A DNA stretch of 64,000 nucleotides from Pseudomonadota bacterium (GTDB lineage Bacteria; Pseudomonadota; Alphaproteobacteria; Acetobacterales; Acetobacteraceae). The DNA lies in the NCBI GenBank assembly GCA_021815825.1, contig JAKAZO010000008.1:1-64000 (forward strand). The letters are read 5' to 3'. This document shows, one piece after another, positions 1 to 64,000 of this stretch (positions within the stretch are counted from its first letter, which is position 1; every line of letters starts with the position of its first letter). The notes below the pieces were generated by a model that saw nothing but the letters and a program-made list of their open reading frames with translations, did not search any database and was not told the DNA's origin. Position numbers and translations under genes: made by a program.

Positions 1-639
1 ACCCGCACATCGTTGCGGCGGGTGCTGCGGCTGATGCGTGACAATGACCTGCTGGCGCCTGGGCGTGTTGGCTCGCCGCGCGGGCCGCGCAACCACGACG
101 GCACCATTATCCCCGACACGGTGAACACCCTGTGGGGCACCGACCTCACGACAACCTTCACAGGCGAAGGTCAGGCCGCGGTATTCATCGCGGTCGACCA
201 CTGCTCAGGCGAATGCGTCGGCATCCACGCCCATGCACGGGCGACCCGGTTCGAGGCGCTGGAGCCGATCCGTCAGGGCGTGCGTCAGCACTTCGGCGGG
301 TTCGCCAACGGCGTCGCACGCGGACTCACCGTGCGGCACGATCACGGATCGCAATACATGTCCGGCCACTTCCAGAAGGAAATCGCGTTCCTCGGGATCG
401 AGAGTTCCCCCGCCTTCGTTCGCGCCCCCGAGGGAAACGGCTGTGCCGAGCGCTTCATCCGCACCCTCAAAGAGAACCTGCTCTGGGTCTCCCCCTTCAA
501 CACCATCGAAGACCTGCGTCAGGCCTTGCTCGCGTTCCGCGATACATACAACACCACCTGGCTCATCGAACGGCACGGCTTCATCAGCCCAGCCGAATTC
601 CGGCAGAACCAGCTTCACGCACTGCAACAGGCCGCATAG
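1..639 (+). CDS. IS3-family transposase OrfB (DDE integrase core), 5' end outside window
   Basis: This is the catalytic half of an IS3-type transposase, which cuts and joins DNA at the element ends. The frame is open from base 1, so the true start is upstream, probably via the usual OrfA/OrfB frameshift. The rve integrase core is clear: first Asp in WGTDLT, second Asp in RHDHGSQY, and the Glu in ERFIRTLKE, with the normal C-terminal segment LAFRDTYN...HGFISPAEFR. The visible part has no stop or frameshift, so the enzyme may be intact if the rest of the element is. No passenger gene is visible. Confidence 0.88.
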   Translation, partial: TRTSLRRVLRLMRDNDLLAPGRVGSPRGPRNHDGTIIPDTVNTLWGTDLTTTFTGEGQAAVFIAVDHCSGECVGIHAHARATRFEALEPIRQGVRQHFGGFANGVARGLTVRHDHGSQYMSGHFQKEIAFLGIESSPAFVRAPEGNGCAERFIRTLKENLLWVSPFNTIEDLRQALLAFRDTYNTTWLIERHGFISPAEFRQNQLHALQQAA

Positions 640-676
640 GCTTCAACCCGGTGTCCCGGAAACCGAGGGCGGTACA
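1..676 (+). mobile_element. IS3-family insertion sequence, right-hand part
   Basis: The window opens inside an IS3-family element. The transposase reading frame is followed after 37 bases by a sequence ending in GGGCGGTACA (about 667-676). Its reverse complement starts TGTACCGCCC and resembles the terminal inverted repeats of the IS407/IS51-type groups of IS3 elements, so the right end is placed at about 676. The left end, OrfA and any target duplication lie outside the window. The exact terminus is inferred, because the partner repeat cannot be seen. Confidence 0.7.
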
Positions 677-864
677 GAAAGCCAGTCCTTCAGGTCAGGT
701 TGCAACAGGAACGACTAGTCGCAGTTGAACGGGATGAAATTCGCCATCCGCCGATCCAGCACCATTCCAACCGCCAGGGGAATCCGACAGACTGCTAGAC
801 TAATATCGTTCTGCAGCACTACCCTCCGCCGGCATCATGCCATCCGGTCGGAGGCTGCACTCGA

Positions 865-1782
865 TCATGCTGGCGGCAGGGCCGCCCCACACGCATCGAC
901 GGCGGCGAAAAGGCGCGCGGCGGCCGAGGATTCCAGCTTGAGATGCGGCGGGCGGATCGTCGTCCAGGTGGGATCCGCGCGGTGTCTGGCGATCAGCGCT
1001 TTCAGGCCGGGGATCAGGGGTGCGGAGGTGACCGCCTTGCGCAGCGCCGACAGCGTCTGCTGTGCCGCGATGCCCCCCGGGCTGTCGGGTGCGCTGTAGA
1101 CCGCGGCGTTGACCGCGGATGACACGTTCGAAGCGGCGCTGATGCTCCCCGCGCCGCCGATGAGCAGCAGATCGCGCAGGGCGCCATCGTCGCCGCAATA
1201 GACCTCGAACCCGGTGCTGGCGAAGGCTTCAACATAGCTTCGCGTGTTCGCGAAATCGCCGCTGCTGTCCTTGAGTCCCTTGACGACGCCAGGAAAGGCG
1301 CGGAGCAGCCGGGCAATCAGATCGAGCCCGAAGGGCACCGCGGACTGGGCCGGAAAATGGTAGAGATAGAAGGCGGTCCGCGGGCCGACGCGCTCGATCA
1401 CGGTGGCGAAATAGGCGAAAAGCCCGTCGTCGGACGGGTTTTTGTAGAAGAAGGGCGGCAGCGCCAGAACGCCCCGGCAGCCGAGGTCCGCGGCCCGGCG
1501 CGCGAGGAGCACCGTATCCGTCAGGGCCGGCGTCCCAACCCCCGGCAGCAGGACCCGAGCCGGGATGCCGCGTTCAACCAGCCCCTCCATGATGGCGAGG
1601 CGCTCGCCGATCCCGAGGCTGTTGGCCTCACCCGTGGTTCCGAGGATGCCGAGCCCGTTGCAGCCGTTCGCCATCAGCCAGCGGCAGTGCGCCGCCATGC
1701 GGTCGAGGTCGACCGAGAAGTCCGCGTGCATCGGCGTCAGCACCGCGGCATTGACGCCGCCGAACAGGGCATCACGCATCAT
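865..1782 (-). CDS. DapA-family (dihydrodipicolinate synthase/N-acetylneuraminate lyase-like) aldolase or lyase
   Basis: A 305-residue class I aldolase-fold protein, typical length for the family. Visible signatures are the GTTGE loop ([12 protein letters not shown]), the Tyr region YLYHFP, and the Schiff-base lysine in [10 protein letters not shown]. Members condense or cleave pyruvate with an aldehyde or keto acid; the substrate cannot be read from sequence. It starts inside the stop of the upstream YcgN-like gene (ATGA overlap at 1779-1782), so the two are translationally coupled. Such stand-alone paralogs often act in sugar-acid or hydroxyproline catabolism rather than lysine synthesis, and I do not call it dapA. 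Confidence 0.85.
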
Positions 1783-2300
1783 GGCAGGGATTCCTTGCGA
1801 ACGGGCGCCGGCTTGGGGCGGCGAATCAGCGGCGAAACGGCGGGTGCATGCCGGGCGCGGGGCATGCGGCCTGGCCAGGCGGTGACATGGTCCTCAAGAG
1901 CGCCGGCCTCGCGCTCGCTCATCGCGCGTCCGCGCACCGAGGCGCCGGCGCGGTGCACGCTGCTGGGGTCGCCCGTGCGCAGCGGATGCCAATCCGGCAG
2001 ATCCTTCCCCTCCGCCAAGCGCCGATAGGCACAGGAGGGGGGAAGCCAATCAATCGCCTTCAGCGCCGCTGGCGTCAGCTGCACGCAGTCCGGCACGCGG
2101 CGGCGGCGATGGGCATAGTCGCTGCAACGGCAGGTGGCGAGATCGAGCAGACGGCAGGCAACGTTGGTGAAGGCGAGCGCGCCGCTCCCCTCGTCGCGTA
2201 GCTTATGCAGGCAACAGCGGCCGCAGCCATCGCAGAGCGATTCCCACTCGGCATGCGTCATTTCCGCCAGGGTCTTCCGCGTCCAAAATGGGGCGTCCAT
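1779..2300 (-). CDS. YcgN/UPF0260-family cysteine-cluster protein
   Basis: A 173-residue protein of the YcgN (UPF0260, CxxCxxxCC) family. The N-terminal half holds the cysteine cluster: CDGCGRCC followed by HKL, then [14 protein letters not shown], a further Cys at VPDCV, and [19 protein letters not shown]. The cluster suggests a metal or Fe-S site; the function is unknown. The start ATG at 2300 gives the expected N terminus (short aromatic lead, then [12 protein letters not shown]). It overlaps the DapA-like gene by four bases and lies 44 bases downstream of the SYLF gene, so all three may share a transcript. The C terminus is a proline/arginine-rich tail. Confidence 0.88.
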
Positions 2301-2344
2301 CGACGCAGTCTAGCCCAGCATGCGGCCACGCGGAAACCGCAGGG

Positions 2345-3145
2345 TCAGCGCGCGGGCTGCAGCGGCGTCGGCAGGCTCTCCTGCCTCACCGGCGCTCGCG
2401 CCGCCGGTGCGTCGGTGGCCGGCGGCGTCTGGGCGAGAGGTTCCTGCGGCGCGGCGGCGTCGGGCATCGGAACTTTCTGGGTGCTGCCGTAGCGCGCCAG
2501 CATCGCGCGCAGCGGGTTGGCGCCGGGATTGTTCGCCGTCATCTGGATCACGATCTGCCGTGCGCCGTAGGGCTGGCCGTAATAGGCCTGGTTCCACTCC
2601 GATTTGACCGAAAACAGGCTGCCGCCGAGGGTGATCCCCGCATAGAGGCCACGCGATTGCGCGAAGGCCAGGATATCCGCGCGCAACGCCGCCGTCGTCG
2701 CGCCCTCGACGCCGACCCCCGCGGTCGCGAAGCTCACCGATGCGTCCCCGCCGAGCTTGAACTGGCTGTCGAGCAGCGCGTTCAGCCCCCTTTCGGTGAG
2801 CACCATGAAGATGACCTCGGCATCCTGGATACCGATCTGGAGGCCGAAACTGGCGCTGCCGATCGTATAGAACGCAGGCGCCGACCACGAGCCGGCACCG
2901 TCGCGCGCGACCAGAACGCAATCGCCGCCGGCGCCGCCGAAGAAGAAGCCGGCGCGGAAGATGCGCGGGCAGATCATCACCGCCTTGGACTGGCGCAGCG
3001 TGTTGGCACGCTGCTGATCCGGCGGCTGGCCGAGCATTTCCTCGACCGTCAGCGTGGCGCGGTCGACCAGCGTCTGCTGCTCGCCCTGGGCATGGGCCAG
3101 GGCGGGCAGCAGCGTCAGCAGCAGGATCGCGGCGAGACGCAGCAT
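2345..3145 (-). CDS. Secreted SYLF-domain (Ysc84-like) lipid-binding protein
   Basis: A 266-residue protein with a clear Sec signal (MLRLAAILLLTLLPALAHAQG, cleavage after AHA). The mature part is a SYLF/DUF500 domain: KAVMICPRIFRAGFFFGGAGGDCVLVAR, then GSASFGLQIGIQDAEVIFMVLTERGLNALL and GAGIT-type strands. Bacterial SYLF proteins are periplasmic or membrane-associated, and the eukaryotic relatives bind phosphoinositides. The last ~45 residues are Pro/Ala-rich low complexity. The start at 3145 was chosen because GGAGGA sits seven bases upstream and it begins the signal peptide; the open frame continues far upstream without support. Confidence 0.87.
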   Translation of the reverse strand: MLRLAAILLLTLLPALAHAQGEQQTLVDRATLTVEEMLGQPPDQQRANTLRQSKAVMICPRIFRAGFFFGGAGGDCVLVARDGAGSWSAPAFYTIGSASFGLQIGIQDAEVIFMVLTERGLNALLDSQFKLGGDASVSFATAGVGVEGATTAALRADILAFAQSRGLYAGITLGGSLFSVKSEWNQAYYGQPYGARQIVIQMTANNPGANPLRAMLARYGSTQKVPMPDAAAPQEPLAQTPPATDAPAARAPVRQESLPTPLQPAR

Positions 3146-3225
3146 AATGTGTCCTCCGATTCGCAGCCGGGCCGATTCCCGCAGACTCTGCCGGCCCGTG
3201 CCGCTCCGGCGCAAGCCGCGGTGGA

Positions 3226-3858
3226 TCACCACTCGCGCTCCGGGGCGACGGAGTGGTTGACGCAGACCACGCGCCAGGCGCGGGCGTGGCGTTCGAGACG
3301 GGTCAGGGAGAGATTCTGCACCGAGAGGTGCAGAGCCGTGTCGGCGGCGATGCTCAGCGCGTGGGCGACGGCGGCGCGGATCGCTCCGCCATGGCTGACG
3401 ATGACGACATCTTCCCCGGGATGGCGGACGGCCAGGCGTTCGAGCGTGGCACCGACGCGCAGGATCACGTCGGCCATGCTCTCTCCACCAGGCGGGCGCT
3501 CCTGGCCCGAGAGCGGCCAGAAAGCGTGGGCCGGCTGGCGCAGGCGCGGCGGAAGATCGGCATGGGGCAGGCCCTGCCATTCGCCGAGATTCTGCTCCAT
3601 CATTCCGGGTTCGATGCTCGTCGCCTGCGCGGTGTAGCCGGCAGCAAAAATCGCGTCGGCGGTGCGGTGCGTGCGGCTGAGCGGGGTCACGACCCATTGG
3701 GCGGCGCGCGGCAGGGTGTTCGCCAGCAGCCGGTAGGAGTCGGCCTGTGCGGCGAGGCTCTCGGCGCACAGCGGCACGTCCATGGTCCCATAGAGCACGG
3801 CGCGCGCATTCTCGGCGACGATGGCGTGGCGAATGAGCCAAAATCCAGTTGCCGTCAT
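3226..3858 (-). CDS. Histidine phosphatase superfamily (phosphoglycerate mutase-like) protein
   Basis: A 210-residue member of the histidine phosphatase (branch 1) family. The RHA motif near residue 9 (FWLIRHAIVAEN) carries the histidine that becomes phosphorylated. The second catalytic His is in VIVSHGGAIRAAVAH, and a conserved Arg/Thr pair lies in TPLSRTHRTADAI. The substrate is unknown; relatives include CobC-type alpha-ribazole phosphatases and broad phosphatases. The ATG at 3858 overlaps the stop of the ABC permease (ATGA), so it is coupled to the exporter. A longer upstream start at 3939 would run through the permease coding sequence and is unlikely. Confidence 0.87.
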   Translation of the reverse strand: MTATGFWLIRHAIVAENARAVLYGTMDVPLCAESLAAQADSYRLLANTLPRAAQWVVTPLSRTHRTADAIFAAGYTAQATSIEPGMMEQNLGEWQGLPHADLPPRLRQPAHAFWPLSGQERPPGGESMADVILRVGATLERLAVRHPGEDVVIVSHGGAIRAAVAHALSIAADTALHLSVQNLSLTRLERHARAWRVVCVNHSVAPEREW

Positions 3859-4655
3859 TCTCCGATCACCAGCAGGGCTCCCCGTGTGCGCGCGGTGCGG
3901 AACTCGAACACGAACAGCGCCACCGCCGCTGCCAACCATGCCAGATTAAGACCGCCCGCCCAAGCGAGCTCGGCCCAGGGCATGGCGGCGCCCTGCAGAA
4001 CGGCGCGCATGCCTTCGAACACATGGGCGGCCGGCAGGGCGCGGGCAACCGGGCGCAGTGCCGCCGGCAGCACCGCGACCGGGTAGAACACCGCCGCGAA
4101 CGGCGTCAGTCCGAACAGTACCGTCCAGGACAGGGCGCCGGCGCCGGCGCCGTGGCGCAGCACCATCGCAACCACGCCGAGCGCCACCCACCAGCCCATG
4201 ACCAGAAGATTGGCAAACAGCGCCAGCAGCGCCGGGCCGAGGAGGAAGAGGTCGAAGGCATAGAGCAGCCAGGCCAGCGCCACCGCGGGCACGACGCCGA
4301 TCGCGACGCGCAGCGCCGACAGCACAAGGAAAGCGGCCAGCATCTCGCGCGGCCGGAGCGGGCTGACAAAGATATGGCCGAGATTGCGCGACCACACTTC
4401 CTCGAGGAAGCTCATCGAGAAGCCCATCTGGCTGTGCAACGCCACCTCCCAGAGCAGTACGCCTCCTAGGAACGTGGCCGCCGTGCCGGCCAGGGCGCCG
4501 CCCGAGCCGCTCAGCACGTAGCGCGCGGTGAAGCCCCAGATGGTCATCTGCAGCACGGGGCCGTAGGCGAGGTCCAGCAGCCGCGGCCAGGAACGGCGGT
4601 AGAGCGCGAGATGGCGGTAGATGAGCCCCCAGATGCGGCGCGCCGAACGGCTCAC
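3855..4655 (-). CDS. ABC-2 type transporter permease
   Basis: A 266-residue inner-membrane permease of the ABC-2 (export) type, with about six hydrophobic segments from LDLAYGPVLQMTIWGF to the C-terminal NLAWLAAAVALFVFEF. The loop with EEVWSRNLGHIFVSPL matches the cytoplasmic coupling region typical of ABC-2 permeases (DrrB/NodJ-like). Family members move lipids, polysaccharides or drugs outward; the cargo here is unknown. It overlaps the ATPase gene upstream (4652-4655) and the phosphatase gene downstream by ATGA, forming a tight ATPase-permease-phosphatase unit. Confidence 0.88.
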   Translation of the reverse strand: MSRSARRIWGLIYRHLALYRRSWPRLLDLAYGPVLQMTIWGFTARYVLSGSGGALAGTAATFLGGVLLWEVALHSQMGFSMSFLEEVWSRNLGHIFVSPLRPREMLAAFLVLSALRVAIGVVPAVALAWLLYAFDLFLLGPALLALFANLLVMGWWVALGVVAMVLRHGAGAGALSWTVLFGLTPFAAVFYPVAVLPAALRPVARALPAAHVFEGMRAVLQGAAMPWAELAWAGGLNLAWLAAAVALFVFEFRTARTRGALLVIGE

Positions 4656-5389
4656 GCGGCCATCCCCGGGCGGCCGCGGGCGATGTCGAGGAACACGGCC
4701 TCCAGGTCCGCCAGCCCGTAGCGCGAGATCAACGCCGCCGGACTGCCGCGATCGACCAGACGGCCGGCGCGCATCATGAGGACATCGTCGCAGAGCCGTT
4801 CGACCTCGGTCATGTTATGCGAGGCCAGCAGGATCGCCGCGCCGGTTTCGGCCCGGTAGCGCAGCAGCCACGCGCGCAGCCGGTCGGCCGTGTCGGGGTC
4901 GAGGCTCGCGGTCGGCTCGTCGAGCAGCAGCAGGGCGGGACGGTTCACCAGCGCCTTGGCCAGCGCCACCCGCGCCTTCTGGCCGGCCGAGAGCTGGCCG
5001 GCGGGGCGGTCGAGCAGCGGCGCCAGCTCGAACGTTTCGGCCAACTCGCGGATGCGCGCCTCCAGCCGGCGCACCGAGTAGAGATGGCCATAGACGCGCA
5101 GATTTTCCGACACCGTCAGCCGGTATGGCAATGCGACATAGGGCGAGGAGAAATTCATCCGCTCCAGGGCGGCGAAGCGGTCGTGCGCCATATCGTGGCC
5201 GAGAACGCGGACCACGCCGGAATCGGCCGTGATCAGACCCAGCAGCAGCGCCAGCGTGGTGGTCTTGCCGGCGCCGTTGGCCCCCAGGAGGCCAACGATG
5301 GCGCCGGCGGGGACGCGGAAATCGATGCCGTCGACCGCGGTGATGGCGCCGAAGCGCTTGCGGAGCGCAACAACCTCGATCGCGTCCAC
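4652..5389 (-). CDS. ABC transporter ATP-binding protein (ABC-2 exporter type)
   Basis: A complete 245-residue ABC ATPase: Walker A GANGAGKTT (36-44), signature LSAGQ (133-137), Walker B LLLLDEP (153-159) and switch His in ASHNMTE. It resembles DrrA/CcmA-type exporter ATPases and would energise the permease that starts in its stop codon. In place of the usual Q-loop glutamine region it reads ERMNFSSPYVALPYRLT, as in exporter ATPases of this subgroup. It begins six bases after the lipoprotein gene, so the lipoprotein may belong to the same export system. Confidence 0.9.
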   Translation of the reverse strand: MDAIEVVALRKRFGAITAVDGIDFRVPAGAIVGLLGANGAGKTTTLALLLGLITADSGVVRVLGHDMAHDRFAALERMNFSSPYVALPYRLTVSENLRVYGHLYSVRRLEARIRELAETFELAPLLDRPAGQLSAGQKARVALAKALVNRPALLLLDEPTASLDPDTADRLRAWLLRYRAETGAAILLASHNMTEVERLCDDVLMMRAGRLVDRGSPAALISRYGLADLEAVFLDIARGRPGMAA

Positions 5390-5395
5390 GTCCGC

Positions 5396-6157
5396 CTACA
5401 TCGCCGGTCTCGGTCCGGAATCGGACGGAGGGGGAACCAGTGGAGTTGGTGCACTGTCCGCTGGCGGCAGAGAAAGGGTCTGCGGCTGCGGCGCCGGCGC
5501 GGCCGGCGCGGGCTCGGTCGCCGGTGCCTTGCCGTCGAGTGGCTGCTGCTCGACCGGTTTGGGCACTGCGGTGCCGGGCATGCTGGTCTCCTGCAGCCAG
5601 TCGTGCAGATTGTGGCGGACCTCGTATTCGAACTCTATGTTCATGTCGTCCATCATGCCCTTCGTCAGGGTGTAGAGTAGCGGCCGCAGGGTGGCGTCCG
5701 TAGCATCGGGTGGCAGCGTGGTGTTGCGCGCGGCCGACGCCTCGGCAAAGCCGACCCGGTTGTCACCGCTGGTGTAGATATCCAACTCAACTGTGACGTG
5801 TCCGCCGATGACCGTCTCGCCGCGATGCAGCGAGGCGTCCTGGATGCGCAGCACCGCGCGGCCGGAGCTACCGCTGGCGACGAGACGGTCCTGGGCCATG
5901 CGCCGCAGTGCGTCGAGCGGACGCATCGGCGACAGCCAGGAGATGTCGTCGGGGCTCGGGGTCCAGCCATCCGCCACCTCGATGCTGGCCACGTTGAGGT
6001 AAAGCGGGGTCAGGTAGCTGTAGTTCGGCGGTGGGAAGCTCTGCGCGGGCGCCGCGGGCTCCTCGGCGCAGCTGGCCGCCAGCAGTAGCGTCAAGGCGGC
6101 GGCGCGCCCGGCGATTCGGAGAAAGACGCGCGTCGGATGATCGGGCACGGCGGTCAC
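5396..6157 (-). CDS. Predicted lipoprotein of unknown function
   Basis: About 253 residues. I do not recognise a named family. The N terminus has a hydrophobic signal and lipobox (LTLLLAASC, Cys near residue 30), so it should be a lipid-anchored periplasmic protein. The folded middle contains PNYSYLTPLYLNVASIEVADGW and a C-terminal amphipathic stretch ending in YEVRHNLHDWLQE; the last ~60 residues are Pro/Ala-rich and probably disordered. The GTG at 6157 was chosen as start because AGGAGG precedes it by nine bases and it leads straight into the signal; an ATG at 6223 adds 22 unlikely residues. It sits just upstream of the ABC exporter genes. Confidence 0.72.
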   Translation of the reverse strand: MTAVPDHPTRVFLRIAGRAAALTLLLAASCAEEPAAPAQSFPPPNYSYLTPLYLNVASIEVADGWTPSPDDISWLSPMRPLDALRRMAQDRLVASGSSGRAVLRIQDASLHRGETVIGGHVTVELDIYTSGDNRVGFAEASAARNTTLPPDATDATLRPLLYTLTKGMMDDMNIEFEYEVRHNLHDWLQETSMPGTAVPKPVEQQPLDGKAPATEPAPAAPAPQPQTLSLPPADSAPTPLVPPPSDSGPRPAM

Positions 6158-6219
6158 GGGCGAAACCCTCCTGCGAGTGCGGGGTGTCCCGCCAGCGTGA
6201 ACGCGCCGGGCGCTTGCGG

Positions 6220-7170
6220 TCAACCGCGTCCGCGCAGGCTGGCGCGCGGGAATCCGAAGCCGACGTTGCAGAATTCACAGTTCATGACGATCTCCCCCCC
6301 GGTCTGCATCTCGTCCAGCTCGGCAGCGCGGAACGATTCGAGGATTTCGGTCAGGCGTGCGCGCGAGCACCGGCAGCCGAAGGCGAGCGCCCGCGGCGCA
6401 CCGGCAGCGACGCCCTCGGCGCCGAACAGACGATAAAGCAGCCTTTCGGCGGGCAAGGTGTCGTCCAGGAGCTCGGCATCCGTGAGCGTCCCGGCGAGCG
6501 TCACCGCGGTGCGCCAGCTCTCCTCCTGCCCGGCGGCGTCGAGCGTGGGATCGATGCCGCCCTCCCCGGCGATGCGTTCGAGCACCAGGGCTCCGGCGCG
6601 CCAGCCTTCCTCGGTGGGGGCGGCGGCGAGGCGAACGAAACTGCGCAGCTGCTCGCTAGTCTGGAAATAATGGTCCGTCATGTCGGCGAGGCTGGCGCCG
6701 CTGATCGCGACGATGCCTTGGTGACGCTCGCGGTCCGGGCCCTGATCGACGCTGAAGGCAAGATAGCCGCTGCCCAGCAGCGCGCGGGCGTCCGGCGCCG
6801 GGTCGCGAGCGAGCAGTTCATCCAGCGCGTCGGAATCGACCCGCGCATAGGACCGCAGCGCGCCGAACTCGGTGCAGTCGGCGAGCAGTGTGCGCACGGG
6901 GCCGTCGCCCTTGCTCTGAACACTGAACGAGCCCTGGAATTTCAGTGCCGTGGCCAACGCTGCGGCGAGCGCCAACGCCTCGCCGACGAGGTGGGCGACG
7001 ACGGGATGGTGATCGTGACGGGTCAGCAGCGCCTCGGCCAGCGGCCCGAGGCGGACCAACCGTCCACGCACCGGGCGAAGTGGCAGATGGAATCCGAGCA
7101 CACCGCGCGGCACCACCAGGTCGGGCACGGCGGGGCGCCCGTGATCAAGAAAGTCGGGGATGTCAGACAT
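6220..7170 (-). CDS. hslO: Hsp33-family redox-regulated molecular chaperone
   Basis: A 316-residue Hsp33 homologue. The zinc-binding redox switch is intact: CxC at 266-268 (GCRC) and CxxC at 298-301 (CEFC). These cysteines hold zinc when reduced and form disulfides under oxidative stress, which activates holdase activity. The N-terminal domain shows QGSFSVQSKGDGPVRTLLADC and the conserved GSGYLAFSVDQG strand. The ATG at 7170 fits the family N terminus; the open frame extends well upstream without reason. It is divergent from the L,D-transpeptidase gene and 62 bases upstream of the lipoprotein gene. Confidence 0.93.
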   Translation of the reverse strand: MSDIPDFLDHGRPAVPDLVVPRGVLGFHLPLRPVRGRLVRLGPLAEALLTRHDHHPVVAHLVGEALALAAALATALKFQGSFSVQSKGDGPVRTLLADCTEFGALRSYARVDSDALDELLARDPAPDARALLGSGYLAFSVDQGPDRERHQGIVAISGASLADMTDHYFQTSEQLRSFVRLAAAPTEEGWRAGALVLERIAGEGGIDPTLDAAGQEESWRTAVTLAGTLTDAELLDDTLPAERLLYRLFGAEGVAAGAPRALAFGCRCSRARLTEILESFRAAELDEMQTGGEIVMNCEFCNVGFGFPRASLRGRG

Positions 7171-7266
7171 GCCCGGAAGATAGGCGCGCCCGGTCGGCTC
7201 CGCCACCGCCCTCTTGCCGGCGTCTGCCGGCCGGGCTTTCCTCGCCGCAGCGGCAGGAGGACGGCG

Positions 7267-7761
7267 ATGCAGGCGGTCGTGCATGCGGACGGGCGGCTGG
7301 TGTTCGGCGGGCTGACCTATCGGGCGGCGCTCGGGCGGGGCGGCGTACGGGCCGACAAGCAGGAGGGGGACGGCGCCACGCCGGCTGCGCTGCTGCCGCT
7401 GCGGCGCGTCCTGTACCGCGCCGATCGCGGTCCACCGCCTTCCTGTGCGTTGGCGCGGGAGCCGATCGCGCCCAGCGATGGCTGGTGCGACGATGCCGGT
7501 CACCCCGACTATAATAGAATGGTCAGCCTGCCGCATCCCGCGCGACACGAGATGCTGTGGCGGCGCGACGGGCTCTACGACATCATCGGCGTGCTCGGCT
7601 GGAACGACTCTCCACCGGATCGCGGCCGTGGCTCCGCGATCTTCCTGCATGTCGCCACGGCGGACTACGCGCCGACCGCGGGCTGCGTGACGCTCGCGGC
7701 GGCGGACCTGCGCACCGTGCTGGCGCAGGGCCTGACCTCCCTCCTGGTCCTGGCCGACTGA
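7267..7761 (+). CDS. YkuD-family L,D-transpeptidase, short form
   Basis: A 164-residue YkuD-domain protein. The catalytic signature is present as His128 (FLHVATAD) followed by TAGC with Cys140 (APTAGCVTL), matching the HxxxxxxxxxxxS/T-x-G-C pattern of L,D-transpeptidases that make 3-3 peptidoglycan cross-links or attach proteins to the wall. No signal peptide or LysM domain is visible, so export or substrate is uncertain; this short form is common in alphaproteobacteria. The start ATG has AGGAGG seven bases upstream. It converges with acs. Confidence 0.82.
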   Translation: MQAVVHADGRLVFGGLTYRAALGRGGVRADKQEGDGATPAALLPLRRVLYRADRGPPPSCALAREPIAPSDGWCDDAGHPDYNRMVSLPHPARHEMLWRRDGLYDIIGVLGWNDSPPDRGRGSAIFLHVATADYAPTAGCVTLAAADLRTVLAQGLTSLLVLAD

Positions 7762-7767
7762 GTCCTC

Positions 7768-7776
<9 letters not shown>
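7753..7776. terminator. Hairpin between convergent YkuD and acs genes
   Basis: GCCGACTGAG and CTCAGCCGGC form a ten-base stem with one A/C mismatch and a TCCT loop. It spans the stop codon of the plus-strand gene and the end of acs, so it could terminate both. There is no T-run, so intrinsic termination is uncertain. Confidence 0.4.
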
Positions 7777-9702
<1,926 letters not shown>

Positions 9703-9875
9703 GGCAGCGCTCCCGAGACGTTTGGCGGCGGCGTGACCCGCTCTGGACCTGTCACCGATGCCGCAAAATCGCGTCCACGTCCAGGGTGGCCAAGCCGGCC
9801 GCGACAGGAACGGGGCTTATTTTCACATCTGTTTTCATGAGCTTGAAAAGGATGCCCGGATTTGGCTCGTGACGG

Positions 9876-11177
9876 CTACATATGGCCGGGCAGCCAGGTC
9901 GACAGGGCCGGGAAACTGATCAGAATCGCCAGGCGGAGGAGGTCGGTGGCAACGAAGGGCAGAACGCCGAGGAACACGGTCGACATCGCGACGTCGCCGA
10001 CCACGCTCTTGATCACGAAAACGTTCATGCCGACCGGCGGGTGGATCAGCCCGAGTTCCACCGTCATCACGATGATGACGCCGAACCAGATCGGGTCGAA
10101 CCCCAGTCCGGTGATCACGGGGAAGATAATCGGGATGGTGAGAATGACCATCGCCATCGCGTCCATGACGCAGCCCAGCACGAGGTACATCGCCATCAGG
10201 ACGAGCAGGACGCCGTAGCGGCCGAGGCCGAGGCCGGTGAGGAAGGCCGTGACGTGCTGCGGCGTCTGCGTCACGGTCAGGAAATACCCGAACAGAATGG
10301 CCCCGATAAGGATGGTGAAGATCGCCGCGCTCGTGCGCAGCGCCCGCGTCAGGCAGCCGAGGAACTGCGCGCCGGTGAGGCGGCGCCGCGCCACGGCGAT
10401 GAGGAAGGCGCCGCCAGCCCCCATGCTTGCCGCCTCCGTGGCGGTGAAGGCGCCGCCGTAGAGCCCGCCGATGACGAACAGAAAAAGCAACGTGATCGCC
10501 CAGACCGAGCGCAGCGCGGCGAACCGCTCCGCCCAGCCCGCGCGCGGTCCCCGTGGCAGAAACCGGGGACGTACCAGGCCGATGGCGATGATGGTGGTGA
10601 GATACATGGCCACCGCCAGGATCCCCGGCACGATGCCGGCGATGTACAGCCGGCCGACATCCTGCTGTGTGATCAGGCTATAAACCGCCAGCACGAGCGA
10701 CGGCGGCAGGATCGCGCCCAGTGTGCCGCCGGCAGCGATGACGCCGGTGGCGAAGCTCTGCGGGTATCCGAAGCGGCGCATCTCCGGGTAGGCCACCGCT
10801 GAGAACGTCGCCGCTGTGGCCACCGAGGAGCCGGAGATGGCGGCGAAACCGGCGCAGGCGGCGATCGTCGCCATGCCGAGCCCGCCCCGGCGGTGGCCGA
10901 GGAAGCTGTTGGCGGCGTGGAACAGCTCGGTGCTCATGCCCGAGGCCGATGCGATCGTACCCATCAGCAGGAACATCGGGATCACCGCGAAGCCGGCATC
11001 GGTCGCGGTACGGATGGGCGACTGCGCCAGCAGCCGCAGCGCTGGGCCGAAACCGGAGAGCAGCCCGAAGCCGCAGACCCCGACCACGCCCATCGCAACT
11101 CCCACCGGAACGCGCAGCAGCATCAGCGCGAAAAGCACCACGAACCCGGCAATGGCAATCAGTGTGGGATCCGCCAT
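9876..11177 (-). CDS. dctM: TRAP transporter large permease (DctM family)
   Basis: A 433-residue very hydrophobic protein of the DctM/SiaM family with about 12 membrane segments and the family hallmarks VPVGVAMGVVG, AGFAAISGSSVATAATFS, and GATLGAILPPSLVLAVYS. It is the ion-coupled transport subunit of a tripartite ATP-independent periplasmic (TRAP) transporter for carboxylates or related solutes. It starts seven bases after dctQ, so the three genes form one unit. The substrate is unknown. Confidence 0.93.
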   Translation of the reverse strand: MADPTLIAIAGFVVLFALMLLRVPVGVAMGVVGVCGFGLLSGFGPALRLLAQSPIRTATDAGFAVIPMFLLMGTIASASGMSTELFHAANSFLGHRRGGLGMATIAACAGFAAISGSSVATAATFSAVAYPEMRRFGYPQSFATGVIAAGGTLGAILPPSLVLAVYSLITQQDVGRLYIAGIVPGILAVAMYLTTIIAIGLVRPRFLPRGPRAGWAERFAALRSVWAITLLFLFVIGGLYGGAFTATEAASMGAGGAFLIAVARRRLTGAQFLGCLTRALRTSAAIFTILIGAILFGYFLTVTQTPQHVTAFLTGLGLGRYGVLLVLMAMYLVLGCVMDAMAMVILTIPIIFPVITGLGFDPIWFGVIIVMTVELGLIHPPVGMNVFVIKSVVGDVAMSTVFLGVLPFVATDLLRLAILISFPALSTWLPGHM

Positions 11178-11184
11178 GGCGGCG

Positions 11185-11676
11185 TCAGTGACCGGCCGGC
11201 GCGGTGCCGGATGCCGCCCTGCCGACGGCGAGACGGGTCAGGCGCACGAGCATCATCAATGCGGCGGCCAGAGAGCCGAGCCAGGCTGCGAGGAAGAACG
11301 GCCAGACCGGGAGCGTGAGGTCGTAGGTCGCCTCGCCCGAGGCGTAGCTGTCCAGCACCTTCAGCGCCATCGCCCAGCAGAACACGGCCATCGCGGCGAA
11401 GGTCAGCAGGCTAGCGAACGCGTCGAGCCGCCGGCGCGCGTGCGCGCTGAGCGCGCCCCAGAGCAGATCGACGGTGATGTGATCGCCGCGAAAGCCGCTT
11501 GCGGCGATTCCCCAGAAAATCAGGATGCCGAGGAAATAGCGGCTGAGATCATAACTGTCCGGGATCGCCCAGGAGAAAGCATAGCGCAGCGCCACGGAGA
11601 CGAAGGTGAGCGCGGTCACAAAGGCGAGGAAGGCGCCGGCGAGCCGCTCGCCCATGTCGATGAGGCGGTCCACCAT
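11185..11676 (-). CDS. dctQ: TRAP transporter small permease (DctQ family)
   Basis: A 163-residue four-helix membrane protein of the DctQ type: helices around GAFLAFVTALTFVSVALRY, YFLGILIFWGIAASGF, LTFAAMAVFCWAMALKVL and FFLAAWLGSLAAALMML, plus the typical RGDHITVDLLW motif after helix 2. It bridges DctM and the solute-binding protein. The ATG at 11676 is four bases downstream of the dctP stop; the open frame extends to 11781 but would overlap dctP. Confidence 0.9.
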   Translation of the reverse strand: MVDRLIDMGERLAGAFLAFVTALTFVSVALRYAFSWAIPDSYDLSRYFLGILIFWGIAASGFRGDHITVDLLWGALSAHARRRLDAFASLLTFAAMAVFCWAMALKVLDSYASGEATYDLTLPVWPFFLAAWLGSLAAALMMLVRLTRLAVGRAASGTAPAGH

Positions 11677-11680
11677 GACC

Positions 11681-12706
11681 TCAATAGCCGGCGTGATGCT
11701 CGGCGATACTCGCGCGCAGCGCCGCATCGATCGGCGCCGGATCTGCGCCGGTGCGCCGCACGTCGGCAGCCCAGCGCGCATGCAGCGGCTCGGCCGCGCG
11801 CTTCCAGGCCGCCAACTGCTCGGGCGTGAGCTCGATGAGTTCGTGGCCGGGCTCGGCCTTCACCTTGGCCCTCCCGGCGGCCTCGAAGTCTGCCCAGGGG
11901 GCGGCGAAGCGAACCGCCCACTCCGTCGTGCAATGGGCGTCGATGACTGCCTTCTGGGTCGGGGCCAGCGCCGCATAGCGGGCCTTGTTCAGCACCCAGA
12001 CGAAGCTGGTGACGTAGAGCTGGGCGTCGATATGGTAATGTACGGTCTTGTCGATCCCGAACAGAACCAGCGAGCCCCAGGGGAAGAAGATACCATCCGC
12101 GACCCCGCGGTCGAGCAGGTCCCGCGCGCCGGGGGCGGAGGCCTGCACATTGGTGCCGCCGAGCAAGGTCACGAGGTTGCCGATGGTCGCGTTGGCGGGG
12201 CGCATCTTCATCCCGCGCAGATCCTCGGGAACGACGACCCTGCGCCGAGCATGCAACGTGCCGGGGTCGTGGATGAAGGCGAAGCAATACTGCACGTCCT
12301 TCATCTCGCGCGCGGCATAGGCGCGGTACCAGGCGTCGAGCGCGGCGGTGCCGGTCTTGGCATCCTTGTACTGGAATGGCAGGTCGGAGGCGGCGATGAT
12401 GGGAAAGCGGCCAGGCTGATAGCCCGGATTGACATAGGCCGCATCGGCGATGCCGTCGCGAGCCATGTCGTAATGGTCGAAGGCTTTGCCGAGCTGTTCG
12501 GCGGGGAAGATAACGGCGGTGATGGTGCCGTGCGAATCGGCCTTGATGGAATCCGCCCAGTCCTGGATCGCTGCCTGCAGCGGATGCGACGGCGGCACCC
12601 AATGCGAAAGCTTCAGTTGCACGGGCGCATCCTCGGCTCGCGCCGGCACGGACATAGGCGGCGCAGCCAGAAGGGCGATCATGGCCAGTGCTTTGGCGAT
12701 TTTCAT
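11681..12706 (-). CDS. dctP: TRAP transporter solute-binding protein (DctP family)
   Basis: A 341-residue periplasmic binding protein with a Sec signal (cleavage near PARA-ED at about residue 24). The mature sequence has the DctP features LKLSHWVPPSHPLQ, DAAYVNPGYQPGRFP and a conserved arginine region LRGMKMRPANATIGNLVTLLGG that usually binds a substrate carboxylate. The start at 12706 is preceded by GGGGAAG and begins the signal peptide; an in-frame ATG at 12760 is less likely. It is the first gene of dctPQM. The ligand is unknown, but the amidase and aminotransferase genes upstream hint at an organic or amino acid. Confidence 0.92.
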   Translation of the reverse strand: MKIAKALAMIALLAAPPMSVPARAEDAPVQLKLSHWVPPSHPLQAAIQDWADSIKADSHGTITAVIFPAEQLGKAFDHYDMARDGIADAAYVNPGYQPGRFPIIAASDLPFQYKDAKTGTAALDAWYRAYAAREMKDVQYCFAFIHDPGTLHARRRVVVPEDLRGMKMRPANATIGNLVTLLGGTNVQASAPGARDLLDRGVADGIFFPWGSLVLFGIDKTVHYHIDAQLYVTSFVWVLNKARYAALAPTQKAVIDAHCTTEWAVRFAAPWADFEAAGRAKVKAEPGHELIELTPEQLAAWKRAAEPLHARWAADVRRTGADPAPIDAALRASIAEHHAGY

Positions 12707-12767
12707 CACAGCTTCCCCCGCTTCTCGGCTCATGCTGGCTTGCGCCGCTCGTCCCGGCAAGGGGGGG

Positions 12768-13493
12768 TCAAAGGTAGCCGAAGCGGCGCAGGAAGGGCGC
12801 GAAATGGTCGGTCAAACGGGGCTGATCCTCGGCTGCGATGCGGCTGCGCCACTTGCCGACGCGCTGATCGCCGATGTGGTTGCGATGGATCTGGGTGACG
12901 CGGTCATAGAGGTCGACCGCCGCGTCTCCCTCCAGCCGCTCTGGCGGCAGGCTTGCCACCGAGGCGGCGGCCGCGCGGACGGCGTCGCTCTCGTAGGCGG
13001 TAAAGATGCGCCCTTGCGCCGCGGCATCGGCGGGCAGCCGCAGATGCGCCGCGATCGCCGCGACCGTCTCCGGCTTGGCGAAATATCCGTCCTCATATCG
13101 CAACACCGGAAAGCCGCGCTCGGCCAGGGGCAGCAGCCGGCTGCAGCAGGCGTCGATGGCGGCCAGCGCGGTCTGCGGCGCCACCTTGAATCGCTCGATC
13201 AGCGAGAGCACCGCATCGCGTGGATCGCGCACCGAGAGCAGCACGGCGGGGTAGGCGAGCTCGACGAAGCCGGTGAAGTCCGGCTCGCCCCGGTGCATCT
13301 TCCACACCACGCGCCGCCCACGAAGGTCCGGATGGCCCAGGACCTTGGTCAGGCTGTCCGAATAGAGCGCCAGCACGCTGTCAGCGCCAAAAGCGGCGAG
13401 ATAGAGTTCGCGCGCGACGTTGAACACCCAGGTCGAGGCGCTGCCGTAGAGACCCTGCGTCACCACCACCCGCGGCGGCGCGGCCTCCGCCAT
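12768..13493 (-). CDS. Sulfotransferase-like P-loop protein
   Basis: A 241-residue protein resembling PAPS-dependent sulfotransferases. The N-terminal QGLYGSASTWVFNVARE (about 13-29) matches the 5'-phosphosulfate-binding loop, and LLSVRDPRDAVLSLIERF matches the 3'-phosphate-binding segment. A canonical P-loop Arg/Ser-Gly-Thr is not seen, so activity is unproven. The ATG at 13493 follows the amidase stop by one base, so the two are coupled. It may modify a product of that operon, or act in glycan or lipid sulfation. Confidence 0.72.
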   Translation of the reverse strand: MAEAAPPRVVVTQGLYGSASTWVFNVARELYLAAFGADSVLALYSDSLTKVLGHPDLRGRRVVWKMHRGEPDFTGFVELAYPAVLLSVRDPRDAVLSLIERFKVAPQTALAAIDACCSRLLPLAERGFPVLRYEDGYFAKPETVAAIAAHLRLPADAAAQGRIFTAYESDAVRAAAASVASLPPERLEGDAAVDLYDRVTQIHRNHIGDQRVGKWRSRIAAEDQPRLTDHFAPFLRRFGYL

Positions 13494-13494
13494 C

Positions 13495-14922
13495 TCAGCC
13501 GGCGAGTGGGGGGCGCCGGTCGGCCCAGGGGCGGAGCCGTTCGAACGAAGCGGCGGCCTGCAGAACGCCGAGATCGTCGAAGCGCCGGCCAACGATCTGC
13601 AGTCCGACCGGGAGCCCGCTTCGGGTGAAGCCGCAGGGCACCGAAATGGCCGGATTGCCGGAGAGATTGAACGGGTAGGAGAATTCAGCCCAGGATATCC
13701 AGTCCCAGGGATGTTCGGGCCAGTCCTCGGGTGCCAGCCTGTCGGCCGGGAAGGCGGGGACCGAGACGGCCGGGGTGAGCAGAAAGTCCCAGTCGCCGAA
13801 GAAGCGGTTGATCTCACGGATATAGGCGTATTTCCGTTCGCGCAGACGCTGGTAGCCGGTCATCGTCGTCGTGGCGCCGGCGCGGATGCAGGCGACGAGG
13901 CCCGGGTCCATGCGGTGTTCCCACTCGGCCAGCGCTGGCGCATGGATGGAGAGATGGGCCGGCCAGAGCCCGCGGATCAGTTCCGGGCCTGTCGGACCCC
14001 AGGACGTGGTGACCGCCTCGACCTTTCCCCCCAACTCGGCGGCGAAGCTCTCCGCCGCGGCGCGCACCAGGGCGGCGACTTCGGGATCGACGCGGGCATG
14101 GCCGAGATCAGGGCTGAAGCCGAGTCGCCGGCCGGCGATGCCGCGATCGAGCTGGGCCAGATACGGCGCGGGCGGGGCTTCCAGGCTCGTGTGGTCCCAG
14201 TCATGCGGCCCCGCCATCACCTCTAGCATCAACGCCACGTCGGCGACGGTACGCGCCAGCGGGCCATTGTGCGAGGAATAGTCGGTGTTCGAGACCGGCC
14301 AGTTGGGGATGCGGCCATAGCTCGGCTTGAAGCCGACGACGCCGCAGAAATGCGCCGGCATGCGGATCGACCCGGCGCCGTCACTCCCTTGGTGCAGCGG
14401 TCCGAAACCGGCCGCCGCCCCGGCGCCCGCTCCAGCGGACGAGGCCCCCGCGTTCAGCCCGTACCGCCAAGGGTTATGGGTGATGCCGGTGGTCGGCGAG
14501 CGGCTTACGCCGGTCCAGCCGAACTCCGACGTGGTGGTCTTGCCGAGGATGATGGCGCCGGCGGCTTTCAGCCGCGTCACCATCGGCGCGTCCTCCTCGG
14601 GCACGAAGCCGTCGCGCAGATGCGAGCCGTAGCCGGTGGCAATCCCCGCAGTCCAGGTAAGGTCCTTCAGCGTCACCGGCACCCCATGCAGCGGTCCGGT
14701 TGCCTCGCCACGGGCCAGCGCCGCCTCGGCGACCCGGGCGGCGTCGCGGGCCGGTTCGGCGAGCAAGGTGGCGAAGGCGTTGACGCGCGGCTCGAGCGCC
14801 GCGATGCGCTCGAGCACCGCCTCGACGAGCTCGACCGGGGACAGGGTGCGCGCGCGGATCAGCCGGACGAGTTCGACCGCCGGTGTGAAGCAGAGCGCTT
14901 CGGTGTTCATCGCGGGCGTCAC
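13495..14922 (-). CDS. Amidase-signature family amidohydrolase
   Basis: A 475-residue amidase-signature enzyme hydrolysing carboxamides. The Ser-cisSer-Lys triad is visible: Lys in VPVTLKDLTW (about residue 88), the cis-Ser in GASSAG (about 163-165), and the nucleophile Ser in DGAGSIRMPA (about 187). The glycine-serine stretch is unusually alanine-rich (GASSAGAGAGAAAG instead of GGSSGGSAAA). It overlaps the ilvE stop (ATGA at 14919-14922). A GatA function is unlikely, as no gatB or gatC is adjacent; a catabolic amidase is more probable. Confidence 0.88.
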   Translation of the reverse strand: MTPAMNTEALCFTPAVELVRLIRARTLSPVELVEAVLERIAALEPRVNAFATLLAEPARDAARVAEAALARGEATGPLHGVPVTLKDLTWTAGIATGYGSHLRDGFVPEEDAPMVTRLKAAGAIILGKTTTSEFGWTGVSRSPTTGITHNPWRYGLNAGASSAGAGAGAAAGFGPLHQGSDGAGSIRMPAHFCGVVGFKPSYGRIPNWPVSNTDYSSHNGPLARTVADVALMLEVMAGPHDWDHTSLEAPPAPYLAQLDRGIAGRRLGFSPDLGHARVDPEVAALVRAAAESFAAELGGKVEAVTTSWGPTGPELIRGLWPAHLSIHAPALAEWEHRMDPGLVACIRAGATTTMTGYQRLRERKYAYIREINRFFGDWDFLLTPAVSVPAFPADRLAPEDWPEHPWDWISWAEFSYPFNLSGNPAISVPCGFTRSGLPVGLQIVGRRFDDLGVLQAAASFERLRPWADRRPPLAG

Positions 14923-16007
14923 GCCGGCACCGCGACACGCTCGGTGAGCGGCGCGGTCCAGCCGAACGGATCCGGCGCGGTGCCGTACTGGATGCCGACG
15001 ATGGCGTCATAGAGCCGCTGCGTAAGCTCGCCGATCCGTCCGCCATTGATCGTCACGCGCGCGTCGCGATAGCCGAGTTCGCCGACGGGCGAAATGACCG
15101 CGGCCGTGCCGGTGCCCCACATCTCCGTCAGTGCTCCGCGGCTGGCGGCGGCGAGGACTTCGTCGATGGCGACAGGCCGCTCGGCAACCTTGATGCCCCA
15201 GCTCTTGAGCAGCGTCAGCACCGAATCCCGCGTCACCCCGGCAAGGATGGCGCCATTGAGCGGCGGCGTGACCACCTCGTCGCCGATGCGCAGCATGATG
15301 TTCATGGTGCCGACCTCGTCGAGGTAGCGGTGCTGCACCCCGTCGAGCCAGAGCACCTGGGTGAAGCCGGCGCGGGCCGCCTCCTCGGCGCCGTGCAGGC
15401 TGGCGGCGTAATTCGCCGCCGCCTTGATGGCGCCAATGCCGCCCGGCACGGCGCGGACATGGCTGTCCATGGCCAAAATCTTCACCGGGTTCATGCCCTC
15501 GGCATAATAGGCGCCGACCGGAGACAGGATCACATAATAAAGGTAGCTAGACGAGGGGTGCACACCGAGGAACGTCTCGGTGGCGATCACCGTCGGGCGG
15601 ACATAGAGGGCGGTGCCTGGCATGGATGGCACCCAGCGCTGATCGACCTCGATGAGCGCCCGAAGGCTCTCCTGCACCAGGGCGGGATCCAGCTCCGGGA
15701 TGCACAGTCCCGCGCAGGAACGGTTGAGGCGTGCGGCGTGGGCGGACGGGCGAAAGAGGCGGATGACGTCGTCGGCGCCGCGGAACGCCTTCAGCCCGTC
15801 GAACACCGCCTGCGCGTAATGCAGGACGCAGGTGGCGGGATCGAGGCTGAAATTCTGGTAGGGCACGATGCGCGGGTCGTGCCAGCCACGGCCCTCGTCG
15901 TACTCCATCATGAACATGTGATCGGTGAATACGGTGCCGAACCGCAGCGTCTCGTCGGGAGGGGGCGTTTTCGGCCGGCTGGTCAGGGTCACGGCGATCT
16001 GGGGCAT
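14919..16007 (-). CDS. ilvE: Branched-chain amino acid aminotransferase
   Basis: A 362-residue fold-type IV PLP aminotransferase of the long IlvE subgroup (eukaryote-like, 340-370 residues). The PLP lysine is Lys195 in GAIKAAANYAAS. Other family motifs are FDGLKAFRG, YVRPTVIATE and ISPVGELGYRD. It transfers the amino group between glutamate and Leu/Ile/Val keto acids. GGAG lies nine bases upstream of the ATG at 16007, so that start is preferred to the in-frame ATGs at 16013 and 16052. It is the first gene of ilvE-amidase-sulfotransferase, with TRAP genes following. Confidence 0.92.
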   Translation of the reverse strand: MPQIAVTLTSRPKTPPPDETLRFGTVFTDHMFMMEYDEGRGWHDPRIVPYQNFSLDPATCVLHYAQAVFDGLKAFRGADDVIRLFRPSAHAARLNRSCAGLCIPELDPALVQESLRALIEVDQRWVPSMPGTALYVRPTVIATETFLGVHPSSSYLYYVILSPVGAYYAEGMNPVKILAMDSHVRAVPGGIGAIKAAANYAASLHGAEEAARAGFTQVLWLDGVQHRYLDEVGTMNIMLRIGDEVVTPPLNGAILAGVTRDSVLTLLKSWGIKVAERPVAIDEVLAAASRGALTEMWGTGTAAVISPVGELGYRDARVTINGGRIGELTQRLYDAIVGIQYGTAPDPFGWTAPLTERVAVPA

Positions 16008-16052
16008 GGGCATGGTCTCCGGGGCGGAAGCTTGGGCGCGGGACGTCGGCAC

Positions 16053-16288
16053 GATTGCGTCGTGGCGCGGCCGGCCCGTACGGGCGATGCGCTATCTTGG
16101 CGCGGTTTGCCGCGCCTGTCTCGCCCACCGGATCGCACGCCGGACAAGCGTGCCACTCAATCTTCATCATGGCGGCCCAACGCCCGCAAGGTGGGGATCA
16201 TCTCAATTTCAGGATTTGAATCGACATTCGCCTCATTTTTCCGTACGAACTGACGCGATGCCATTTTTATCATCAAGCGATTATCGCA
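16053..16288. other. Gene-free region upstream of ilvE and the RTX-like gene
   Basis: This is the left part of a 412-base gap (16008-16419) between divergent genes. I see no gene, RNA or repeat in it. Base composition drops from GC-rich to AT-rich after about 16200, as expected where promoters for the plus-strand gene lie. Confidence 0.5.
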
Positions 16289-16349
16289 ATCGGCACCGAT
16301 TTTAGCCGATTTTTCCGATCAATTATCGGTTGCTCACATTGCGGTGAGC
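16289..16349 (+). promoter_or_regulatory. Cluster of CCGAT sites plus GCTCAC-N6-GTGAGC inverted repeat
   Basis: Three direct CCGAT pentamers start at 16296, 16306 and 16315, flanked by inverted ATCGG copies at 16289 and 16325, so five sites are spaced 7-10 bases apart. Directly downstream, 16332-16349 is a perfect GCTCAC-N6-GTGAGC inverted repeat. Both lie in an AT-rich patch 70-130 bases upstream of the RTX-like start. A weak promoter candidate follows: TTGCAT at 16361, 15-base spacing, ATTAAC at 16382. Helical spacing suggests a DNA-binding regulator, but this is inference. Confidence 0.45.
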
Positions 16350-16419
16350 GGTGTTCATGCTTGCATTTTCTTACGCCACCGATTAACAAGGGGTGGGAAA
16401 AGCAGAGGAGTCTCCGTTC

Positions 16420-17892
16420 ATGGCTGTCGTAACCGTCCCGGGCGCTGGCACGAACACCTATCAGTTGCAGTACAACTCGCCGACGAGCGCAAGCATTGCG
16501 ACCCAGCTTCTGCAGACGATCTATGCCGCGAACGTTTCAGGAACGCTGTTTCCGCAAGTATATTCCCAGCAAGGGTCAACGGCGAACGTTCCGAGTGGGA
16601 AGCTCGGAGAACTGATTGCCGATGGCAGCACTGGAAACACGAATGTTGTTGCGCCCACCGGCTATCTCGGGCTGATCGATGCGTCGACGACTGCTCCTGT
16701 CACGATCGCTGGTGCTGCCCAGGCGAACGAGAGCGTACTGGGCGGGGCCTCGGACCTCACTTTCTATACCAATGGCGGTTCCGGCACCGTCGTCGGCGGC
16801 GACGGTAACAACGTCATCGCCAGCCCCACCGCCAGCGGCGGAGCGTGGACGCTTAACCTCTATGGGGTCGGCAACACGTCGGTCTATGGCGGCGCGGCCA
16901 GTGATCTGATCCAGAGCGGAAACGGGCATAATCTATTCTTTCTCGGTTCTGGCGCTGATACGGTCTATTCTTCCGGCGCTGACACGATCATCGCCGGCAC
17001 CGGCAACACGACAGTCGCGACGTCGGCGCCGGGTGCCTTCGTCTATGGCGGAAATGGCACGGATCTCCTGGTTAATGCTGGCGGTGCCGATACGTTCTCT
17101 GCCGGCGGTGGCGCGGAGACCATCTTCGCGGCCTCGAGCGGAGGATTGTATTTCCTCAATACCAGCCCCAATCTCGAGTTTGTTGCCACGAGTGCCGTCG
17201 CCTCGACCATCGTCGGCGGCTCGGGTAACGCGACATTGTTCGGTGGTTCCGGCACCAACCTGATTTTCACGGGCCAGGAAAACACCGTCGCCGACCTGCA
17301 ATCCTCCAACAACACCATCGTCGGCGGCTCCGGCAACACGACCGTCTATGCCGGCACTGGACACGACACGTTGTTCCAAGGCTCCGGCCAGCTGCTCTAT
17401 GACGCGCAGCAGAGCAATAGCATCATCGTCAGCCAGAGCAACAGCCTCGGCGGTACTTTCTTTGCCTATAATGGCGGTCAGGTCGCGCTGTTCGGAGCCA
17501 ATAATGGCAACGTCTTCGTTGCCGCCACGGGCAACGCCACGCTCCAAGGCTCCGGCGCGTCGGGCAATAATACATACTTCGCTGGCACTGGCGCCGACAG
17601 CATGGTCGCTGGCAGCGGCAACGATACACTGGTCGCCAGCACCGGGGCGGCGACGATGGTCGGCGGCGCCGGTATCGAGACATTCATCTTTGCCAAGGGT
17701 AGCGCCGGCGGTACCGACCTCATTCAGAACTTTACTGCCCACGACCAGCTCAACTTCTACGGATACGGCAGCAATGCGGTCGCGTCGCAGCAGGTGGTAA
17801 ACGGTTCGTTGGTGATCACGCTGACCGACAACACCAAGATCACATTCCTCAACGGCACGACGATCAGCGCCGGCCAGATCCATAATCTCTGA
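16420..17892 (+). CDS. Secreted RTX-like beta-roll repeat protein
   Basis: A 490-residue Gly/Asn/Thr/Ser-rich protein with very few Lys, Arg or Cys residues. From about residue 110 on it consists of degenerate nonapeptide-type repeats (VVGGDGNNVI, VGGSGNATLFGGSGTN, AGTGHDTLFQGSG, AGSGNDTLVAS) ending in GGAGIETFIFAKG...DLIQNFTAHDQLNF, the usual C-terminal cap of RTX proteins exported by type I secretion. Most repeats have Asn, Ala or Thr where calcium-binding Asp is expected. There is no Sec signal, consistent with type I export, but no T1SS genes are nearby. AGAGGAG nine bases upstream supports this start. It converges with a glycosyltransferase fusion gene, a possible glycosylation partner. 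Confidence 0.75.
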   Translation: MAVVTVPGAGTNTYQLQYNSPTSASIATQLLQTIYAANVSGTLFPQVYSQQGSTANVPSGKLGELIADGSTGNTNVVAPTGYLGLIDASTTAPVTIAGAAQANESVLGGASDLTFYTNGGSGTVVGGDGNNVIASPTASGGAWTLNLYGVGNTSVYGGAASDLIQSGNGHNLFFLGSGADTVYSSGADTIIAGTGNTTVATSAPGAFVYGGNGTDLLVNAGGADTFSAGGGAETIFAASSGGLYFLNTSPNLEFVATSAVASTIVGGSGNATLFGGSGTNLIFTGQENTVADLQSSNNTIVGGSGNTTVYAGTGHDTLFQGSGQLLYDAQQSNSIIVSQSNSLGGTFFAYNGGQVALFGANNGNVFVAATGNATLQGSGASGNNTYFAGTGADSMVAGSGNDTLVASTGAATMVGGAGIETFIFAKGSAGGTDLIQNFTAHDQLNFYGYGSNAVASQQVVNGSLVITLTDNTKITFLNGTTISAGQIHNL

Positions 17893-17911
17893 CGGTCTGA
17901 GCAGGCTGGAC

Positions 17912-17947
17912 AAAAGCCGGTCGCGGGCGTCCGCGGCCGGCTTTTTT
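17912..17947 (+). terminator. Rho-independent terminator of the RTX-like gene
   Basis: AAAAGCCGG-T-CGCGG pairs with CCGCG-G-CCGGCTTTTTT across a GCGT loop, 20 bases after the stop codon and followed by a six-T run. The A-run on the left side means it could also act on the minus-strand gene that ends at 17964. Confidence 0.88.
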
Positions 17948-17963
17948 GTGCCTGATGGGCTGC

Positions 17964-20900
17964 CTATCCCGACACTACGCGGCTCCAAGGGTGGCGCCGG
18001 CGCAGATCTTCCACCAGCATCTCCTTGTTGCGCTGCAAGTCGGTGGAGGTGCGCAGCATCGAGCCTTCATGCACGCGGTAGCGACCGAGCCGTTCCGGCA
18101 CATTGATCCCGAACAGGCCACGCTCAGCCAGCCGGCACCAGAAATCATAATCCTCCCAGCCGAAGCGCACATGGTCGTAGCCGCCGACAGCGCTCCAGGC
18201 GGCGCGTCTGATCAAGGCCTGGGCGTCGATATAGTTGCCGGCGACAAGGCGTGCCGGATCGTATGGCTCAATGCCAAACAGATCGGTCCGGCTACCAAAC
18301 CGCTCTAGCCGGGGATAGGCGTATGCGGCGCCGCTCTCGCGCAGAGCCGCGAGGCAGCGCGCCGCGCATTCCGGCAGGAGCAGATTGTCGGCATCGACCG
18401 GCAGCACGAATTCGCTCGCCGCAAGCGCAAAGCCGACGTTGCGCGTGAGGCCGAGCCCGCTGTTGGCGCGGTTGCGCACCAGCTGCGCGCGACCGAACCG
18501 GGCCTCGTTGGCCGCGAGCCAGCGTTCCGCGACCGCCAGCGAGTCGTCGGTCGAGCGGTCGTCGACGACGATGAGATCCAGCTCCATGAGGGTTTGCGCC
18601 TTCACGGAGTCCAGCGTCTCGGTGACGAAGCCGGCATAGTTGTAGAGTGGGACGACGACCGTGACGGCCGATTGGGTCACCCGGTCGTAGCCGCGGACGA
18701 TTTCGTGTTCGGGCACCCGCGGCAGCGGGGGAATCGGCGCGGCGGCGCGGACGAGGTCGAGAGCGAAGGCCCGCGCCGCACGGCGGCCGCGATGGAGCGT
18801 CTGCTCCAGAACCGAGGCCCAGCGCTCGGTCTGCGCCTCGGGGCCGAAGCGGCCGATAGAGTCGATCTCCGCAGCCCGCGCCAGCCGCGCGCGCAGCTGC
18901 GGATCATCGGCCAGGCGACAGATCGCGTCGTGCCAAGCATCCTCTCCGGCCGCCAGCAGCCCGGTCTCACCGTCACGGATGGCGGCGCGGAATGGGGCCG
19001 TGGGAGAGCAGACCGAGGCGACGCCGGCCAGGGCGGCCTCGAAGAACTTGAGTTCGCTCTTGGCTTCGCAGAACGGATTGCCGACCTCCAGCGGGGCCAG
19101 ATTCACGTCGAACCGGGCGATCTCGTCTGGCAGTTCAGCCACCGGGACATATTCCCGCCACTCGATCTGTCCCTCGAGCCCCGCCAGCGCTGGGTATTCG
19201 TGCACGTCCAGGCAGTCGGTCGTCTCGCGACGGAAGAGCACCAGGCGCCCGTTTGGCCGCGCGCGCAGGAAGCGGGCGACCGCGCCGGCGATGATGGCGA
19301 AATCCTTCTGATGTGTTCGGCTGCCCCCGGCATAGCCCAGCCGCAACAAGCCATCCGAGGGCTTCACCCTGCGCGCGCGGGCCGCGAGGTTGGCGCGGGC
19401 GCGGGTCGCGTCGTCGAAGCTGTTCGGCAGCACGAAGACCGGCTTGCCCCAGCGGTGCATGTGGTCAGCGAGGACCTGCGTCGTCGTCGAGCAGAAATCG
19501 GCCGCCACCATGCTTTCCTGGACCCGGTGGTAGAAGCGGGCGACCTCGGCCTCGTTCAGCCGCTGCGAGCGAATACCGTCTATCACGTCGGTCCGTGCCA
19601 GGGCCGGGTCGACCATGAGGTCATCAACATCGAACAGGATCGTCCGCCCGGCCGAGCGCGCGGCGTCAACCACGGCCGCCACGGCTTCGCCCCATTCGGT
19701 TCGCCACAGCACGAGCAGATTTGCGGAGGTGACGAGATCCGGTGCCGAAGCCGCCTCGGCGACTGTCCTCACCTCGGCCAGCCCGCCAAGCCGGCGAACC
19801 GCATCGGCCTGCCGCAGGACGCGATAGGCATGCCCAGGCGTGTGTGGCTCGCCCGAGACGAACAGCACGCGCGGCCGCCGTTCGGGCAGGCTCCAGTGCG
19901 ATGGCGTTGCGGTGGGCCCCGACATCGCGGCGCGCAGGGCGCGGCCCTCGGCGCGGCCGAAGCGTTCATAATGGTCGAGGGCGTTCAGCCCCGCCGCGGC
20001 AACGTCCTGGTGCAGATCGAGGTACGTTCGCACCGAGAAGCGCGGGCCAGGATCGCGGCCTTCGGCGGCGCCGAAGCGGACATAGTGCTCCGCCGCGTCC
20101 ATGCCGAGAGCCCTGACGTCCGCGTGCTGGCTCAGATACCAGGCCGGATCGAACAATTCGCTGGCTCGCACGATCGCCAGCAGCGCCGCCTCTGCCTCGT
20201 TCGGCTGCCAGCGCCGGCGGAGCCGGCGGCGAAGCCGAGCGGCAAGGCTCGGCCGGGGCAGTGGGCGAGCGAGCCGGGCGCGTTCCTCGGCCTGCTCCCG
20301 CTGTGCCTGCGCTTGATCGAGCAGGGTCTCGGTCCGGTCCAGCAGCGCCCGCAGCGCCTCCCGCTCGGTCTCGCTGGCCGCAAGCCGCCACTCGCTGAGC
20401 GCGAGCGCCACCTGCGCCCGCTCGGCCGCCGCCGGGGCCGTCTGCTCTGCGACTGTCCGCAACCGGTCGAGTTCGGCCTGGCGGGCGGACGCCTCGGCGT
20501 GCAGTCGCCCGATAGCTTCTTCCGTCCAGTGCCGCTGCGCTTCGATCTGTCGCGGCAAATGCAGATAGGGGTCGATCAGCCCGTCGCGGATGAACAGCGA
20601 ATCGGCCAGTTCCGGCAGGTCGGAATCCGCCGCGACAACGAGCAGGTAGGTAGCGCGGGCGAGCCCGGCCGAAGCCTCGATCCGGTCCGGGCCGCGCTGC
20701 TCGAACGTCAGCGGCAGCGCGCCGCGCGCCGCCGGCCCGCCGGGCATTGGCCCATCGGCGAACAGCGCCGTGCCGAGGAGGGGGCGCTGGGCGAAGGCGG
20801 CCATGTGGCGGAAGTGCCGGGTGACGAGCGCGCGCAGTTCGTCCCGGGTCAGTTCGTGCACGTGGTAGGGGTTGGGTGGCGTGTTGGCCGGAGAGGTGAT

Positions 20901-21398
20901 GTCGCGATCGGGCGTGCTCAGGATGAGCATCCCCCCGGGCCGCAGCACACGTTTGATCTCGGCGAGGAAGGTTTCGTGATCGTAGAAATGCTCGATGGTC
21001 TCGAAGGACGTGACCAGATCCACCGACGCGGTGGCGAGCGGGATGGCGCAGGCATCGCCGCGCAGGAAGCGCAGATTCTCGCGCGGGTAGGCCCGAGCGG
21101 CGTGGGTGACGGCAGCAGCGTCGATCTCCACCCCGATCACACGCCGCGCCACCTGAGCTAGCAGGGCGGCACCGTAGCCCTCACCGGAGGCGACATCCAG
21201 GACATCCTTGCCGCGGGCGTGGTGACGGGCGAGGAAATAGCGATGTAGATGCTCGATCTCGCCTTGTCCGCCTTCGGCCGAGGTCAGCCTCTCGCCGGTA
21301 TAGGGCAGCGCGGATGCCGGCGTCGCCAGCGGGAAAATCTCACCCAAATCACTCTCCTGCGGGAACGGAATCGGCGGCGTCGCCAGCCGGCCAAGCAC
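17964..21398 (-). CDS. Methyltransferase-GT4-GT2 multidomain glycan-modifying protein
   Basis: A 1144-residue fusion. Residues ~35-200: class I SAM methyltransferase, motif I LDVASGEGYG (67-76), VLRPGGMLILSTPDRD. Residues ~285-375: coiled coil rich in Arg/Glu/Ala. Residues ~410-490: two copies of a FDPAWYLSQHADVRALG...HYVRFGAAEGRDP-type module seen in other glycosyltransferases. Residues ~500-870: a GT-B glycosyltransferase domain (RVLFVSGEPHTPGHAYR, LGYAGGSRTHQKDF). Residues ~908-1144: a GT2 domain (VTVVVPLYNY, VDADN, GWEDYDFWCRLAERG). The GTG at 21398 lacks a ribosome site; an in-frame TTG at about 21347 with AGGAG upstream is an alternative start. It probably builds and methylates a surface glycan. 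Confidence 0.85.
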   Translation of the reverse strand: MLGRLATPPIPFPQESDLGEIFPLATPASALPYTGERLTSAEGGQGEIEHLHRYFLARHHARGKDVLDVASGEGYGAALLAQVARRVIGVEIDAAAVTHAARAYPRENLRFLRGDACAIPLATASVDLVTSFETIEHFYDHETFLAEIKRVLRPGGMLILSTPDRDITSPANTPPNPYHVHELTRDELRALVTRHFRHMAAFAQRPLLGTALFADGPMPGGPAARGALPLTFEQRGPDRIEASAGLARATYLLVVAADSDLPELADSLFIRDGLIDPYLHLPRQIEAQRHWTEEAIGRLHAEASARQAELDRLRTVAEQTAPAAAERAQVALALSEWRLAASETEREALRALLDRTETLLDQAQAQREQAEERARLARPLPRPSLAARLRRRLRRRWQPNEAEAALLAIVRASELFDPAWYLSQHADVRALGMDAAEHYVRFGAAEGRDPGPRFSVRTYLDLHQDVAAAGLNALDHYERFGRAEGRALRAAMSGPTATPSHWSLPERRPRVLFVSGEPHTPGHAYRVLRQADAVRRLGGLAEVRTVAEAASAPDLVTSANLLVLWRTEWGEAVAAVVDAARSAGRTILFDVDDLMVDPALARTDVIDGIRSQRLNEAEVARFYHRVQESMVAADFCSTTTQVLADHMHRWGKPVFVLPNSFDDATRARANLAARARRVKPSDGLLRLGYAGGSRTHQKDFAIIAGAVARFLRARPNGRLVLFRRETTDCLDVHEYPALAGLEGQIEWREYVPVAELPDEIARFDVNLAPLEVGNPFCEAKSELKFFEAALAGVASVCSPTAPFRAAIRDGETGLLAAGEDAWHDAICRLADDPQLRARLARAAEIDSIGRFGPEAQTERWASVLEQTLHRGRRAARAFALDLVRAAAPIPPLPRVPEHEIVRGYDRVTQSAVTVVVPLYNYAGFVTETLDSVKAQTLMELDLIVVDDRSTDDSLAVAERWLAANEARFGRAQLVRNRANSGLGLTRNVGFALAASEFVLPVDADNLLLPECAARCLAALRESGAAYAYPRLERFGSRTDLFGIEPYDPARLVAGNYIDAQALIRRAAWSAVGGYDHVRFGWEDYDFWCRLAERGLFGINVPERLGRYRVHEGSMLRTSTDLQRNKEMLVEDLRRRHPWSRVVSG

Positions 21399-21455
21399 AG
21401 CGAAGCATTAACGAGATCCGTGGCATAGGGCGCAAGTGAGGCACGCCAGGGAGCG

Positions 21456-21498
21456 CGGTCGGACCTGATGGAATCCTCGGGCCGGAGGTTGCTCTAGC
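21456..21498 (-). repeat. Family 1 intergenic hairpin repeat, deleted copy
   Basis: Read on the minus strand this starts CTAGAGCAACCTCCG and ends GATTCCATCAGGTCCGACCG. The first part matches the left edge and the second the right part of the composite repeats at 35902-36027 and 58173-58299; the middle is missing. It lies in the 161-base gap between the glycosyltransferase fusion and livK. Confidence 0.7.
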
Positions 21499-21559
21499 CT
21501 TGCCGCGCGGTTTGCGCGAACATGGCAGCTATACCCATGCCTGACGTGGTGGAGGAAAC

Positions 21560-22813
21560 ATGTCTCAATCTCCCATCGGCCGCCGTCTTGCCGGAGCCAC
21601 CGCCCTCGGTGTCGTCGTCCTCGCCTGCGGTGCGGCACGAGCCGAGGAGCCGATCCGGATCGGCGTGATCGCGGAGAACTCCGCCATCGGGGGCATCGCG
21701 ATCACCAACGGCGCCAAGCTCGCTGCCGAGGAGATCAATGCCGCCGGCGGCATCAATGGACGCAAGGTCGAGATCGTCGACTATGACGACCATAACTCCG
21801 CCACCGACGCCGTGCGCGCCTTCCAGCGCGCCGTCTCGGAGGATCATGTGGTGGCAGTGATCGCGAGCTACATGAGCGAGGTCGCTCTCGCGCTCGAGCC
21901 CTGGGCTGCGCGGCTGAAAGTGCCATTCATCACCCCCGGCGCGGCCAGCAACGAAATCACCCGTCGTATCCATGACGACTACGCCCACAACAAGTACAGC
22001 TTCCACGGCTACCTGACCTCGACCGAGATCGCCGACACGGTCTGCGCCTCCTCGCACGATCTCCTGGTCACCAAGCTGCACATGAAGACCACAGTGATCA
22101 TGAGCGAAGACGCTGCCTGGACGAAGCCATACGACGGCGAACTCGCCACGTGCCTTCCCGCGGCGGGCTTCAGCGTGCTCGACCATATCCGCTTCTCGCC
22201 CGACACCACCGATTTCACGCCACTCTTCAATCAGATCGAGACCAAGCACCCGGATGTGATCACCACCGGCATCTCCCATGTCGGCGTGCAGCCGACGGTG
22301 CAGTGGGCGAGCCAGCAGGTGCCGGTACCGATGGCCGGGATCAGCTCGCAGGCGACCACCGACACGTTCTGGCGCGACACCAACGGCGCCGCCCAGGGCG
22401 TGATCCTGGAGGAGCCCGCGGCGCCGGACATCGCGGTGACGGCGAAGACCATTCCCTTTGCCCAGGCCTATATCAAGCGCTTCGGCGTCAGCCCCGGCTA
22501 TGCCGGCTACACCGCAGCCGATGACGTCCACATCATCGCCGAGGCCGTCGGCCGAGCCGGTGGCGCTGAGGCGGATAAGCTTGTCGAGGCGATGGAAAAG
22601 ACCGATTATGTCGGCAATATCGGCCGGGTGCAGTTCTATGGCCGTGATGATGCCTTCACCCATGGTCTGCGCTACGGGCCTGGTTTCATCACCGGCATCG
22701 TCGTGCAATGGCAGAACGGCAAGCAGGTGCCGCTGTGGCCGACTGATATCGCGACGGGAACAATGAAGTTCCCCGCCTTCATCAAGACGCCGGATCAGCA
22801 CGCCAGCAACTGA
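21560..22813 (+). CDS. livK: ABC transporter substrate-binding protein, branched-chain amino acid type
   Basis: A 417-residue periplasmic type I binding protein of the Leu/Ile/Val (LivJ/LivK) family. The signal peptide ends near ARA-EE (about residue 28). The mature part has RIGVIAENSAIGGIAITNGAKLAAEEINAAGG, the family-typical GPMTG-like region altered to AENSAIGG, and the hinge region AVIASYMSEVALALEPWA. GGAGGAAAC directly precedes the ATG. The altered ligand loop means the substrate may be an amide, urea, aromatic or aliphatic compound rather than a branched-chain amino acid. It is the first gene of livK-H-M-GF. Confidence 0.9.
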   Translation: MSQSPIGRRLAGATALGVVVLACGAARAEEPIRIGVIAENSAIGGIAITNGAKLAAEEINAAGGINGRKVEIVDYDDHNSATDAVRAFQRAVSEDHVVAVIASYMSEVALALEPWAARLKVPFITPGAASNEITRRIHDDYAHNKYSFHGYLTSTEIADTVCASSHDLLVTKLHMKTTVIMSEDAAWTKPYDGELATCLPAAGFSVLDHIRFSPDTTDFTPLFNQIETKHPDVITTGISHVGVQPTVQWASQQVPVPMAGISSQATTDTFWRDTNGAAQGVILEEPAAPDIAVTAKTIPFAQAYIKRFGVSPGYAGYTAADDVHIIAEAVGRAGGAEADKLVEAMEKTDYVGNIGRVQFYGRDDAFTHGLRYGPGFITGIVVQWQNGKQVPLWPTDIATGTMKFPAFIKTPDQHASN

Positions 22814-22873
22814 CCCTATCGCGCCCGTCTCTGCTCAACGCCCGCCCGACAACGCGGCGGACAAGGGAAACGA

Positions 22874-23749
22874 ATGCTCGGCCTGCAGATCCTGCTCGAC
22901 GGTTTTGCCATCAGTTCACTCTACGGGCTCGGCGCCATCGGTTTCACCCTGATCTTCGGGGTCTCGGGCGTATTGAACCTCTCGCATGGCGGTCTGATGC
23001 TGATTGCCGCCGTCGCCGCTTGGTATGTCGCGGGCGATCTGCATGCCGGGCAGTATCTTGGCGCGCTCGCGGGACTTGTTGCCGGCACGCTTTCCGCCCT
23101 GGTGACCTATCTCGTCGTGGTTCGGCCCATCCAGCGCTCGCGCGCCATCCCCCGCGATGAGACGGAGATTTTCGTTCTCACCGGCACGCTGCTCTGGGGC
23201 ATCATGATCCAGGAAGCGGTGGCCTATTTGTTTTCCGACAATCCCCTCACCGTTCCGGCGCTGATCGGGGGCGTGGCGAGCATCGGCGGAGTGCGCCTGC
23301 CGTATAACGAGATGCTGGTGGCGGCCGTGTCCTGGCTCTCGATCGGGCTGCTCTGGCTGCTGGTGAACCGCACCCGGATGGGCAAGACGCTGCTGGCCTG
23401 CGCCATCAATCCGCGTGGCCTGACCCTGCTCGGCTTCGAACTCTCGCGCATCTACTTCGCGGTCTGGGTCATCTATGGCCTGCTCGTGTCGGCGGCGGGC
23501 GTGCTGCTGGCGAGTTTTCTTGGCACCAGCTCCGGCAATATCGGCAACCTGACGGCGAGCGCCTTTTCCATCGTCGTGCTCGGCGGGCTCGGCAGCGTCT
23601 CGGGTTCGCTCATTGCGGCCTATGTCGTCGGCTATCTGGAGACGGTCACGGCCTATCTGATCTCGCCTGAGATCCGCACGATCCCGGCGCTTCTTCTGCT
23701 GGTGCTGGTACTCTATCTGCGCCCGCAGGGCCTGCTCGGGCGGCGGTGA
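22874..23749 (+). CDS. livH: Branched-chain amino acid-type ABC permease LivH
   Basis: A 291-residue inner-membrane permease with about eight hydrophobic segments. LivH hallmarks are GLGAIGFTLIFGVSGVLNLSHGGLMLIAA near the N terminus and IVVLGGLGSVSGSLIAAYVVG before the last helices. AAGGG precedes the ATG. It is 60 bases downstream of livK, and its stop lies just before livM. Confidence 0.92.
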   Translation: MLGLQILLDGFAISSLYGLGAIGFTLIFGVSGVLNLSHGGLMLIAAVAAWYVAGDLHAGQYLGALAGLVAGTLSALVTYLVVVRPIQRSRAIPRDETEIFVLTGTLLWGIMIQEAVAYLFSDNPLTVPALIGGVASIGGVRLPYNEMLVAAVSWLSIGLLWLLVNRTRMGKTLLACAINPRGLTLLGFELSRIYFAVWVIYGLLVSAAGVLLASFLGTSSGNIGNLTASAFSIVVLGGLGSVSGSLIAAYVVGYLETVTAYLISPEIRTIPALLLLVLVLYLRPQGLLGRR

Positions 23750-23760
23750 AAGGCAGGCCG

Positions 23761-24665
23761 ATGAACTGGCGTCCTCTCGCGCTTGTGCTGGTGGCGATCG
23801 CGCTCGCCGCGTTGCCTTTCGGGGTCTCGGGCTACGCGCTCGGCGTTCTGACGCTGGCCTATTATTTCGGCGTCTTCTCGATGTCATGGGATTTGTTGTT
23901 CGGCTTCGCCGGCGAGGTGAATTTCGGTCCGACCTTCCTCATCGGCGTCGGCGCCTACAGCGCCGGCCTGCTCAACGTGCACGGATGGTCGATCCCGCTC
24001 TGCGTCGCCACCGGCGCGGCCGCCTCGGTCGTCGCGGGGCTGCTGCTCGCCCTGCCGGCCCTGCGGCTGCGCGGACCGTATTTCGGTCTGGTGACGCTGG
24101 TGGCCGTGCTGCTGCTGCAGCAGGTGATCGTGATTTTCGCCGGGGTGACCGGCGGGGAAATCGGGCTTTCGCTCCCCGATGTCCTCTCAGTCGATGCCCG
24201 TACGAATTACTGGTACGCGTTCGGTTTCATGGTGGTGAGTGCGGCGCTGCTGACCGGGCTGGCGCGCTCTCCGGTCGGACTGATCCTGCAGGCGGCAGGA
24301 CAGGACCCCGTCGAGGCGCAGGCGCTGGGCTTCAACGTCGCCAAGCACAAGCTCGCGGCCTTCTCGGTCAGCGCCCTGTTCTCCGGCCTTTCGGGAGCGC
24401 TGATGGTGTTCTACCTCGGCACCGCTTCCGTTGGCACCGTCGTCGATGTGGCCATCGCGGTGCAGGTGATCATCGCCGTCGTGCTCGGCGGCCGACGCAC
24501 GATTCTGGGCGGCGTGATCGGCTCCCTGTTCCTCATCATTGCCGGCGAGATTCTGCGCCCGCTGGGCCAGCTCAGCACGCTCGTCGTCTCGGCCATCGCG
24601 CTGGCCGTGATTCTGTTCTTCCCAGATGGGCTTCTCGGGATCTTTGCCCGGCGGGGAGAGCGCGC

Positions 24666-24669
<4 letters not shown>
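23761..24669 (+). CDS. livM: Branched-chain amino acid-type ABC permease LivM
   Basis: A 302-residue permease with the LivM features [40 protein letters not shown] and [24 protein letters not shown]. The ATG at 23761 is preceded by AAAGGCAGG and begins a membrane segment. An in-frame GTG at 23746, overlapping the livH stop, would add five residues. The stop overlaps the start of the fused ATPase gene (ATGA). Confidence 0.92.
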
Positions 24670-26116
<1,447 letters not shown>

Positions 26117-26126
<10 letters not shown>

Positions 26127-26890
26127 GGCGGGGAGCCAGGCTTTCCAAGCAGGTCCGCCAGCACCGGCTCGATGGCTTCGGCCATGCGCGCCTGGCCGGT
26201 GGCGTTTGGATGCAGGGCCGGGCGCGGCGGAGACGAGGCGGGGTCGAGGAACAGCGTGAGGTCGAGCCGCCCCGCGTGGCGAAAGACCCCGCCGATATCA
26301 AGGAAGCGCACCATCCGATCCCGCGCATAGCGGGCGGTGAGGCCGGCATTGACCAGATTGGTCTGGCGCGCCACCCACGGGCCGCGATCAGCGGGCAGGA
26401 CGCCGAGCAGCAGAATGCGCGTGCGCGGCAAATGGTGGCGCAGCGCGGCGACGTCGGCGACGATCCCGGTCTCGGTATCGGCCGCCGACCAGTGCAGCCG
26501 CCCGAAATTGTTGGCGCCGATCAGAACCACCGCGACCGCCGGCGCGATGCCGTCGGCTTCGCCGTGCTCGATGCGCCAGAGCAGGTTCGCCGTCGTGTCG
26601 CCGGTGAAGCCGAGATTGACGGCGTGGCGGCGGCCGTAGAAACGCTGCCAGACCGGCGTGAAATCGCCGCGTTCATAGTCCTGGGTGATGGAATCGCCGT
26701 AGAAGGCGAGATCGACCGGGCCCTGCCGCAGCTCCGCCGTCTTGCGCTCGAACCGCTCCCGCCACCACGGCAGGTCGAGCCGCGCGATGGGTGCGGCTGC
26801 CAGCACCGTCCGGGGCGGCGGCTGGCTCGCGGCCGGCCCGACGGCGCCGACCGCGAGCGCGCACAGGAAGATGAGCGCGGCACGCCGCAT
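26117..26890 (-). CDS. Exported SGNH-family hydrolase (GDSL lipase/esterase type)
   Basis: A 257-residue SGNH hydrolase. The nucleophile block is YGDSIT (about residue 63), the oxyanion Asn is in VLIGANNFG, and the catalytic Asp-His pair lies in RPALHPNATGQARMAEAI near the C terminus. A signal peptide (MRRAALIFLCALAVGAVGPAASQ) sends it to the periplasm. It resembles platelet-activating-factor acetylhydrolase-like bacterial SGNH proteins that deacylate glycans or peptidoglycan. It shares one base with the uppP stop (TGATG), so it is coupled to cell-wall lipid recycling. Its 3' end overlaps the livGF end by ten bases. Confidence 0.87.
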
Positions 26891-27723
26891 CAAGCCAGCC
26901 GAAGCCAGATTGCGGCGCCAATGCCGGCGGCGATGCAATACCAGGCGAAGGGCAGCAGCGCCCAATCGTCGTGGCGGCGGAAATAGCGCATCAGAAAGGC
27001 GGTCGCCGCGAAGGCCGTCGCGCCGGAGACGACCGCGGCCAGTGCCGCGAGAGTGAAGGTGCCGGGTGCCACCTCGGCGTGCAGCAATTTCGGCACTTCG
27101 AGCAGCGTCGCGCCGAGGATGATCGGGGTGGCGATGAGGAATGAGAAATGCGCCGAGCCGGCGTGATCGACCCCGCGCAAGAGGCCGCCCACCATGCTCG
27201 CCCCCGAGCGCGAGATGCCGGGGACAAGCGCGGTCGCCTGGCAGAGGCCGATGACGATTGCGTCGAGGATCGTCAGTCCGGAGAGCGCGCGATGGCCGCG
27301 CTGGCGCAATCGCTCGCCGAGCAGCAGCAGCAGCCCGTTGAGCACCAGCATGGCGGCGGCGAGCAGCGGCGAGGCGAACAGCGCGCGCAATTTGTGCTCC
27401 AGCACGACGCCGATGAGGCCCGCAGGGATCGTCGCGATGACGATCAGGCCGAGCATGCGCCGGCTCTGGCGCACCTGCGGCGCGGCCGCGAAGCCGAGCG
27501 CGCCGAGCGCGAGAAGAATCCAATCGCGCCAGAAATAGAGCAGCAGCGCCGCGGCAGTGCCGAGATGGAGCATGACGAGGAAGGGCAGAAAAGACGGGTC
27601 ATGCTGATCGAGATGCCAGCCGAGCACGGCCGGCAGGACCACGGCATGGCCGAGGCTGCTCACCGGAAACAGCTCGGTGGCGCCTTGCAGCACAGCGATG
27701 CCGATCGCTTCGAGGGCGTTCAT
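26890..27723 (-). CDS. uppP: Undecaprenyl-diphosphatase (BacA/UppP)
   Basis: A 277-residue multi-pass membrane enzyme that dephosphorylates undecaprenyl diphosphate so the lipid carrier can be reused in peptidoglycan and glycan synthesis. Both catalytic motifs are present: LQGATELFPVSSLGHAVV (residues ~13-30; the usual TEFLP is TELFP) and VPGISRSGASM. The C terminus ends in a hydrophobic helix. It is followed by an SGNH hydrolase in a one-base overlap. Confidence 0.93.
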   Translation of the reverse strand: MNALEAIGIAVLQGATELFPVSSLGHAVVLPAVLGWHLDQHDPSFLPFLVMLHLGTAAALLLYFWRDWILLALGALGFAAAPQVRQSRRMLGLIVIATIPAGLIGVVLEHKLRALFASPLLAAAMLVLNGLLLLLGERLRQRGHRALSGLTILDAIVIGLCQATALVPGISRSGASMVGGLLRGVDHAGSAHFSFLIATPIILGATLLEVPKLLHAEVAPGTFTLAALAAVVSGATAFAATAFLMRYFRRHDDWALLPFAWYCIAAGIGAAIWLRLA

Positions 27724-27899
27724 CGACTTGGTTCTCCAGGCCAGGGGCGGAAGGACCGGCTCCGCACGGAGCCGCCGCCGGCACCGGATTCCCTCGGCGG
27801 CACGGCAGATCGAGTATGAGTGTCTGCTGGGCGCCGCTCAAGCCTGCCGAACGGACGGCTAAAATTGGCTTCAATGATGCCGTCGTCTCTTGCCGGGGC

Positions 27900-27915
27900 G
27901 TGGGGCATGCCCCAC
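27900..27915. promoter_or_regulatory. Perfect 16-base palindrome upstream of the nine-heme cytochrome gene
   Basis: GTGGGGCA followed by its exact complement TGCCCCAC, 27 bases before the cytochrome start. It could be an operator or a leader hairpin. No known regulator box is recognised. Confidence 0.4.
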
Positions 27916-27942
27916 CCTCACCAGTGTATGACCGGGGGGATC

Positions 27943-29589
27943 ATGCGACGAAGCTGGGTCGCGATTCTGATTTTGGCCGGTCTGCTCGGTGGTGCGGTCG
28001 CGCTCTATCGCGTGGCGTTGCCTGGACTGTCCTCCGCGCGCGGCGAGCCACCGGCATTGGAGATACGCCTGGCCCGCTGGGCGCTCTCGGCGAGCGTACC
28101 GGCAGCCGACCGGGCTCGGCGCAATCCGCTCGGTGACGACCCCGCCGAGATCGCGGCCGGCGCCGATCTGTTCCGTGGGAAGTGCGAATCGTGCCACGGG
28201 TTTGACGGCAGCGGCCATACCGAAATAGCAGCCGGCGAATACCCGCGCCCGCCCGCGCTCCGCGCGGCCACGGCGCCAATGAGCGACGGCGAAATATTTT
28301 ATCACATCGCGAACGGCATCCGGAACACCGGCATGCCTGCCTGGACTCTGCCGGAGCGGCAGATCTGGCAGATCGTCAGCTTCATACGACACTTGCCGTT
28401 GATATCCGGGCCGTTAATCGCTGGGCCGATAACGGGCGCGCCAGCAGGTCCGCGGGACGCGCATTTCACCGGCTCCGCCGCCTGCCGGCGCTGTCATGCC
28501 GAGATTTATGCGCGCTGGGAGAAGTCACGGATGGCGAATGTCGTCCGTGACCCGCGCAGCCATCCCGACGCCATCATCCCCGATCTGACAAAATCCGACC
28601 CTCTGGTCGATTTCACCCTCGATGACATCGCCCTGGTCTACGGTAGCCGTTGGAAGCAGCGCTATTTCAAGAAGATCGGTGACGAGTACTATGTCCTTGG
28701 CGCGCAGTGGGACGTGACGCACCGCCTGTGGCGGCGCTATTTCGTGCCGAACGACGCCGACTGGTGGGCGCCGCTCTACCCGCCGGACAATATGCGGCGC
28801 CCGACCGGCCCTCTCTGCGACGGCTGCCATTCGGTCAATTACGATATCCGCACCAGAACGGTGACCGAGTGGAACGTCGGCTGCGAGAAATGCCACGGTC
28901 CCGGCAGCGCCCATGTCGCCGCGCCGGTGCGCGGCACCATCATCAACCCGGCACGGCTCGGCTATGTCCAGGCCAACGATGTGTGCATCCAGTGCCACTC
29001 CCAGGGCCGGCCGCTGACGAACCCGATTGAAGGCCATTTTTTCGACTGGCCGGTGGGCTTCCAGGTCGGGCTCAACCTCGCAGACTTCTGGGGGTTGGAA
29101 GATCGCGCCCCCGGCAAGACGACATTCACCCATTTCGCCGATGGCACCGCCCATAAGAACCGCATGCAGGGCAATGATTTCGTTCAAAGCCTGATGTATA
29201 CGCGCGGTGTCACATGCTTCTCGTGCCATGATCCGCACGGGTCGAACAATCGCGCCAGCCTGCTGCAGCCGCCGGGGGCGATCTGCCTGACCTGCCATGG
29301 CCCGAACACCGCCAACGGGCCACGCGCCGCCACCATCGAAGCGCACACCCATCATGCCGCGACCAGCCCCGGGAGCGCCTGCGTCAACTGCCACATGCCG
29401 GCGATCGAGCAGACCATCGCCGATGTCGACGTCCACGCCCACACGTTCCGCTTCATCACGCCTGGCGAAACGCGCGTCCTTGGCGTCCCGAACCCCTGCA
29501 CCGTCTGCCACCGGGACAAGACCCCCGACTGGGCCGCGGCGGTGATGCGCACCTGGACGGATCGCTCGCCCTGGCGCCTGCAGCCTTAG
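27943..29589 (+). CDS. Nine-heme cytochrome c: monoheme domain fused to a cytochrome c554-like octaheme domain
   Basis: A 548-residue protein with an N-terminal membrane anchor (MRRSWVAILILAGLLGG) and nine CxxCH heme sites: 81 (CESCH), 181 (CRRCH), 292 (CDGCH), 314 (CEKCH), 348 (CIQCH), 425 (CFSCH), 448 (CLTCH), 480 (CVNCH) and 519 (CTVCH). Residues 65-150 form a class I cytochrome c domain with the Met-ligand candidate GMPAW. The rest resembles the cytochrome c554/multiheme cytochrome superfamily (CEKCHGPGSAH, CFSCHDPHGSNN). It should be periplasmic, tethered to the inner membrane, and carry electrons; the donor and acceptor are unknown. No maturation or partner oxidoreductase genes are adjacent. 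An in-frame ATG at 27928 is an alternative start. Confidence 0.9.
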   Translation: MRRSWVAILILAGLLGGAVALYRVALPGLSSARGEPPALEIRLARWALSASVPAADRARRNPLGDDPAEIAAGADLFRGKCESCHGFDGSGHTEIAAGEYPRPPALRAATAPMSDGEIFYHIANGIRNTGMPAWTLPERQIWQIVSFIRHLPLISGPLIAGPITGAPAGPRDAHFTGSAACRRCHAEIYARWEKSRMANVVRDPRSHPDAIIPDLTKSDPLVDFTLDDIALVYGSRWKQRYFKKIGDEYYVLGAQWDVTHRLWRRYFVPNDADWWAPLYPPDNMRRPTGPLCDGCHSVNYDIRTRTVTEWNVGCEKCHGPGSAHVAAPVRGTIINPARLGYVQANDVCIQCHSQGRPLTNPIEGHFFDWPVGFQVGLNLADFWGLEDRAPGKTTFTHFADGTAHKNRMQGNDFVQSLMYTRGVTCFSCHDPHGSNNRASLLQPPGAICLTCHGPNTANGPRAATIEAHTHHAATSPGSACVNCHMPAIEQTIADVDVHAHTFRFITPGETRVLGVPNPCTVCHRDKTPDWAAAVMRTWTDRSPWRLQP

Positions 29590-29640
29590 CTCGGTCCGCC
29601 GCCGCTCGGTCCGCCGCCGCTCAGGCCGCCGCGGCCCAGG
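29590..29640. repeat. Short GC-rich direct repeats after the cytochrome gene
   Basis: CTCGGTCCGCCGCCG occurs twice in tandem and a third, altered copy (CTCAGGCCGCCG) follows. This lies right after the cytochrome stop codon and probably arose by slippage. Confidence 0.6.
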
Positions 29641-29647
29641 ACCGGCG

Positions 29648-29711
29648 GCTCACTGGACCCCCGGGCTCACTGGACCCCCGGGCTCACTGGACCCCCCGGG
29701 CTCACTGGACC
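29648..29711. repeat. 17-base tandem repeat, three and a half copies
   Basis: The unit GCTCACTGGACCCCCGG is repeated at 29648, 29665 and 29682 (the third has one extra C), and a partial fourth at 29700 runs into the stop codon and last codons of the DUF1150 gene. On the minus strand each unit contains the gene's final GTCCAGTGA, so the array looks like serial duplication of the 3' end. Confidence 0.9.
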
Positions 29712-29959
29712 AGGGTGGGGATCATGTCGTGCTCGCGGATCGCGGCAGCCGCGGCCTCGATCGTCGGGGCGACGCCGACCGGGCGGCCATCCGCGGCGTG
29801 GATGGCGAAGGCGCGCCCGCCATCGACGACGACCGGGCGGATATAGGCGAGCTGGGTCACGCCGAGCTCGGCGAGCTGGCTCGCGCTGATGTGGCGGATG
29901 TCGAAGCCACCGTCCGCGGCGCCCGGCTGGGCGGAGGCGGGGGCAGGGTTGGTCTGCAT
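29702..29959 (-). CDS. DUF1150-family small protein
   Basis: An 85-residue protein of the alphaproteobacterial DUF1150 family: IRHISASQLAELGVTQLAYIRPV followed by AIHAADGRPVGVAPTIEAAAAAI and the typical end EHDMIPTLVQ. Function unknown; the family is usually found next to hsp20, as here, which suggests a stress-linked role. GGAGAG upstream supports the ATG at 29959 over two earlier ATGs. The gap to hsp20 is 59 bases, so co-transcription is likely. Confidence 0.87.
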   Translation of the reverse strand: MQTNPAPASAQPGAADGGFDIRHISASQLAELGVTQLAYIRPVVVDGGRAFAIHAADGRPVGVAPTIEAAAAAIREHDMIPTLVQ

Positions 29960-30018
29960 GTCAACTCTCCGTTCTGTTCCTGTTTGGCCGGATCGCTCCG
30001 GCATGGCGGCGTCCGCCA

Positions 30019-30477
30019 TCAATCACGCTCGGCGCGACCGTTGACGACGTCCTTGCGGCCGGCGCCGTTGCCCTTGCTGATCGCGATCGTGCGCACGCGG
30101 CTTTCGGGTTGCGGACGCGCCAGATCGATATGCAGCAGGCCGCTATCCAGCCAGGCGCCCTTCACCTCGATGCCTTCGGCCAGCACGAAGCTGCGCTGGA
30201 ACTGGCGCGCGGCGATGCCACGATGCAGGAACACGCGTCCGGCGCAGTCGTCGGTCTGCTTGCCGCGAATCACCAGCTGGTTGTCTTCCTGCGTGATCTG
30301 CAGGTCGTCCATGGTGAAGCCGGCGACGGCGAGGGTGATGCGCAGGCCGGTCGGGCTGATCTGCTCGATATTGTAGGGCGGATAGCCGTCCGACGAGGAT
30401 TTCGACGCCCGCTCGAGCATCTGCTCGAGATGGTCGAAGCCCAGGAACAGCGGCGAGCCAAACATGCGGGTGCTCAA
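30019..30477 (-). CDS. Small heat-shock protein, Hsp20/alpha-crystallin family
   Basis: A 152-residue small heat-shock protein that holds unfolded proteins. The alpha-crystallin core runs from YNIEQISPTGLRITLAVAGF to LLHIDLARP, with the class-typical FQRSFVLAEGIEVKGAWLDSGLL. The start is probably TTG at 30477, five bases after GAGGAGG; the next ATG (30465) is too far from it, and the upstream ATGs at 30519-30522 lack a ribosome site. It is divergent from def and upstream of DUF1150. A heat-shock-type promoter is seen upstream. Confidence 0.9.
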   Translation of the reverse strand: MSTRMFGSPLFLGFDHLEQMLERASKSSSDGYPPYNIEQISPTGLRITLAVAGFTMDDLQITQEDNQLVIRGKQTDDCAGRVFLHRGIAARQFQRSFVLAEGIEVKGAWLDSGLLHIDLARPQPESRVRTIAISKGNGAGRKDVVNGRAERD

Positions 30478-30538
30478 GGCAGCCTCCTCATGACGAGCGA
30501 AGCGGGTGCCAAGGCCCATCAAGGCGCCTCGGCAGAGG

Positions 30539-30569
30539 CTATGTTGTCAGCCTCTGGCTCGCTTGCAAG
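30539..30569 (-). promoter_or_regulatory. Candidate sigma-32 (heat-shock) promoter for hsp20
   Basis: On the minus strand CTTGCAA (30569-30563) is followed after 16 bases by CAACATAG (30546-30539), close to the sigma-32 pattern CTTGAAA...CCCCATNT. The predicted start of transcription lies about 50 bases before the hsp20 TTG. The -10 sits inside an inverted repeat CAGAGGCT-N8-AGCCTCTG (30533-30556), which could be an operator or leader hairpin. It is not a CIRCE element. Confidence 0.5.
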
Positions 30570-30623
30570 AGGGCCCAGGGGCAGGGTGACGGGGCTGTTG
30601 AAGCGGAACGGTGAGACCGCTAC

Positions 30624-31166
30624 ATGCGGCGGATGGATGGAGCCGACACCCCCCTGCTGCCGATCGTGCTTGCCCCGGACCCGGTGTTGAAGGCGCGCGC
30701 CCGGCCGGTGCGCGATGCCGATGCCGAGACGGTGCGTGCCCTGCTGCCGCGCATGTTCGCGACCATGTACCGCGCGCCGGGGATCGGGTTGGCCGCGCCG
30801 CAAGTGTCGGTCGGGCTCCGCGTCGCCGTGGTGGACCTGATGGAGCAGGAGAAGCCGGCGCCGATCGCGCTGATCAACCCCCAGGTCACCGCCGCCAGCG
30901 CCGAACTCGCAACCCGCGAGGAGGGCTGCCTGTCCCTGCCGGGCCACTATGCCGATGTCACGCGTCCCGCGCGCGTCAAGGTGCGCTATCTCGATGCCTA
31001 CGGCATGGGCCATGAGATCGAGGCCGAGGGTCTGCTCGCGGCCTGCCTGCAGCATGAGATCGACCATCTCGACGGGGTGCTGTTCGTCGATCACCTCTCG
31101 GCCCTCAAGCGCAACATGATCCTGCGGCGAATGCTGAAGGAGCGGAGGCAGAAGGAGACCGCTTGA
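30624..31166 (+). CDS. def: Peptide deformylase
   Basis: A 180-residue deformylase that removes the formyl group from new N-terminal methionines. The three family motifs are present: GIGLAAPQ (53-60), EGCLSLPG (100-107, metal-binding Cys) and HEIDHLDG (144-151, metal-binding His residues and catalytic Glu). ATGs at 30624 and 30633 are both possible starts. It heads def-fmt-truA, linking formylation, deformylation and a tRNA modification enzyme. Confidence 0.93.
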   Translation: MRRMDGADTPLLPIVLAPDPVLKARARPVRDADAETVRALLPRMFATMYRAPGIGLAAPQVSVGLRVAVVDLMEQEKPAPIALINPQVTAASAELATREEGCLSLPGHYADVTRPARVKVRYLDAYGMGHEIEAEGLLAACLQHEIDHLDGVLFVDHLSALKRNMILRRMLKERRQKETA

Positions 31167-31259
31167 GCGCCGTGCCGCGCGGCTGTTCTTGACGCTGATC
31201 AATGCCGCGCCACTTATTTTCTGTCATCAATCGACGCCATGAGCAGGAGGAGCGCGAGC

Positions 31260-32183
31260 ATGGTCCTTCGCCTCGCCTTCATGGGGAGTCCGGATTTCGC
31301 CGTGCCGATCCTCGCCGCGCTGCACGATGCCGGTCACGCGGTTGTCGCGGTCTATACCCAGAAGCCTCGTCCAGCGGGGCGTGGCCATGCCGTGCAACGC
31401 TCCGCGGTGCATCGCGAAGCCGAGCGGCTCGGCTTGGCCGTCCGCACGCCGGGCCGGCTGCGCGACGAGGGTGAGGCCGATGCCTTCGCCGCCCTCGATC
31501 TCGATGCCGCCGTGGTCGCGGCCTACGGGCTGCTGCTGCCGAAATCATTTCTGGATGCGCCCCGGTGCGGCTGTCTCAATGTGCACGCCAGCCTGCTGCC
31601 GCGCTGGCGCGGTGCGGCGCCGATCCAGGCCGCGATCCTGGCCGGAGACGCCGAGACGGGCGTCAGCATCATGCGCATGGACGAGGGGCTGGACACCGGT
31701 CCCGTGCTGCTCGCGGAGGCCGTGCCCATCGGCCCCGACACGACCGCTGCGGACCTGCACCCCGTGCTCTCCGCGCTCGGTGCCCGCCTCATGCTGCGAG
31801 CCCTGGCGGAGAACCCCCCGCCGCGGCCGCAGCCGCGGGACGGCGTCACCCACGCGCGCAAGCTCACGCGCGAGGACGGGCGGATGGACTGGTGGCTGCC
31901 CGCGACGAATCTCGCCCGCCAGCTGCGCGCGCTGACGCCGTGGCCCGGCTGCTGGACCAGCCTCGGTGGCGTGACGCTGAAAGTGCACGCCGCCCAGATC
32001 GTCCCTGTAGCGGGCGCGTCCGCAGAGGCCAGCCCCGGCGCGACCCTCGATGGCATGCTGACGGTTGCCTGCGGCGAGGCGGCGTTGCGCCTGACCCGGG
32101 TGCAGCTGCCCGGGCGGGCGGCCATGGATGCCGCCGAGTTCCTGCGCGGCCACGCTGTGCCGGCCGGCACCAAGCTCGGCTGA
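31260..32183 (+). CDS. fmt: Methionyl-tRNA formyltransferase
   Basis: A 307-residue enzyme that formylates Met-tRNAfMet with 10-formyl-tetrahydrofolate. The N-terminal Rossmann domain ([19 protein letters not shown]) is followed by the catalytic [18 protein letters not shown], the [17 protein letters not shown] block and the C-terminal OB-like domain. GGAGGAG seven bases upstream supports the ATG at 31260; an in-frame ATG at 31239 lacks one. It lies 93 bases after def and 13 before truA. Confidence 0.95.
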
Positions 32184-32196
32184 GCGCGGCTGCTGG

Positions 32197-33024
32197 ATGA
32201 CGCCCGACGACGCGACCGGCGCGACGCCGCGGCAGAACTGGGCGCTGCTGATCGAGTACGATGGTGCCGGGTTCGTCGGCTGGCAGCGCCAGCGCGGCGG
32301 GCTGTCGATCCAGGAGATGGTCGAGCGAGCGGCGAGCCGGCTCGCCGATGGGGCGCCAGTGGCCTCCATCGTCGCCGGACGCACCGATGCAGGCGTGCAT
32401 GCCGCCGGTCAGGTGGCGCAGATCCTGCTGCCGGTGCGCGCGGCGCCGCTCCCCGCCGAGCGGCTGCGCGCGGCGCTCAATCACCATCTGCGCCCGCACC
32501 GCATCGCCATCCTGGCGGCCGCGCCCGTGCCGCCGGGGTGGAACGCGCGCTTTTCCGCCATCGGGCGGGAATACCGCTACGTCATCCTCGACCGTCCCGC
32601 GCGCCCGGCGCTGGAGGAGGGGCGGGTCTGGCACGTGGCGCGGCGGCTCGATGCGGCTTCGATGGCGGAGGCGGCGCGGTCTCTCCTGGGCCGGCACGAT
32701 TTCTCCTCATTCCGCGCCAGCGCCTGCCAGGCGAAAAGCCCGCTCCGCACGCTCGATCGGCTGGACGTGTGCCGCGTGGGCGAGGGGATCGAGATCACGG
32801 CGGCGGCGCGCAGCTTCCTGCATCACCAGGTGCGCAACATGGTCGGTACCCTGGCGCTGGTCGGCGCGGGGAAATGGCGTCCGGCCGATGTCGGCGCGGC
32901 GCTGGCGGCCCGCGACCGGCGCGCCGCCGGGCCGACGGCGCCGCCCCAGGGCCTGTTCCTGACCCGGGTCCGCTACCCCGAGGATCCCTTCGCCGCCGGT
33001 GCGGGCGCGCCACCGCCGGCATAG
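32197..33024 (+). CDS. truA: tRNA pseudouridine(38-40) synthase
   Basis: A 275-residue pseudouridine synthase modifying positions 38-40 of tRNA anticodon stems. The catalytic Asp64 is in GRTDAGVHA, after YDGAGFVGWQRQ; later motifs are FRASACQAKSP and FLHHQVRNMVGTL. The start follows the fmt stop by 13 bases. Its last 52 bases overlap the 3' end of the opposing sorbosone dehydrogenase-family gene, giving a proline/alanine-rich tail that may be an extension read through shared DNA. Confidence 0.93.
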   Translation: MTPDDATGATPRQNWALLIEYDGAGFVGWQRQRGGLSIQEMVERAASRLADGAPVASIVAGRTDAGVHAAGQVAQILLPVRAAPLPAERLRAALNHHLRPHRIAILAAAPVPPGWNARFSAIGREYRYVILDRPARPALEEGRVWHVARRLDAASMAEAARSLLGRHDFSSFRASACQAKSPLRTLDRLDVCRVGEGIEITAAARSFLHHQVRNMVGTLALVGAGKWRPADVGAALAARDRRAAGPTAPPQGLFLTRVRYPEDPFAAGAGAPPPA

Positions 33025-34403
33025 ACCACCCGCCAGATCGTGCCGGAGGCGTCGTCGCTGATCAGCAGCGACCCGTCGATCGCCACCGCGACATCCGCCG
33101 GCCGGCCCCAGACCAAATCGTCGGAGACGACGAATCCGGTCAGGAAATCCTCGTATTCGCCCGTCGGGACACCGTCGTGCAGCAGCAGGCGGATGACTTT
33201 CGAGCCGGTGCGGCGGCTGCGGTTGTAGGAGCCGTGCAAGGCGATGAACGCGTCGCCGCGATATTCGGCGGGGAATTGCCCGGCGTCGTAGAAGCTGATC
33301 CCGAGCGGCGCTGAATGGGCCTGTAAGAGCACGTCCGGCATCGCCGTCCGCTGGGCGAGATCGGGCCGCTCGCCACGGTGGCGCGGATCCTCGCGACCGC
33401 CGAGAAATGTGAAAGGCCAGCCGTAGAACGCCCCGTCGGCGAGGCGGGTGACGAAATCGGGCACTGCGTCGTCGCCGAACTCGTCGCGCTCGTCGTTGGT
33501 ACACCAGAGGGTCCTGGTCTGCGGCTGGATGGCGAGCCCGATGCAGTTGCGCAGGCCCGTGGCGTAGGGGCGGATCTGGCCAGTCTCGACATCCATCACC
33601 ATCACTTGCGCGCGACCCTCCTCGAGGCCCCAGGCCGCGCCGAGCCCATGCTGCGCCTCGAACGCGGCGATCTCCTCGGCGGAGCGCTGGGAGAGACCCT
33701 CGGCGTCATTGGAGCGCGAGCCGACGGCGATGAAGAGCCGGTGGCCATGCGGCGAGAACGCCAGTTCGCGGGTCCAGTGCCCCTCGGTCGGCAGGGCCGC
33801 GATCACGGGCTCGGCCGGCCCCATCGCGGTCATGACGCCGCTGCGATAGGGGAAGCGGACCAGTGCGTCGGTGGCGGCGACATAGACATAAGAGGGCGTT
33901 CCACCGGGCGGGTAGAAGCCCATGCCGGACGGCAGCGTGAGCCCTTCGGCGAAGATCGCTTCACCGGCGGCCAGGCCGTCCGGACCCGGGCGGAGCACGT
34001 GGATGCGCCCGGCATGGCTCTCGGCCACGAACACATCCCCGTTCGGGGCGACGCGCAGGTTGCGCGGCCCGTCCAGGCCGGCGGCGAAAACCTGTACGGC
34101 AAAGCCGGCCGGCGCCGTCGGCCAGGCGCCTTCGGGTCGCGGCACGATGCCGGGCAGATTGACCGTCGAGGGAGAGGTGAATGGCTCGGGCAGAGCCTCG
34201 GGCCTGACGACGTGGCGCATGCCGGGCACCTCGTCGCGCCAGTCGAGCGACGATCCCGTGGCGAACGGGCTGTGCCCATCGTCGAGCACCGCGGGCGAGG
34301 CATTCTCCGCCGCCTTCGCCTGGGCGCCGAGCAGCGCGGCGACGAGTCCCGCCGCGATCACCCCGCCGCGCCTCTGTCCAGAATTCCGACCGGGCATCGC
34401 CAT
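32973..34403 (-). CDS. Periplasmic PQQ-type sugar dehydrogenase, sorbosone dehydrogenase family
   Basis: A 476-residue exported beta-propeller protein with signal peptide (about 1-31, cleavage near AKA-AE). It matches the soluble glucose/sorbosone dehydrogenase (GSDH) family: GFAVQVFAAGLDGPRNLRVAPNGDVFVAESHAGRI, TRELAFSPHGHRLFIAVGS, YATGLRNCIGLAIQPQTRTLWCTNDERDEFGDD, and QAHSAPLGISFY. Such enzymes use PQQ to oxidise sugars or aldehydes in the periplasm and pass electrons to a cytochrome. Substrate unknown; no PQQ biosynthesis genes are in the window. GAGGAGG seven bases upstream supports the start. The 3' end overlaps truA by 52 bases. Confidence 0.88.
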   Translation of the reverse strand: MAMPGRNSGQRRGGVIAAGLVAALLGAQAKAAENASPAVLDDGHSPFATGSSLDWRDEVPGMRHVVRPEALPEPFTSPSTVNLPGIVPRPEGAWPTAPAGFAVQVFAAGLDGPRNLRVAPNGDVFVAESHAGRIHVLRPGPDGLAAGEAIFAEGLTLPSGMGFYPPGGTPSYVYVAATDALVRFPYRSGVMTAMGPAEPVIAALPTEGHWTRELAFSPHGHRLFIAVGSRSNDAEGLSQRSAEEIAAFEAQHGLGAAWGLEEGRAQVMVMDVETGQIRPYATGLRNCIGLAIQPQTRTLWCTNDERDEFGDDAVPDFVTRLADGAFYGWPFTFLGGREDPRHRGERPDLAQRTAMPDVLLQAHSAPLGISFYDAGQFPAEYRGDAFIALHGSYNRSRRTGSKVIRLLLHDGVPTGEYEDFLTGFVVSDDLVWGRPADVAVAIDGSLLISDDASGTIWRVVYAGGGAPAPAAKGSSG

Positions 34404-34587
34404 GTGTCCGCCTCCTCGATGATGCGCCGCCACATTCCCGCTCGTGCCGGCCTGCGGGATGGGGCGGAGCGGACTGTGCGTTGCAACAATGACAGGTTCG
34501 TGGCCAGCCTGTCAGCGAAATCGAAGCCAAGTCGCCCGGTCGAATCCATACGATCGTACGCAGGTCTGATCTTCGGCCAGGAGGGGG

Positions 34588-35286
34588 CTACTCCAGACCT
34601 CGCAACGTCCCGGCATAGAGCACCGGCCCGGTCGGCTGCCCGGTTGGCGAGCCACCGGCCGGCTCGAGACTGACCATGAGCTGCGTGCTGGCCGTGGCGA
34701 TGCGCGGCACGGTCAGTCGCGGGACACCGGTCCGCGGAATGACGCCGAGCGAGACCGGCTTCGTCGCGCCCGGCGGCAGGGCCCAGAGCTCGAGGTCGGA
34801 CGTCGCGGCCACTTGCACCGAGGTGAGCGGGCGCAGCACCAGGCTGCCATCGGGGCGGGCCTCGGCGAGAAAGGTCGGCGCCGGGCCGCCGGCGGGGCCG
34901 AGCGTGGCGACATAGAGGGGGGCGACCGGTCTCAGCAGGAAGAGCCCGGCGAACGCGGCCGCCAGCGCCAGCGCGCCGGCCGTCGTCGCGCGCCAGAAAC
35001 GGACGCTGCGCCAGACGCTGCCCGGAAGCTCGCGCGGCGGCGCGGCGGCCACCTCCGTCGTCGGCGCGATGGCCTGCTCCAGCCGCGCCCACAAGCCGGG
35101 CGGTGGCGCGACCGGGGGCACCAGCGCGGCCAGAGGTGCCAGGCGACGTTCCCAGGCGGCAATCGCTGCGGCGAAGGCGGCATCCTGGCTGGCCCGCTCG
35201 GTCAGCATGCGCATCTCGGCGGGGTCGAGGCAGCCGAGGGCGTATTCCGCCGCCAGCACCTCCAGCGCGTCGGGACGATCGCTCAT
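34588..35286 (-). CDS. RskA-like anti-sigma factor
   Basis: A 232-residue membrane anti-sigma factor. The N-terminal cytoplasmic domain (LAAEYALGCLDPAEMRMLTERASQD...WERRLAPLA) matches the anti-sigma K family; a single membrane segment (TTAGALALAAAFAGLFLL, about 108-126) separates it from a periplasmic RskA-type domain containing LELWALPPGATKPVSLGVIPRTG. It should hold the ECF sigma factor, whose stop overlaps its start by ATGA. The inducing signal is unknown. Confidence 0.9.
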   Translation of the reverse strand: MSDRPDALEVLAAEYALGCLDPAEMRMLTERASQDAAFAAAIAAWERRLAPLAALVPPVAPPPGLWARLEQAIAPTTEVAAAPPRELPGSVWRSVRFWRATTAGALALAAAFAGLFLLRPVAPLYVATLGPAGGPAPTFLAEARPDGSLVLRPLTSVQVAATSDLELWALPPGATKPVSLGVIPRTGVPRLTVPRIATASTQLMVSLEPAGGSPTGQPTGPVLYAGTLRGLE

Positions 35287-35822
35287 GGCTCCAGGCACCT
35301 CCGCAGGCTGAGCAGGGCGCGACGGATCCACGATTTCACGGTCCCGAGCGGGGTGCCGAGCCGGTTCGCCAGGTCGGCATGGGTGAGCCCGTCGACGAAC
35401 GCCATCACGATGAGGCGGCGACGCTCGGGATCGAGCGCTTCCAGGCAGCGTTGCAGCGCCGCACCCTCGGCGGAGCGGATCAGCCCGGCGAGCGCGTCCG
35501 GGGTCTCGTCCTCGGCCTCCGGCGGCTCCAGCCCCGGCACCTCGCGCGCCGTGCGGCGGACGAGGTCGAGGGCGCGGTAGCGTACCAGGGTGACGAGCCA
35601 CGCTTCGGGCGCGCCGCGCGCCGGGTCGAACCGGGCGGCATTCCGCCAGACCTGCAGCAGCGCCTCCTGCACCGCGTCGGCGGCCAGCGCCGGAGAGCGG
35701 GTAAGGCGGAGCGCGATACCGTAGAGCCGCGCGGCCTCGCGGTCGTAGAGGCGCCGAAAGGCCGCGCGATCGCCGCTGGCGCAGGCGCGCAGCAACGCGG
35801 CGAGGTCGGCGGCAGGCGACAT
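35283..35822 (-). CDS. ECF-family RNA polymerase sigma factor (SigK/RpoE-like)
   Basis: A 179-residue ECF sigma factor with region 2 (FRRLYDREAARLYGIALRLTRSPALAADAVQEALLQVWR) and region 4 (LDPERRRLIVMAFVDGLTHADLANRLGTPLGTVKSWIRRAL). It pairs with the RskA-like anti-sigma factor it overlaps. I chose the ATG at 35822; a GTG six bases upstream (35828) is possible. The open frame back to 35969 would translate the intergenic hairpin repeat at 35902-36027 and is unlikely to be real protein. Autoregulation is probable for this class. Confidence 0.9.
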   Translation of the reverse strand: MSPAADLAALLRACASGDRAAFRRLYDREAARLYGIALRLTRSPALAADAVQEALLQVWRNAARFDPARGAPEAWLVTLVRYRALDLVRRTAREVPGLEPPEAEDETPDALAGLIRSAEGAALQRCLEALDPERRRLIVMAFVDGLTHADLANRLGTPLGTVKSWIRRALLSLRRCLEP

Positions 35823-35901
35823 GTCCGGCACGACGGTTTCCAACTCCCGCGACACTCTTTCCCGTCCGCTCCATCCGTGTCCTGCGCGGAGTGAGCCGAT
35901 C

Positions 35902-36027
35902 GAGCAACCTCCGATCTGACCGAGCCGTTCCGGTTCGGGCAAATCGGAGATGAGTTGCTCCAGGGTCATAAGGTTCTAGAGCACGACCGTCCGACCGGAT
36001 GGTCCGATCAGGTCGAACCGTCCTCTA
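35902..36027 (+). repeat. Family 1 composite intergenic hairpin repeat, full copy
   Basis: Two hairpins in series. The first runs from GAGCAAC (35902) to GTTGCTC (ends 35960) with an inner pair CTCCGAT/ATCGGAG and a tip CCGAGCCG-TTC-CGGTTCGG. The second runs from TAGAG (35977) to CTCTA (36027) around GGTCCGATCAGGTCG. The order and loops match the copy at 58173-58299. The rest of the 341-base gap (35823-36163) holds no recognisable gene. Confidence 0.82.
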
Positions 36028-36163
36028 CGGTAGCGGGGCCGGCCATGACCGACCAGAGCCGGGGCGGCAAGCGGCATCGATCCTACTCCTGGCGCTTCCC
36101 CACCTTACGCCGGCCATGGCCCGCTGGATGCCGTGAGATCGGCGTGTCTGTCGCGGCGGCGGG

Positions 36164-39109
36164 CTAGACCGCGCGGCGCTGGCGCCGGGGGAGTGGCGCC
36201 GTCTCCGCCGTTGCCTCCTCGGGGGAGATCAGGGCCTGCAGCAGGGCCGCGCGCAGCGAGGCGAGTTTGCGCTCGTTGCTCACTTTCAGGCCGAATACAT
36301 CCTTGACGTAGAAGACGTCGACGGCCCGCACGCCGTAGGTGGTGACATGCGCCGAGGCGATTTGGAGTCCCTGGGCGCTGATCGCGGCGGTGACGTCGTG
36401 CAGCAGGCCGGGACGGTCCCGTCCGTTCACTTCCAGCACAGTGTGCGTGTTGGAGGCGTGATTGTCGAGCACGACGCGGGGCGGCACATGGATGGCGCGC
36501 ATGCGGCTCCCCGCCGCGGCGCGCGCGATGCGGCGGATTTCGGTGCTCAGACGCAGCTTGCCGGACAGCGCCTGCTCGGTCACCGCCGCCAGCCGCGCCA
36601 GCCGGTGCGGCGCGTCGAAGGCGCCGCCGGCCGCATCTTGGATCCAGAACGTATCCAGCGCCATGCCGTTGGTCATGGTGTGGATGCGGGCATCGACGAT
36701 CGAGGCGCCGGCGACGGCGAGCGCGCCGGCGATGCGGCTGAACAGCCCGGCATGGTCGGCGGTGTAGATCGTGACCTCGGTGACCGCGCGTGCCGGCAAA
36801 GGCTGGGTCTCGATCATGAGCGGCATGTCGCGCTGCTCGGCCTCGCGCACCAGGCGCGCGTGCCTTGCATGGGTGGGTGGGTCGAAGGAGAGCCAGTAGC
36901 CGGGATAGCCGAGCGCGAGGAAATGCTCGATCGCCTCCCGCGGCCAGTCGGCCAGCAGCGTCGACACCGCCTCTCGGGCGCGCGCGACCCGCGCGTCGCG
37001 TTCGGTGGTCGCCAGCCCGCCCTCCAGCACCTCGGCGACACGGGCGTAGAGCTCCCGCAGCAGCGTTGCCTTCCAGCCGTTCCAGACCTTCGAGGAGACC
37101 GCGCGCATGTCGGCGACCGTCAGGATCAGCAGCAGCTTGAGCCGCTCGGGCGATTGGATGGTGTCGGCGAGATCGAGGATGGTCTTGGGGTCGTCGATGT
37201 CGCGCTTGAAGGCGGTCTGGCTGAGCAGGAGATGGTGCAGCACGAGCCAGGAGACCATTTCGGTCTCCTCCGCCGCGAGGCCGAGCGCGGGACCGACGCT
37301 GAGGGCGATTTCCGCGCCGAGTTCGGAATGATCGCCGCCACGGCCCTTGGCGATGTCGTGCAGCATCGCCGCGACGTAGAGCGCCCGGCGCGACTGCACG
37401 TGGTCCACCAGCCCGCTCGCCACCGGCGCGATCTCGGCCAGGTCCCCCTGCTCGAGCAGGTTGAGGATGCGGATGACCTCGATCGTGTGCTCATCGACGG
37501 TGAAGACATGGTAGGTGTCGAACTGCATCTGCCCGACGATGCGGCCCCAGTCGGGCAGGAAGCGGCCGAGGAAGCCGGTCTCGTTGAGGATCGACAGCCA
37601 GCGCGCGCCGTCCGGCCTCGGCGGCGCGCCGCGCCCATGACCGGGCGCGCAGCCGCACAGCAGGTCGAGGAACAGGGCCGCCGCCTCGGGGTCGTGGCGC
37701 AGCAGCACGGCGGCGCGCTCGTTGCGGATCAGCCCGCGCAGCGCCAGCGGATGCAATTCGAGGTCGCGGTCGCGCGCCAGCTTCAGGATGCGCAGCATGC
37801 GGACCGGCACTGCGATGAATTCGGGATCACCGTCGGCGAGCAGCTTGCCGTCCGCGAGCACGAACCCCTCGGCGAGAAGGGCGCGGTCGGTCTCCGCGGC
37901 CACCGCCGGCGGGCCGAGTGCTGCGCGCAGCAGGGCGGGTTCGAGCACGCGGCCGATGCGCAGCACTTCCCGCGCGGTGAGGAAATAGTGCCGCATGAAC
38001 CGTTCGACGCCGTCCTGCCGGCCATGGCGCGTGTAGCCCATCCGCGCGCCCACGACCGGCTGGAGGTCGAAGGTGAGCCGGTCCTCGGCGCGGCCGGCGA
38101 CGTAGTGGATGTGAAAGCGCAGGGTCCAGAGGAAGTCCGCCGCGCGCCGCGCCAGGCGCGCCTCGTGTTCGGTGATCAGCGCGCCGCCCGGGCCGGAGGG
38201 GTCGGCGAGCTGGCCGAGATCGGTGATCCCGAAGGCGTCACGCGCCATCCAGTACAGTGTCTGCAGGTCGCGCAGGCCGCCGCGGCCCTCCTTGATATTG
38301 GGTTCGACGACGAACGGCGTTTCGCCATAGCGCGCGTGGCGCGCGGCCCGCTCAGCCTGCTTGGCGGCGATGAATTCGCTGCTGCCGTCGGCCCGGAAGG
38401 CGGCGAACCGCTCCTGGAAGCGGGTGAACAGCACCGCCGGGCCGGTGATCAGACGGGCATCGAGCAACGTCGTGCGGATGGTCGTGTCCTCGGCCGCGGC
38501 GCTCACGCACTGATCGACGGACCGCGTCGCGTGGCCCACCTTGAGGCCGAGATCCCAGAGGAAATACAGCATGTACTCGATCAGGCCGAGAGTCTTGCCG
38601 TCAGCGTCCGGGCCGGTGATGAACAGCAGGTCGATGTCGCTGAACGGCGCCAGAACGCGCCGACCGTAGCCGCCGGTGGCAACCAGCGTCGGCAGCGAAG
38701 CCGGGCCGATTTCGCCGCAGGAATGGTCGAACAGGGCAACGAGCAGCCCGTCGATGCGCAGCGCGAGCTGGCGGGCCGCCTGCAGCCCGCCCAATTGCCC
38801 CTCCTCGAACGGCTTGCGCAGGTCGCTCTGGATGCGGGCCAGCTGGCGCCGGAAGATATCGAGGACCGCCTCGCGCGGCACGCGCCGGCGCCCGGCGTTC
38901 GTGTCGCCGGAGCCGGCGTCGTCGGTCCCGGTGCCGCCGCTGGCTGCTTCGCCGGCAGCGGACGATGCGCGATCGCGCCCCCCGCGCCCCGCCGGCGCGC
39001 CGCCACCGTCACGCCCGGTCCCGCCCGGCCCCGCGAGCCGCGCCAGGCTGCGGGAGATCTCGGCGGCGGTGGTGGCGGGCGTGTCGGAGTTGAATAAAGA
39101 AAATGTCAT
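36164..39109 (-). CDS. glnD: [Protein-PII] uridylyltransferase/uridylyl-removing enzyme
   Basis: A 981-residue GlnD, the nitrogen sensor that adds UMP to PII proteins when glutamine is low and removes it when high. The nucleotidyltransferase site is GGYGRR (146-151) with SDID (157-160). The HD domain shows MLHDIAKGRGGDHSELG near 580. Two ACT domains follow: EVTIYTADHAGLFSRIAGAL (from ~773) and HTVLEVNGRDRPGLLHDV (from ~885). Residues ~28-75 are a Gly/Ala/Ser/Asp-rich insertion before the family core, making it longer than the usual 890-940. It starts in the stop region of mutS (ATGA overlap). Confidence 0.95.
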   Translation of the reverse strand: MTFSLFNSDTPATTAAEISRSLARLAGPGGTGRDGGGAPAGRGGRDRASSAAGEAASGGTGTDDAGSGDTNAGRRRVPREAVLDIFRRQLARIQSDLRKPFEEGQLGGLQAARQLALRIDGLLVALFDHSCGEIGPASLPTLVATGGYGRRVLAPFSDIDLLFITGPDADGKTLGLIEYMLYFLWDLGLKVGHATRSVDQCVSAAAEDTTIRTTLLDARLITGPAVLFTRFQERFAAFRADGSSEFIAAKQAERAARHARYGETPFVVEPNIKEGRGGLRDLQTLYWMARDAFGITDLGQLADPSGPGGALITEHEARLARRAADFLWTLRFHIHYVAGRAEDRLTFDLQPVVGARMGYTRHGRQDGVERFMRHYFLTAREVLRIGRVLEPALLRAALGPPAVAAETDRALLAEGFVLADGKLLADGDPEFIAVPVRMLRILKLARDRDLELHPLALRGLIRNERAAVLLRHDPEAAALFLDLLCGCAPGHGRGAPPRPDGARWLSILNETGFLGRFLPDWGRIVGQMQFDTYHVFTVDEHTIEVIRILNLLEQGDLAEIAPVASGLVDHVQSRRALYVAAMLHDIAKGRGGDHSELGAEIALSVGPALGLAAEETEMVSWLVLHHLLLSQTAFKRDIDDPKTILDLADTIQSPERLKLLLILTVADMRAVSSKVWNGWKATLLRELYARVAEVLEGGLATTERDARVARAREAVSTLLADWPREAIEHFLALGYPGYWLSFDPPTHARHARLVREAEQRDMPLMIETQPLPARAVTEVTIYTADHAGLFSRIAGALAVAGASIVDARIHTMTNGMALDTFWIQDAAGGAFDAPHRLARLAAVTEQALSGKLRLSTEIRRIARAAAGSRMRAIHVPPRVVLDNHASNTHTVLEVNGRDRPGLLHDVTAAISAQGLQIASAHVTTYGVRAVDVFYVKDVFGLKVSNERKLASLRAALLQALISPEEATAETAPLPRRQRRAV

Positions 39110-41763
39110 GGCCCGATCTTGGCGGTATCCGACGGCGCTGTCACGCGGAGTTGATCATGCAGCCGATAGATCGCCTCGATCGCGTCACGTGGGGTCATCT
39201 GGTCTGGCCGCAATGCCGCCAGCGCGGCCAGCACCGGGTGCGCGGCTGGCGCGGCCGGGGTCTCGGGCGCGACGGCAGCCGGCGCGGCGCGGGCGAAGAG
39301 CGGCAGCTCTGCGGCCTCGGTCAGCGCGGCACCGCGCTCTTCGAGCAGTGCCAGCAGCGCCGCGGCGCGCCGCACCACCGGAGCCGGCACGCCGGCCAGC
39401 CGGGCGACGTGGACGCCCCAGCTGCGCCCGCCCGCGCCAGCGGCCACCTCGTGCAGGAACACGACCTCGCCCTTCCATTCCCTGACCCGCATCGTGTGCG
39501 GCGCGAGCATCGGCAGCTCCCCCTGCAGGCGCGCGAGCTCGTGGAAATGGGTGGCGAAGAGCGTGCGCGCGCGCACCGTGGAGTGCAGCGCCTCCAGCAC
39601 CGCCCAGGCGATCGCCAGCCCGTCCAGCGTCGCGGTGCCGCGGCCGATCTCGTCGACGACCACCAGCGAGCGTGGCCCGGCCTGGCGCAGGATGGCCGCC
39701 GTCTCGGTCATTTCGACCATGAAGGTGCTGCGGCCGCGGGCGAGATCGTCGGCGGCGCCGACGCGGCTGAACAGCCGGTCGACGATCCCGATCTCGGCCG
39801 ACCGCGCCGGCACGGGCAGCCCGGCCTGGGCGAGCACGACGATCAGCGCGTTCTGGCGCAGGAACGTGGATTTGCCGGCCATGTTGGGCCCGGTGAGCAG
39901 CAGCACCCGCCGCTCCGGAGCGAGGTCGCAATCGTTCGGCACGAAGGCGGCGCGACCGGCGAGCGCGGCCTCGACGACGGGGTGGCGGCCGGCCTCGATG
40001 TGGAAGGCGAACCCGTCCCGCACGCGCGGGCGGCACCAGGCCCCGCCCTCGGCGAGCCGGGCGGCCGATTGCAGCACGTCGAGCGCGGCCAGCGCCGCCG
40101 CCGCCGCGGTGAGCGCCGCTGCCGCCTCCAGCGCCTGCGCGCGTAGATGCTCGATGACCGTGCGCTCGCGCGCCGCCGCCCGGCCCTCGGCGGCGGCGAT
40201 GCGCTCGCCGAGCGCCGCCAGCTCGGCCGAGCCGAAGCGGGCCCCGGTGGCGAGGCTCTGGCGCAGGACCAGCTCCGGATGGTCCCTCAGCCGCGCGACG
40301 GCAGCGGCCGGGACCTCGATGACATAGCCGAGCTGGGCATGGTGGCGGAGCTTGAGGCTGGCGACGCCATAGCGCTGGGCATAATCCAGTTGCAACCCGG
40401 CGACGATCTGCCGCGCCTCGTCGCGCAGGTGGCGCTCCGCGTCCAACTCGGCATCGAACCCGGGGCCGATGACGCCGCCATCCTCGAGGCGGGCCGGCAG
40501 GCGCGGGGCGAGGGCGGCAGCCAGCGCGGCGCGCAGCGCTTCGGCCACGTCGAGGGCACGCCGCGCTGCCGCCAGCAGTGGCATGTCCGCCTCCACCAGC
40601 GCGCGGGCCGCCGCGTGCGCGGCGCCGAGCCCGTCGCGCACAGCCGCCAGATCGCGTGGCAGGAAGCGGCCGAGCGCGAGGCGCGCCAGCGCCCGGGCCA
40701 TGTCGGGCGTGCCCCGTAGCGCGGCGCGCAGGGCGGCGAGGGTGGCCGGATGGTCGATGAGCCAGACCCACGCATCCTGCCGGGCGGCGATGGCGTCCGC
40801 ATCGGTCAGCGGCCCGTCCAGCCACGCCGCGAGCAGCCGGGCGCCTGGCGCGCTCAGCGTGTGCTGAACCACGCCGAGCAGACAATGGCGGGTCTCGCCA
40901 TCGCGGGCACGGGTGATTTCGAGGCTCGTTCGCGTCGCCGCATCGATCGCGAGCGTGCCGGCGAGCCCTTGCGGGCGCGGCGGGGCGAGCAGCGGCAGGG
41001 ACCCGGCCTGGGTGGCGCGGACATAGTCGAGCGCGCGGGCGGCGGCGACGGCCTCGGCGTCGCTGAAGCTGCCGAAGGCATCGATGCTGGCGACCTCGAA
41101 CGCCTCGGCGAGGTTTCGCCGGGCGGCGTCCGGCGTCGGCGCCGGCGGGGTGGGCGCGCGCCGCTCCGCCCACTCGGCCAGAGCGGGGCCGCCGGCGTCG
41201 GCCAGGATTTCGGCCGGGTCGAGCCGCGCCAGCAGCGCGGGCAGGGCGGCATTCGCCAGCGCCTCGGTCTCGAACGTGCCGGTCGAGATGTCCAGCCAGG
41301 CGGCGCCGAGCCCTTCGCCCTCGGCGGCCAGCGCCAGCAGCCGGTTGGGCCGGTTGGCATCGAGGAGCGTGTCCTCGACCAGCGTGCCCGGGGTGATCAG
41401 TCGCACCACCTCGCGCCGGATCGGCGCCTTGGTTCCCCGCGCGCGTGCCGCCTGCGGCGTCTCCATCTGCTCGACGATGGCGACGCGGAAGCCGCGCCGG
41501 ATCAGCCGGGCGAGGTAGAGCTCGGCGGTGGCGACCGGCACGCCGCACATCGGGATCGGCGCGCCGGCGTGCTCGCCGCGGCTGGTGAGCTGGATGTCCA
41601 GCGCGGCGGCGGCGGCCTCGGCATCGGCGAAGAACAGTTCGAAGAAATCGCCCATGCGGAAGAACAGCAGCGCCTCCGGATGCGTCGCCTTGCTGGCGAA
41701 CCACTGGCGCATCACCGGGCTCGCGTCGGCCGGCGGATCGGGGCGATCAGGGATGGGTTTCAT
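39106..41763 (-). CDS. mutS: DNA mismatch repair protein MutS
   Basis: An 885-residue MutS. The mismatch-reading Phe-x-Glu is in RMGDFFELFF near residue 36, where the common tyrosine is Phe. The ATPase has Walker A GPNMAGKST (about 620), Walker B VVVDEIGRGT, and ATHFHELARL. The start at 41763 gives the usual N terminus (D...SPVMRQWFASKATHPEALLFFRMGDFFELF); the frame stays open upstream to 41826. It overlaps glnD by four bases and is divergent from maeB. Confidence 0.95.
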   Translation of the reverse strand: MKPIPDRPDPPADASPVMRQWFASKATHPEALLFFRMGDFFELFFADAEAAAAALDIQLTSRGEHAGAPIPMCGVPVATAELYLARLIRRGFRVAIVEQMETPQAARARGTKAPIRREVVRLITPGTLVEDTLLDANRPNRLLALAAEGEGLGAAWLDISTGTFETEALANAALPALLARLDPAEILADAGGPALAEWAERRAPTPPAPTPDAARRNLAEAFEVASIDAFGSFSDAEAVAAARALDYVRATQAGSLPLLAPPRPQGLAGTLAIDAATRTSLEITRARDGETRHCLLGVVQHTLSAPGARLLAAWLDGPLTDADAIAARQDAWVWLIDHPATLAALRAALRGTPDMARALARLALGRFLPRDLAAVRDGLGAAHAAARALVEADMPLLAAARRALDVAEALRAALAAALAPRLPARLEDGGVIGPGFDAELDAERHLRDEARQIVAGLQLDYAQRYGVASLKLRHHAQLGYVIEVPAAAVARLRDHPELVLRQSLATGARFGSAELAALGERIAAAEGRAAARERTVIEHLRAQALEAAAALTAAAAALAALDVLQSAARLAEGGAWCRPRVRDGFAFHIEAGRHPVVEAALAGRAAFVPNDCDLAPERRVLLLTGPNMAGKSTFLRQNALIVVLAQAGLPVPARSAEIGIVDRLFSRVGAADDLARGRSTFMVEMTETAAILRQAGPRSLVVVDEIGRGTATLDGLAIAWAVLEALHSTVRARTLFATHFHELARLQGELPMLAPHTMRVREWKGEVVFLHEVAAGAGGRSWGVHVARLAGVPAPVVRRAAALLALLEERGAALTEAAELPLFARAAPAAVAPETPAAPAAHPVLAALAALRPDQMTPRDAIEAIYRLHDQLRVTAPSDTAKIGP

Positions 41764-41905
41764 CAGCGCGAGATGTAGCCTTCGTCCCGCCGGCTGCGAA
41801 GCCGGTCTGCGTCGGTACCGGGACATCGCTCCGAACCGGCCGCTTCCCTTGGCCGGCGCCAGGGATCATGATCGTTGGGCTTGCTGCTCCCGGGGAGGAC
41901 GAACC

Positions 41906-44194
<2,289 letters not shown>

Positions 44195-44282
44195 GCGCGG
44201 CGAGGTCCTGCGCGACCGATTCGCATTCTCACTGGTGGGCCCGTGACTTGCCGGCTTTGTCGCGGCAGGCCATTTTCGCCTC

Positions 44283-45239
44283 ATGCGCGATTTTTCCGAC
44301 CTGACCGAACGCGAGGTCCTCGCTCTTGCCATCAGCAACGAGGAGGAGGACAGCCGCATCTATGCCGACTACGCCGAGGCGCTGCGGGCCGAGTATCCCG
44401 GCAGCGCCAATCTCTTCGCCGACATGGGGCGCGAGGAGAACGAGCACCGGCGGCGCCTGATCGAGCTTTACCAACAGAAGTTCGGCGAGCATATCCCGCT
44501 GATCCGCCGGCAGGATGTACGCGGCTTCATCCAGCGCAGTCCGGTGTGGCAGATGAAGGAGTTGCGGCTCGATGCGGTGCGGCGGCAGGCGCAGCTGATG
44601 GAGGCGGAGACATTGCGCTTCTACCGCCAGGCGGCCGAGCGCAGCACCGATGCCTCGATCCGTAAGCTGCTCGGCGACCTCGCGGAGGCGGAGCTCATCC
44701 ACGAGCACGTCGCCGACGAGCTGATGCAGAAGAACGTTCCCCAGGCGGTCCGGGCCGAGGAGGACGAGGCGGCCCGTCGGCTGTTTCTGCTGCGCGTGGT
44801 CCAGCCCGGCCTCGCCGGCCTGATGGATGGCTCGGTCTCGACCCTGGCGCCGCTGTTCGCCGCGGCCTTCGCCACCGGGCGGTCCGTGGATGCGCTGCTG
44901 GTCGGGCTTGCCGCTTCGCTCGGCGCCGGTATCTCGATGGGCTTCGCCGAGGCGCTTTCCGACAATGGCAGCCTCACCGGGCGGGGCGCCCCGCTTCTGC
45001 GCGGGCTGATCACCGGGCTGATGACGGCGCTCGGGGGGCTCGGCCATTCGCTGCCCTACCTGATCCCCAATTTCTGGACGGCGACGACGATCGCGATCGC
45101 GGTGGTGGTGGCGGAATTGGCGGCGATCAGCTGGATACGCTGGCGCTACATGGATACACCTCCCGTCACCGCCGCCTTCCAGGTCATGTTCGGCGGCGCG
45201 CTGGTGTTCGCCACCGGCATCCTCATCGGCAATAGTTGA
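44283..45239 (+). CDS. mbfA: Membrane-bound ferritin-like iron exporter MbfA
   Basis: A 318-residue protein with an N-terminal ferritin-like (erythrin) diiron domain and a C-terminal VIT1/CCC1-type membrane domain. Ferritin-type ligands are seen in [37 protein letters not shown] and [13 protein letters not shown]. The membrane part begins at [16 protein letters not shown] and shows [19 protein letters not shown]. In Bradyrhizobium and Agrobacterium MbfA exports iron and protects from peroxide, and is controlled by Irr; I see no convincing Irr box here. It is 10 bases upstream of a cytochrome b561 gene, a possible electron partner. Confidence 0.9.
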
Positions 45240-45249
45240 AGGATAGCGC

Positions 45250-45816
45250 ATGGACCGCCCCCCCGCTGCATCACAGGCAACCACTGCCATCGCGCAGCAG
45301 CGCTATGATCGGCTGACGATGGCGTTGCACTGGCTGACCGTGCTGGTCGTGGTCACGCTGTGGTCGCTGGCGCAGGTCTGGGGCCTGGCGCCCAAAGGCT
45401 CGGCGGCCCGGCACGCGATGCAGGCGCTGCATGTTTCGTTCGGCCTCGTGCTCATCGCCATCCTGACGCTGCGCGTGCTGTGGCGGGCCGGACCCGGCCG
45501 CCGCCTGCCGCCGGCCGATACGGGGCTGTTGCAGATGGCGGCGAAGGCGGTCCATTGGGGTCTGTACGCGCTGCTCGGCGTGCAGGCGGGGCTGGGCGTG
45601 TTCGGCCGCTGGTTCAGCGAGGACCCGCTGGCCTTTTTCGGGCTGTTCGCCATCCCTTCGCCCTTCGCGCGCGACAAGGCGCTGGAGGATGGGCTGATCT
45701 CGATCCACGACACGATCGCCACCATCATCCTGATCGTGGCCGGGCTGCACGCCGCGGCGGCGCTCTGGCACCATTACGTGCGCCGCGACGGCGTTCTGCG
45801 GCGTATGCTGCCCTGA
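45250..45816 (+). CDS. Cytochrome b561-family membrane protein
   Basis: A 188-residue four-helix diheme cytochrome b (CybB type). Heme-ligand candidates are His in LTMALHWLTVLVVV, MQALHVSFGLVLIAILTLRVLWR, AAKAVHWGLYALLG and GLISIHDTIATIILIVAGLHAAAALWHHYV. Members pass electrons to or from periplasmic acceptors such as quinones or superoxide. It lies 10 bases after mbfA, probably in one transcript, suggesting a role in iron or oxidative stress biology. It has no cleavable signal. Confidence 0.88.
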   Translation: MDRPPAASQATTAIAQQRYDRLTMALHWLTVLVVVTLWSLAQVWGLAPKGSAARHAMQALHVSFGLVLIAILTLRVLWRAGPGRRLPPADTGLLQMAAKAVHWGLYALLGVQAGLGVFGRWFSEDPLAFFGLFAIPSPFARDKALEDGLISIHDTIATIILIVAGLHAAAALWHHYVRRDGVLRRMLP

Positions 45817-45832
45817 TCGGGCCGCTCCGCTC

Positions 45833-45939
45833 GTGTGATGATTGAGAAATTCCTATACGAATTTCTGAATCTGAATCACACTAGATTCAATCTATTAGTG
45901 GCCCGCTGACCCCCGAAATTCGCATGCGAATTTCGGGGG
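45833..45939. repeat. Family 2 intergenic inverted repeats with a 30-base perfect palindrome
   Basis: GTGTGAT (45833) pairs with ATCACAC (ends 45881) around an inner GAAATTC-N6-GAATTTC hairpin (45846-45865). Then CACTA/TAGTG (45879-45900) forms another pair. Finally 45910-45939 is a perfect 30-base palindrome whose left half is CCCCCGAAATTCGCA, with the same GAAATTC-N6-GAATTTC core. It lies between convergent genes and may end transcription from both sides, although no T-run follows. Confidence 0.8.
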
Positions 45940-46002
45940 CGGGACACGAGAATCTATCAGGCGCGGATGGAGGCGCCCGACAGACTCCGGCTCTTTGTTT
46001 GC

Positions 46003-46050
46003 GCGTCTGTTCAGCCGGCTACGGTGGCTCCGCCTACGCCGGACAGACGC
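46003..46050 (-). terminator. Hairpin after the Rieske gene
   Basis: GCGTCTGT (46003-46010) pairs with ACAGACGC (46043-46050), with CCGGC/GCCGG inside, touching the Rieske stop codon. No T-run is present, so it may be a processing or repeat hairpin rather than an intrinsic terminator. Confidence 0.4.
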
Positions 46051-46409
46051 TACAGCCCCGCGTCCGCCGGCACGAGGATGCGGCCGCGGTCCAGCCGGGC
46101 CGGCACCGCTTCCAGCGACCGGCCGCGGCAGGGTCCGCTCAGACAGAGACCGTCGGCGATGGCGAAGGTGGCGCCGTGGGTCGAACAGACGATGTGGCTG
46201 CCGTCCGCGCTGAGGAAGCGGTCCGGCATCCAGTCGAGCGGCACGCCGAGATGGGGGCAGGCGTTGACATAGACGACGACATCCTCGCCCTGGCGGACGG
46301 CGAACAGACCGACGAAGCTGCCCGGAGCCGGGGCGAAGCCGCGCGACGCGCCGTCCGGAATCTCCTCGATCCGGCAGAGTTCGCGCAACGGCCCGTCCGG
46401 CTCACGCAT
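46050..46409 (-). CDS. Rieske [2Fe-2S] domain protein
   Basis: A 119-residue small Rieske protein. The cluster ligands are Cys/His in CPHLG and CSTHG (with ACPHLGVPLDWMPDRFLSADGSHIVCSTHGATFAI). It resembles stand-alone ferredoxin-like Rieske proteins that supply electrons to oxygenases or act in assembly. The ATG at 46409 is seven bases after the SDR stop; the upstream ATG at 46442 would overlap the SDR gene. The C-terminal third lacks an obvious extra domain. Confidence 0.88.
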   Translation of the reverse strand: MREPDGPLRELCRIEEIPDGASRGFAPAPGSFVGLFAVRQGEDVVVYVNACPHLGVPLDWMPDRFLSADGSHIVCSTHGATFAIADGLCLSGPCRGRSLEAVPARLDRGRILVPADAGL

Positions 46410-46416
46410 GCCTGAC

Positions 46417-47175
46417 TCACGCGCGGGCCGAATAGCCGCCATCGACCGGGAGCGCCGTGCCGGTCACGAAGGCGGAGGCGGCGCTGGCCAGAAACACCGC
46501 CGCGCCGGCGAGATCGTCCGGTTCGCCCCAGCGCCCGGCCGGCGTGCGCGCCACCACCTGGTCGGAGAGCCCGGGCACCTGGGCGCGCGCGGTGGCCGTC
46601 AGCGCGGTATCGATCCAGCCGGGCAGGATCGCGTTGACCTGGATATTGTCCTCGGCCCAGGCCGTGGCCAGCGCCTTGGTCATTTGCACGAGCCCGCCCT
46701 TGGATGCGGCATAGGGCACCGCATACGGCGCCCCGAACAGCGACATCATCGAGCCGATATTGATGATCTTGCCGCCGCCGCTCTGCTTCATCGCCGGGTG
46801 GCAGGCCTGGGCGCAGAAGAAGGCGCTGGTCAGGTTGGTGTCCAGCACCGACCGCCATTCCGCCTCGGCGTAGTCCTGCGGCGCCTTGCGGATGGCGATG
46901 CCGGCATTGTTCACCAGGATGTCGAGCCGGCCGAACCGTTCCACGGTCTCGGCGGCGACCCGGCGGCAGGCTTCCAGGTTGGTGACGTCGGCGGCGAGGA
47001 ACAGATGCTCGCCAGGGCCGAGTGAGGCCACCGCCGCCGCGCCCTTGATGCTGTCCCGTGCCACCAGGACGACGCGCGCGCCGGCTTCCGCCAGGCCGCG
47101 AGCGATGCCGAGCCCGATGCCGCCATTGCCGCCGGTGACGATGCCGACACGGCCGGAAAGATCGAACAGCCCCAC
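46417..47175 (-). CDS. Short-chain dehydrogenase/reductase
   Basis: A 252-residue classical SDR. The cofactor loop is VTGGNGGIGLGIA near residue 15, the NNAG motif is at about 90 (ILVNNAGIAI), and the catalytic Ser, Tyr and Lys are in IGSMMSLFG and YAASKGG. It resembles glucose 1-dehydrogenase/3-oxoacyl reductase-like SDRs; substrate unknown. It lies seven bases upstream of the Rieske gene. It is divergent from a PCMT-like gene. Confidence 0.9.
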   Translation of the reverse strand: MGLFDLSGRVGIVTGGNGGIGLGIARGLAEAGARVVLVARDSIKGAAAVASLGPGEHLFLAADVTNLEACRRVAAETVERFGRLDILVNNAGIAIRKAPQDYAEAEWRSVLDTNLTSAFFCAQACHPAMKQSGGGKIINIGSMMSLFGAPYAVPYAASKGGLVQMTKALATAWAEDNIQVNAILPGWIDTALTATARAQVPGLSDQVVARTPAGRWGEPDDLAGAAVFLASAASAFVTGTALPVDGGYSARA

Positions 47176-47282
47176 GAGCCACCTCCCTTGTCTGCAGGCC
47201 TTGCCCTCAGGCCGCCATCCTCCGGTCTCGCGTGCGGTCCGGCAAGACCTCGCTATACTCGCCGCTCAGGCAGGAGGGCGAT

Positions 47283-48101
47283 ATGGCGCAATCGGCGGAG
47301 ACGGGCTTGCGGCATGCAGCGGAAGCCCGGCGCATCCTCGCCCTGGCGGGAATCGCCGACGCCGCGCTCGAGCGCGCGCTGGTCGCGGTGCCGCGGGCGC
47401 CGTTCGGCATCGAGGTGGCGGAGCCCGGCGCCGCCGACGGCGATGCCGCCGCCGCGGCGCAGGCCAGCCCGGCCCGGTGCATGCGCTGGGTGCATGCGCT
47501 CGGCGCCCAGCCCGGCGAGCACATCGTTCATGTCGGCGCCGGGTCCGGCTTTGTAACCGCGATTCTGGCCGAGCTGGTGGGCGTCACCGGACGGGTCACC
47601 GCGATCGAGATCGACCCGGACCGCGCCGATCTGGCGCGCTCGCGGCTCGTGCCGTGGGCCAACGTCACCGTCCTGTGCGCGGACGGCGCGGACTGGCCGC
47701 AGGAGCCGGTCGAGCGGGTCTTCGTCAGCGTCGCGGTGACGCATCCGGCCACGCCGTGGCTGAGCCTTCTCGGCCTCGGCGGACGGCTCGTCTTTCCCTT
47801 CGGGCCGCCGCCGGAGGACGCGGCGGCGCCCGCCGCGAACGCCCGCGCCGTGGCGGTGCTGGCCGTGGAGCGGCGGCAGCGCGGCTATGCGGCCCATTGC
47901 CTCGAAACCACTTTGTCCACGCGGGCCGCCGGCCGGCTCGCCGCCACGGGTGGCGCCGCCAACCCGCTCCGCCGTGCCTTCGGCCGCGGCGGTCTCGCCC
48001 ATATCCGCAGCCTGCGCCTGGACGCGACACCCGAAACGCCCCGGCTCTGGCTGTTCTCGCCGGAGTGGAGCCTGTCCTATGACCCGCCACCGGGGGGCTA
48101 G
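47283..48101 (+). CDS. Protein-L-isoaspartate O-methyltransferase-like SAM-dependent enzyme
   Basis: A 272-residue class I methyltransferase related to PCMT. Motif I is IVHVGAGSGFVTAILAEL, with the acidic strand VTAIEIDPDRADLARSRL. The conserved PCMT substrate loop preceding motif I is altered to ASPARCMRWVHAL, so repair of isoaspartate is not certain. AGGAGG with a GCGAT gap precedes the ATG. Its stop codon lies in the first bases of a family 2 intergenic repeat. Confidence 0.8.
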   Translation: MAQSAETGLRHAAEARRILALAGIADAALERALVAVPRAPFGIEVAEPGAADGDAAAAAQASPARCMRWVHALGAQPGEHIVHVGAGSGFVTAILAELVGVTGRVTAIEIDPDRADLARSRLVPWANVTVLCADGADWPQEPVERVFVSVAVTHPATPWLSLLGLGGRLVFPFGPPPEDAAAPAANARAVAVLAVERRQRGYAAHCLETTLSTRAAGRLAATGGAANPLRRAFGRGGLAHIRSLRLDATPETPRLWLFSPEWSLSYDPPPGG

Positions 48102-48145
48102 AGCGTGATGACCGCAGGTGGGATCGCCGCAGGTCTGAATCACGC
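48098..48145. repeat. Family 2 intergenic inverted repeat
   Basis: GCGTGAT (48103) pairs with ATCACGC (ends 48145), directly after the CTAGA containing the upstream stop codon; the inside holds CCGCAGGT twice. It has the same outer plan as 45833-45881. The remainder of this 313-base gap, apart from the repeat at 48300, shows no gene. Confidence 0.6.
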
Positions 48146-48299
48146 GATCAAACAGAGAGCTGGAGTGGGGTGGCGGAGCGGAAGCGATGTCATCCCACTC
48201 TCGTGGTCCGAGGCCAACGCCCGCTTCAGGGCGTTGGCTGAATCGGCGCACAAAATCAGACTGGTGGTCTGACGTATGGTGTGAGATCCGCGAATGTCA

Positions 48300-48358
48300 G
48301 AGCACGGCAGCAAGCTCCGATCCGGTTGAGCCGTTCCGGCTCGGGCAGAGGTGGAGTG
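48300..48358 (+). repeat. Family 1 intergenic hairpin repeat, first half only
   Basis: CTCCGATCCGGTTGAGCCG with a perfect GAGCCG-TTC-CGGCTC hairpin (48328-48342) resembles the first hairpin of the composite repeats at 35902 and 58173. The second hairpin is absent. It ends 57 bases before the DUF3108 gene. Confidence 0.65.
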
Positions 48359-48414
48359 GTCGGCGCGAGCCAACCGGGGTTTGCAAGCCGTCTCGGCTGC
48401 GGCAGTAATGGGCC

Positions 48415-49353
48415 ATGCGCAGACTCCGCCTGCTCGGGTTGCCCGCGTCTCTGTTGCCGCTCTGTCTGGCCTGTCCGGGGCTGGCCGCGGAGGCGCCCGC
48501 CGAGACGACGCCGCAGCTGGAACTGGGCTACGCGATCTACGCCGCTGGCCTGCATACGGCTGATCTCACCGCGCGCCTCACGCTCGCGCCGGACCAGTAC
48601 CGCGTGCGCATGCATTTCGCGACCACCGGGCTCTACGCGATATTCGAGGGCGGCCATACCGACACGGTGGTCGAGGGGCGCTTCGCCAAAGGCCGGGTGC
48701 GGCCGCTGCGCTTCGAGAGTGTCGGGCACTGGAGCCGCACGCTCTGGGAAACCGTGCTCGACTACACGGACGGCGCGGCGCATCTGTACCCGCACGTGCG
48801 CGTGCTCGCTCCGCCCGAGACCGATCTGCGCCTGCCCGTGCCGGAATCCCTGCGCATCGACCGGGTCGACACGGTCAGCGCCATCCTTCTCCTGCTGCAT
48901 CGCGTCAACCAGGGCGAGGGCTGCGTCGGCGATGTCGGCACCTTCGACGGCCACATCGCCGCCGTGATCAGCGCGCACGACGCCGGCAGGGATACGGTGC
49001 CCGTTTCCGGCCGCTCGCCCTATGCCGGCAGCGCGGTGCGCTGCGATTTCGAGGGCCATGCGGTGGGTGGATTCCTGCGCGCCGATGATGCGGAGGAGGC
49101 GAACCGGCACCGCCACGGCACCGCCTGGCTCGCCGCACCGGTTCCCGGCGCGCCGATTCTCCCGATCCGGCTCAGCTTCGAGACCGCCTGGATCGGCAGC
49201 GCGTCGATGTATCTGACCGCGGTCACGCGTCTGGGCCCCGAGCCCGCGCCGCCGGCGGACGAGACCACGCGGGAGGCGCGGGCGCTGTCCGGGGACGCGG
49301 CGCGCGAGCCTACGCCGCCACCAGCCCCCGGACGATTGCCGGTAGCGCGCTGA
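48415..49353 (+). CDS. Exported DUF3108 domain protein
   Basis: A 312-residue protein with signal peptide (cleavage near GLAAEAP, about residue 25). The mature part matches the DUF3108 family of periplasmic proteins: LELGYAIYAAGLHTADLTARLTLAPDQYRVRMHFATTGLYAIFEGGHTDTVVEGRF and a C-terminal PIRLSFETAWIGSASMYLTAV. Function unknown; the fold is an outer-membrane-associated beta barrel-like one. The 3' end overlaps the opposing gph gene by 44 bases, and the last ~45 residues are Pro/Ala-rich. Confidence 0.87.
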   Translation: MRRLRLLGLPASLLPLCLACPGLAAEAPAETTPQLELGYAIYAAGLHTADLTARLTLAPDQYRVRMHFATTGLYAIFEGGHTDTVVEGRFAKGRVRPLRFESVGHWSRTLWETVLDYTDGAAHLYPHVRVLAPPETDLRLPVPESLRIDRVDTVSAILLLLHRVNQGEGCVGDVGTFDGHIAAVISAHDAGRDTVPVSGRSPYAGSAVRCDFEGHAVGGFLRADDAEEANRHRHGTAWLAAPVPGAPILPIRLSFETAWIGSASMYLTAVTRLGPEPAPPADETTREARALSGDAAREPTPPPAPGRLPVAR

Positions 49354-49963
49354 ACCGCTCCGCGACCGCGTCGGCGCCGGCCCCGAGCGAAGCGGGCCCA
49401 TACCCCCAGCCGGCGAAAACGACCTTGATCCCCGCGCCGCGCGCGGCGGCGATGTCGTTGGCATGATCGCCGACCATCACCGCGCGGGCCGGCTCGCCGC
49501 CGGCGGCGGCCAGCGTGGCGAGGAGATGGGCCGGGTCCGGCTTGCGCACGGGGAAGCTGTCGCCGCCGCCGATGGCCACGAACCAGTCGCCGAGCCCGAG
49601 CGCGGCGAGCAGGGAGCGCGCCGCCGCGTGCGGCTTGTTGGTGCAGACCGCCAACCGCCAGCCGTCCTCCGCCAGCGCCGCGAGGCTCGGCACGACGTCG
49701 GGGAAGAGCCGGGAGGCGACGGCGAGGTTCGCCGCATAGTCCGCGCCGACGGCCGCGAGCGCGTCCGGATCGAAACGCCGTCCGCGCGCGGCCAGGGCGC
49801 GCTCGACCAGCACCGGCAGCCCGTCACCCACCATCGACGTCACCGCGCCGAGCGCGAGCGGCGCGAGGGCGCGCGCGGTGAGCATGCGGTTCACCGCGGC
49901 GGCGAGGTCGGGGACGGAATCCACCAGGGTCCCGTCGAGGTCGAGCAGCAGCGTGGGGTTCAT
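49310..49963 (-). CDS. gph: HAD-family phosphoglycolate phosphatase-like enzyme
   Basis: A 217-residue haloacid-dehalogenase-fold phosphatase. The nucleophile motif is LLDLDGTLVDSV (Asp8), motif II is VCTNKPH (about 108) and the acidic motif is MVGDHANDI with Lys in VRKPDP. It resembles Gph, which removes phosphate from 2-phosphoglycolate formed in DNA repair or oxygenation. It is divergent from glmU with about 40 bases between starts. Confidence 0.88.
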   Translation of the reverse strand: MNPTLLLDLDGTLVDSVPDLAAAVNRMLTARALAPLALGAVTSMVGDGLPVLVERALAARGRRFDPDALAAVGADYAANLAVASRLFPDVVPSLAALAEDGWRLAVCTNKPHAAARSLLAALGLGDWFVAIGGGDSFPVRKPDPAHLLATLAAAGGEPARAVMVGDHANDIAAARGAGIKVVFAGWGYGPASLGAGADAVAERFSALPAIVRGLVAA

Positions 49964-50002
49964 TTTTTCTTCCGATCCAGCTCATAGTATGAGGGTATGC
50001 AT

Positions 50003-51361
50003 ATGCGCTCACCGACGCGAGAATCCGCCGTGCCCCAGCGCCATCCCGCCACCGCCGTGATCCTCGCCGCCGGGCTCGCCACGCGCATGAAATCCGCCCT
50101 GCCCAAGGCGTTGCACCGGATCGGCGGGCGGCCGATGCTGGCGCATCTGATCGCCAGTTGCGCCGCCGTGTTCGAGCGCATCGTGGTGGTCGCGGGGCCG
50201 GACATGCCGGGCCTCGCCGCCGCCGCTGCGCCCTGGCCAGTGGTGGTGCAGCCGGAGCGGCTCGGCACCGCGCACGCCGCGCGCATGGCCGAAGCATTGT
50301 TCGGCGAGGGCGAGGTCGCCGTGCTCTACGCCGACAACCCGCTGATCCGCGCCGCGACCCTGCGCCGTCTGCTCGACCGCCGCCGCGCCGGCGATGCCGG
50401 CCTGGCCCTGCTGGCTATGCGCCCGCCGGAGCCGGGCCGCTATGGCAGGGTCCTGGAGCGGGACGGGTTCGTCGAGCGCATCGTCGAATTCGACGACGCG
50501 ACCGCGGCGGAGCGCGCCATCGGCCTGTGCAATGCCGGTGTGCTCTGCGCCGAGGCGGCGGCGATGCGGCGCTGGCTCGGGCAGGTGCGGGCCGAGAATG
50601 CCAAGGGCGAGTTCTATCTCACCGACATCGTCGGGCTCGCGGGGACCGAGGGCGCCCGGGTCGCCGCGGTCGAGGCGGATTTCACCGAGCTGCGCGGGGT
50701 GAATTCGCGCGCCGAGCTGGCGCAGGCGGAGGCGGTGCTGCAATCCTGGCTGCGCGAGGCGGCGCTCGATGCCGGGGTCGGCATGACCGCGCCGGAGACG
50801 GTGTTTCTCGCCGCCGACACGCAACTCGCCGCGGATGTGCAGATCGGGCCCTATGTCGTGTTCGGGCCCGGCGTGACGGTGGAGGCGGGGGCCGAGATCC
50901 GCGCCTTCTCGCACCTCGAAGCCTGCCATGTCGGCCGGCGCGCCATCGTCGGCCCCTATGCCCGCATCCGTCCCGGCAGCGTCCTGGACGAAGGTGCGCA
51001 TGTCGGAAATTTCGTCGAGCTGAAGGCCGCGCATCTCGGCGCCGGGGCCAAGGCCAACCATCTTACCTACTTGGGTGATGCCGAGATCGGCGCCGGGGCG
51101 AATATCGGCGCCGGCACGATCACCTGCAATTACGACGGCCAGGCCAAGCACCGCACGGTGATCGGGGCAGACAGCTTCATCGGCTCGGATACCGCCCTCG
51201 TCGCCCCGGTGGCGATCGGCGCGCGGGCGGTGACCGCCGCGGGCAGCGTGATCGTGGCCGACGTGCCGGACGACGCGCTGGCCATCGCGCGCGGGCGCCA
51301 GGTGAACAAGCCACAGCGTGCGGCGCTGCTGCGCGCGGCGCGGAAGAAGGAGAGCGTCTAG
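50003..51361 (+). CDS. glmU: Bifunctional UDP-N-acetylglucosamine pyrophosphorylase/glucosamine-1-phosphate N-acetyltransferase
   Basis: A 452-residue GlmU. The uridyltransferase half has LAAGLATRMKSALPKALHRI (the family LAAGxGTRM with Ala for the second Gly) and ENAKGEFYLTDI. The second half is a left-handed beta-helix of hexapeptide repeats ending in NIGAGTITCNYDG and the usual SFIGSDTALVAPVAIG. The ATG at 50003 is preceded by GAGGG at seven bases; an ATG two codons earlier is too close to it. It makes UDP-GlcNAc for peptidoglycan and LPS. glmS follows after one base. Confidence 0.93.
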   Translation: MRSPTRESAVPQRHPATAVILAAGLATRMKSALPKALHRIGGRPMLAHLIASCAAVFERIVVVAGPDMPGLAAAAAPWPVVVQPERLGTAHAARMAEALFGEGEVAVLYADNPLIRAATLRRLLDRRRAGDAGLALLAMRPPEPGRYGRVLERDGFVERIVEFDDATAAERAIGLCNAGVLCAEAAAMRRWLGQVRAENAKGEFYLTDIVGLAGTEGARVAAVEADFTELRGVNSRAELAQAEAVLQSWLREAALDAGVGMTAPETVFLAADTQLAADVQIGPYVVFGPGVTVEAGAEIRAFSHLEACHVGRRAIVGPYARIRPGSVLDEGAHVGNFVELKAAHLGAGAKANHLTYLGDAEIGAGANIGAGTITCNYDGQAKHRTVIGADSFIGSDTALVAPVAIGARAVTAAGSVIVADVPDDALAIARGRQVNKPQRAALLRAARKKESV

Positions 51362-51362
51362 C

Positions 51363-53186
51363 ATGTGCGGCATTGTCGGCGTCATCGGCGCGCGCGCGGC
51401 GGTTCCGCTTCTGCTGGAGGGCTTGCGGCGGCTGGAATATCGCGGCTACGACAGCGCCGGCGTGGCGACCCTGGTCAACGGCCAGATCGAGCGGCGCCGG
51501 GCCGAGGGCAAGCTGGTCAATCTCGCCGCCGCGCTCGACCGCGCGCCCGTCGATGGTACCACCGGCATCGGCCACACCCGCTGGGCGACGCACGGCGCGC
51601 CGACCGAGACCAACGCCCATCCGCACGGCACCGCGCGCGTCGCCGTGGTGCATAACGGCATCATCGAGAACCATGCCGATCTCCGCGCCGAGCTCGAGGC
51701 GGCGGGCCAGATGTTCGAGACCGAGACCGATACCGAGGCCGTCGCCCAGCTTCTCGATCTCTATCTCAAGCAGGGTATGGCGCCGGAGGAAGCCGCCGCC
51801 GCCGCTTTCGGCCGGCTGGAGGGCGCGTATGCGCTGGCGCTGGTATTCGCCGGCCACCCGGAACTGATCATCGGCGCCCGCCATGGCGCGCCGCTGGCCG
51901 TGGGTTTCGGCGCCGAGGAGATGTATCTCGGGTCGGACGCGCTGGCCCTCGCGCCGCTGACCCAGCGCATCGCCTATCTCGAGGATGGCGACTGGGCGGT
52001 GCTCAGCCGTACCGGCGCGCGCTTCTTCGATGCCGGCGGGGCCGAAGTGCAGCGCGCGATCAAGCTCACCGCCTATTCGGGCGCGGCGATCGGCAAGGGC
52101 AACTACCGCCATTTCATGGAGAAGGAGCTGCACGAGCACCCCGCGGTGATCGGCGACTCGCTGCACCGGATGGTGAGCCCGGCCACCCGCGCCGTCGCGC
52201 TCCCGGCACTGCCGTTCGACTTCGCCGCCGTGCCGCGGGTGGCGATGAGCGCGTGCGGTTCGGCCTTCTATGCCGGGCTCGTCGGGCGCTACTGGTTCGA
52301 GACCGTCGCGCGCCTGCCGGTGGACGCGGATGTCGCGAGCGAGTTCCGCTATCGCGCCCCGCCGCTGCCCAAGGGCGGGCTCGGCCTGCTCGTCAGCCAG
52401 TCCGGCGAGACGGCGGACACGCTGGCAGCGCTGCGTTTCATGCGCGAGGCCGGCCAGAAGGTGCTCTCCATCGTCAATGTCGCCGAGAGCTCCATAGCGC
52501 GGGAATCCGACGCGATCATGCAGACGGTGGCGGGGCCGGAAATCGGCGTGGCCAGCACCAAGGCTTTCACCGCCCAGCTCGCCGTGCTCGCCTGTCTCGC
52601 GCTCGCCGCCGGGCGTGCCCGGGGGACGCTCTCGGCCGCGCAGGAGGCGGCGCTGACCGACGCGTTGCTCGAAGTGCCCGGCCGCGCGGCGGAGGTGCTG
52701 GACGGGCAGGGCGCGATCATCCATCTCGCCGAGCGGATCGCGGAGGCGCGCGACGTGCTCTATCTCGGCCGCGGCTCCTGCTTTCCGATCGCCCTCGAAG
52801 GCGCGCTGAAACTCAAGGAGATCAGCTATATCCACGCCGAGGGCTATGCCGCCGGCGAGATGAAGCACGGGCCCATCGCGCTCATCGACCGCGCCGTGCC
52901 GGTGATCGCCATCGCACCCTCCGGCCCGCTGTTCGAGAAGACCGTCTCCAACCTGCAGGAAGCGGCGGCGCGCGGCGGACAGGTGATCGCTTTCAGCGAT
53001 GCCGAGGGCGCGGCCAAGCTCAAGGGCATCGCCACCGAGACGGTGGTGCTGCCCCGCGTCGATCCGTTCGTTGCCCCGATGCTCTATGCCATTCCGGTGC
53101 AGCTGCTGGCCTATCACGTCGCCGTGCTCAAGGGCACGGATGTCGATCAGCCGCGCAATCTGGCAAAGTCGGTGACGGTGGAGTAG
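51363..53186 (+). CDS. glmS: Glutamine--fructose-6-phosphate aminotransferase (isomerizing)
   Basis: A 607-residue GlmS giving glucosamine-6-phosphate, the precursor for UDP-GlcNAc. Cys2 (MCGIVGVIG) is the glutaminase nucleophile; RLEYRGYDSAGVA follows. Two SIS domains follow with SACGSAFYAGLVGRYW, LVSQSGETADTLAALR, ASTKAFTAQLAVL and the C-terminal PRNLAKSVTVE. It starts one base after the glmU stop, so the pair is translationally coupled. No glmS riboswitch is expected or visible. Confidence 0.95.
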   Translation: MCGIVGVIGARAAVPLLLEGLRRLEYRGYDSAGVATLVNGQIERRRAEGKLVNLAAALDRAPVDGTTGIGHTRWATHGAPTETNAHPHGTARVAVVHNGIIENHADLRAELEAAGQMFETETDTEAVAQLLDLYLKQGMAPEEAAAAAFGRLEGAYALALVFAGHPELIIGARHGAPLAVGFGAEEMYLGSDALALAPLTQRIAYLEDGDWAVLSRTGARFFDAGGAEVQRAIKLTAYSGAAIGKGNYRHFMEKELHEHPAVIGDSLHRMVSPATRAVALPALPFDFAAVPRVAMSACGSAFYAGLVGRYWFETVARLPVDADVASEFRYRAPPLPKGGLGLLVSQSGETADTLAALRFMREAGQKVLSIVNVAESSIARESDAIMQTVAGPEIGVASTKAFTAQLAVLACLALAAGRARGTLSAAQEAALTDALLEVPGRAAEVLDGQGAIIHLAERIAEARDVLYLGRGSCFPIALEGALKLKEISYIHAEGYAAGEMKHGPIALIDRAVPVIAIAPSGPLFEKTVSNLQEAAARGGQVIAFSDAEGAAKLKGIATETVVLPRVDPFVAPMLYAIPVQLLAYHVAVLKGTDVDQPRNLAKSVTVE

Positions 53187-53231
53187 CCGTCCGCGTCGAG
53201 CGCGGCCCAGACCTGGCGCTGTGGTGGTTGC

Positions 53232-54437
53232 CTATCGTGCCCCCGGCTCGCGCCCCCTCGGCGGATGCGCGCGCAGCACGTCCTCGTCGATGTCCGCGCC
53301 CCAGCCGATCCCGGTCGGCACCAGCAAGGCGCCGGCCTCGACGCGCAGCGGTTCGGTGAGCAGCGCCGATTTCCACGGCACGTCCTCGATGTCGATTTCC
53401 ATCACCCGCAGATTGGGCACGGCGGCGCAGAACGCGGCGCTCATCAGGGTGCCGAGATCGCCGTTGAAGTTGTGGGGCGCGACGTTGACCTCGTAGGTGT
53501 CGGCGAGGGCGGCGATTTTCATCGATTCGAGGATGCCGTTCCAGGTCACGTCGATGATCGCGACATCCACCGCCTGCTGTTCGAGGAAGGGGCGGAACTG
53601 GCGGCGGTGGAACAGGGATTCGCACGAGGCGATGGGCATCGGCGCGGCGCGGCGGATGGTGGCGAGTGAGGCGGGGTCGAGGCTGTCGATCTCCAGCCAG
53701 GCAAGATCCACACCGGCGAGGGCACGCGCGAGGCGGATATAGCCCTCGGTCTTGTAGTTGAAGTTGAGGTCGAGATGGAGGTTCATCCGCGGCCCGCCGC
53801 CCTCGCGGAAGGCTTGCATCTGATCGACCACGGCAGCGATGAGGTCCGGATCGGCGTTCAGCTCAGGGTAGCCGGGCGAAGAGTTGAAGCCCGGCATATG
53901 CACCGCTGGCGGCTCGGCATCGAGCCGGAACGGATTGGTCTTCAGGCCCTTGAACCCGGCGGCGGCGATCTCCCTGGCGTGGCGGACGATGTCGCCGCGG
54001 GTGCGGATCGCCGTCCCGCCGGTCCATTCCCGGACCCGGTCCGGCCAGCGGACGCGGGCATAGCCGCAATGGGACCAATAGAGCGGGATGCGGCTGCGGA
54101 TCGGGCCGCCGAGCAGGTCGTGGACGGCGATGCCGAGGGATTTCGCCTTGATATCGACCAGCGCGTTCTCGATCGCGGCGATCGCCTGCTGCGCGATGCC
54201 GCCGGGAACCTGGCGGATGACGCCATGGAGCCAGGCGGTGATCGCCTCCACGGGGCGCGGATCCCGGCCGATCAGGAGATCGCCGAGGCCATGGATGGTC
54301 CCGGTCAGGCCGGCGGTGCCGAAGCGCTCCTGGTATTCGGACCAGCCGACGAGCCCGGAATCGGTCGTGATCTTGAGAAAGGAGAAGTGGCGCCAGCCGG
54401 CGTCACAATGCAGATCCTCGATGCGGGCGATGCGCAT
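53232..54437 (-). CDS. Mandelate racemase/muconate lactonizing enzyme family (sugar-acid dehydratase-like)
   Basis: A 401-residue enolase-superfamily enzyme. Metal ligands are Asp in LHLDLNF, Glu in WLEIDSL and Glu in IASCESLF. A catalytic Lys is in FKGLKTNPF, and the general acid/base His is in NVAPHNF. This resembles the MR-subgroup sugar-acid dehydratases (galactonate/mannonate-like). The exact substrate is unknown. It converges with glmS and is followed upstream, 71 bases away, by an acyl-CoA dehydrogenase gene in the same direction. Confidence 0.85.
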   Translation of the reverse strand: MRIARIEDLHCDAGWRHFSFLKITTDSGLVGWSEYQERFGTAGLTGTIHGLGDLLIGRDPRPVEAITAWLHGVIRQVPGGIAQQAIAAIENALVDIKAKSLGIAVHDLLGGPIRSRIPLYWSHCGYARVRWPDRVREWTGGTAIRTRGDIVRHAREIAAAGFKGLKTNPFRLDAEPPAVHMPGFNSSPGYPELNADPDLIAAVVDQMQAFREGGGPRMNLHLDLNFNYKTEGYIRLARALAGVDLAWLEIDSLDPASLATIRRAAPMPIASCESLFHRRQFRPFLEQQAVDVAIIDVTWNGILESMKIAALADTYEVNVAPHNFNGDLGTLMSAAFCAAVPNLRVMEIDIEDVPWKSALLTEPLRVEAGALLVPTGIGWGADIDEDVLRAHPPRGREPGAR

Positions 54438-54508
54438 GGCGGTTCCCTCCGATTTTCCGCCAGTCTACGCCGTCCCCTCCGCCACGCCAGCGCCAGAGCG
54501 TGACGGCG

Positions 54509-55669
54509 TCAGAACGAGCGTGGCAGACCCAGCACGTGCTCGGCAACGTAGGAGAGGATCAGGTTCGTCGAGATCGGCGCGACCTGGTAGAGCCGGGTCT
54601 CGCGGAACTTGCGTTCCACGTCGTATTCGTGGGCGAAGCCGAAGCCGCCATGGAACTGCAGGCAGGCATTGGCCGCTTCCCAGGCCGCCTTGGCGGCGAG
54701 GTATTTCGCCATATTCGCCTGCGCCCCCGCCGGCTCGTGCGCATCGAAGCGGCGGCACGCCTCGAAGCGCATCAGGTTGGCCGCTTCGATCTCGATATAG
54801 GCCTCGGCGATGGGGAACTGCACACCCTGGTTCTGCCCGATCGGGCGATCGAACACGATGCGCTCCTTCACGTAGGGCACGACCTTGTCGATGAACCAGT
54901 AGCCGTCGCCGATGCATTCGGCGGCGATGAGCACGCGTTCGGCATTGAGGCCATCGAGGATATAGCGGAAGCCGCGGCCTTCCTCGCCGATCAGGTTCTC
55001 GGCGGGGATTTCCAGGTTATCGAAAAAGAGCTCGTTGGTCTCGTGGTTCACCATGTTCGGGATCGGCCGCACCGTCAGCCCGTTGCCGATCGCCTCGCGC
55101 AGATCGACGATGAAGATCGACAGCCCGTCGGATTTCCGACGGACTTCTGTAAGCGGGGTGGTGCGCGCCAGCAGGATCATCAGGTCCGAATGCTGGACGC
55201 GTGAAATCCACACTTTCTGGCCGTTGACGACGTAGCGGTCACCTTTCCTGACGGCGACGGTCTTGATCCGGGTCGTGTCCGTGCCCGTGCTGGGCTCGGT
55301 GACGCCCATCGACTGCAGGCGCAGCTCGCCGGCGGCGATCGGCGGCAGATACCGGCGCTTCTGCGCCTCCGACCCGTGCCGCAGCAGCGTGCCCATGTTG
55401 TACATCTGGCCGTGGCAGGCCCCGGAGTTGCCGCCGGAGCGGTTGATCTCCTCCATGATCACCGATGCCTCGGCCAGGCCCAGCCCCGATCCGCCGTAGG
55501 CCTCCGGGATCAGGGCCGCGAGCCAGCCGGCCTTGGTGAGCGCATCGACGAACGCTTCCGGATAGGCATGCTCGCGGTCGATTCGGCGATGATATTCGGC
55601 CGGAAAGGTCGCGCACAGGGCGCGCACCGCGGCGCGGAGTTCCTCGTGGGGGTCGGTCGCCGTGAGCAT
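54509..55669 (-). CDS. Acyl-CoA dehydrogenase family protein
   Basis: A 386-residue FAD enzyme: N-terminal helices, the FAD/substrate segment VTEPSTGTDTTRIKTVAVRKGDRYVVNGQKVWIS, and the C-terminal domain QFHGGFGFAHEYDVERKFRETRLYQVAPISTNLILSYVAEHVLGLP. It oxidises an acyl-CoA to the enoyl-CoA and passes electrons to ETF; chain specificity is not clear. The YGG SGLGLAEASVIMEEI motif is standard. It is upstream of the MR/MLE gene on the same strand, and these may form a catabolic pair. Confidence 0.92.
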   Translation of the reverse strand: MLTATDPHEELRAAVRALCATFPAEYHRRIDREHAYPEAFVDALTKAGWLAALIPEAYGGSGLGLAEASVIMEEINRSGGNSGACHGQMYNMGTLLRHGSEAQKRRYLPPIAAGELRLQSMGVTEPSTGTDTTRIKTVAVRKGDRYVVNGQKVWISRVQHSDLMILLARTTPLTEVRRKSDGLSIFIVDLREAIGNGLTVRPIPNMVNHETNELFFDNLEIPAENLIGEEGRGFRYILDGLNAERVLIAAECIGDGYWFIDKVVPYVKERIVFDRPIGQNQGVQFPIAEAYIEIEAANLMRFEACRRFDAHEPAGAQANMAKYLAAKAAWEAANACLQFHGGFGFAHEYDVERKFRETRLYQVAPISTNLILSYVAEHVLGLPRSF

Positions 55670-55711
55670 GGTCGTTCTCCCTTGTCTTCCGGTCGTATCC
55701 GCGCCCGGCTC

Positions 55712-56524
55712 CTACTCTCCCAGCCGCAACCACGGATGCCGGGTCATCATATCCTTGATGACCGCGGCGGCGCGCGGGTTGGTCTGCACGCGCAGCATCG
55801 ACTTGCCGTGGACGCGATAGCGGCAGAGAATCTCCGGCACGAACAGGCCGGCGATGCCATGTTCGACGAACTTGCACCAGAGATCGTAGTCCTCCCAGCC
55901 GAACTTCATGATCGTATACCCGCCGGCCCGCGCCCAGGCCGCCTTGGTGATCAGCGCCATGGCGTCGACGTAGTTGTGTCGCCGGAACCGGTCCGGGTCC
56001 CACACATCCGCATCACCGAGGCGGGACTCGTCCTCGAACAGTTCGAGCTGGGAGTAGGCGACCCCATAATCGCCGCTGCGAATCGCCTCGAGCAGGCGGG
56101 CGATGGCGCGCGGATAGATGGCGTTGTCGGCGTCCAGGACGAAGACGTAGTCCCCCTGCGCGGCGGCGAAGGCGGTGTTGCGCGCAACGGACAGGCCCTG
56201 ATTGGCGGTGTGGCGCAGGAGCGCGACGCGCTCGAAGCGGGCGTGATGGGTGGCCAGCCACGCCTTGGCCACCGCAGCGGAATCGTCGGTCGAGTGATCA
56301 TCCACGATGATGAGTTCGAGCCGCCGATGCGTCTGCGCCACCACCGAGCGCAGGCATTCCTCGAGATAGTGGCCATAGTTGAACAGGGTGACGACGACGC
56401 TGACCAGCACGGTCTCCGCGTGCGCCTCCTCTTCGTGCAGGCTCGGAGCCGACTCGCGCGCGAACAGCGTCGCCGTCGGCGCCCCCGAATCGTGCGCGGC
56501 GATGCCCGCGGCGTCAGTGGTCAT
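55712..56524 (-). CDS. Family 2 glycosyltransferase
   Basis: A 270-residue inverting GT2 enzyme: VSVVVTLFNYGHYLEECL, VDDHSTDDSAAV, VLDADN (metal-binding DxD-type) and GWEDYDLWCKF, then RYRVHGKSML...MTRHPWL. It is homologous along its length to the C-terminal GT2 domain of the fusion at 17964-21398, sharing the same final RYRVH-x-SML and RHPW segments. It overlaps the upstream gene by 11 bases, so both are probably co-expressed. The first ~40 residues have no match and may be linker. Confidence 0.9.
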   Translation of the reverse strand: MTTDAAGIAAHDSGAPTATLFARESAPSLHEEEAHAETVLVSVVVTLFNYGHYLEECLRSVVAQTHRRLELIIVDDHSTDDSAAVAKAWLATHHARFERVALLRHTANQGLSVARNTAFAAAQGDYVFVLDADNAIYPRAIARLLEAIRSGDYGVAYSQLELFEDESRLGDADVWDPDRFRRHNYVDAMALITKAAWARAGGYTIMKFGWEDYDLWCKFVEHGIAGLFVPEILCRYRVHGKSMLRVQTNPRAAAVIKDMMTRHPWLRLGE

Positions 56525-58031
56525 GGCGGGTCAGGAATCCGGCCAGCCGGGCGCCCATCGCGGCGCGCGAGGCCTCGCTCGCCAGCACGCTCCGCGCGTT
56601 GTCCAGAATGCGCCGCGCCATCGCCTGCCCGGCGGGTGCGTGCAGGAGCCATTCCAGCAGCGCGGGAAGCTCGGCCATCGGGGCCTCGAGGTAGTGGGTG
56701 CCCGGCCGGAACAGCGGGTGCGGCAGACAGGTCTCGCTGACCACCAGCGCGCCGTTCCACATTCCCTGCACGACGATGCGGTGCCACTCGAAATAGGCCG
56801 CCTCGTCCTGATGGAGATTGAGCACGATCTTGCTGCGCCCGCAGACATATCGGTTGAGCGACGGGCGCGGATCGGTTTCGCCGGCGGCGATCAGTGGCGT
56901 CCCGTGGCCACGGACATTGTGGATGAAGCAGGTATGGGCGGCGAGAAATCCGGCGCTGCCGGCCAGGAACGCCTCGCGGCGATGGCTCTCGGCGCCGATA
57001 TAGGCGATGTCGATCGGGCGCGCCGACCAGGGATCCGTGGCCGGGTCGAAGCCGCGCGCCGCCGGGGGCAGGGCTCGGACGAGCGGGTGCCCGGCGAGGG
57101 AGGCCTCGGGCTCGGCCGGTGGCTCCGGCGCATGGCCCGGGAAATAGAACAGGGCCGGCAGACCCGAGGCGCGGAACACCTCCCAGGCCTGCTGGTTGCT
57201 TTCGATCACGCCGCGGCTGGCGAGGACATAGGGCAGGCCGGCGCGAAACCACCGCGTACCCGGCTGCTCGGTCGCATAGAGGATGGTCGAAGCGACGATG
57301 TCGCCGCGCGCCCAGCCGCGGCCCTCCCCGAGCAGAAAGAATTCGTGCGGCGCGACGATGATGCAGTCCCGCTTGCGCGCGGCGGGATCGCAGCGCTCGT
57401 CGCCGCGCACGACATGCGCGCCGGCGCCGGCGAGATCGGCGGCGAGCAGGTCGGCGATCTCGCGCATGAAGAAATTGCCGAGGGTGCTGACATGGATGCC
57501 GATCTCGCGGCCGCGGAGATCGGCCCGGCTGGGCTCGCCTTCCATGGCGCCGACGTCGCCGAGCGCCTCGACGCGCCGGCGGATCGTCTCCGGGTGCGCG
57601 AAGGGACGCCGCTCCCATACGCCGTCGCGAACGAAATGCTCGAGCGGGTCGACGCCACTGGCCGCGAGGTCCGGATGCAGGGCGCGGTAGTCAGCCGCCG
57701 AGAACAGCGGGAAGGCGCACAGTCGCCGGGAGAGAGCGGCCTTTGCCGCCGCTCCCGGCGCCGTCTCGTCGAAAAAGAGCGTCGACTCGGGGCGCGCGGG
57801 TGCCGCCCGCGGCGCGCGGAGCAGGCGGTTGCGCAGCCACAGCTTCTGGGCGGGTGGGATCGGCAGGCGGCGATAGACGGTTCGCAGCAGACTCAAGCAT
57901 CCACTCCATGTCGGCCGCGCCGGGGGCCATTCCAGTTCGGCCGCGCCAGCAGCGCGACGGTTGAGGGCGGCAAGCCGCCGTAAGATCTGCGGCCGGTGCG
58001 CCACATTTGCAACCACCGTAACGTTTTCCAC
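56514..58031 (-). CDS. Glycosyltransferase-like protein with an N-terminal FxxxxYxxxHPDxxxxG module
   Basis: About 505 residues. No standard glycosyltransferase signature is obvious, but the C-terminal part (YICG-like CGRSKIVLNLHQDEAAYFEWHRIVVQGMWNGALVVSET) matches a glycosyltransferase-associated family of GT-B-like proteins in alphaproteobacteria. Near residues 108-145 it carries FSAADYRALHPDLAASG and DPLEHFVRDGVWERRP, the same kind of module present twice in the fusion protein at 17964-21398. A GTG at 58031 with AGGAG upstream is a better start than the ATG at 58100. It precedes the GT2 gene by an 11-base overlap. Confidence 0.72.
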   Translation of the reverse strand: MENVTVVANVAHRPQILRRLAALNRRAAGAAELEWPPARPTWSGCLSLLRTVYRRLPIPPAQKLWLRNRLLRAPRAAPARPESTLFFDETAPGAAAKAALSRRLCAFPLFSAADYRALHPDLAASGVDPLEHFVRDGVWERRPFAHPETIRRRVEALGDVGAMEGEPSRADLRGREIGIHVSTLGNFFMREIADLLAADLAGAGAHVVRGDERCDPAARKRDCIIVAPHEFFLLGEGRGWARGDIVASTILYATEQPGTRWFRAGLPYVLASRGVIESNQQAWEVFRASGLPALFYFPGHAPEPPAEPEASLAGHPLVRALPPAARGFDPATDPWSARPIDIAYIGAESHRREAFLAGSAGFLAAHTCFIHNVRGHGTPLIAAGETDPRPSLNRYVCGRSKIVLNLHQDEAAYFEWHRIVVQGMWNGALVVSETCLPHPLFRPGTHYLEAPMAELPALLEWLLHAPAGQAMARRILDNARSVLASEASRAAMGARLAGFLTRHDH

Positions 58032-58172
58032 CGATCTCCTGTCTGCTCGTCCCCTGTCTGCGCGCTTCGCTATCTGATCATCCCGGCCAAATCTGGGCAC
58101 AGCGGCCGGTTTCCAGCCGGCGTGGCATGCAGGCCACAGGCGAGCAGGAACCCGCGGCTACCGTGCAGGCCT

Positions 58173-58299
58173 CTAGAGCAACCTCCGATCCGCCTGAGCC
58201 GTTCAGGCCCAGGCGGATCGAGGATAAGTTGCGCTGGAGTGACATATTTCCAGAGCCCGGTCCGAGCAGATGATTCCATCAGGTCGGACCGGGCTCTAG
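58173..58299 (+). repeat. Family 1 composite intergenic hairpin repeat, full copy
   Basis: First hairpin: GAGCAAC (58176) to GTTGCGC (58234) with an inner stem CGATCCGCCTGAGCC against GGCCCAGGCGGATCG (one mismatch). Second: a perfect 14-base stem AGAGCCCGGTCCGA (58252-58265) with TCGGACCGGGCTCT (58284-58297) around GATGATTCCATCAGG. The layout is the same as at 35902-36027. This lies in the 471-base gap 58032-58502. Confidence 0.85.
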
Positions 58300-59705
<1,406 letters not shown>

Positions 59706-59710
59706 GCGGC

Positions 59711-60913
59711 ATGCCGGGCTTCGCTCCCCGGCTCGCGCGCGTCGACGTCGCGCCGACGATCGCCATGAGCCAGCGCGCCCGGGCGATGCGGGCGGCGGGC
59801 GTCGAGGTGATCTCGCTGGCGATCGGCGAGCCGGACTTTCCGACGCCGCCGCATGCCATCGAGGCGGCGCATGCAGCGGCGCTGCGCGGGGAGACGAAAT
59901 ATCCCCCCGTCGACGGCACGGTAGCGCTGAAGCGGGCGGTGGCGGGAAAATTCCGCCGCGAAAACGGGCTGGACTACGCGCCGGACCAGATCATGGTCGC
60001 CAATGGCGGCAAGCAGATCATCTACAACGCGCTGATGGCCACCGTCGGTGCCGGTGACGAGGTGGTGATCCCAGCGCCGTACTGGTCCGCCTACGCGCTG
60101 GTGACGCAGCTCGCCGGCGGCGTTCCGGTGTTCGTCAACTGCCCCCAGAACGCCGGGTTCCGGCTGCGCCCGGACGATCTCGCCGCCGCGATCACGCCGC
60201 GCACGCGCTGGCTGATCCTCAATTTCCCCAACAATCCGACCGGCGCGGCCTGCTCGCGCACGGAGATGGCCGCGCTCGGGGAGGTCATGCTGGCCCATCC
60301 CGAGGTCTGGATCCTGTGCGACGACATGTACGAGCACCTGATCTATGACGGGTTCGACTACGTGACCATGGCAGCGGCCGAGCCGCGCCTGGCCGACCGC
60401 ACGCTGACCGTGAGCGGTGTCTCCAAGACCTACGCCATGACCGGATGGCGCGTCGGCTTCTGTGGCGGCCCGCCGGCGCTGGTCAAGGCGATGGTGAACA
60501 TGCAGAGCCAGGCCACCTCCGGGGTCGCCGGTCCGGCCCAGGCGGCGGCGGCGGCGGCGCTGGATGGGCCGCAGGACCTCGTCGCCGAGCGCGCCGCCAT
60601 CTATCGCAGCCGGCGCGACCAGGTCGTGGCGGCGCTCAACCTGGCCCCCGGCCTCGCCTGCCACCGGCCGGAGGGCGCGTTCTATGTCTATCCGTCCGTC
60701 GCCGGCTGCCTCGGCAGGACGACGGCGGGCGGTCGCCGGCTCGCCACCGACGAGGATTTCGCCATGGCGCTGCTGGAGGAGCAGCACGTCGCCGTGGTGC
60801 ATGGCGCCGCGTTCGGCATGAGCCCCTATATCCGCCTCAGCTACGCCGCCGATGCGGCGACGCTGGCCGAGGCGTGCCGGCGCATCGGCGCCTTCTGCCG
60901 CGCGCTGAGCTGA
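59711..60913 (+). CDS. Class I PLP-dependent aminotransferase (aspartate aminotransferase-like), copy 2
   Basis: A 400-residue aminotransferase homologous throughout to the previous gene: NFPNNPTGAACS, ILCDDMYEHLIYDGF, PLP lysine in SGVSKTYAMTGWRVGF, and the same C-terminal EGAFYVYPS block. Key active-site residues are retained, so it is likely functional, perhaps with altered substrate (the NSPC of copy 1 is NFPN here). The start was set to the ATG six bases after the copy 1 stop. A longer frame from 59666 would overlap copy 1. Confidence 0.92.
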   Translation: MPGFAPRLARVDVAPTIAMSQRARAMRAAGVEVISLAIGEPDFPTPPHAIEAAHAAALRGETKYPPVDGTVALKRAVAGKFRRENGLDYAPDQIMVANGGKQIIYNALMATVGAGDEVVIPAPYWSAYALVTQLAGGVPVFVNCPQNAGFRLRPDDLAAAITPRTRWLILNFPNNPTGAACSRTEMAALGEVMLAHPEVWILCDDMYEHLIYDGFDYVTMAAAEPRLADRTLTVSGVSKTYAMTGWRVGFCGGPPALVKAMVNMQSQATSGVAGPAQAAAAAALDGPQDLVAERAAIYRSRRDQVVAALNLAPGLACHRPEGAFYVYPSVAGCLGRTTAGGRRLATDEDFAMALLEEQHVAVVHGAAFGMSPYIRLSYAADAATLAEACRRIGAFCRALS

Positions 60914-60967
60914 GGCGCCGCCCGGCGGCCGGGGCGCCGACCGGCCCTGCGGGCGAGACCCGGCTCC

Positions 60968-61864
60968 TCAGGCGAAAAAGCTGCGGAACCAGTCCAGCGT
61001 CGCGTCTGGCGCCTCCTCGGGGATGTAGTGGCCGCAATCGATCGCGCCGCCGGTCACCTCGGCGCTGCAATAGCTACGCCAGATGGCGAGCGGGTCGTAC
61101 CACTGGCCCACCTTGTTGCGCGCGCCCCACAGCACCAGCAGCGGGCAGACGACCTTCCGCCCGGCGCCACGGCTCTCGCGGTCATGGACGAGATCGATGG
61201 TCGCCGCGGCGCGATAATCCTCGCACATGCCCATCACCGCGCCGGGGTCGCGCGCGGCGGCGAGATATTCGGCCAGGGCTTCGGGGCTGAAGAAGGAAGG
61301 CGGCGTCGTGTCGCGCCCGGTCTGGGCGGCGAACCAGGCCTCCGGCGCGGCGTTGATCAGCACTTCGGGGAACGGGTGCTTCTGGGCGAACCAGAACCAG
61401 TGATAATAGCCCATGGCGAAATTCATATCGGCGCGTTCGAAATGCTCGATCGTCGGCACGATGTCGAGCACCGCCAGCCGCTCGACCCGGTCCGGGAAGT
61501 CGAGCGCGAGCCGGTGGGCGACCCGGGCGCCGCGGTCGTGGCTGCCGACGCGGAAGCGCGTGAAGCCGAGGGCCGCCATCACCGCGACCATGTCGGCCGC
61601 CATTTCGCGTTTCGCGTAGGGCGCGTGGTCGGGCGAGGCGGCGGGTTTGAAGCTCTGGCCATAGCCGCGCAGGTCGGGGCAGACGACGGCGAAGCGTTCC
61701 CCGAGCGCCGGCGCCACGCGGTGCCACATGGCGCTGGTCTGCGGGTTGCCGTGCAGCAGCAGGAGCGGCGGTCGGCCGGCGCCGCCGTGGTCGAGATTAT
61801 GGCGCAGACGCATCCGCCCGGCCGGCGTCGCGATGGTCGTGTCGGTGAAGCCGTCGAAGAACAT
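60968..61864 (-). CDS. Alpha/beta hydrolase, haloacetate dehalogenase (fluoroacetate dehalogenase) family
   Basis: A 298-residue alpha/beta hydrolase. Instead of the serine of esterases the nucleophile elbow reads GSHDRGARVAHRLALDFP, with an Asp nucleophile followed by Arg, as in fluoroacetate and haloacetate dehalogenases. The oxyanion segment HGNPQTSAMWHRVAP, the HW pair in YYHWFWFAQ, a DYRAAA Tyr and a C-terminal His in CGHYIPEEAP also fit. It is not a secreted protein. GGAGG supports the start at 61864. A dehalogenase role is plausible but epoxide hydrolase-like relatives exist. Confidence 0.78.
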   Translation of the reverse strand: MFFDGFTDTTIATPAGRMRLRHNLDHGGAGRPPLLLLHGNPQTSAMWHRVAPALGERFAVVCPDLRGYGQSFKPAASPDHAPYAKREMAADMVAVMAALGFTRFRVGSHDRGARVAHRLALDFPDRVERLAVLDIVPTIEHFERADMNFAMGYYHWFWFAQKHPFPEVLINAAPEAWFAAQTGRDTTPPSFFSPEALAEYLAAARDPGAVMGMCEDYRAAATIDLVHDRESRGAGRKVVCPLLVLWGARNKVGQWYDPLAIWRSYCSAEVTGGAIDCGHYIPEEAPDATLDWFRSFFA

Positions 61865-61907
61865 GTGCGTGGATCCTCCCATCCCTGATCTATACCATCA
61901 CAGCCAT

Positions 61908-61943
61908 GTCAGGGAGTACGCCAGGGAGTGCGCCAGGGAGTGC
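61908..61943 (+). repeat. 12-base tandem repeat ahead of the decarboxylase start
   Basis: Three units: GTCAGGGAGTAC (61908) then GCCAGGGAGTGC twice (61920, 61932). Each holds the ribosome-binding core AGGGAG. The last copy is ten bases before the GTG at 61951. The repeat length is a multiple of three, so it stays in frame with an upstream ATG at 61906 and encodes PGSA-like units if read. Confidence 0.85.
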
Positions 61944-61950
61944 AATCATC

Positions 61951-63453
61951 GTGACCGAGCCGGAGCCGAGCCTCGACCCCGATAGCTGGGCTGAGCTGCG
62001 CGCGCTCGGCCACCGCATGCTGGACGACATGTTCGACCACCTCGCAGGCCTGCGCGCCGGTCCGGTCTGGCGGCCGATGCCGGCCGAGGCACGCGCGGCG
62101 CTGCAGGGCGGCCCGCCGCGCGCGGGCGAGGATCTCGGCGCCGTCTACGAGGAATTCCGCGCCCTCGTGCTGCCTTACGCCACCGGCAATCTGCATCCCG
62201 GCTTCATGGGCTGGGTGCATGGCGGCGGCACCGCGGTCGGCATGCTGGCGGAGCTGCTGGCCGGCGGGCTGAACGCCAATCTGGGCGGGCGCGACCACGC
62301 GCCGATCCTCGTCGAGCGGCAAGTGATCGCCTGGACCGCGGCGCTGCTCGGCCTGCCGGCGACCAGCACCGGCCTGCTGCTCACCGGCAGCTCGATGGCC
62401 AACCTCGTCGGGGTCCTGCTCGCGCGAACCGCAGCCCTCGGTCCCGAGGTCCGCCGCCACGGGATCGGCGGGGCGAAGCTCGCCGGCTACGCCTCCACCG
62501 CGGCCCATGGCTGCATCCCGCGCGCCTTCGAGATCGCGGGTCTCGGCCGCGACGCGCTGCGCCTGGTGCCGACCGACGCCGAGGGCCGGATCGACTGCGC
62601 CGCCCTGGCCGGGCAGATCGCGCGCGACCGCGCGTCCGGCGTGCAGCCGTTTCTCCTCATCGGCACGGCCGGCAGCGTCGATATCGGGGCCACCGACGAC
62701 CTCGCCCGCCTGGCGGCGCTCGCCCGGGCCGAACGCCTGTGGTTCCACGTCGACGGCGCCTTCGGTGCCCTCGCCGCCTGCGCCCCGGCGCTGCGGCCAT
62801 TGCTGGACGGCATCGAAGCGGCGGACTCGGTCGCGCTCGATTTCCATAAATGGGCGCAGGTGCCCTACGACGCCGGCTGCATCCTGGTGCGCGAGCCGGC
62901 GGCGGCGCTGGCCACCTTCGCCCAGAGCCTCGCCTATCTCCAGCCCGCGGCCCGGGGGCTGGCCGGGGGCGCACCCTGGCCGTGCGATATCGGGCCCGAC
63001 CTCTCACGCGGCTTCCGCGCGCTCAAGGTCTGGCTGACGCTGCGCGCCTACGGCACCGAGCGGATCGGGGCGGTGATCGAGCATTGCTGCGCCGTGGCGC
63101 GGGCGCTGGCGGCGCGGGTCGATGCCGAACCGGCGCTCGAGCGGCTGGCGCCCGTGCCACTCAACATCGTATGCTTCCGCCATCGGGTTCCCGCCGGCTG
63201 GGATGCCGACGCTTTCAATGCTGCGATCGTCGCCGATGTCCAGGAATCCGGACGCGCCGCACCCTCGACCACGATCCGGGACGGGCGGCTCGCCATCCGG
63301 GCGGCGATCGTCAACCACCGGACCCGGGTGGCCGATGCCGATGCTCTGGTGGCGGCGGTGCTGGAAGCGGGGGCGGCGCGGCTTGCCGGGATGTCGCCTG
63401 CGAACGATGGCACGGTGCTTGCGCGCGAAAGCATAGCACGCGATAGCATGTGA
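61951..63453 (+). CDS. PLP-dependent decarboxylase, aromatic-L-amino-acid/glutamate decarboxylase-like
   Basis: About 500 residues of a group II PLP decarboxylase. The PLP lysine is in LDFHKWAQVPYDAGC, with the upstream His/Thr region TGSSMANLVGVLLAR and the Asp-Ala pair in HVDGAFGALAA. The family converts an L-amino acid to an amine and CO2. Substrate unknown. GTG at 61951 is preferred because AGGGAG sits ten bases upstream; an ATG at 61906 lacks a ribosome site and its extra 15 residues are repeat-encoded. It is divergent from the dehalogenase-like gene. Confidence 0.85.
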   Translation: MTEPEPSLDPDSWAELRALGHRMLDDMFDHLAGLRAGPVWRPMPAEARAALQGGPPRAGEDLGAVYEEFRALVLPYATGNLHPGFMGWVHGGGTAVGMLAELLAGGLNANLGGRDHAPILVERQVIAWTAALLGLPATSTGLLLTGSSMANLVGVLLARTAALGPEVRRHGIGGAKLAGYASTAAHGCIPRAFEIAGLGRDALRLVPTDAEGRIDCAALAGQIARDRASGVQPFLLIGTAGSVDIGATDDLARLAALARAERLWFHVDGAFGALAACAPALRPLLDGIEAADSVALDFHKWAQVPYDAGCILVREPAAALATFAQSLAYLQPAARGLAGGAPWPCDIGPDLSRGFRALKVWLTLRAYGTERIGAVIEHCCAVARALAARVDAEPALERLAPVPLNIVCFRHRVPAGWDADAFNAAIVADVQESGRAAPSTTIRDGRLAIRAAIVNHRTRVADADALVAAVLEAGAARLAGMSPANDGTVLARESIARDSM

Positions 63454-63523
63454 GGACATGGTGGCGCCGGCCCGTCTGGGCTAGGCTGGCCGAGCAAAAC
63501 CGCGGCTGAGGGGACGGCGGACG

Positions 63524-63970
63524 ATGGGGAACGAGCAGCGGCTTCCGTCGCTGGCGGACCGGGACAGCTATCGCTTCTGGACCGAGGAGCGGGCGCGCTA
63601 TTCCGATACCGATCGGCAGGGGCACGTGAACAACGCCGTGTTCGCGACCTTCTGCGAGAGCGGGCGGGTGGCCTTCCTCTACGGCAATGGCGGGCTGGCG
63701 CCTCCGGGCCATGGCTTCGTGATTGCCCGGCTCGAACTGGATTTCCGCGCCGAACTGGGCTGGGGCGATCGCATCGAGATCGGCACGACGCTGCTCGGGC
63801 TCGGCCGCAGCTCCTTCACCCTGGGTCAGGGCCTGTTTCGAGGCGATCGCTGTGCGGCGACGGCCGAGAGCGTCTTGGTGCTGATGGACGAGACGACGCG
63901 CCGGGCCAGCCACTTGCCCGAGGCTCTGCGCCGCCGCCTGACGGAGCTTGCCGGCGGGGTCGCGGACTGA
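63524..63970 (+). CDS. Acyl-CoA thioesterase, 4-hydroxybenzoyl-CoA thioesterase (hotdog) family
   Basis: A 148-residue single-hotdog protein: ARYSDTDRQGHVNNAVFATFCESGRVAFL carries the catalytic Asp of the family, followed by VIARLELDFRAELGWGDRIEI. It should hydrolyse a short or aromatic acyl-CoA. It is 70 bases downstream of the decarboxylase on the same strand. The last 30 bases of the window show nothing. Confidence 0.87.
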   Translation: MGNEQRLPSLADRDSYRFWTEERARYSDTDRQGHVNNAVFATFCESGRVAFLYGNGGLAPPGHGFVIARLELDFRAELGWGDRIEIGTTLLGLGRSSFTLGQGLFRGDRCAATAESVLVLMDETTRRASHLPEALRRRLTELAGGVAD

Positions 63971-64000
63971 GCCGCGCATGCAAGCGTGTTGACGAACCGC

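What the first reader, a model, noticed from the sequence alone, without database searches (positions are those of the whole stretch)
35902..36027. Composite double-hairpin intergenic repeat family with four copies in 64 kb
Full copies at 35902-36027 and 58173-58299 have the same order: GAGCAAC-type hairpin with conserved GAGCCGTTC tip, spacer, then an AGAGC-type hairpin with conserved ATCAGGTCG loop. Partial copies occur at 48300-48358 (first half) and 21456-21498 (internal deletion, minus strand). Stems differ while pairing is mostly kept, and loops are conserved, which suggests selected structure, as in REP/BIME-type or alphaproteobacterial palindromic elements.
Basis: seen in the sequence. 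Interest (0 to 1): 0.6.

Follow-up and report, generated by a model that had tools for sequence, protein, structure and literature searches.

The report
IS630-type mini-transposon with methylation sites
The repeat is a small mobile DNA element (about 130 bp, two hairpins) of the alphaproteobacterial CIR type that inserts at CTAG sites and whose ends match IS630-family transposons, including a cell-cycle methylation site at one fixed position, which offers an explanation for why these repeats carry that site.

Summary
The window holds two full copies (35899-36028, 58173-58299) and three fragments of a 130-bp element: hairpin A, 12-nt spacer, hairpin B. The genome (apparently an Acetobacteraceae MAG, from its two public congener MAGs) has about 30 or more mostly decayed copies; each congener has dozens, many near-identical.
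It is not REP/BIME: no Y1/RAYT transposase in any carrier genome checked, no GTAG tag. It is of the CIR kind (Caulobacter CcrM-associated intergenic repeats): Caulobacter vibrioides elements share the architecture, the spacer-side bulge and the loop GATGATTCCATC, which contains GANTC.
New here: (1) Congener comparison gives empty sites. The element sits in CTAG, with CTAG at both ends when filled; one empty CTAG is in this window at 2310. (2) Alphaproteobacterial IS630-family ISs have the same ends (TA|GAGC) and mostly the same target. One end carries GANTC at exactly position 23 in 24 of 24 elements whose ends were defined without that motif; hairpin B does too. Non-alphaproteobacterial IS630s examined lack it. 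GANTC is about 65-fold enriched in the transposase leader.
Best explanation: a MITE mobilised in trans by IS630-family transposase. CcrM control of transposition is inferred, not shown. Copies here are mostly decaying.

The parts
35899..36028 (+). full copy 1 of the element (hairpin A 35899-35963, spacer 35964-35975, hairpin B 35976-36028); outer CTAGs mutated; both GANTC sites lost (loop GGTCC, spacer GGGTC)
   Evidence: BLAST self-family, CM E=1.2e-22, sequence
58173..58299 (+). full copy 2 (hairpin A 58173-58237, spacer 58238-58249, hairpin B 58250-58299); intact CTAG at both ends; lacks the 3-nt bulge of B
   Evidence: CM E=2.1e-23, sequence
58272..58276 (+). GATTC (GANTC, CcrM site) in the loop of hairpin B, position 23-27 counted from the TA of the B end
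   Evidence: sequence; register
48309..48349 (+). fragment: 5' part of hairpin A
21451..21497 (-). internally deleted copy: 5' end of A joined to loop and 3' arm of B (contains GATTC)
795..852 (+). decayed fragment: end of A, spacer and B
2310..2313 (.). empty target site CTAG: the orthologous site in congener G001 (L122:3527-3656) is filled by an element

Best explanation
The repeat is a non-autonomous mini-transposon (MITE) of the CIR kind: two hairpins, each bounded by C|TA|GAGC...GCTC|TA|G, joined by a short spacer. It is moved in trans by an IS630-family (Tc1/mariner-like) transposase that recognises the TA|GAGC ends and inserts into the TA of CTAG, which leaves CTAG at both ends of the insert. 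Its GANTC (CcrM) site sits at position 23 of the hairpin-B end, the place where alphaproteobacterial IS630 elements carry a GANTC at their transposase-proximal end; I infer that CcrM methylation ties end use and transposase expression to the cell cycle. In this genome no DDE_3 transposase is found and the copies are mostly decaying remnants; two congeners hold near-identical, recently spread copies. Shown: mobility, CTAG target, shared ends and register. Inferred: the trans-acting enzyme and the role of methylation.
For: Near-identical copies with exact CTAG ends and unrelated flanks in congeners, tandem copies sharing one CTAG. Empty sites CTAG, CTAG, CTAG, CTAA, CTGG at five loci, one filled copy inside a nucleoside-hydrolase-like reading frame. 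IS630 elements of the class have TA|GAGC ends, mostly CTAG targets, and GANTC at position 23 of the transposase-proximal end in 24/24, with N varying (A18 G4 C1 T1) and positions 7-22 variable; four more; seven of nine named alphaproteobacterial elements. GANTC at position 23 of the B end in this genus, G017 and Caulobacter. B end scores p=3e-5 against random 30-mers with an IS630-end matrix, p=0.005 without the GANTC positions. GANTC 37.7/kb in the transposase leader against 0.58/kb in the IS middle. RAMA-domain (CcrM-type) methylase in all four carrier genomes. IS630 element present in congener G002 next to near-identical repeats.
Against: No DDE_3 transposase found in G000 or in G001, although G001 has many near-identical copies (both are draft MAGs). 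The IS of the same genome is not the unique best match to the repeat's inner end sequence. The hairpin-A end matches the IS ends less well than B. Why each end is a bulged hairpin is unexplained; IS ends are not unusually foldable. No transposition or methylation data.
Confidence: 0.72

Rival explanations
1. Host-serving CcrM/GcrA sites: GANTC platforms kept by selection for chromosome or gene regulation (the role Chen & Shapiro are reported to have suspected for CIR), with spread only a means.
For: GANTC in B loop and spacer of nearly all young copies (part of that set was picked by a pattern that includes the loop site); genome-wide GANTC depletion of about 2-fold; GcrA binds methylated GANTC DNA (PMC3667746).
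Against: In this genome the loop GANTC is kept in only 5 of 16 full copies and the copies decay; position 23 is shared with real transposons, so the site is explained without a host role.
Confidence: 0.12
2. RNA-level element: paired hairpins acting as bidirectional terminator or mRNA stabiliser, kept for structure.
For: Very stable folds; covariation across the genus; slightly more compensated double changes than shuffles among own copies.
Against: 149 pair-breaking against 44 pair-keeping single changes in own copies; exact CTAG insertion ends and empty sites; no Rfam family. Individual copies may still act as terminators.
Confidence: 0.06
3. MITE moved by a different enzyme that also targets CTAG, for example an IS5-group transposase (4-bp YTAR/CTAG duplication, own knowledge).
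For: Empty sites cannot tell a CTAG duplication from a TA duplication inside CTAG.
Against: TA|GAGC ends and GANTC register match IS630 elements. IS5 ends in these genomes were not surveyed.
Confidence: 0.07
4. REP/BIME element mobilised by a RAYT (Y1) transposase.
For: Paired hairpins in inverted arrangement, intergenic, many copies.
Against: No PF01797 in four carrier genomes with a working control; CTAG ends, no GTAG tag; 130-bp unit.
Confidence: 0.02

Closest known systems
CIR, Caulobacter CcrM-associated intergenic repeats (Chen & Shapiro 2003, read through PMC2229807)
   Same: About 110-130 bp, two long inverted repeats with a linker, GANTC at a terminal loop, TA at the termini, many copies in alphaproteobacteria; C. 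vibrioides elements share bulge ATAA and loop GATGATTCCATC.
   Different: Stem sequences are this genus's own; copies occur inside a gene too (G002:C28:984), whereas CIR are described as intergenic only; target CTAG and IS630-like ends are new information (the TSD of CIR is listed as '?').
IS630 family (IS630, ISY100; ISRm10-1 and ISRm2011-2 in Sinorhizobium)
   Same: TA target duplication, preference for CTAG, TA|GAGC ends in alphaproteobacteria, GANTC at position 23 of one end.
   Different: The repeat has no gene, is 130 instead of about 1050 bp, and each end is folded into its own hairpin.
RIME (Rhizobium-specific intergenic mosaic elements; mentioned in PMC2573895)
   Same: Intergenic, mosaic, palindromic repeats of alphaproteobacteria (as I recall, about 110 bp with two palindromes).
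   Different: Sequences not at hand, so no comparison was made.
REP/BIME with RAYT
   Same: Paired hairpins, intergenic, high copy number.
   Different: No Y1 transposase, no GTAG tag, larger unit, CTAG insertion target.
Dam control of IS10/IS50/IS903 (PMC9296519)
   Same: Adenine-methylation sites in the transposase promoter region.
   Different: Here GANTC/CcrM instead of GATC/Dam, in the IS630 family, and only inferred.

Membership tests
CIR | Two long inverted repeats joined by a linker, about 110 bp | tested here: met
   (130 bp here)
CIR | GANTC site at or in a terminal loop of one stem-loop | tested here: met
   Loop of B in young copies; lost in window copy 1, present in copy 2
CIR | Many copies in alphaproteobacterial genomes, TA at termini | tested here: met
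CIR | Sequence match to published CIR1-CIR4 | tested here: inconclusive
   C. vibrioides DSM 9893 elements match in loop, bulge and layout, but the CIR paper could not be read
CIR | Strictly intergenic | tested here: not met
   One copy in G002 interrupts a nucleoside-hydrolase-like frame; this is reported for CIR as an observation, not as a definition
IS630-family MITE | Insertion at TA with duplication | tested here: met
   Empty sites CTAG against CTAG...CTAG; TA and CTAG duplication cannot be told apart
IS630-family MITE | Terminal sequences shared with an IS630-family IS | tested here: met
   TA|GAGC at both ends, GANTC at 23 on the B end; no unique parent IS
IS630-family MITE | IS630-family transposase in the genome | tested here: inconclusive
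   DDE_3 in G002 and G017, none found in G000 and G001
IS630-family MITE | Moved in trans by that transposase | not testable with these tools
   needs a transposition assay
REP/BIME | RAYT (Y1) transposase in the genome | tested here: not met
REP/BIME | GTAG/CGTC tag beside a 20-40 bp palindrome | tested here: not met
   Ends are CTAG, hairpins 53 and 65 nt; definition from abstract of PMC3733652
RIME | Sequence match to published RIME1/RIME2 | not tested
   reference sequences not at hand

The most novel reading that the evidence does not exclude
In alphaproteobacteria an IS630 subfamily and its CIR-type MITEs are controlled by the cell-cycle methylase CcrM: GANTC sites cluster in the transposase leader, one at a fixed place in the transposon end. 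Transposition would be tied to replication-coupled hemimethylation, the CcrM counterpart of Dam control of IS10, and the old puzzle of why CIR repeats carry GANTC is answered by descent from such ends.
Probability: 0.5. Interest if true: 0.8.

Novelty: new member of a known kind. Interest (0 to 1): 0.62.

Why it matters
CIR-type repeats have been known since 2003, but how they move and why they keep a CcrM site stayed open: PMC2229807 lists their target duplication as '?' and asks for more information on mobility, and a 2023 review (PMC10073500) has 'Unknown yet' in the CcrM row of its table where Dam is credited with IS10 transposition. A target site, a likely enzyme family and a fixed-register methylation site in real transposons make both questions testable with one plasmid assay. 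It would also mean that CIR copies should not be read as cell-cycle regulatory sites by default.

Tried and rejected
RAYT/Y1 association: no PF01797 in carriers. Rfam: no match in the window. Plasmid collection: no match to the repeat. Class-wide covariance-model scan: 9 of 385 genomes, but only 8 candidates per genome were scored, so this is a lower bound, and at least one hit (L087) is not such an element. Idea that the hairpin shape already exists in IS ends: IS ends are not significantly folded (mean z -0.6), so the origin of the hairpins stays unexplained. Idea that the IS of the same genome is the unique source of the ends: not supported. Selection on structure at each site in this genome: not supported for most copies. 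The paper by Chen & Shapiro could not be read.

Full report
Observation. In genus consensus the element reads CTAGAGCAACCTCCGATCTGCCCGAGCCGTTCCGGCTCGGGCAGATCGGAGATAAGTTGCTCTAG (hairpin A), about 12 nt of spacer (ACTCATATGGTT), and CTAGAGCACGACCGTCCGACCTGATGATTCCATCAGGTCGGACCGTGCTCTAG (hairpin B). Hairpin A has a 4-nt bulge on its 3' arm and hairpin B a 3-nt bulge on its 5' arm, so both bulges face the spacer. The window also holds three fragments (48309-48349, 21451-21497, 795-852).

Copy number. One copy as BLAST query finds 32 hits in the 3.2-Mb own genome. A covariance model (R1) gives 70 hits at E<=0.01, many of them the two strands of one palindrome. The copies of this genome are older: 9 to 42 differences from consensus among those aligned.

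Structure. On 19 sequences 18 of 52 pairs show a change on both sides against 7.9 in shuffles (0/500). Among copies of this genome alone, single changes break pairs 149 times and keep them 44 times, although double changes that keep pairs exceed shuffles (23 against 14.4, 8/1000). I read this as structure kept while the family is active, with resident copies then decaying.

Kind. No Rfam family matches. RAYT (PF01797) is absent from all four carrier genomes searched, while the control finds it in Caulobacter and others. A scan of named genomes with the arm-loop-arm pattern of hairpin B (so the hits share that motif by selection) found it in Caulobacter vibrioides DSM 9893, other Caulobacter and Phenylobacterium, Acetobacteraceae including Roseococcus, Novosphingobium, Thalassobaculum and Pseudochelatococcus. 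The C. vibrioides element TTAGAGCCTGTCTGGTTTAGATGGAACCATCTAAACCAGATAAACAGGCTCTA-spacer-TAGAGCCC..TTTAGATGATTCCATCTAAAGCTAAAGGGCTCTA repeats the two hairpins, the ATAA bulge on the spacer side of A and the loop of B, while the stems differ. The description of CIR in PMC2229807, two long inverted repeats with a linker, GANTC at a terminal loop, TA termini, fits. The original CIR paper could not be read, so identity with CIR1-4 is inferred.

Mobility and target. In congeners the element starts and ends exactly with CTAG next to unrelated flanks, and tandem copies share one CTAG. Orthologous sites without the element: G000:C73:76670-76799 against ..gtgc-CTAA-ccgatc.. in G002; G001 L144:1128-1257 against ..gact-CTAG-gcgg.. 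in G002, at the end of another CTAG-ended palindrome; G001 L122:3527-3656 against ..gcagt-CTAG-cc.. in G002 and in this window at 2310; a G001 tandem pair (L050) against ..atcaag-CTAG-tgctctg.. in G002; G002:C28:984-1113 against ..ctggcg-CTGG-cg.. in G001, inside a reading frame with a nucleoside-hydrolase-like motif DPGTDDA (motif recognised from memory). Further sites are partial. CTAG is depleted about 11-13-fold in these genomes (279 against 3184 expected in 1.17 Mb of G002; 92 against 1175 in 0.42 Mb of G000), which by itself would steer insertions away from most coding sequence (inference).

Link to IS630. Looking for longer CTAG-bounded elements in G002 gave an insertion sequence at C31:87173-88225, bounded by CTAG, with a DDE_3 (PF13358) transposase. 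Its ends are CTAGAGCGTTTTCCGATCAGTCTGGGTCATA and CTAGAGCGTTTTCCGACCAGGCGGAATCGAG; compare hairpin A (variant) CTAGAGCAACGTCCGATCAGACTGAACC and the B end CTAGAGCACGGTCCGACCTGATGGAATCATC. I then took IS630 loci from a class-wide survey and defined ends only by TA-flanked inverted repeats. All 24 full-length elements with TA|GAGC-type ends have GANTC at positions 23-27 of one end; N is A in 18, G in 4, C in 1, T in 1, while positions 7-22 vary. Wherever orientation could be assigned, the GANTC end is the transposase-proximal one. Both flanks read CTAG in 15 of 22 such elements and the other 7 fit YTAR (counted by eye). Four more alphaproteobacterial elements fit, and none of the non-alphaproteobacterial IS630s whose ends could be defined has GANTC at 23 (three further non-alpha cases); those controls also have other terminal sequences. 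Among nine named alphaproteobacterial elements seven fit: Rhizobium, Novosphingobium pNL1, Sinorhizobium ISRm10-1 and ISRm2011-2, Azospirillum, and, with TAAAGC at one or both ends, Paracoccus and Pseudosulfitobacter; a Methylobacterium element lacks it and a Roseomonas locus was not resolved.

Leader. Over 23 non-redundant elements GANTC occurs 65 times in the first 75 bp (37.7 per kb), 7 times in the last 75 bp (4.1 per kb) and 12 times in the middle (0.58 per kb). Sites cluster at 23, 33-37 and 54-60, ahead of a transposase start usually near position 94. The B end of the repeat has its GANTC at position 23 in this genus, in G017 and in Caulobacter. Scored with a matrix of IS630 GANTC ends, the own-consensus B end is at p=3e-5 against random genomic 30-mers over positions 7-30, and p=0.005 when the GANTC positions are left out; Caulobacter and G017 B ends reach 5e-4 and 6e-5 in the latter test. 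The IS of the same genome is not the unique best match, so the claim is 'ends of this IS630 kind', not 'ends of this IS'.

Mechanism. ISY100, an IS630-family element, needs only its transposase, inserts at TA and duplicates it (PMC2170065); IS630 prefers TA in CTAG (title of Tenzen & Ohtsubo 1991, cited there). A gene-less element with the right ends can be served in trans; that this happens here is inferred from ends, target and recent spread. All four carrier genomes encode a methylase-type RAMA domain, which among the control genomes was found only in Caulobacter. Dam methylation of transposase promoters limits IS10, IS50 and IS903 to the time after replication (PMC9296519), and GcrA, a cell-cycle regulator, binds DNA in a way that depends on adenine methylation (title of PMC3667746). 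By analogy the GANTC cluster would time IS630 and CIR movement. This step is unproven.

Open points. No DDE_3 was found in G000 or G001; incomplete assemblies or loss could explain it, and loss suits the decayed state here. Why each end is folded into its own bulged hairpin is unexplained. Library searches found no paper that links CIR with IS630 or CcrM with an IS630 leader, but most subscription papers are not in that library.

Noticed in passing
window 48098-48300: A mosaic of other CTAG-type palindromes (CTAGAGCGTGATGACCGCAGGTGGGATCGCCGCAGGTCTGAATCAC..., CTGGAGTGGGGTGG...CATCCCACTCT, GCCAACGCCCGC...GGGCGTTGGC) lies directly before the hairpin-A fragment; relatives of the first occur at several places in G002 with GANTC at position 23.
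   Followed up: partly
L280:7173-8226 (G002:C31:87173-88225) and L302-L357: Alphaproteobacterial IS630 elements carry a cluster of GANTC sites (positions 23, 33-37, 54-60) in the leader before the transposase gene, about 65-fold over the rest of the element.
   Followed up: yes
G002:C28:236039, 241885, 251792: Another repeat, a 43-bp near-perfect palindrome with CTAG ends (CTAGAGTCTGTCAGCGCTTCAATGAAGCGCTGACAGACTCTAG), serves as an insertion site for the element and for the IS630 copy at G002:C31.
   Followed up: partly
window and fetched G000/G002 contigs: CTAG is depleted about 11-13-fold and GANTC about 2-fold against base composition.
   Followed up: no
L046, L050 (G001), G002:C11:30861-31300: Head-to-tail tandem copies that share a single CTAG, as expected for repeated insertion at, or recombination between, the end sites.
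   Followed up: no
G002:C28:984-1113: A copy interrupts a nucleoside-hydrolase-like reading frame that is uninterrupted in G001 (L196).
   Followed up: no
window 35899-36028: Copy 1 lies between glnD (36164-39109, minus) and an RskA-type anti-sigma region (34591-35907, minus); copy 2 lies upstream of an aminotransferase gene (58413, plus). Effects on these genes were not tested.
   Followed up: no
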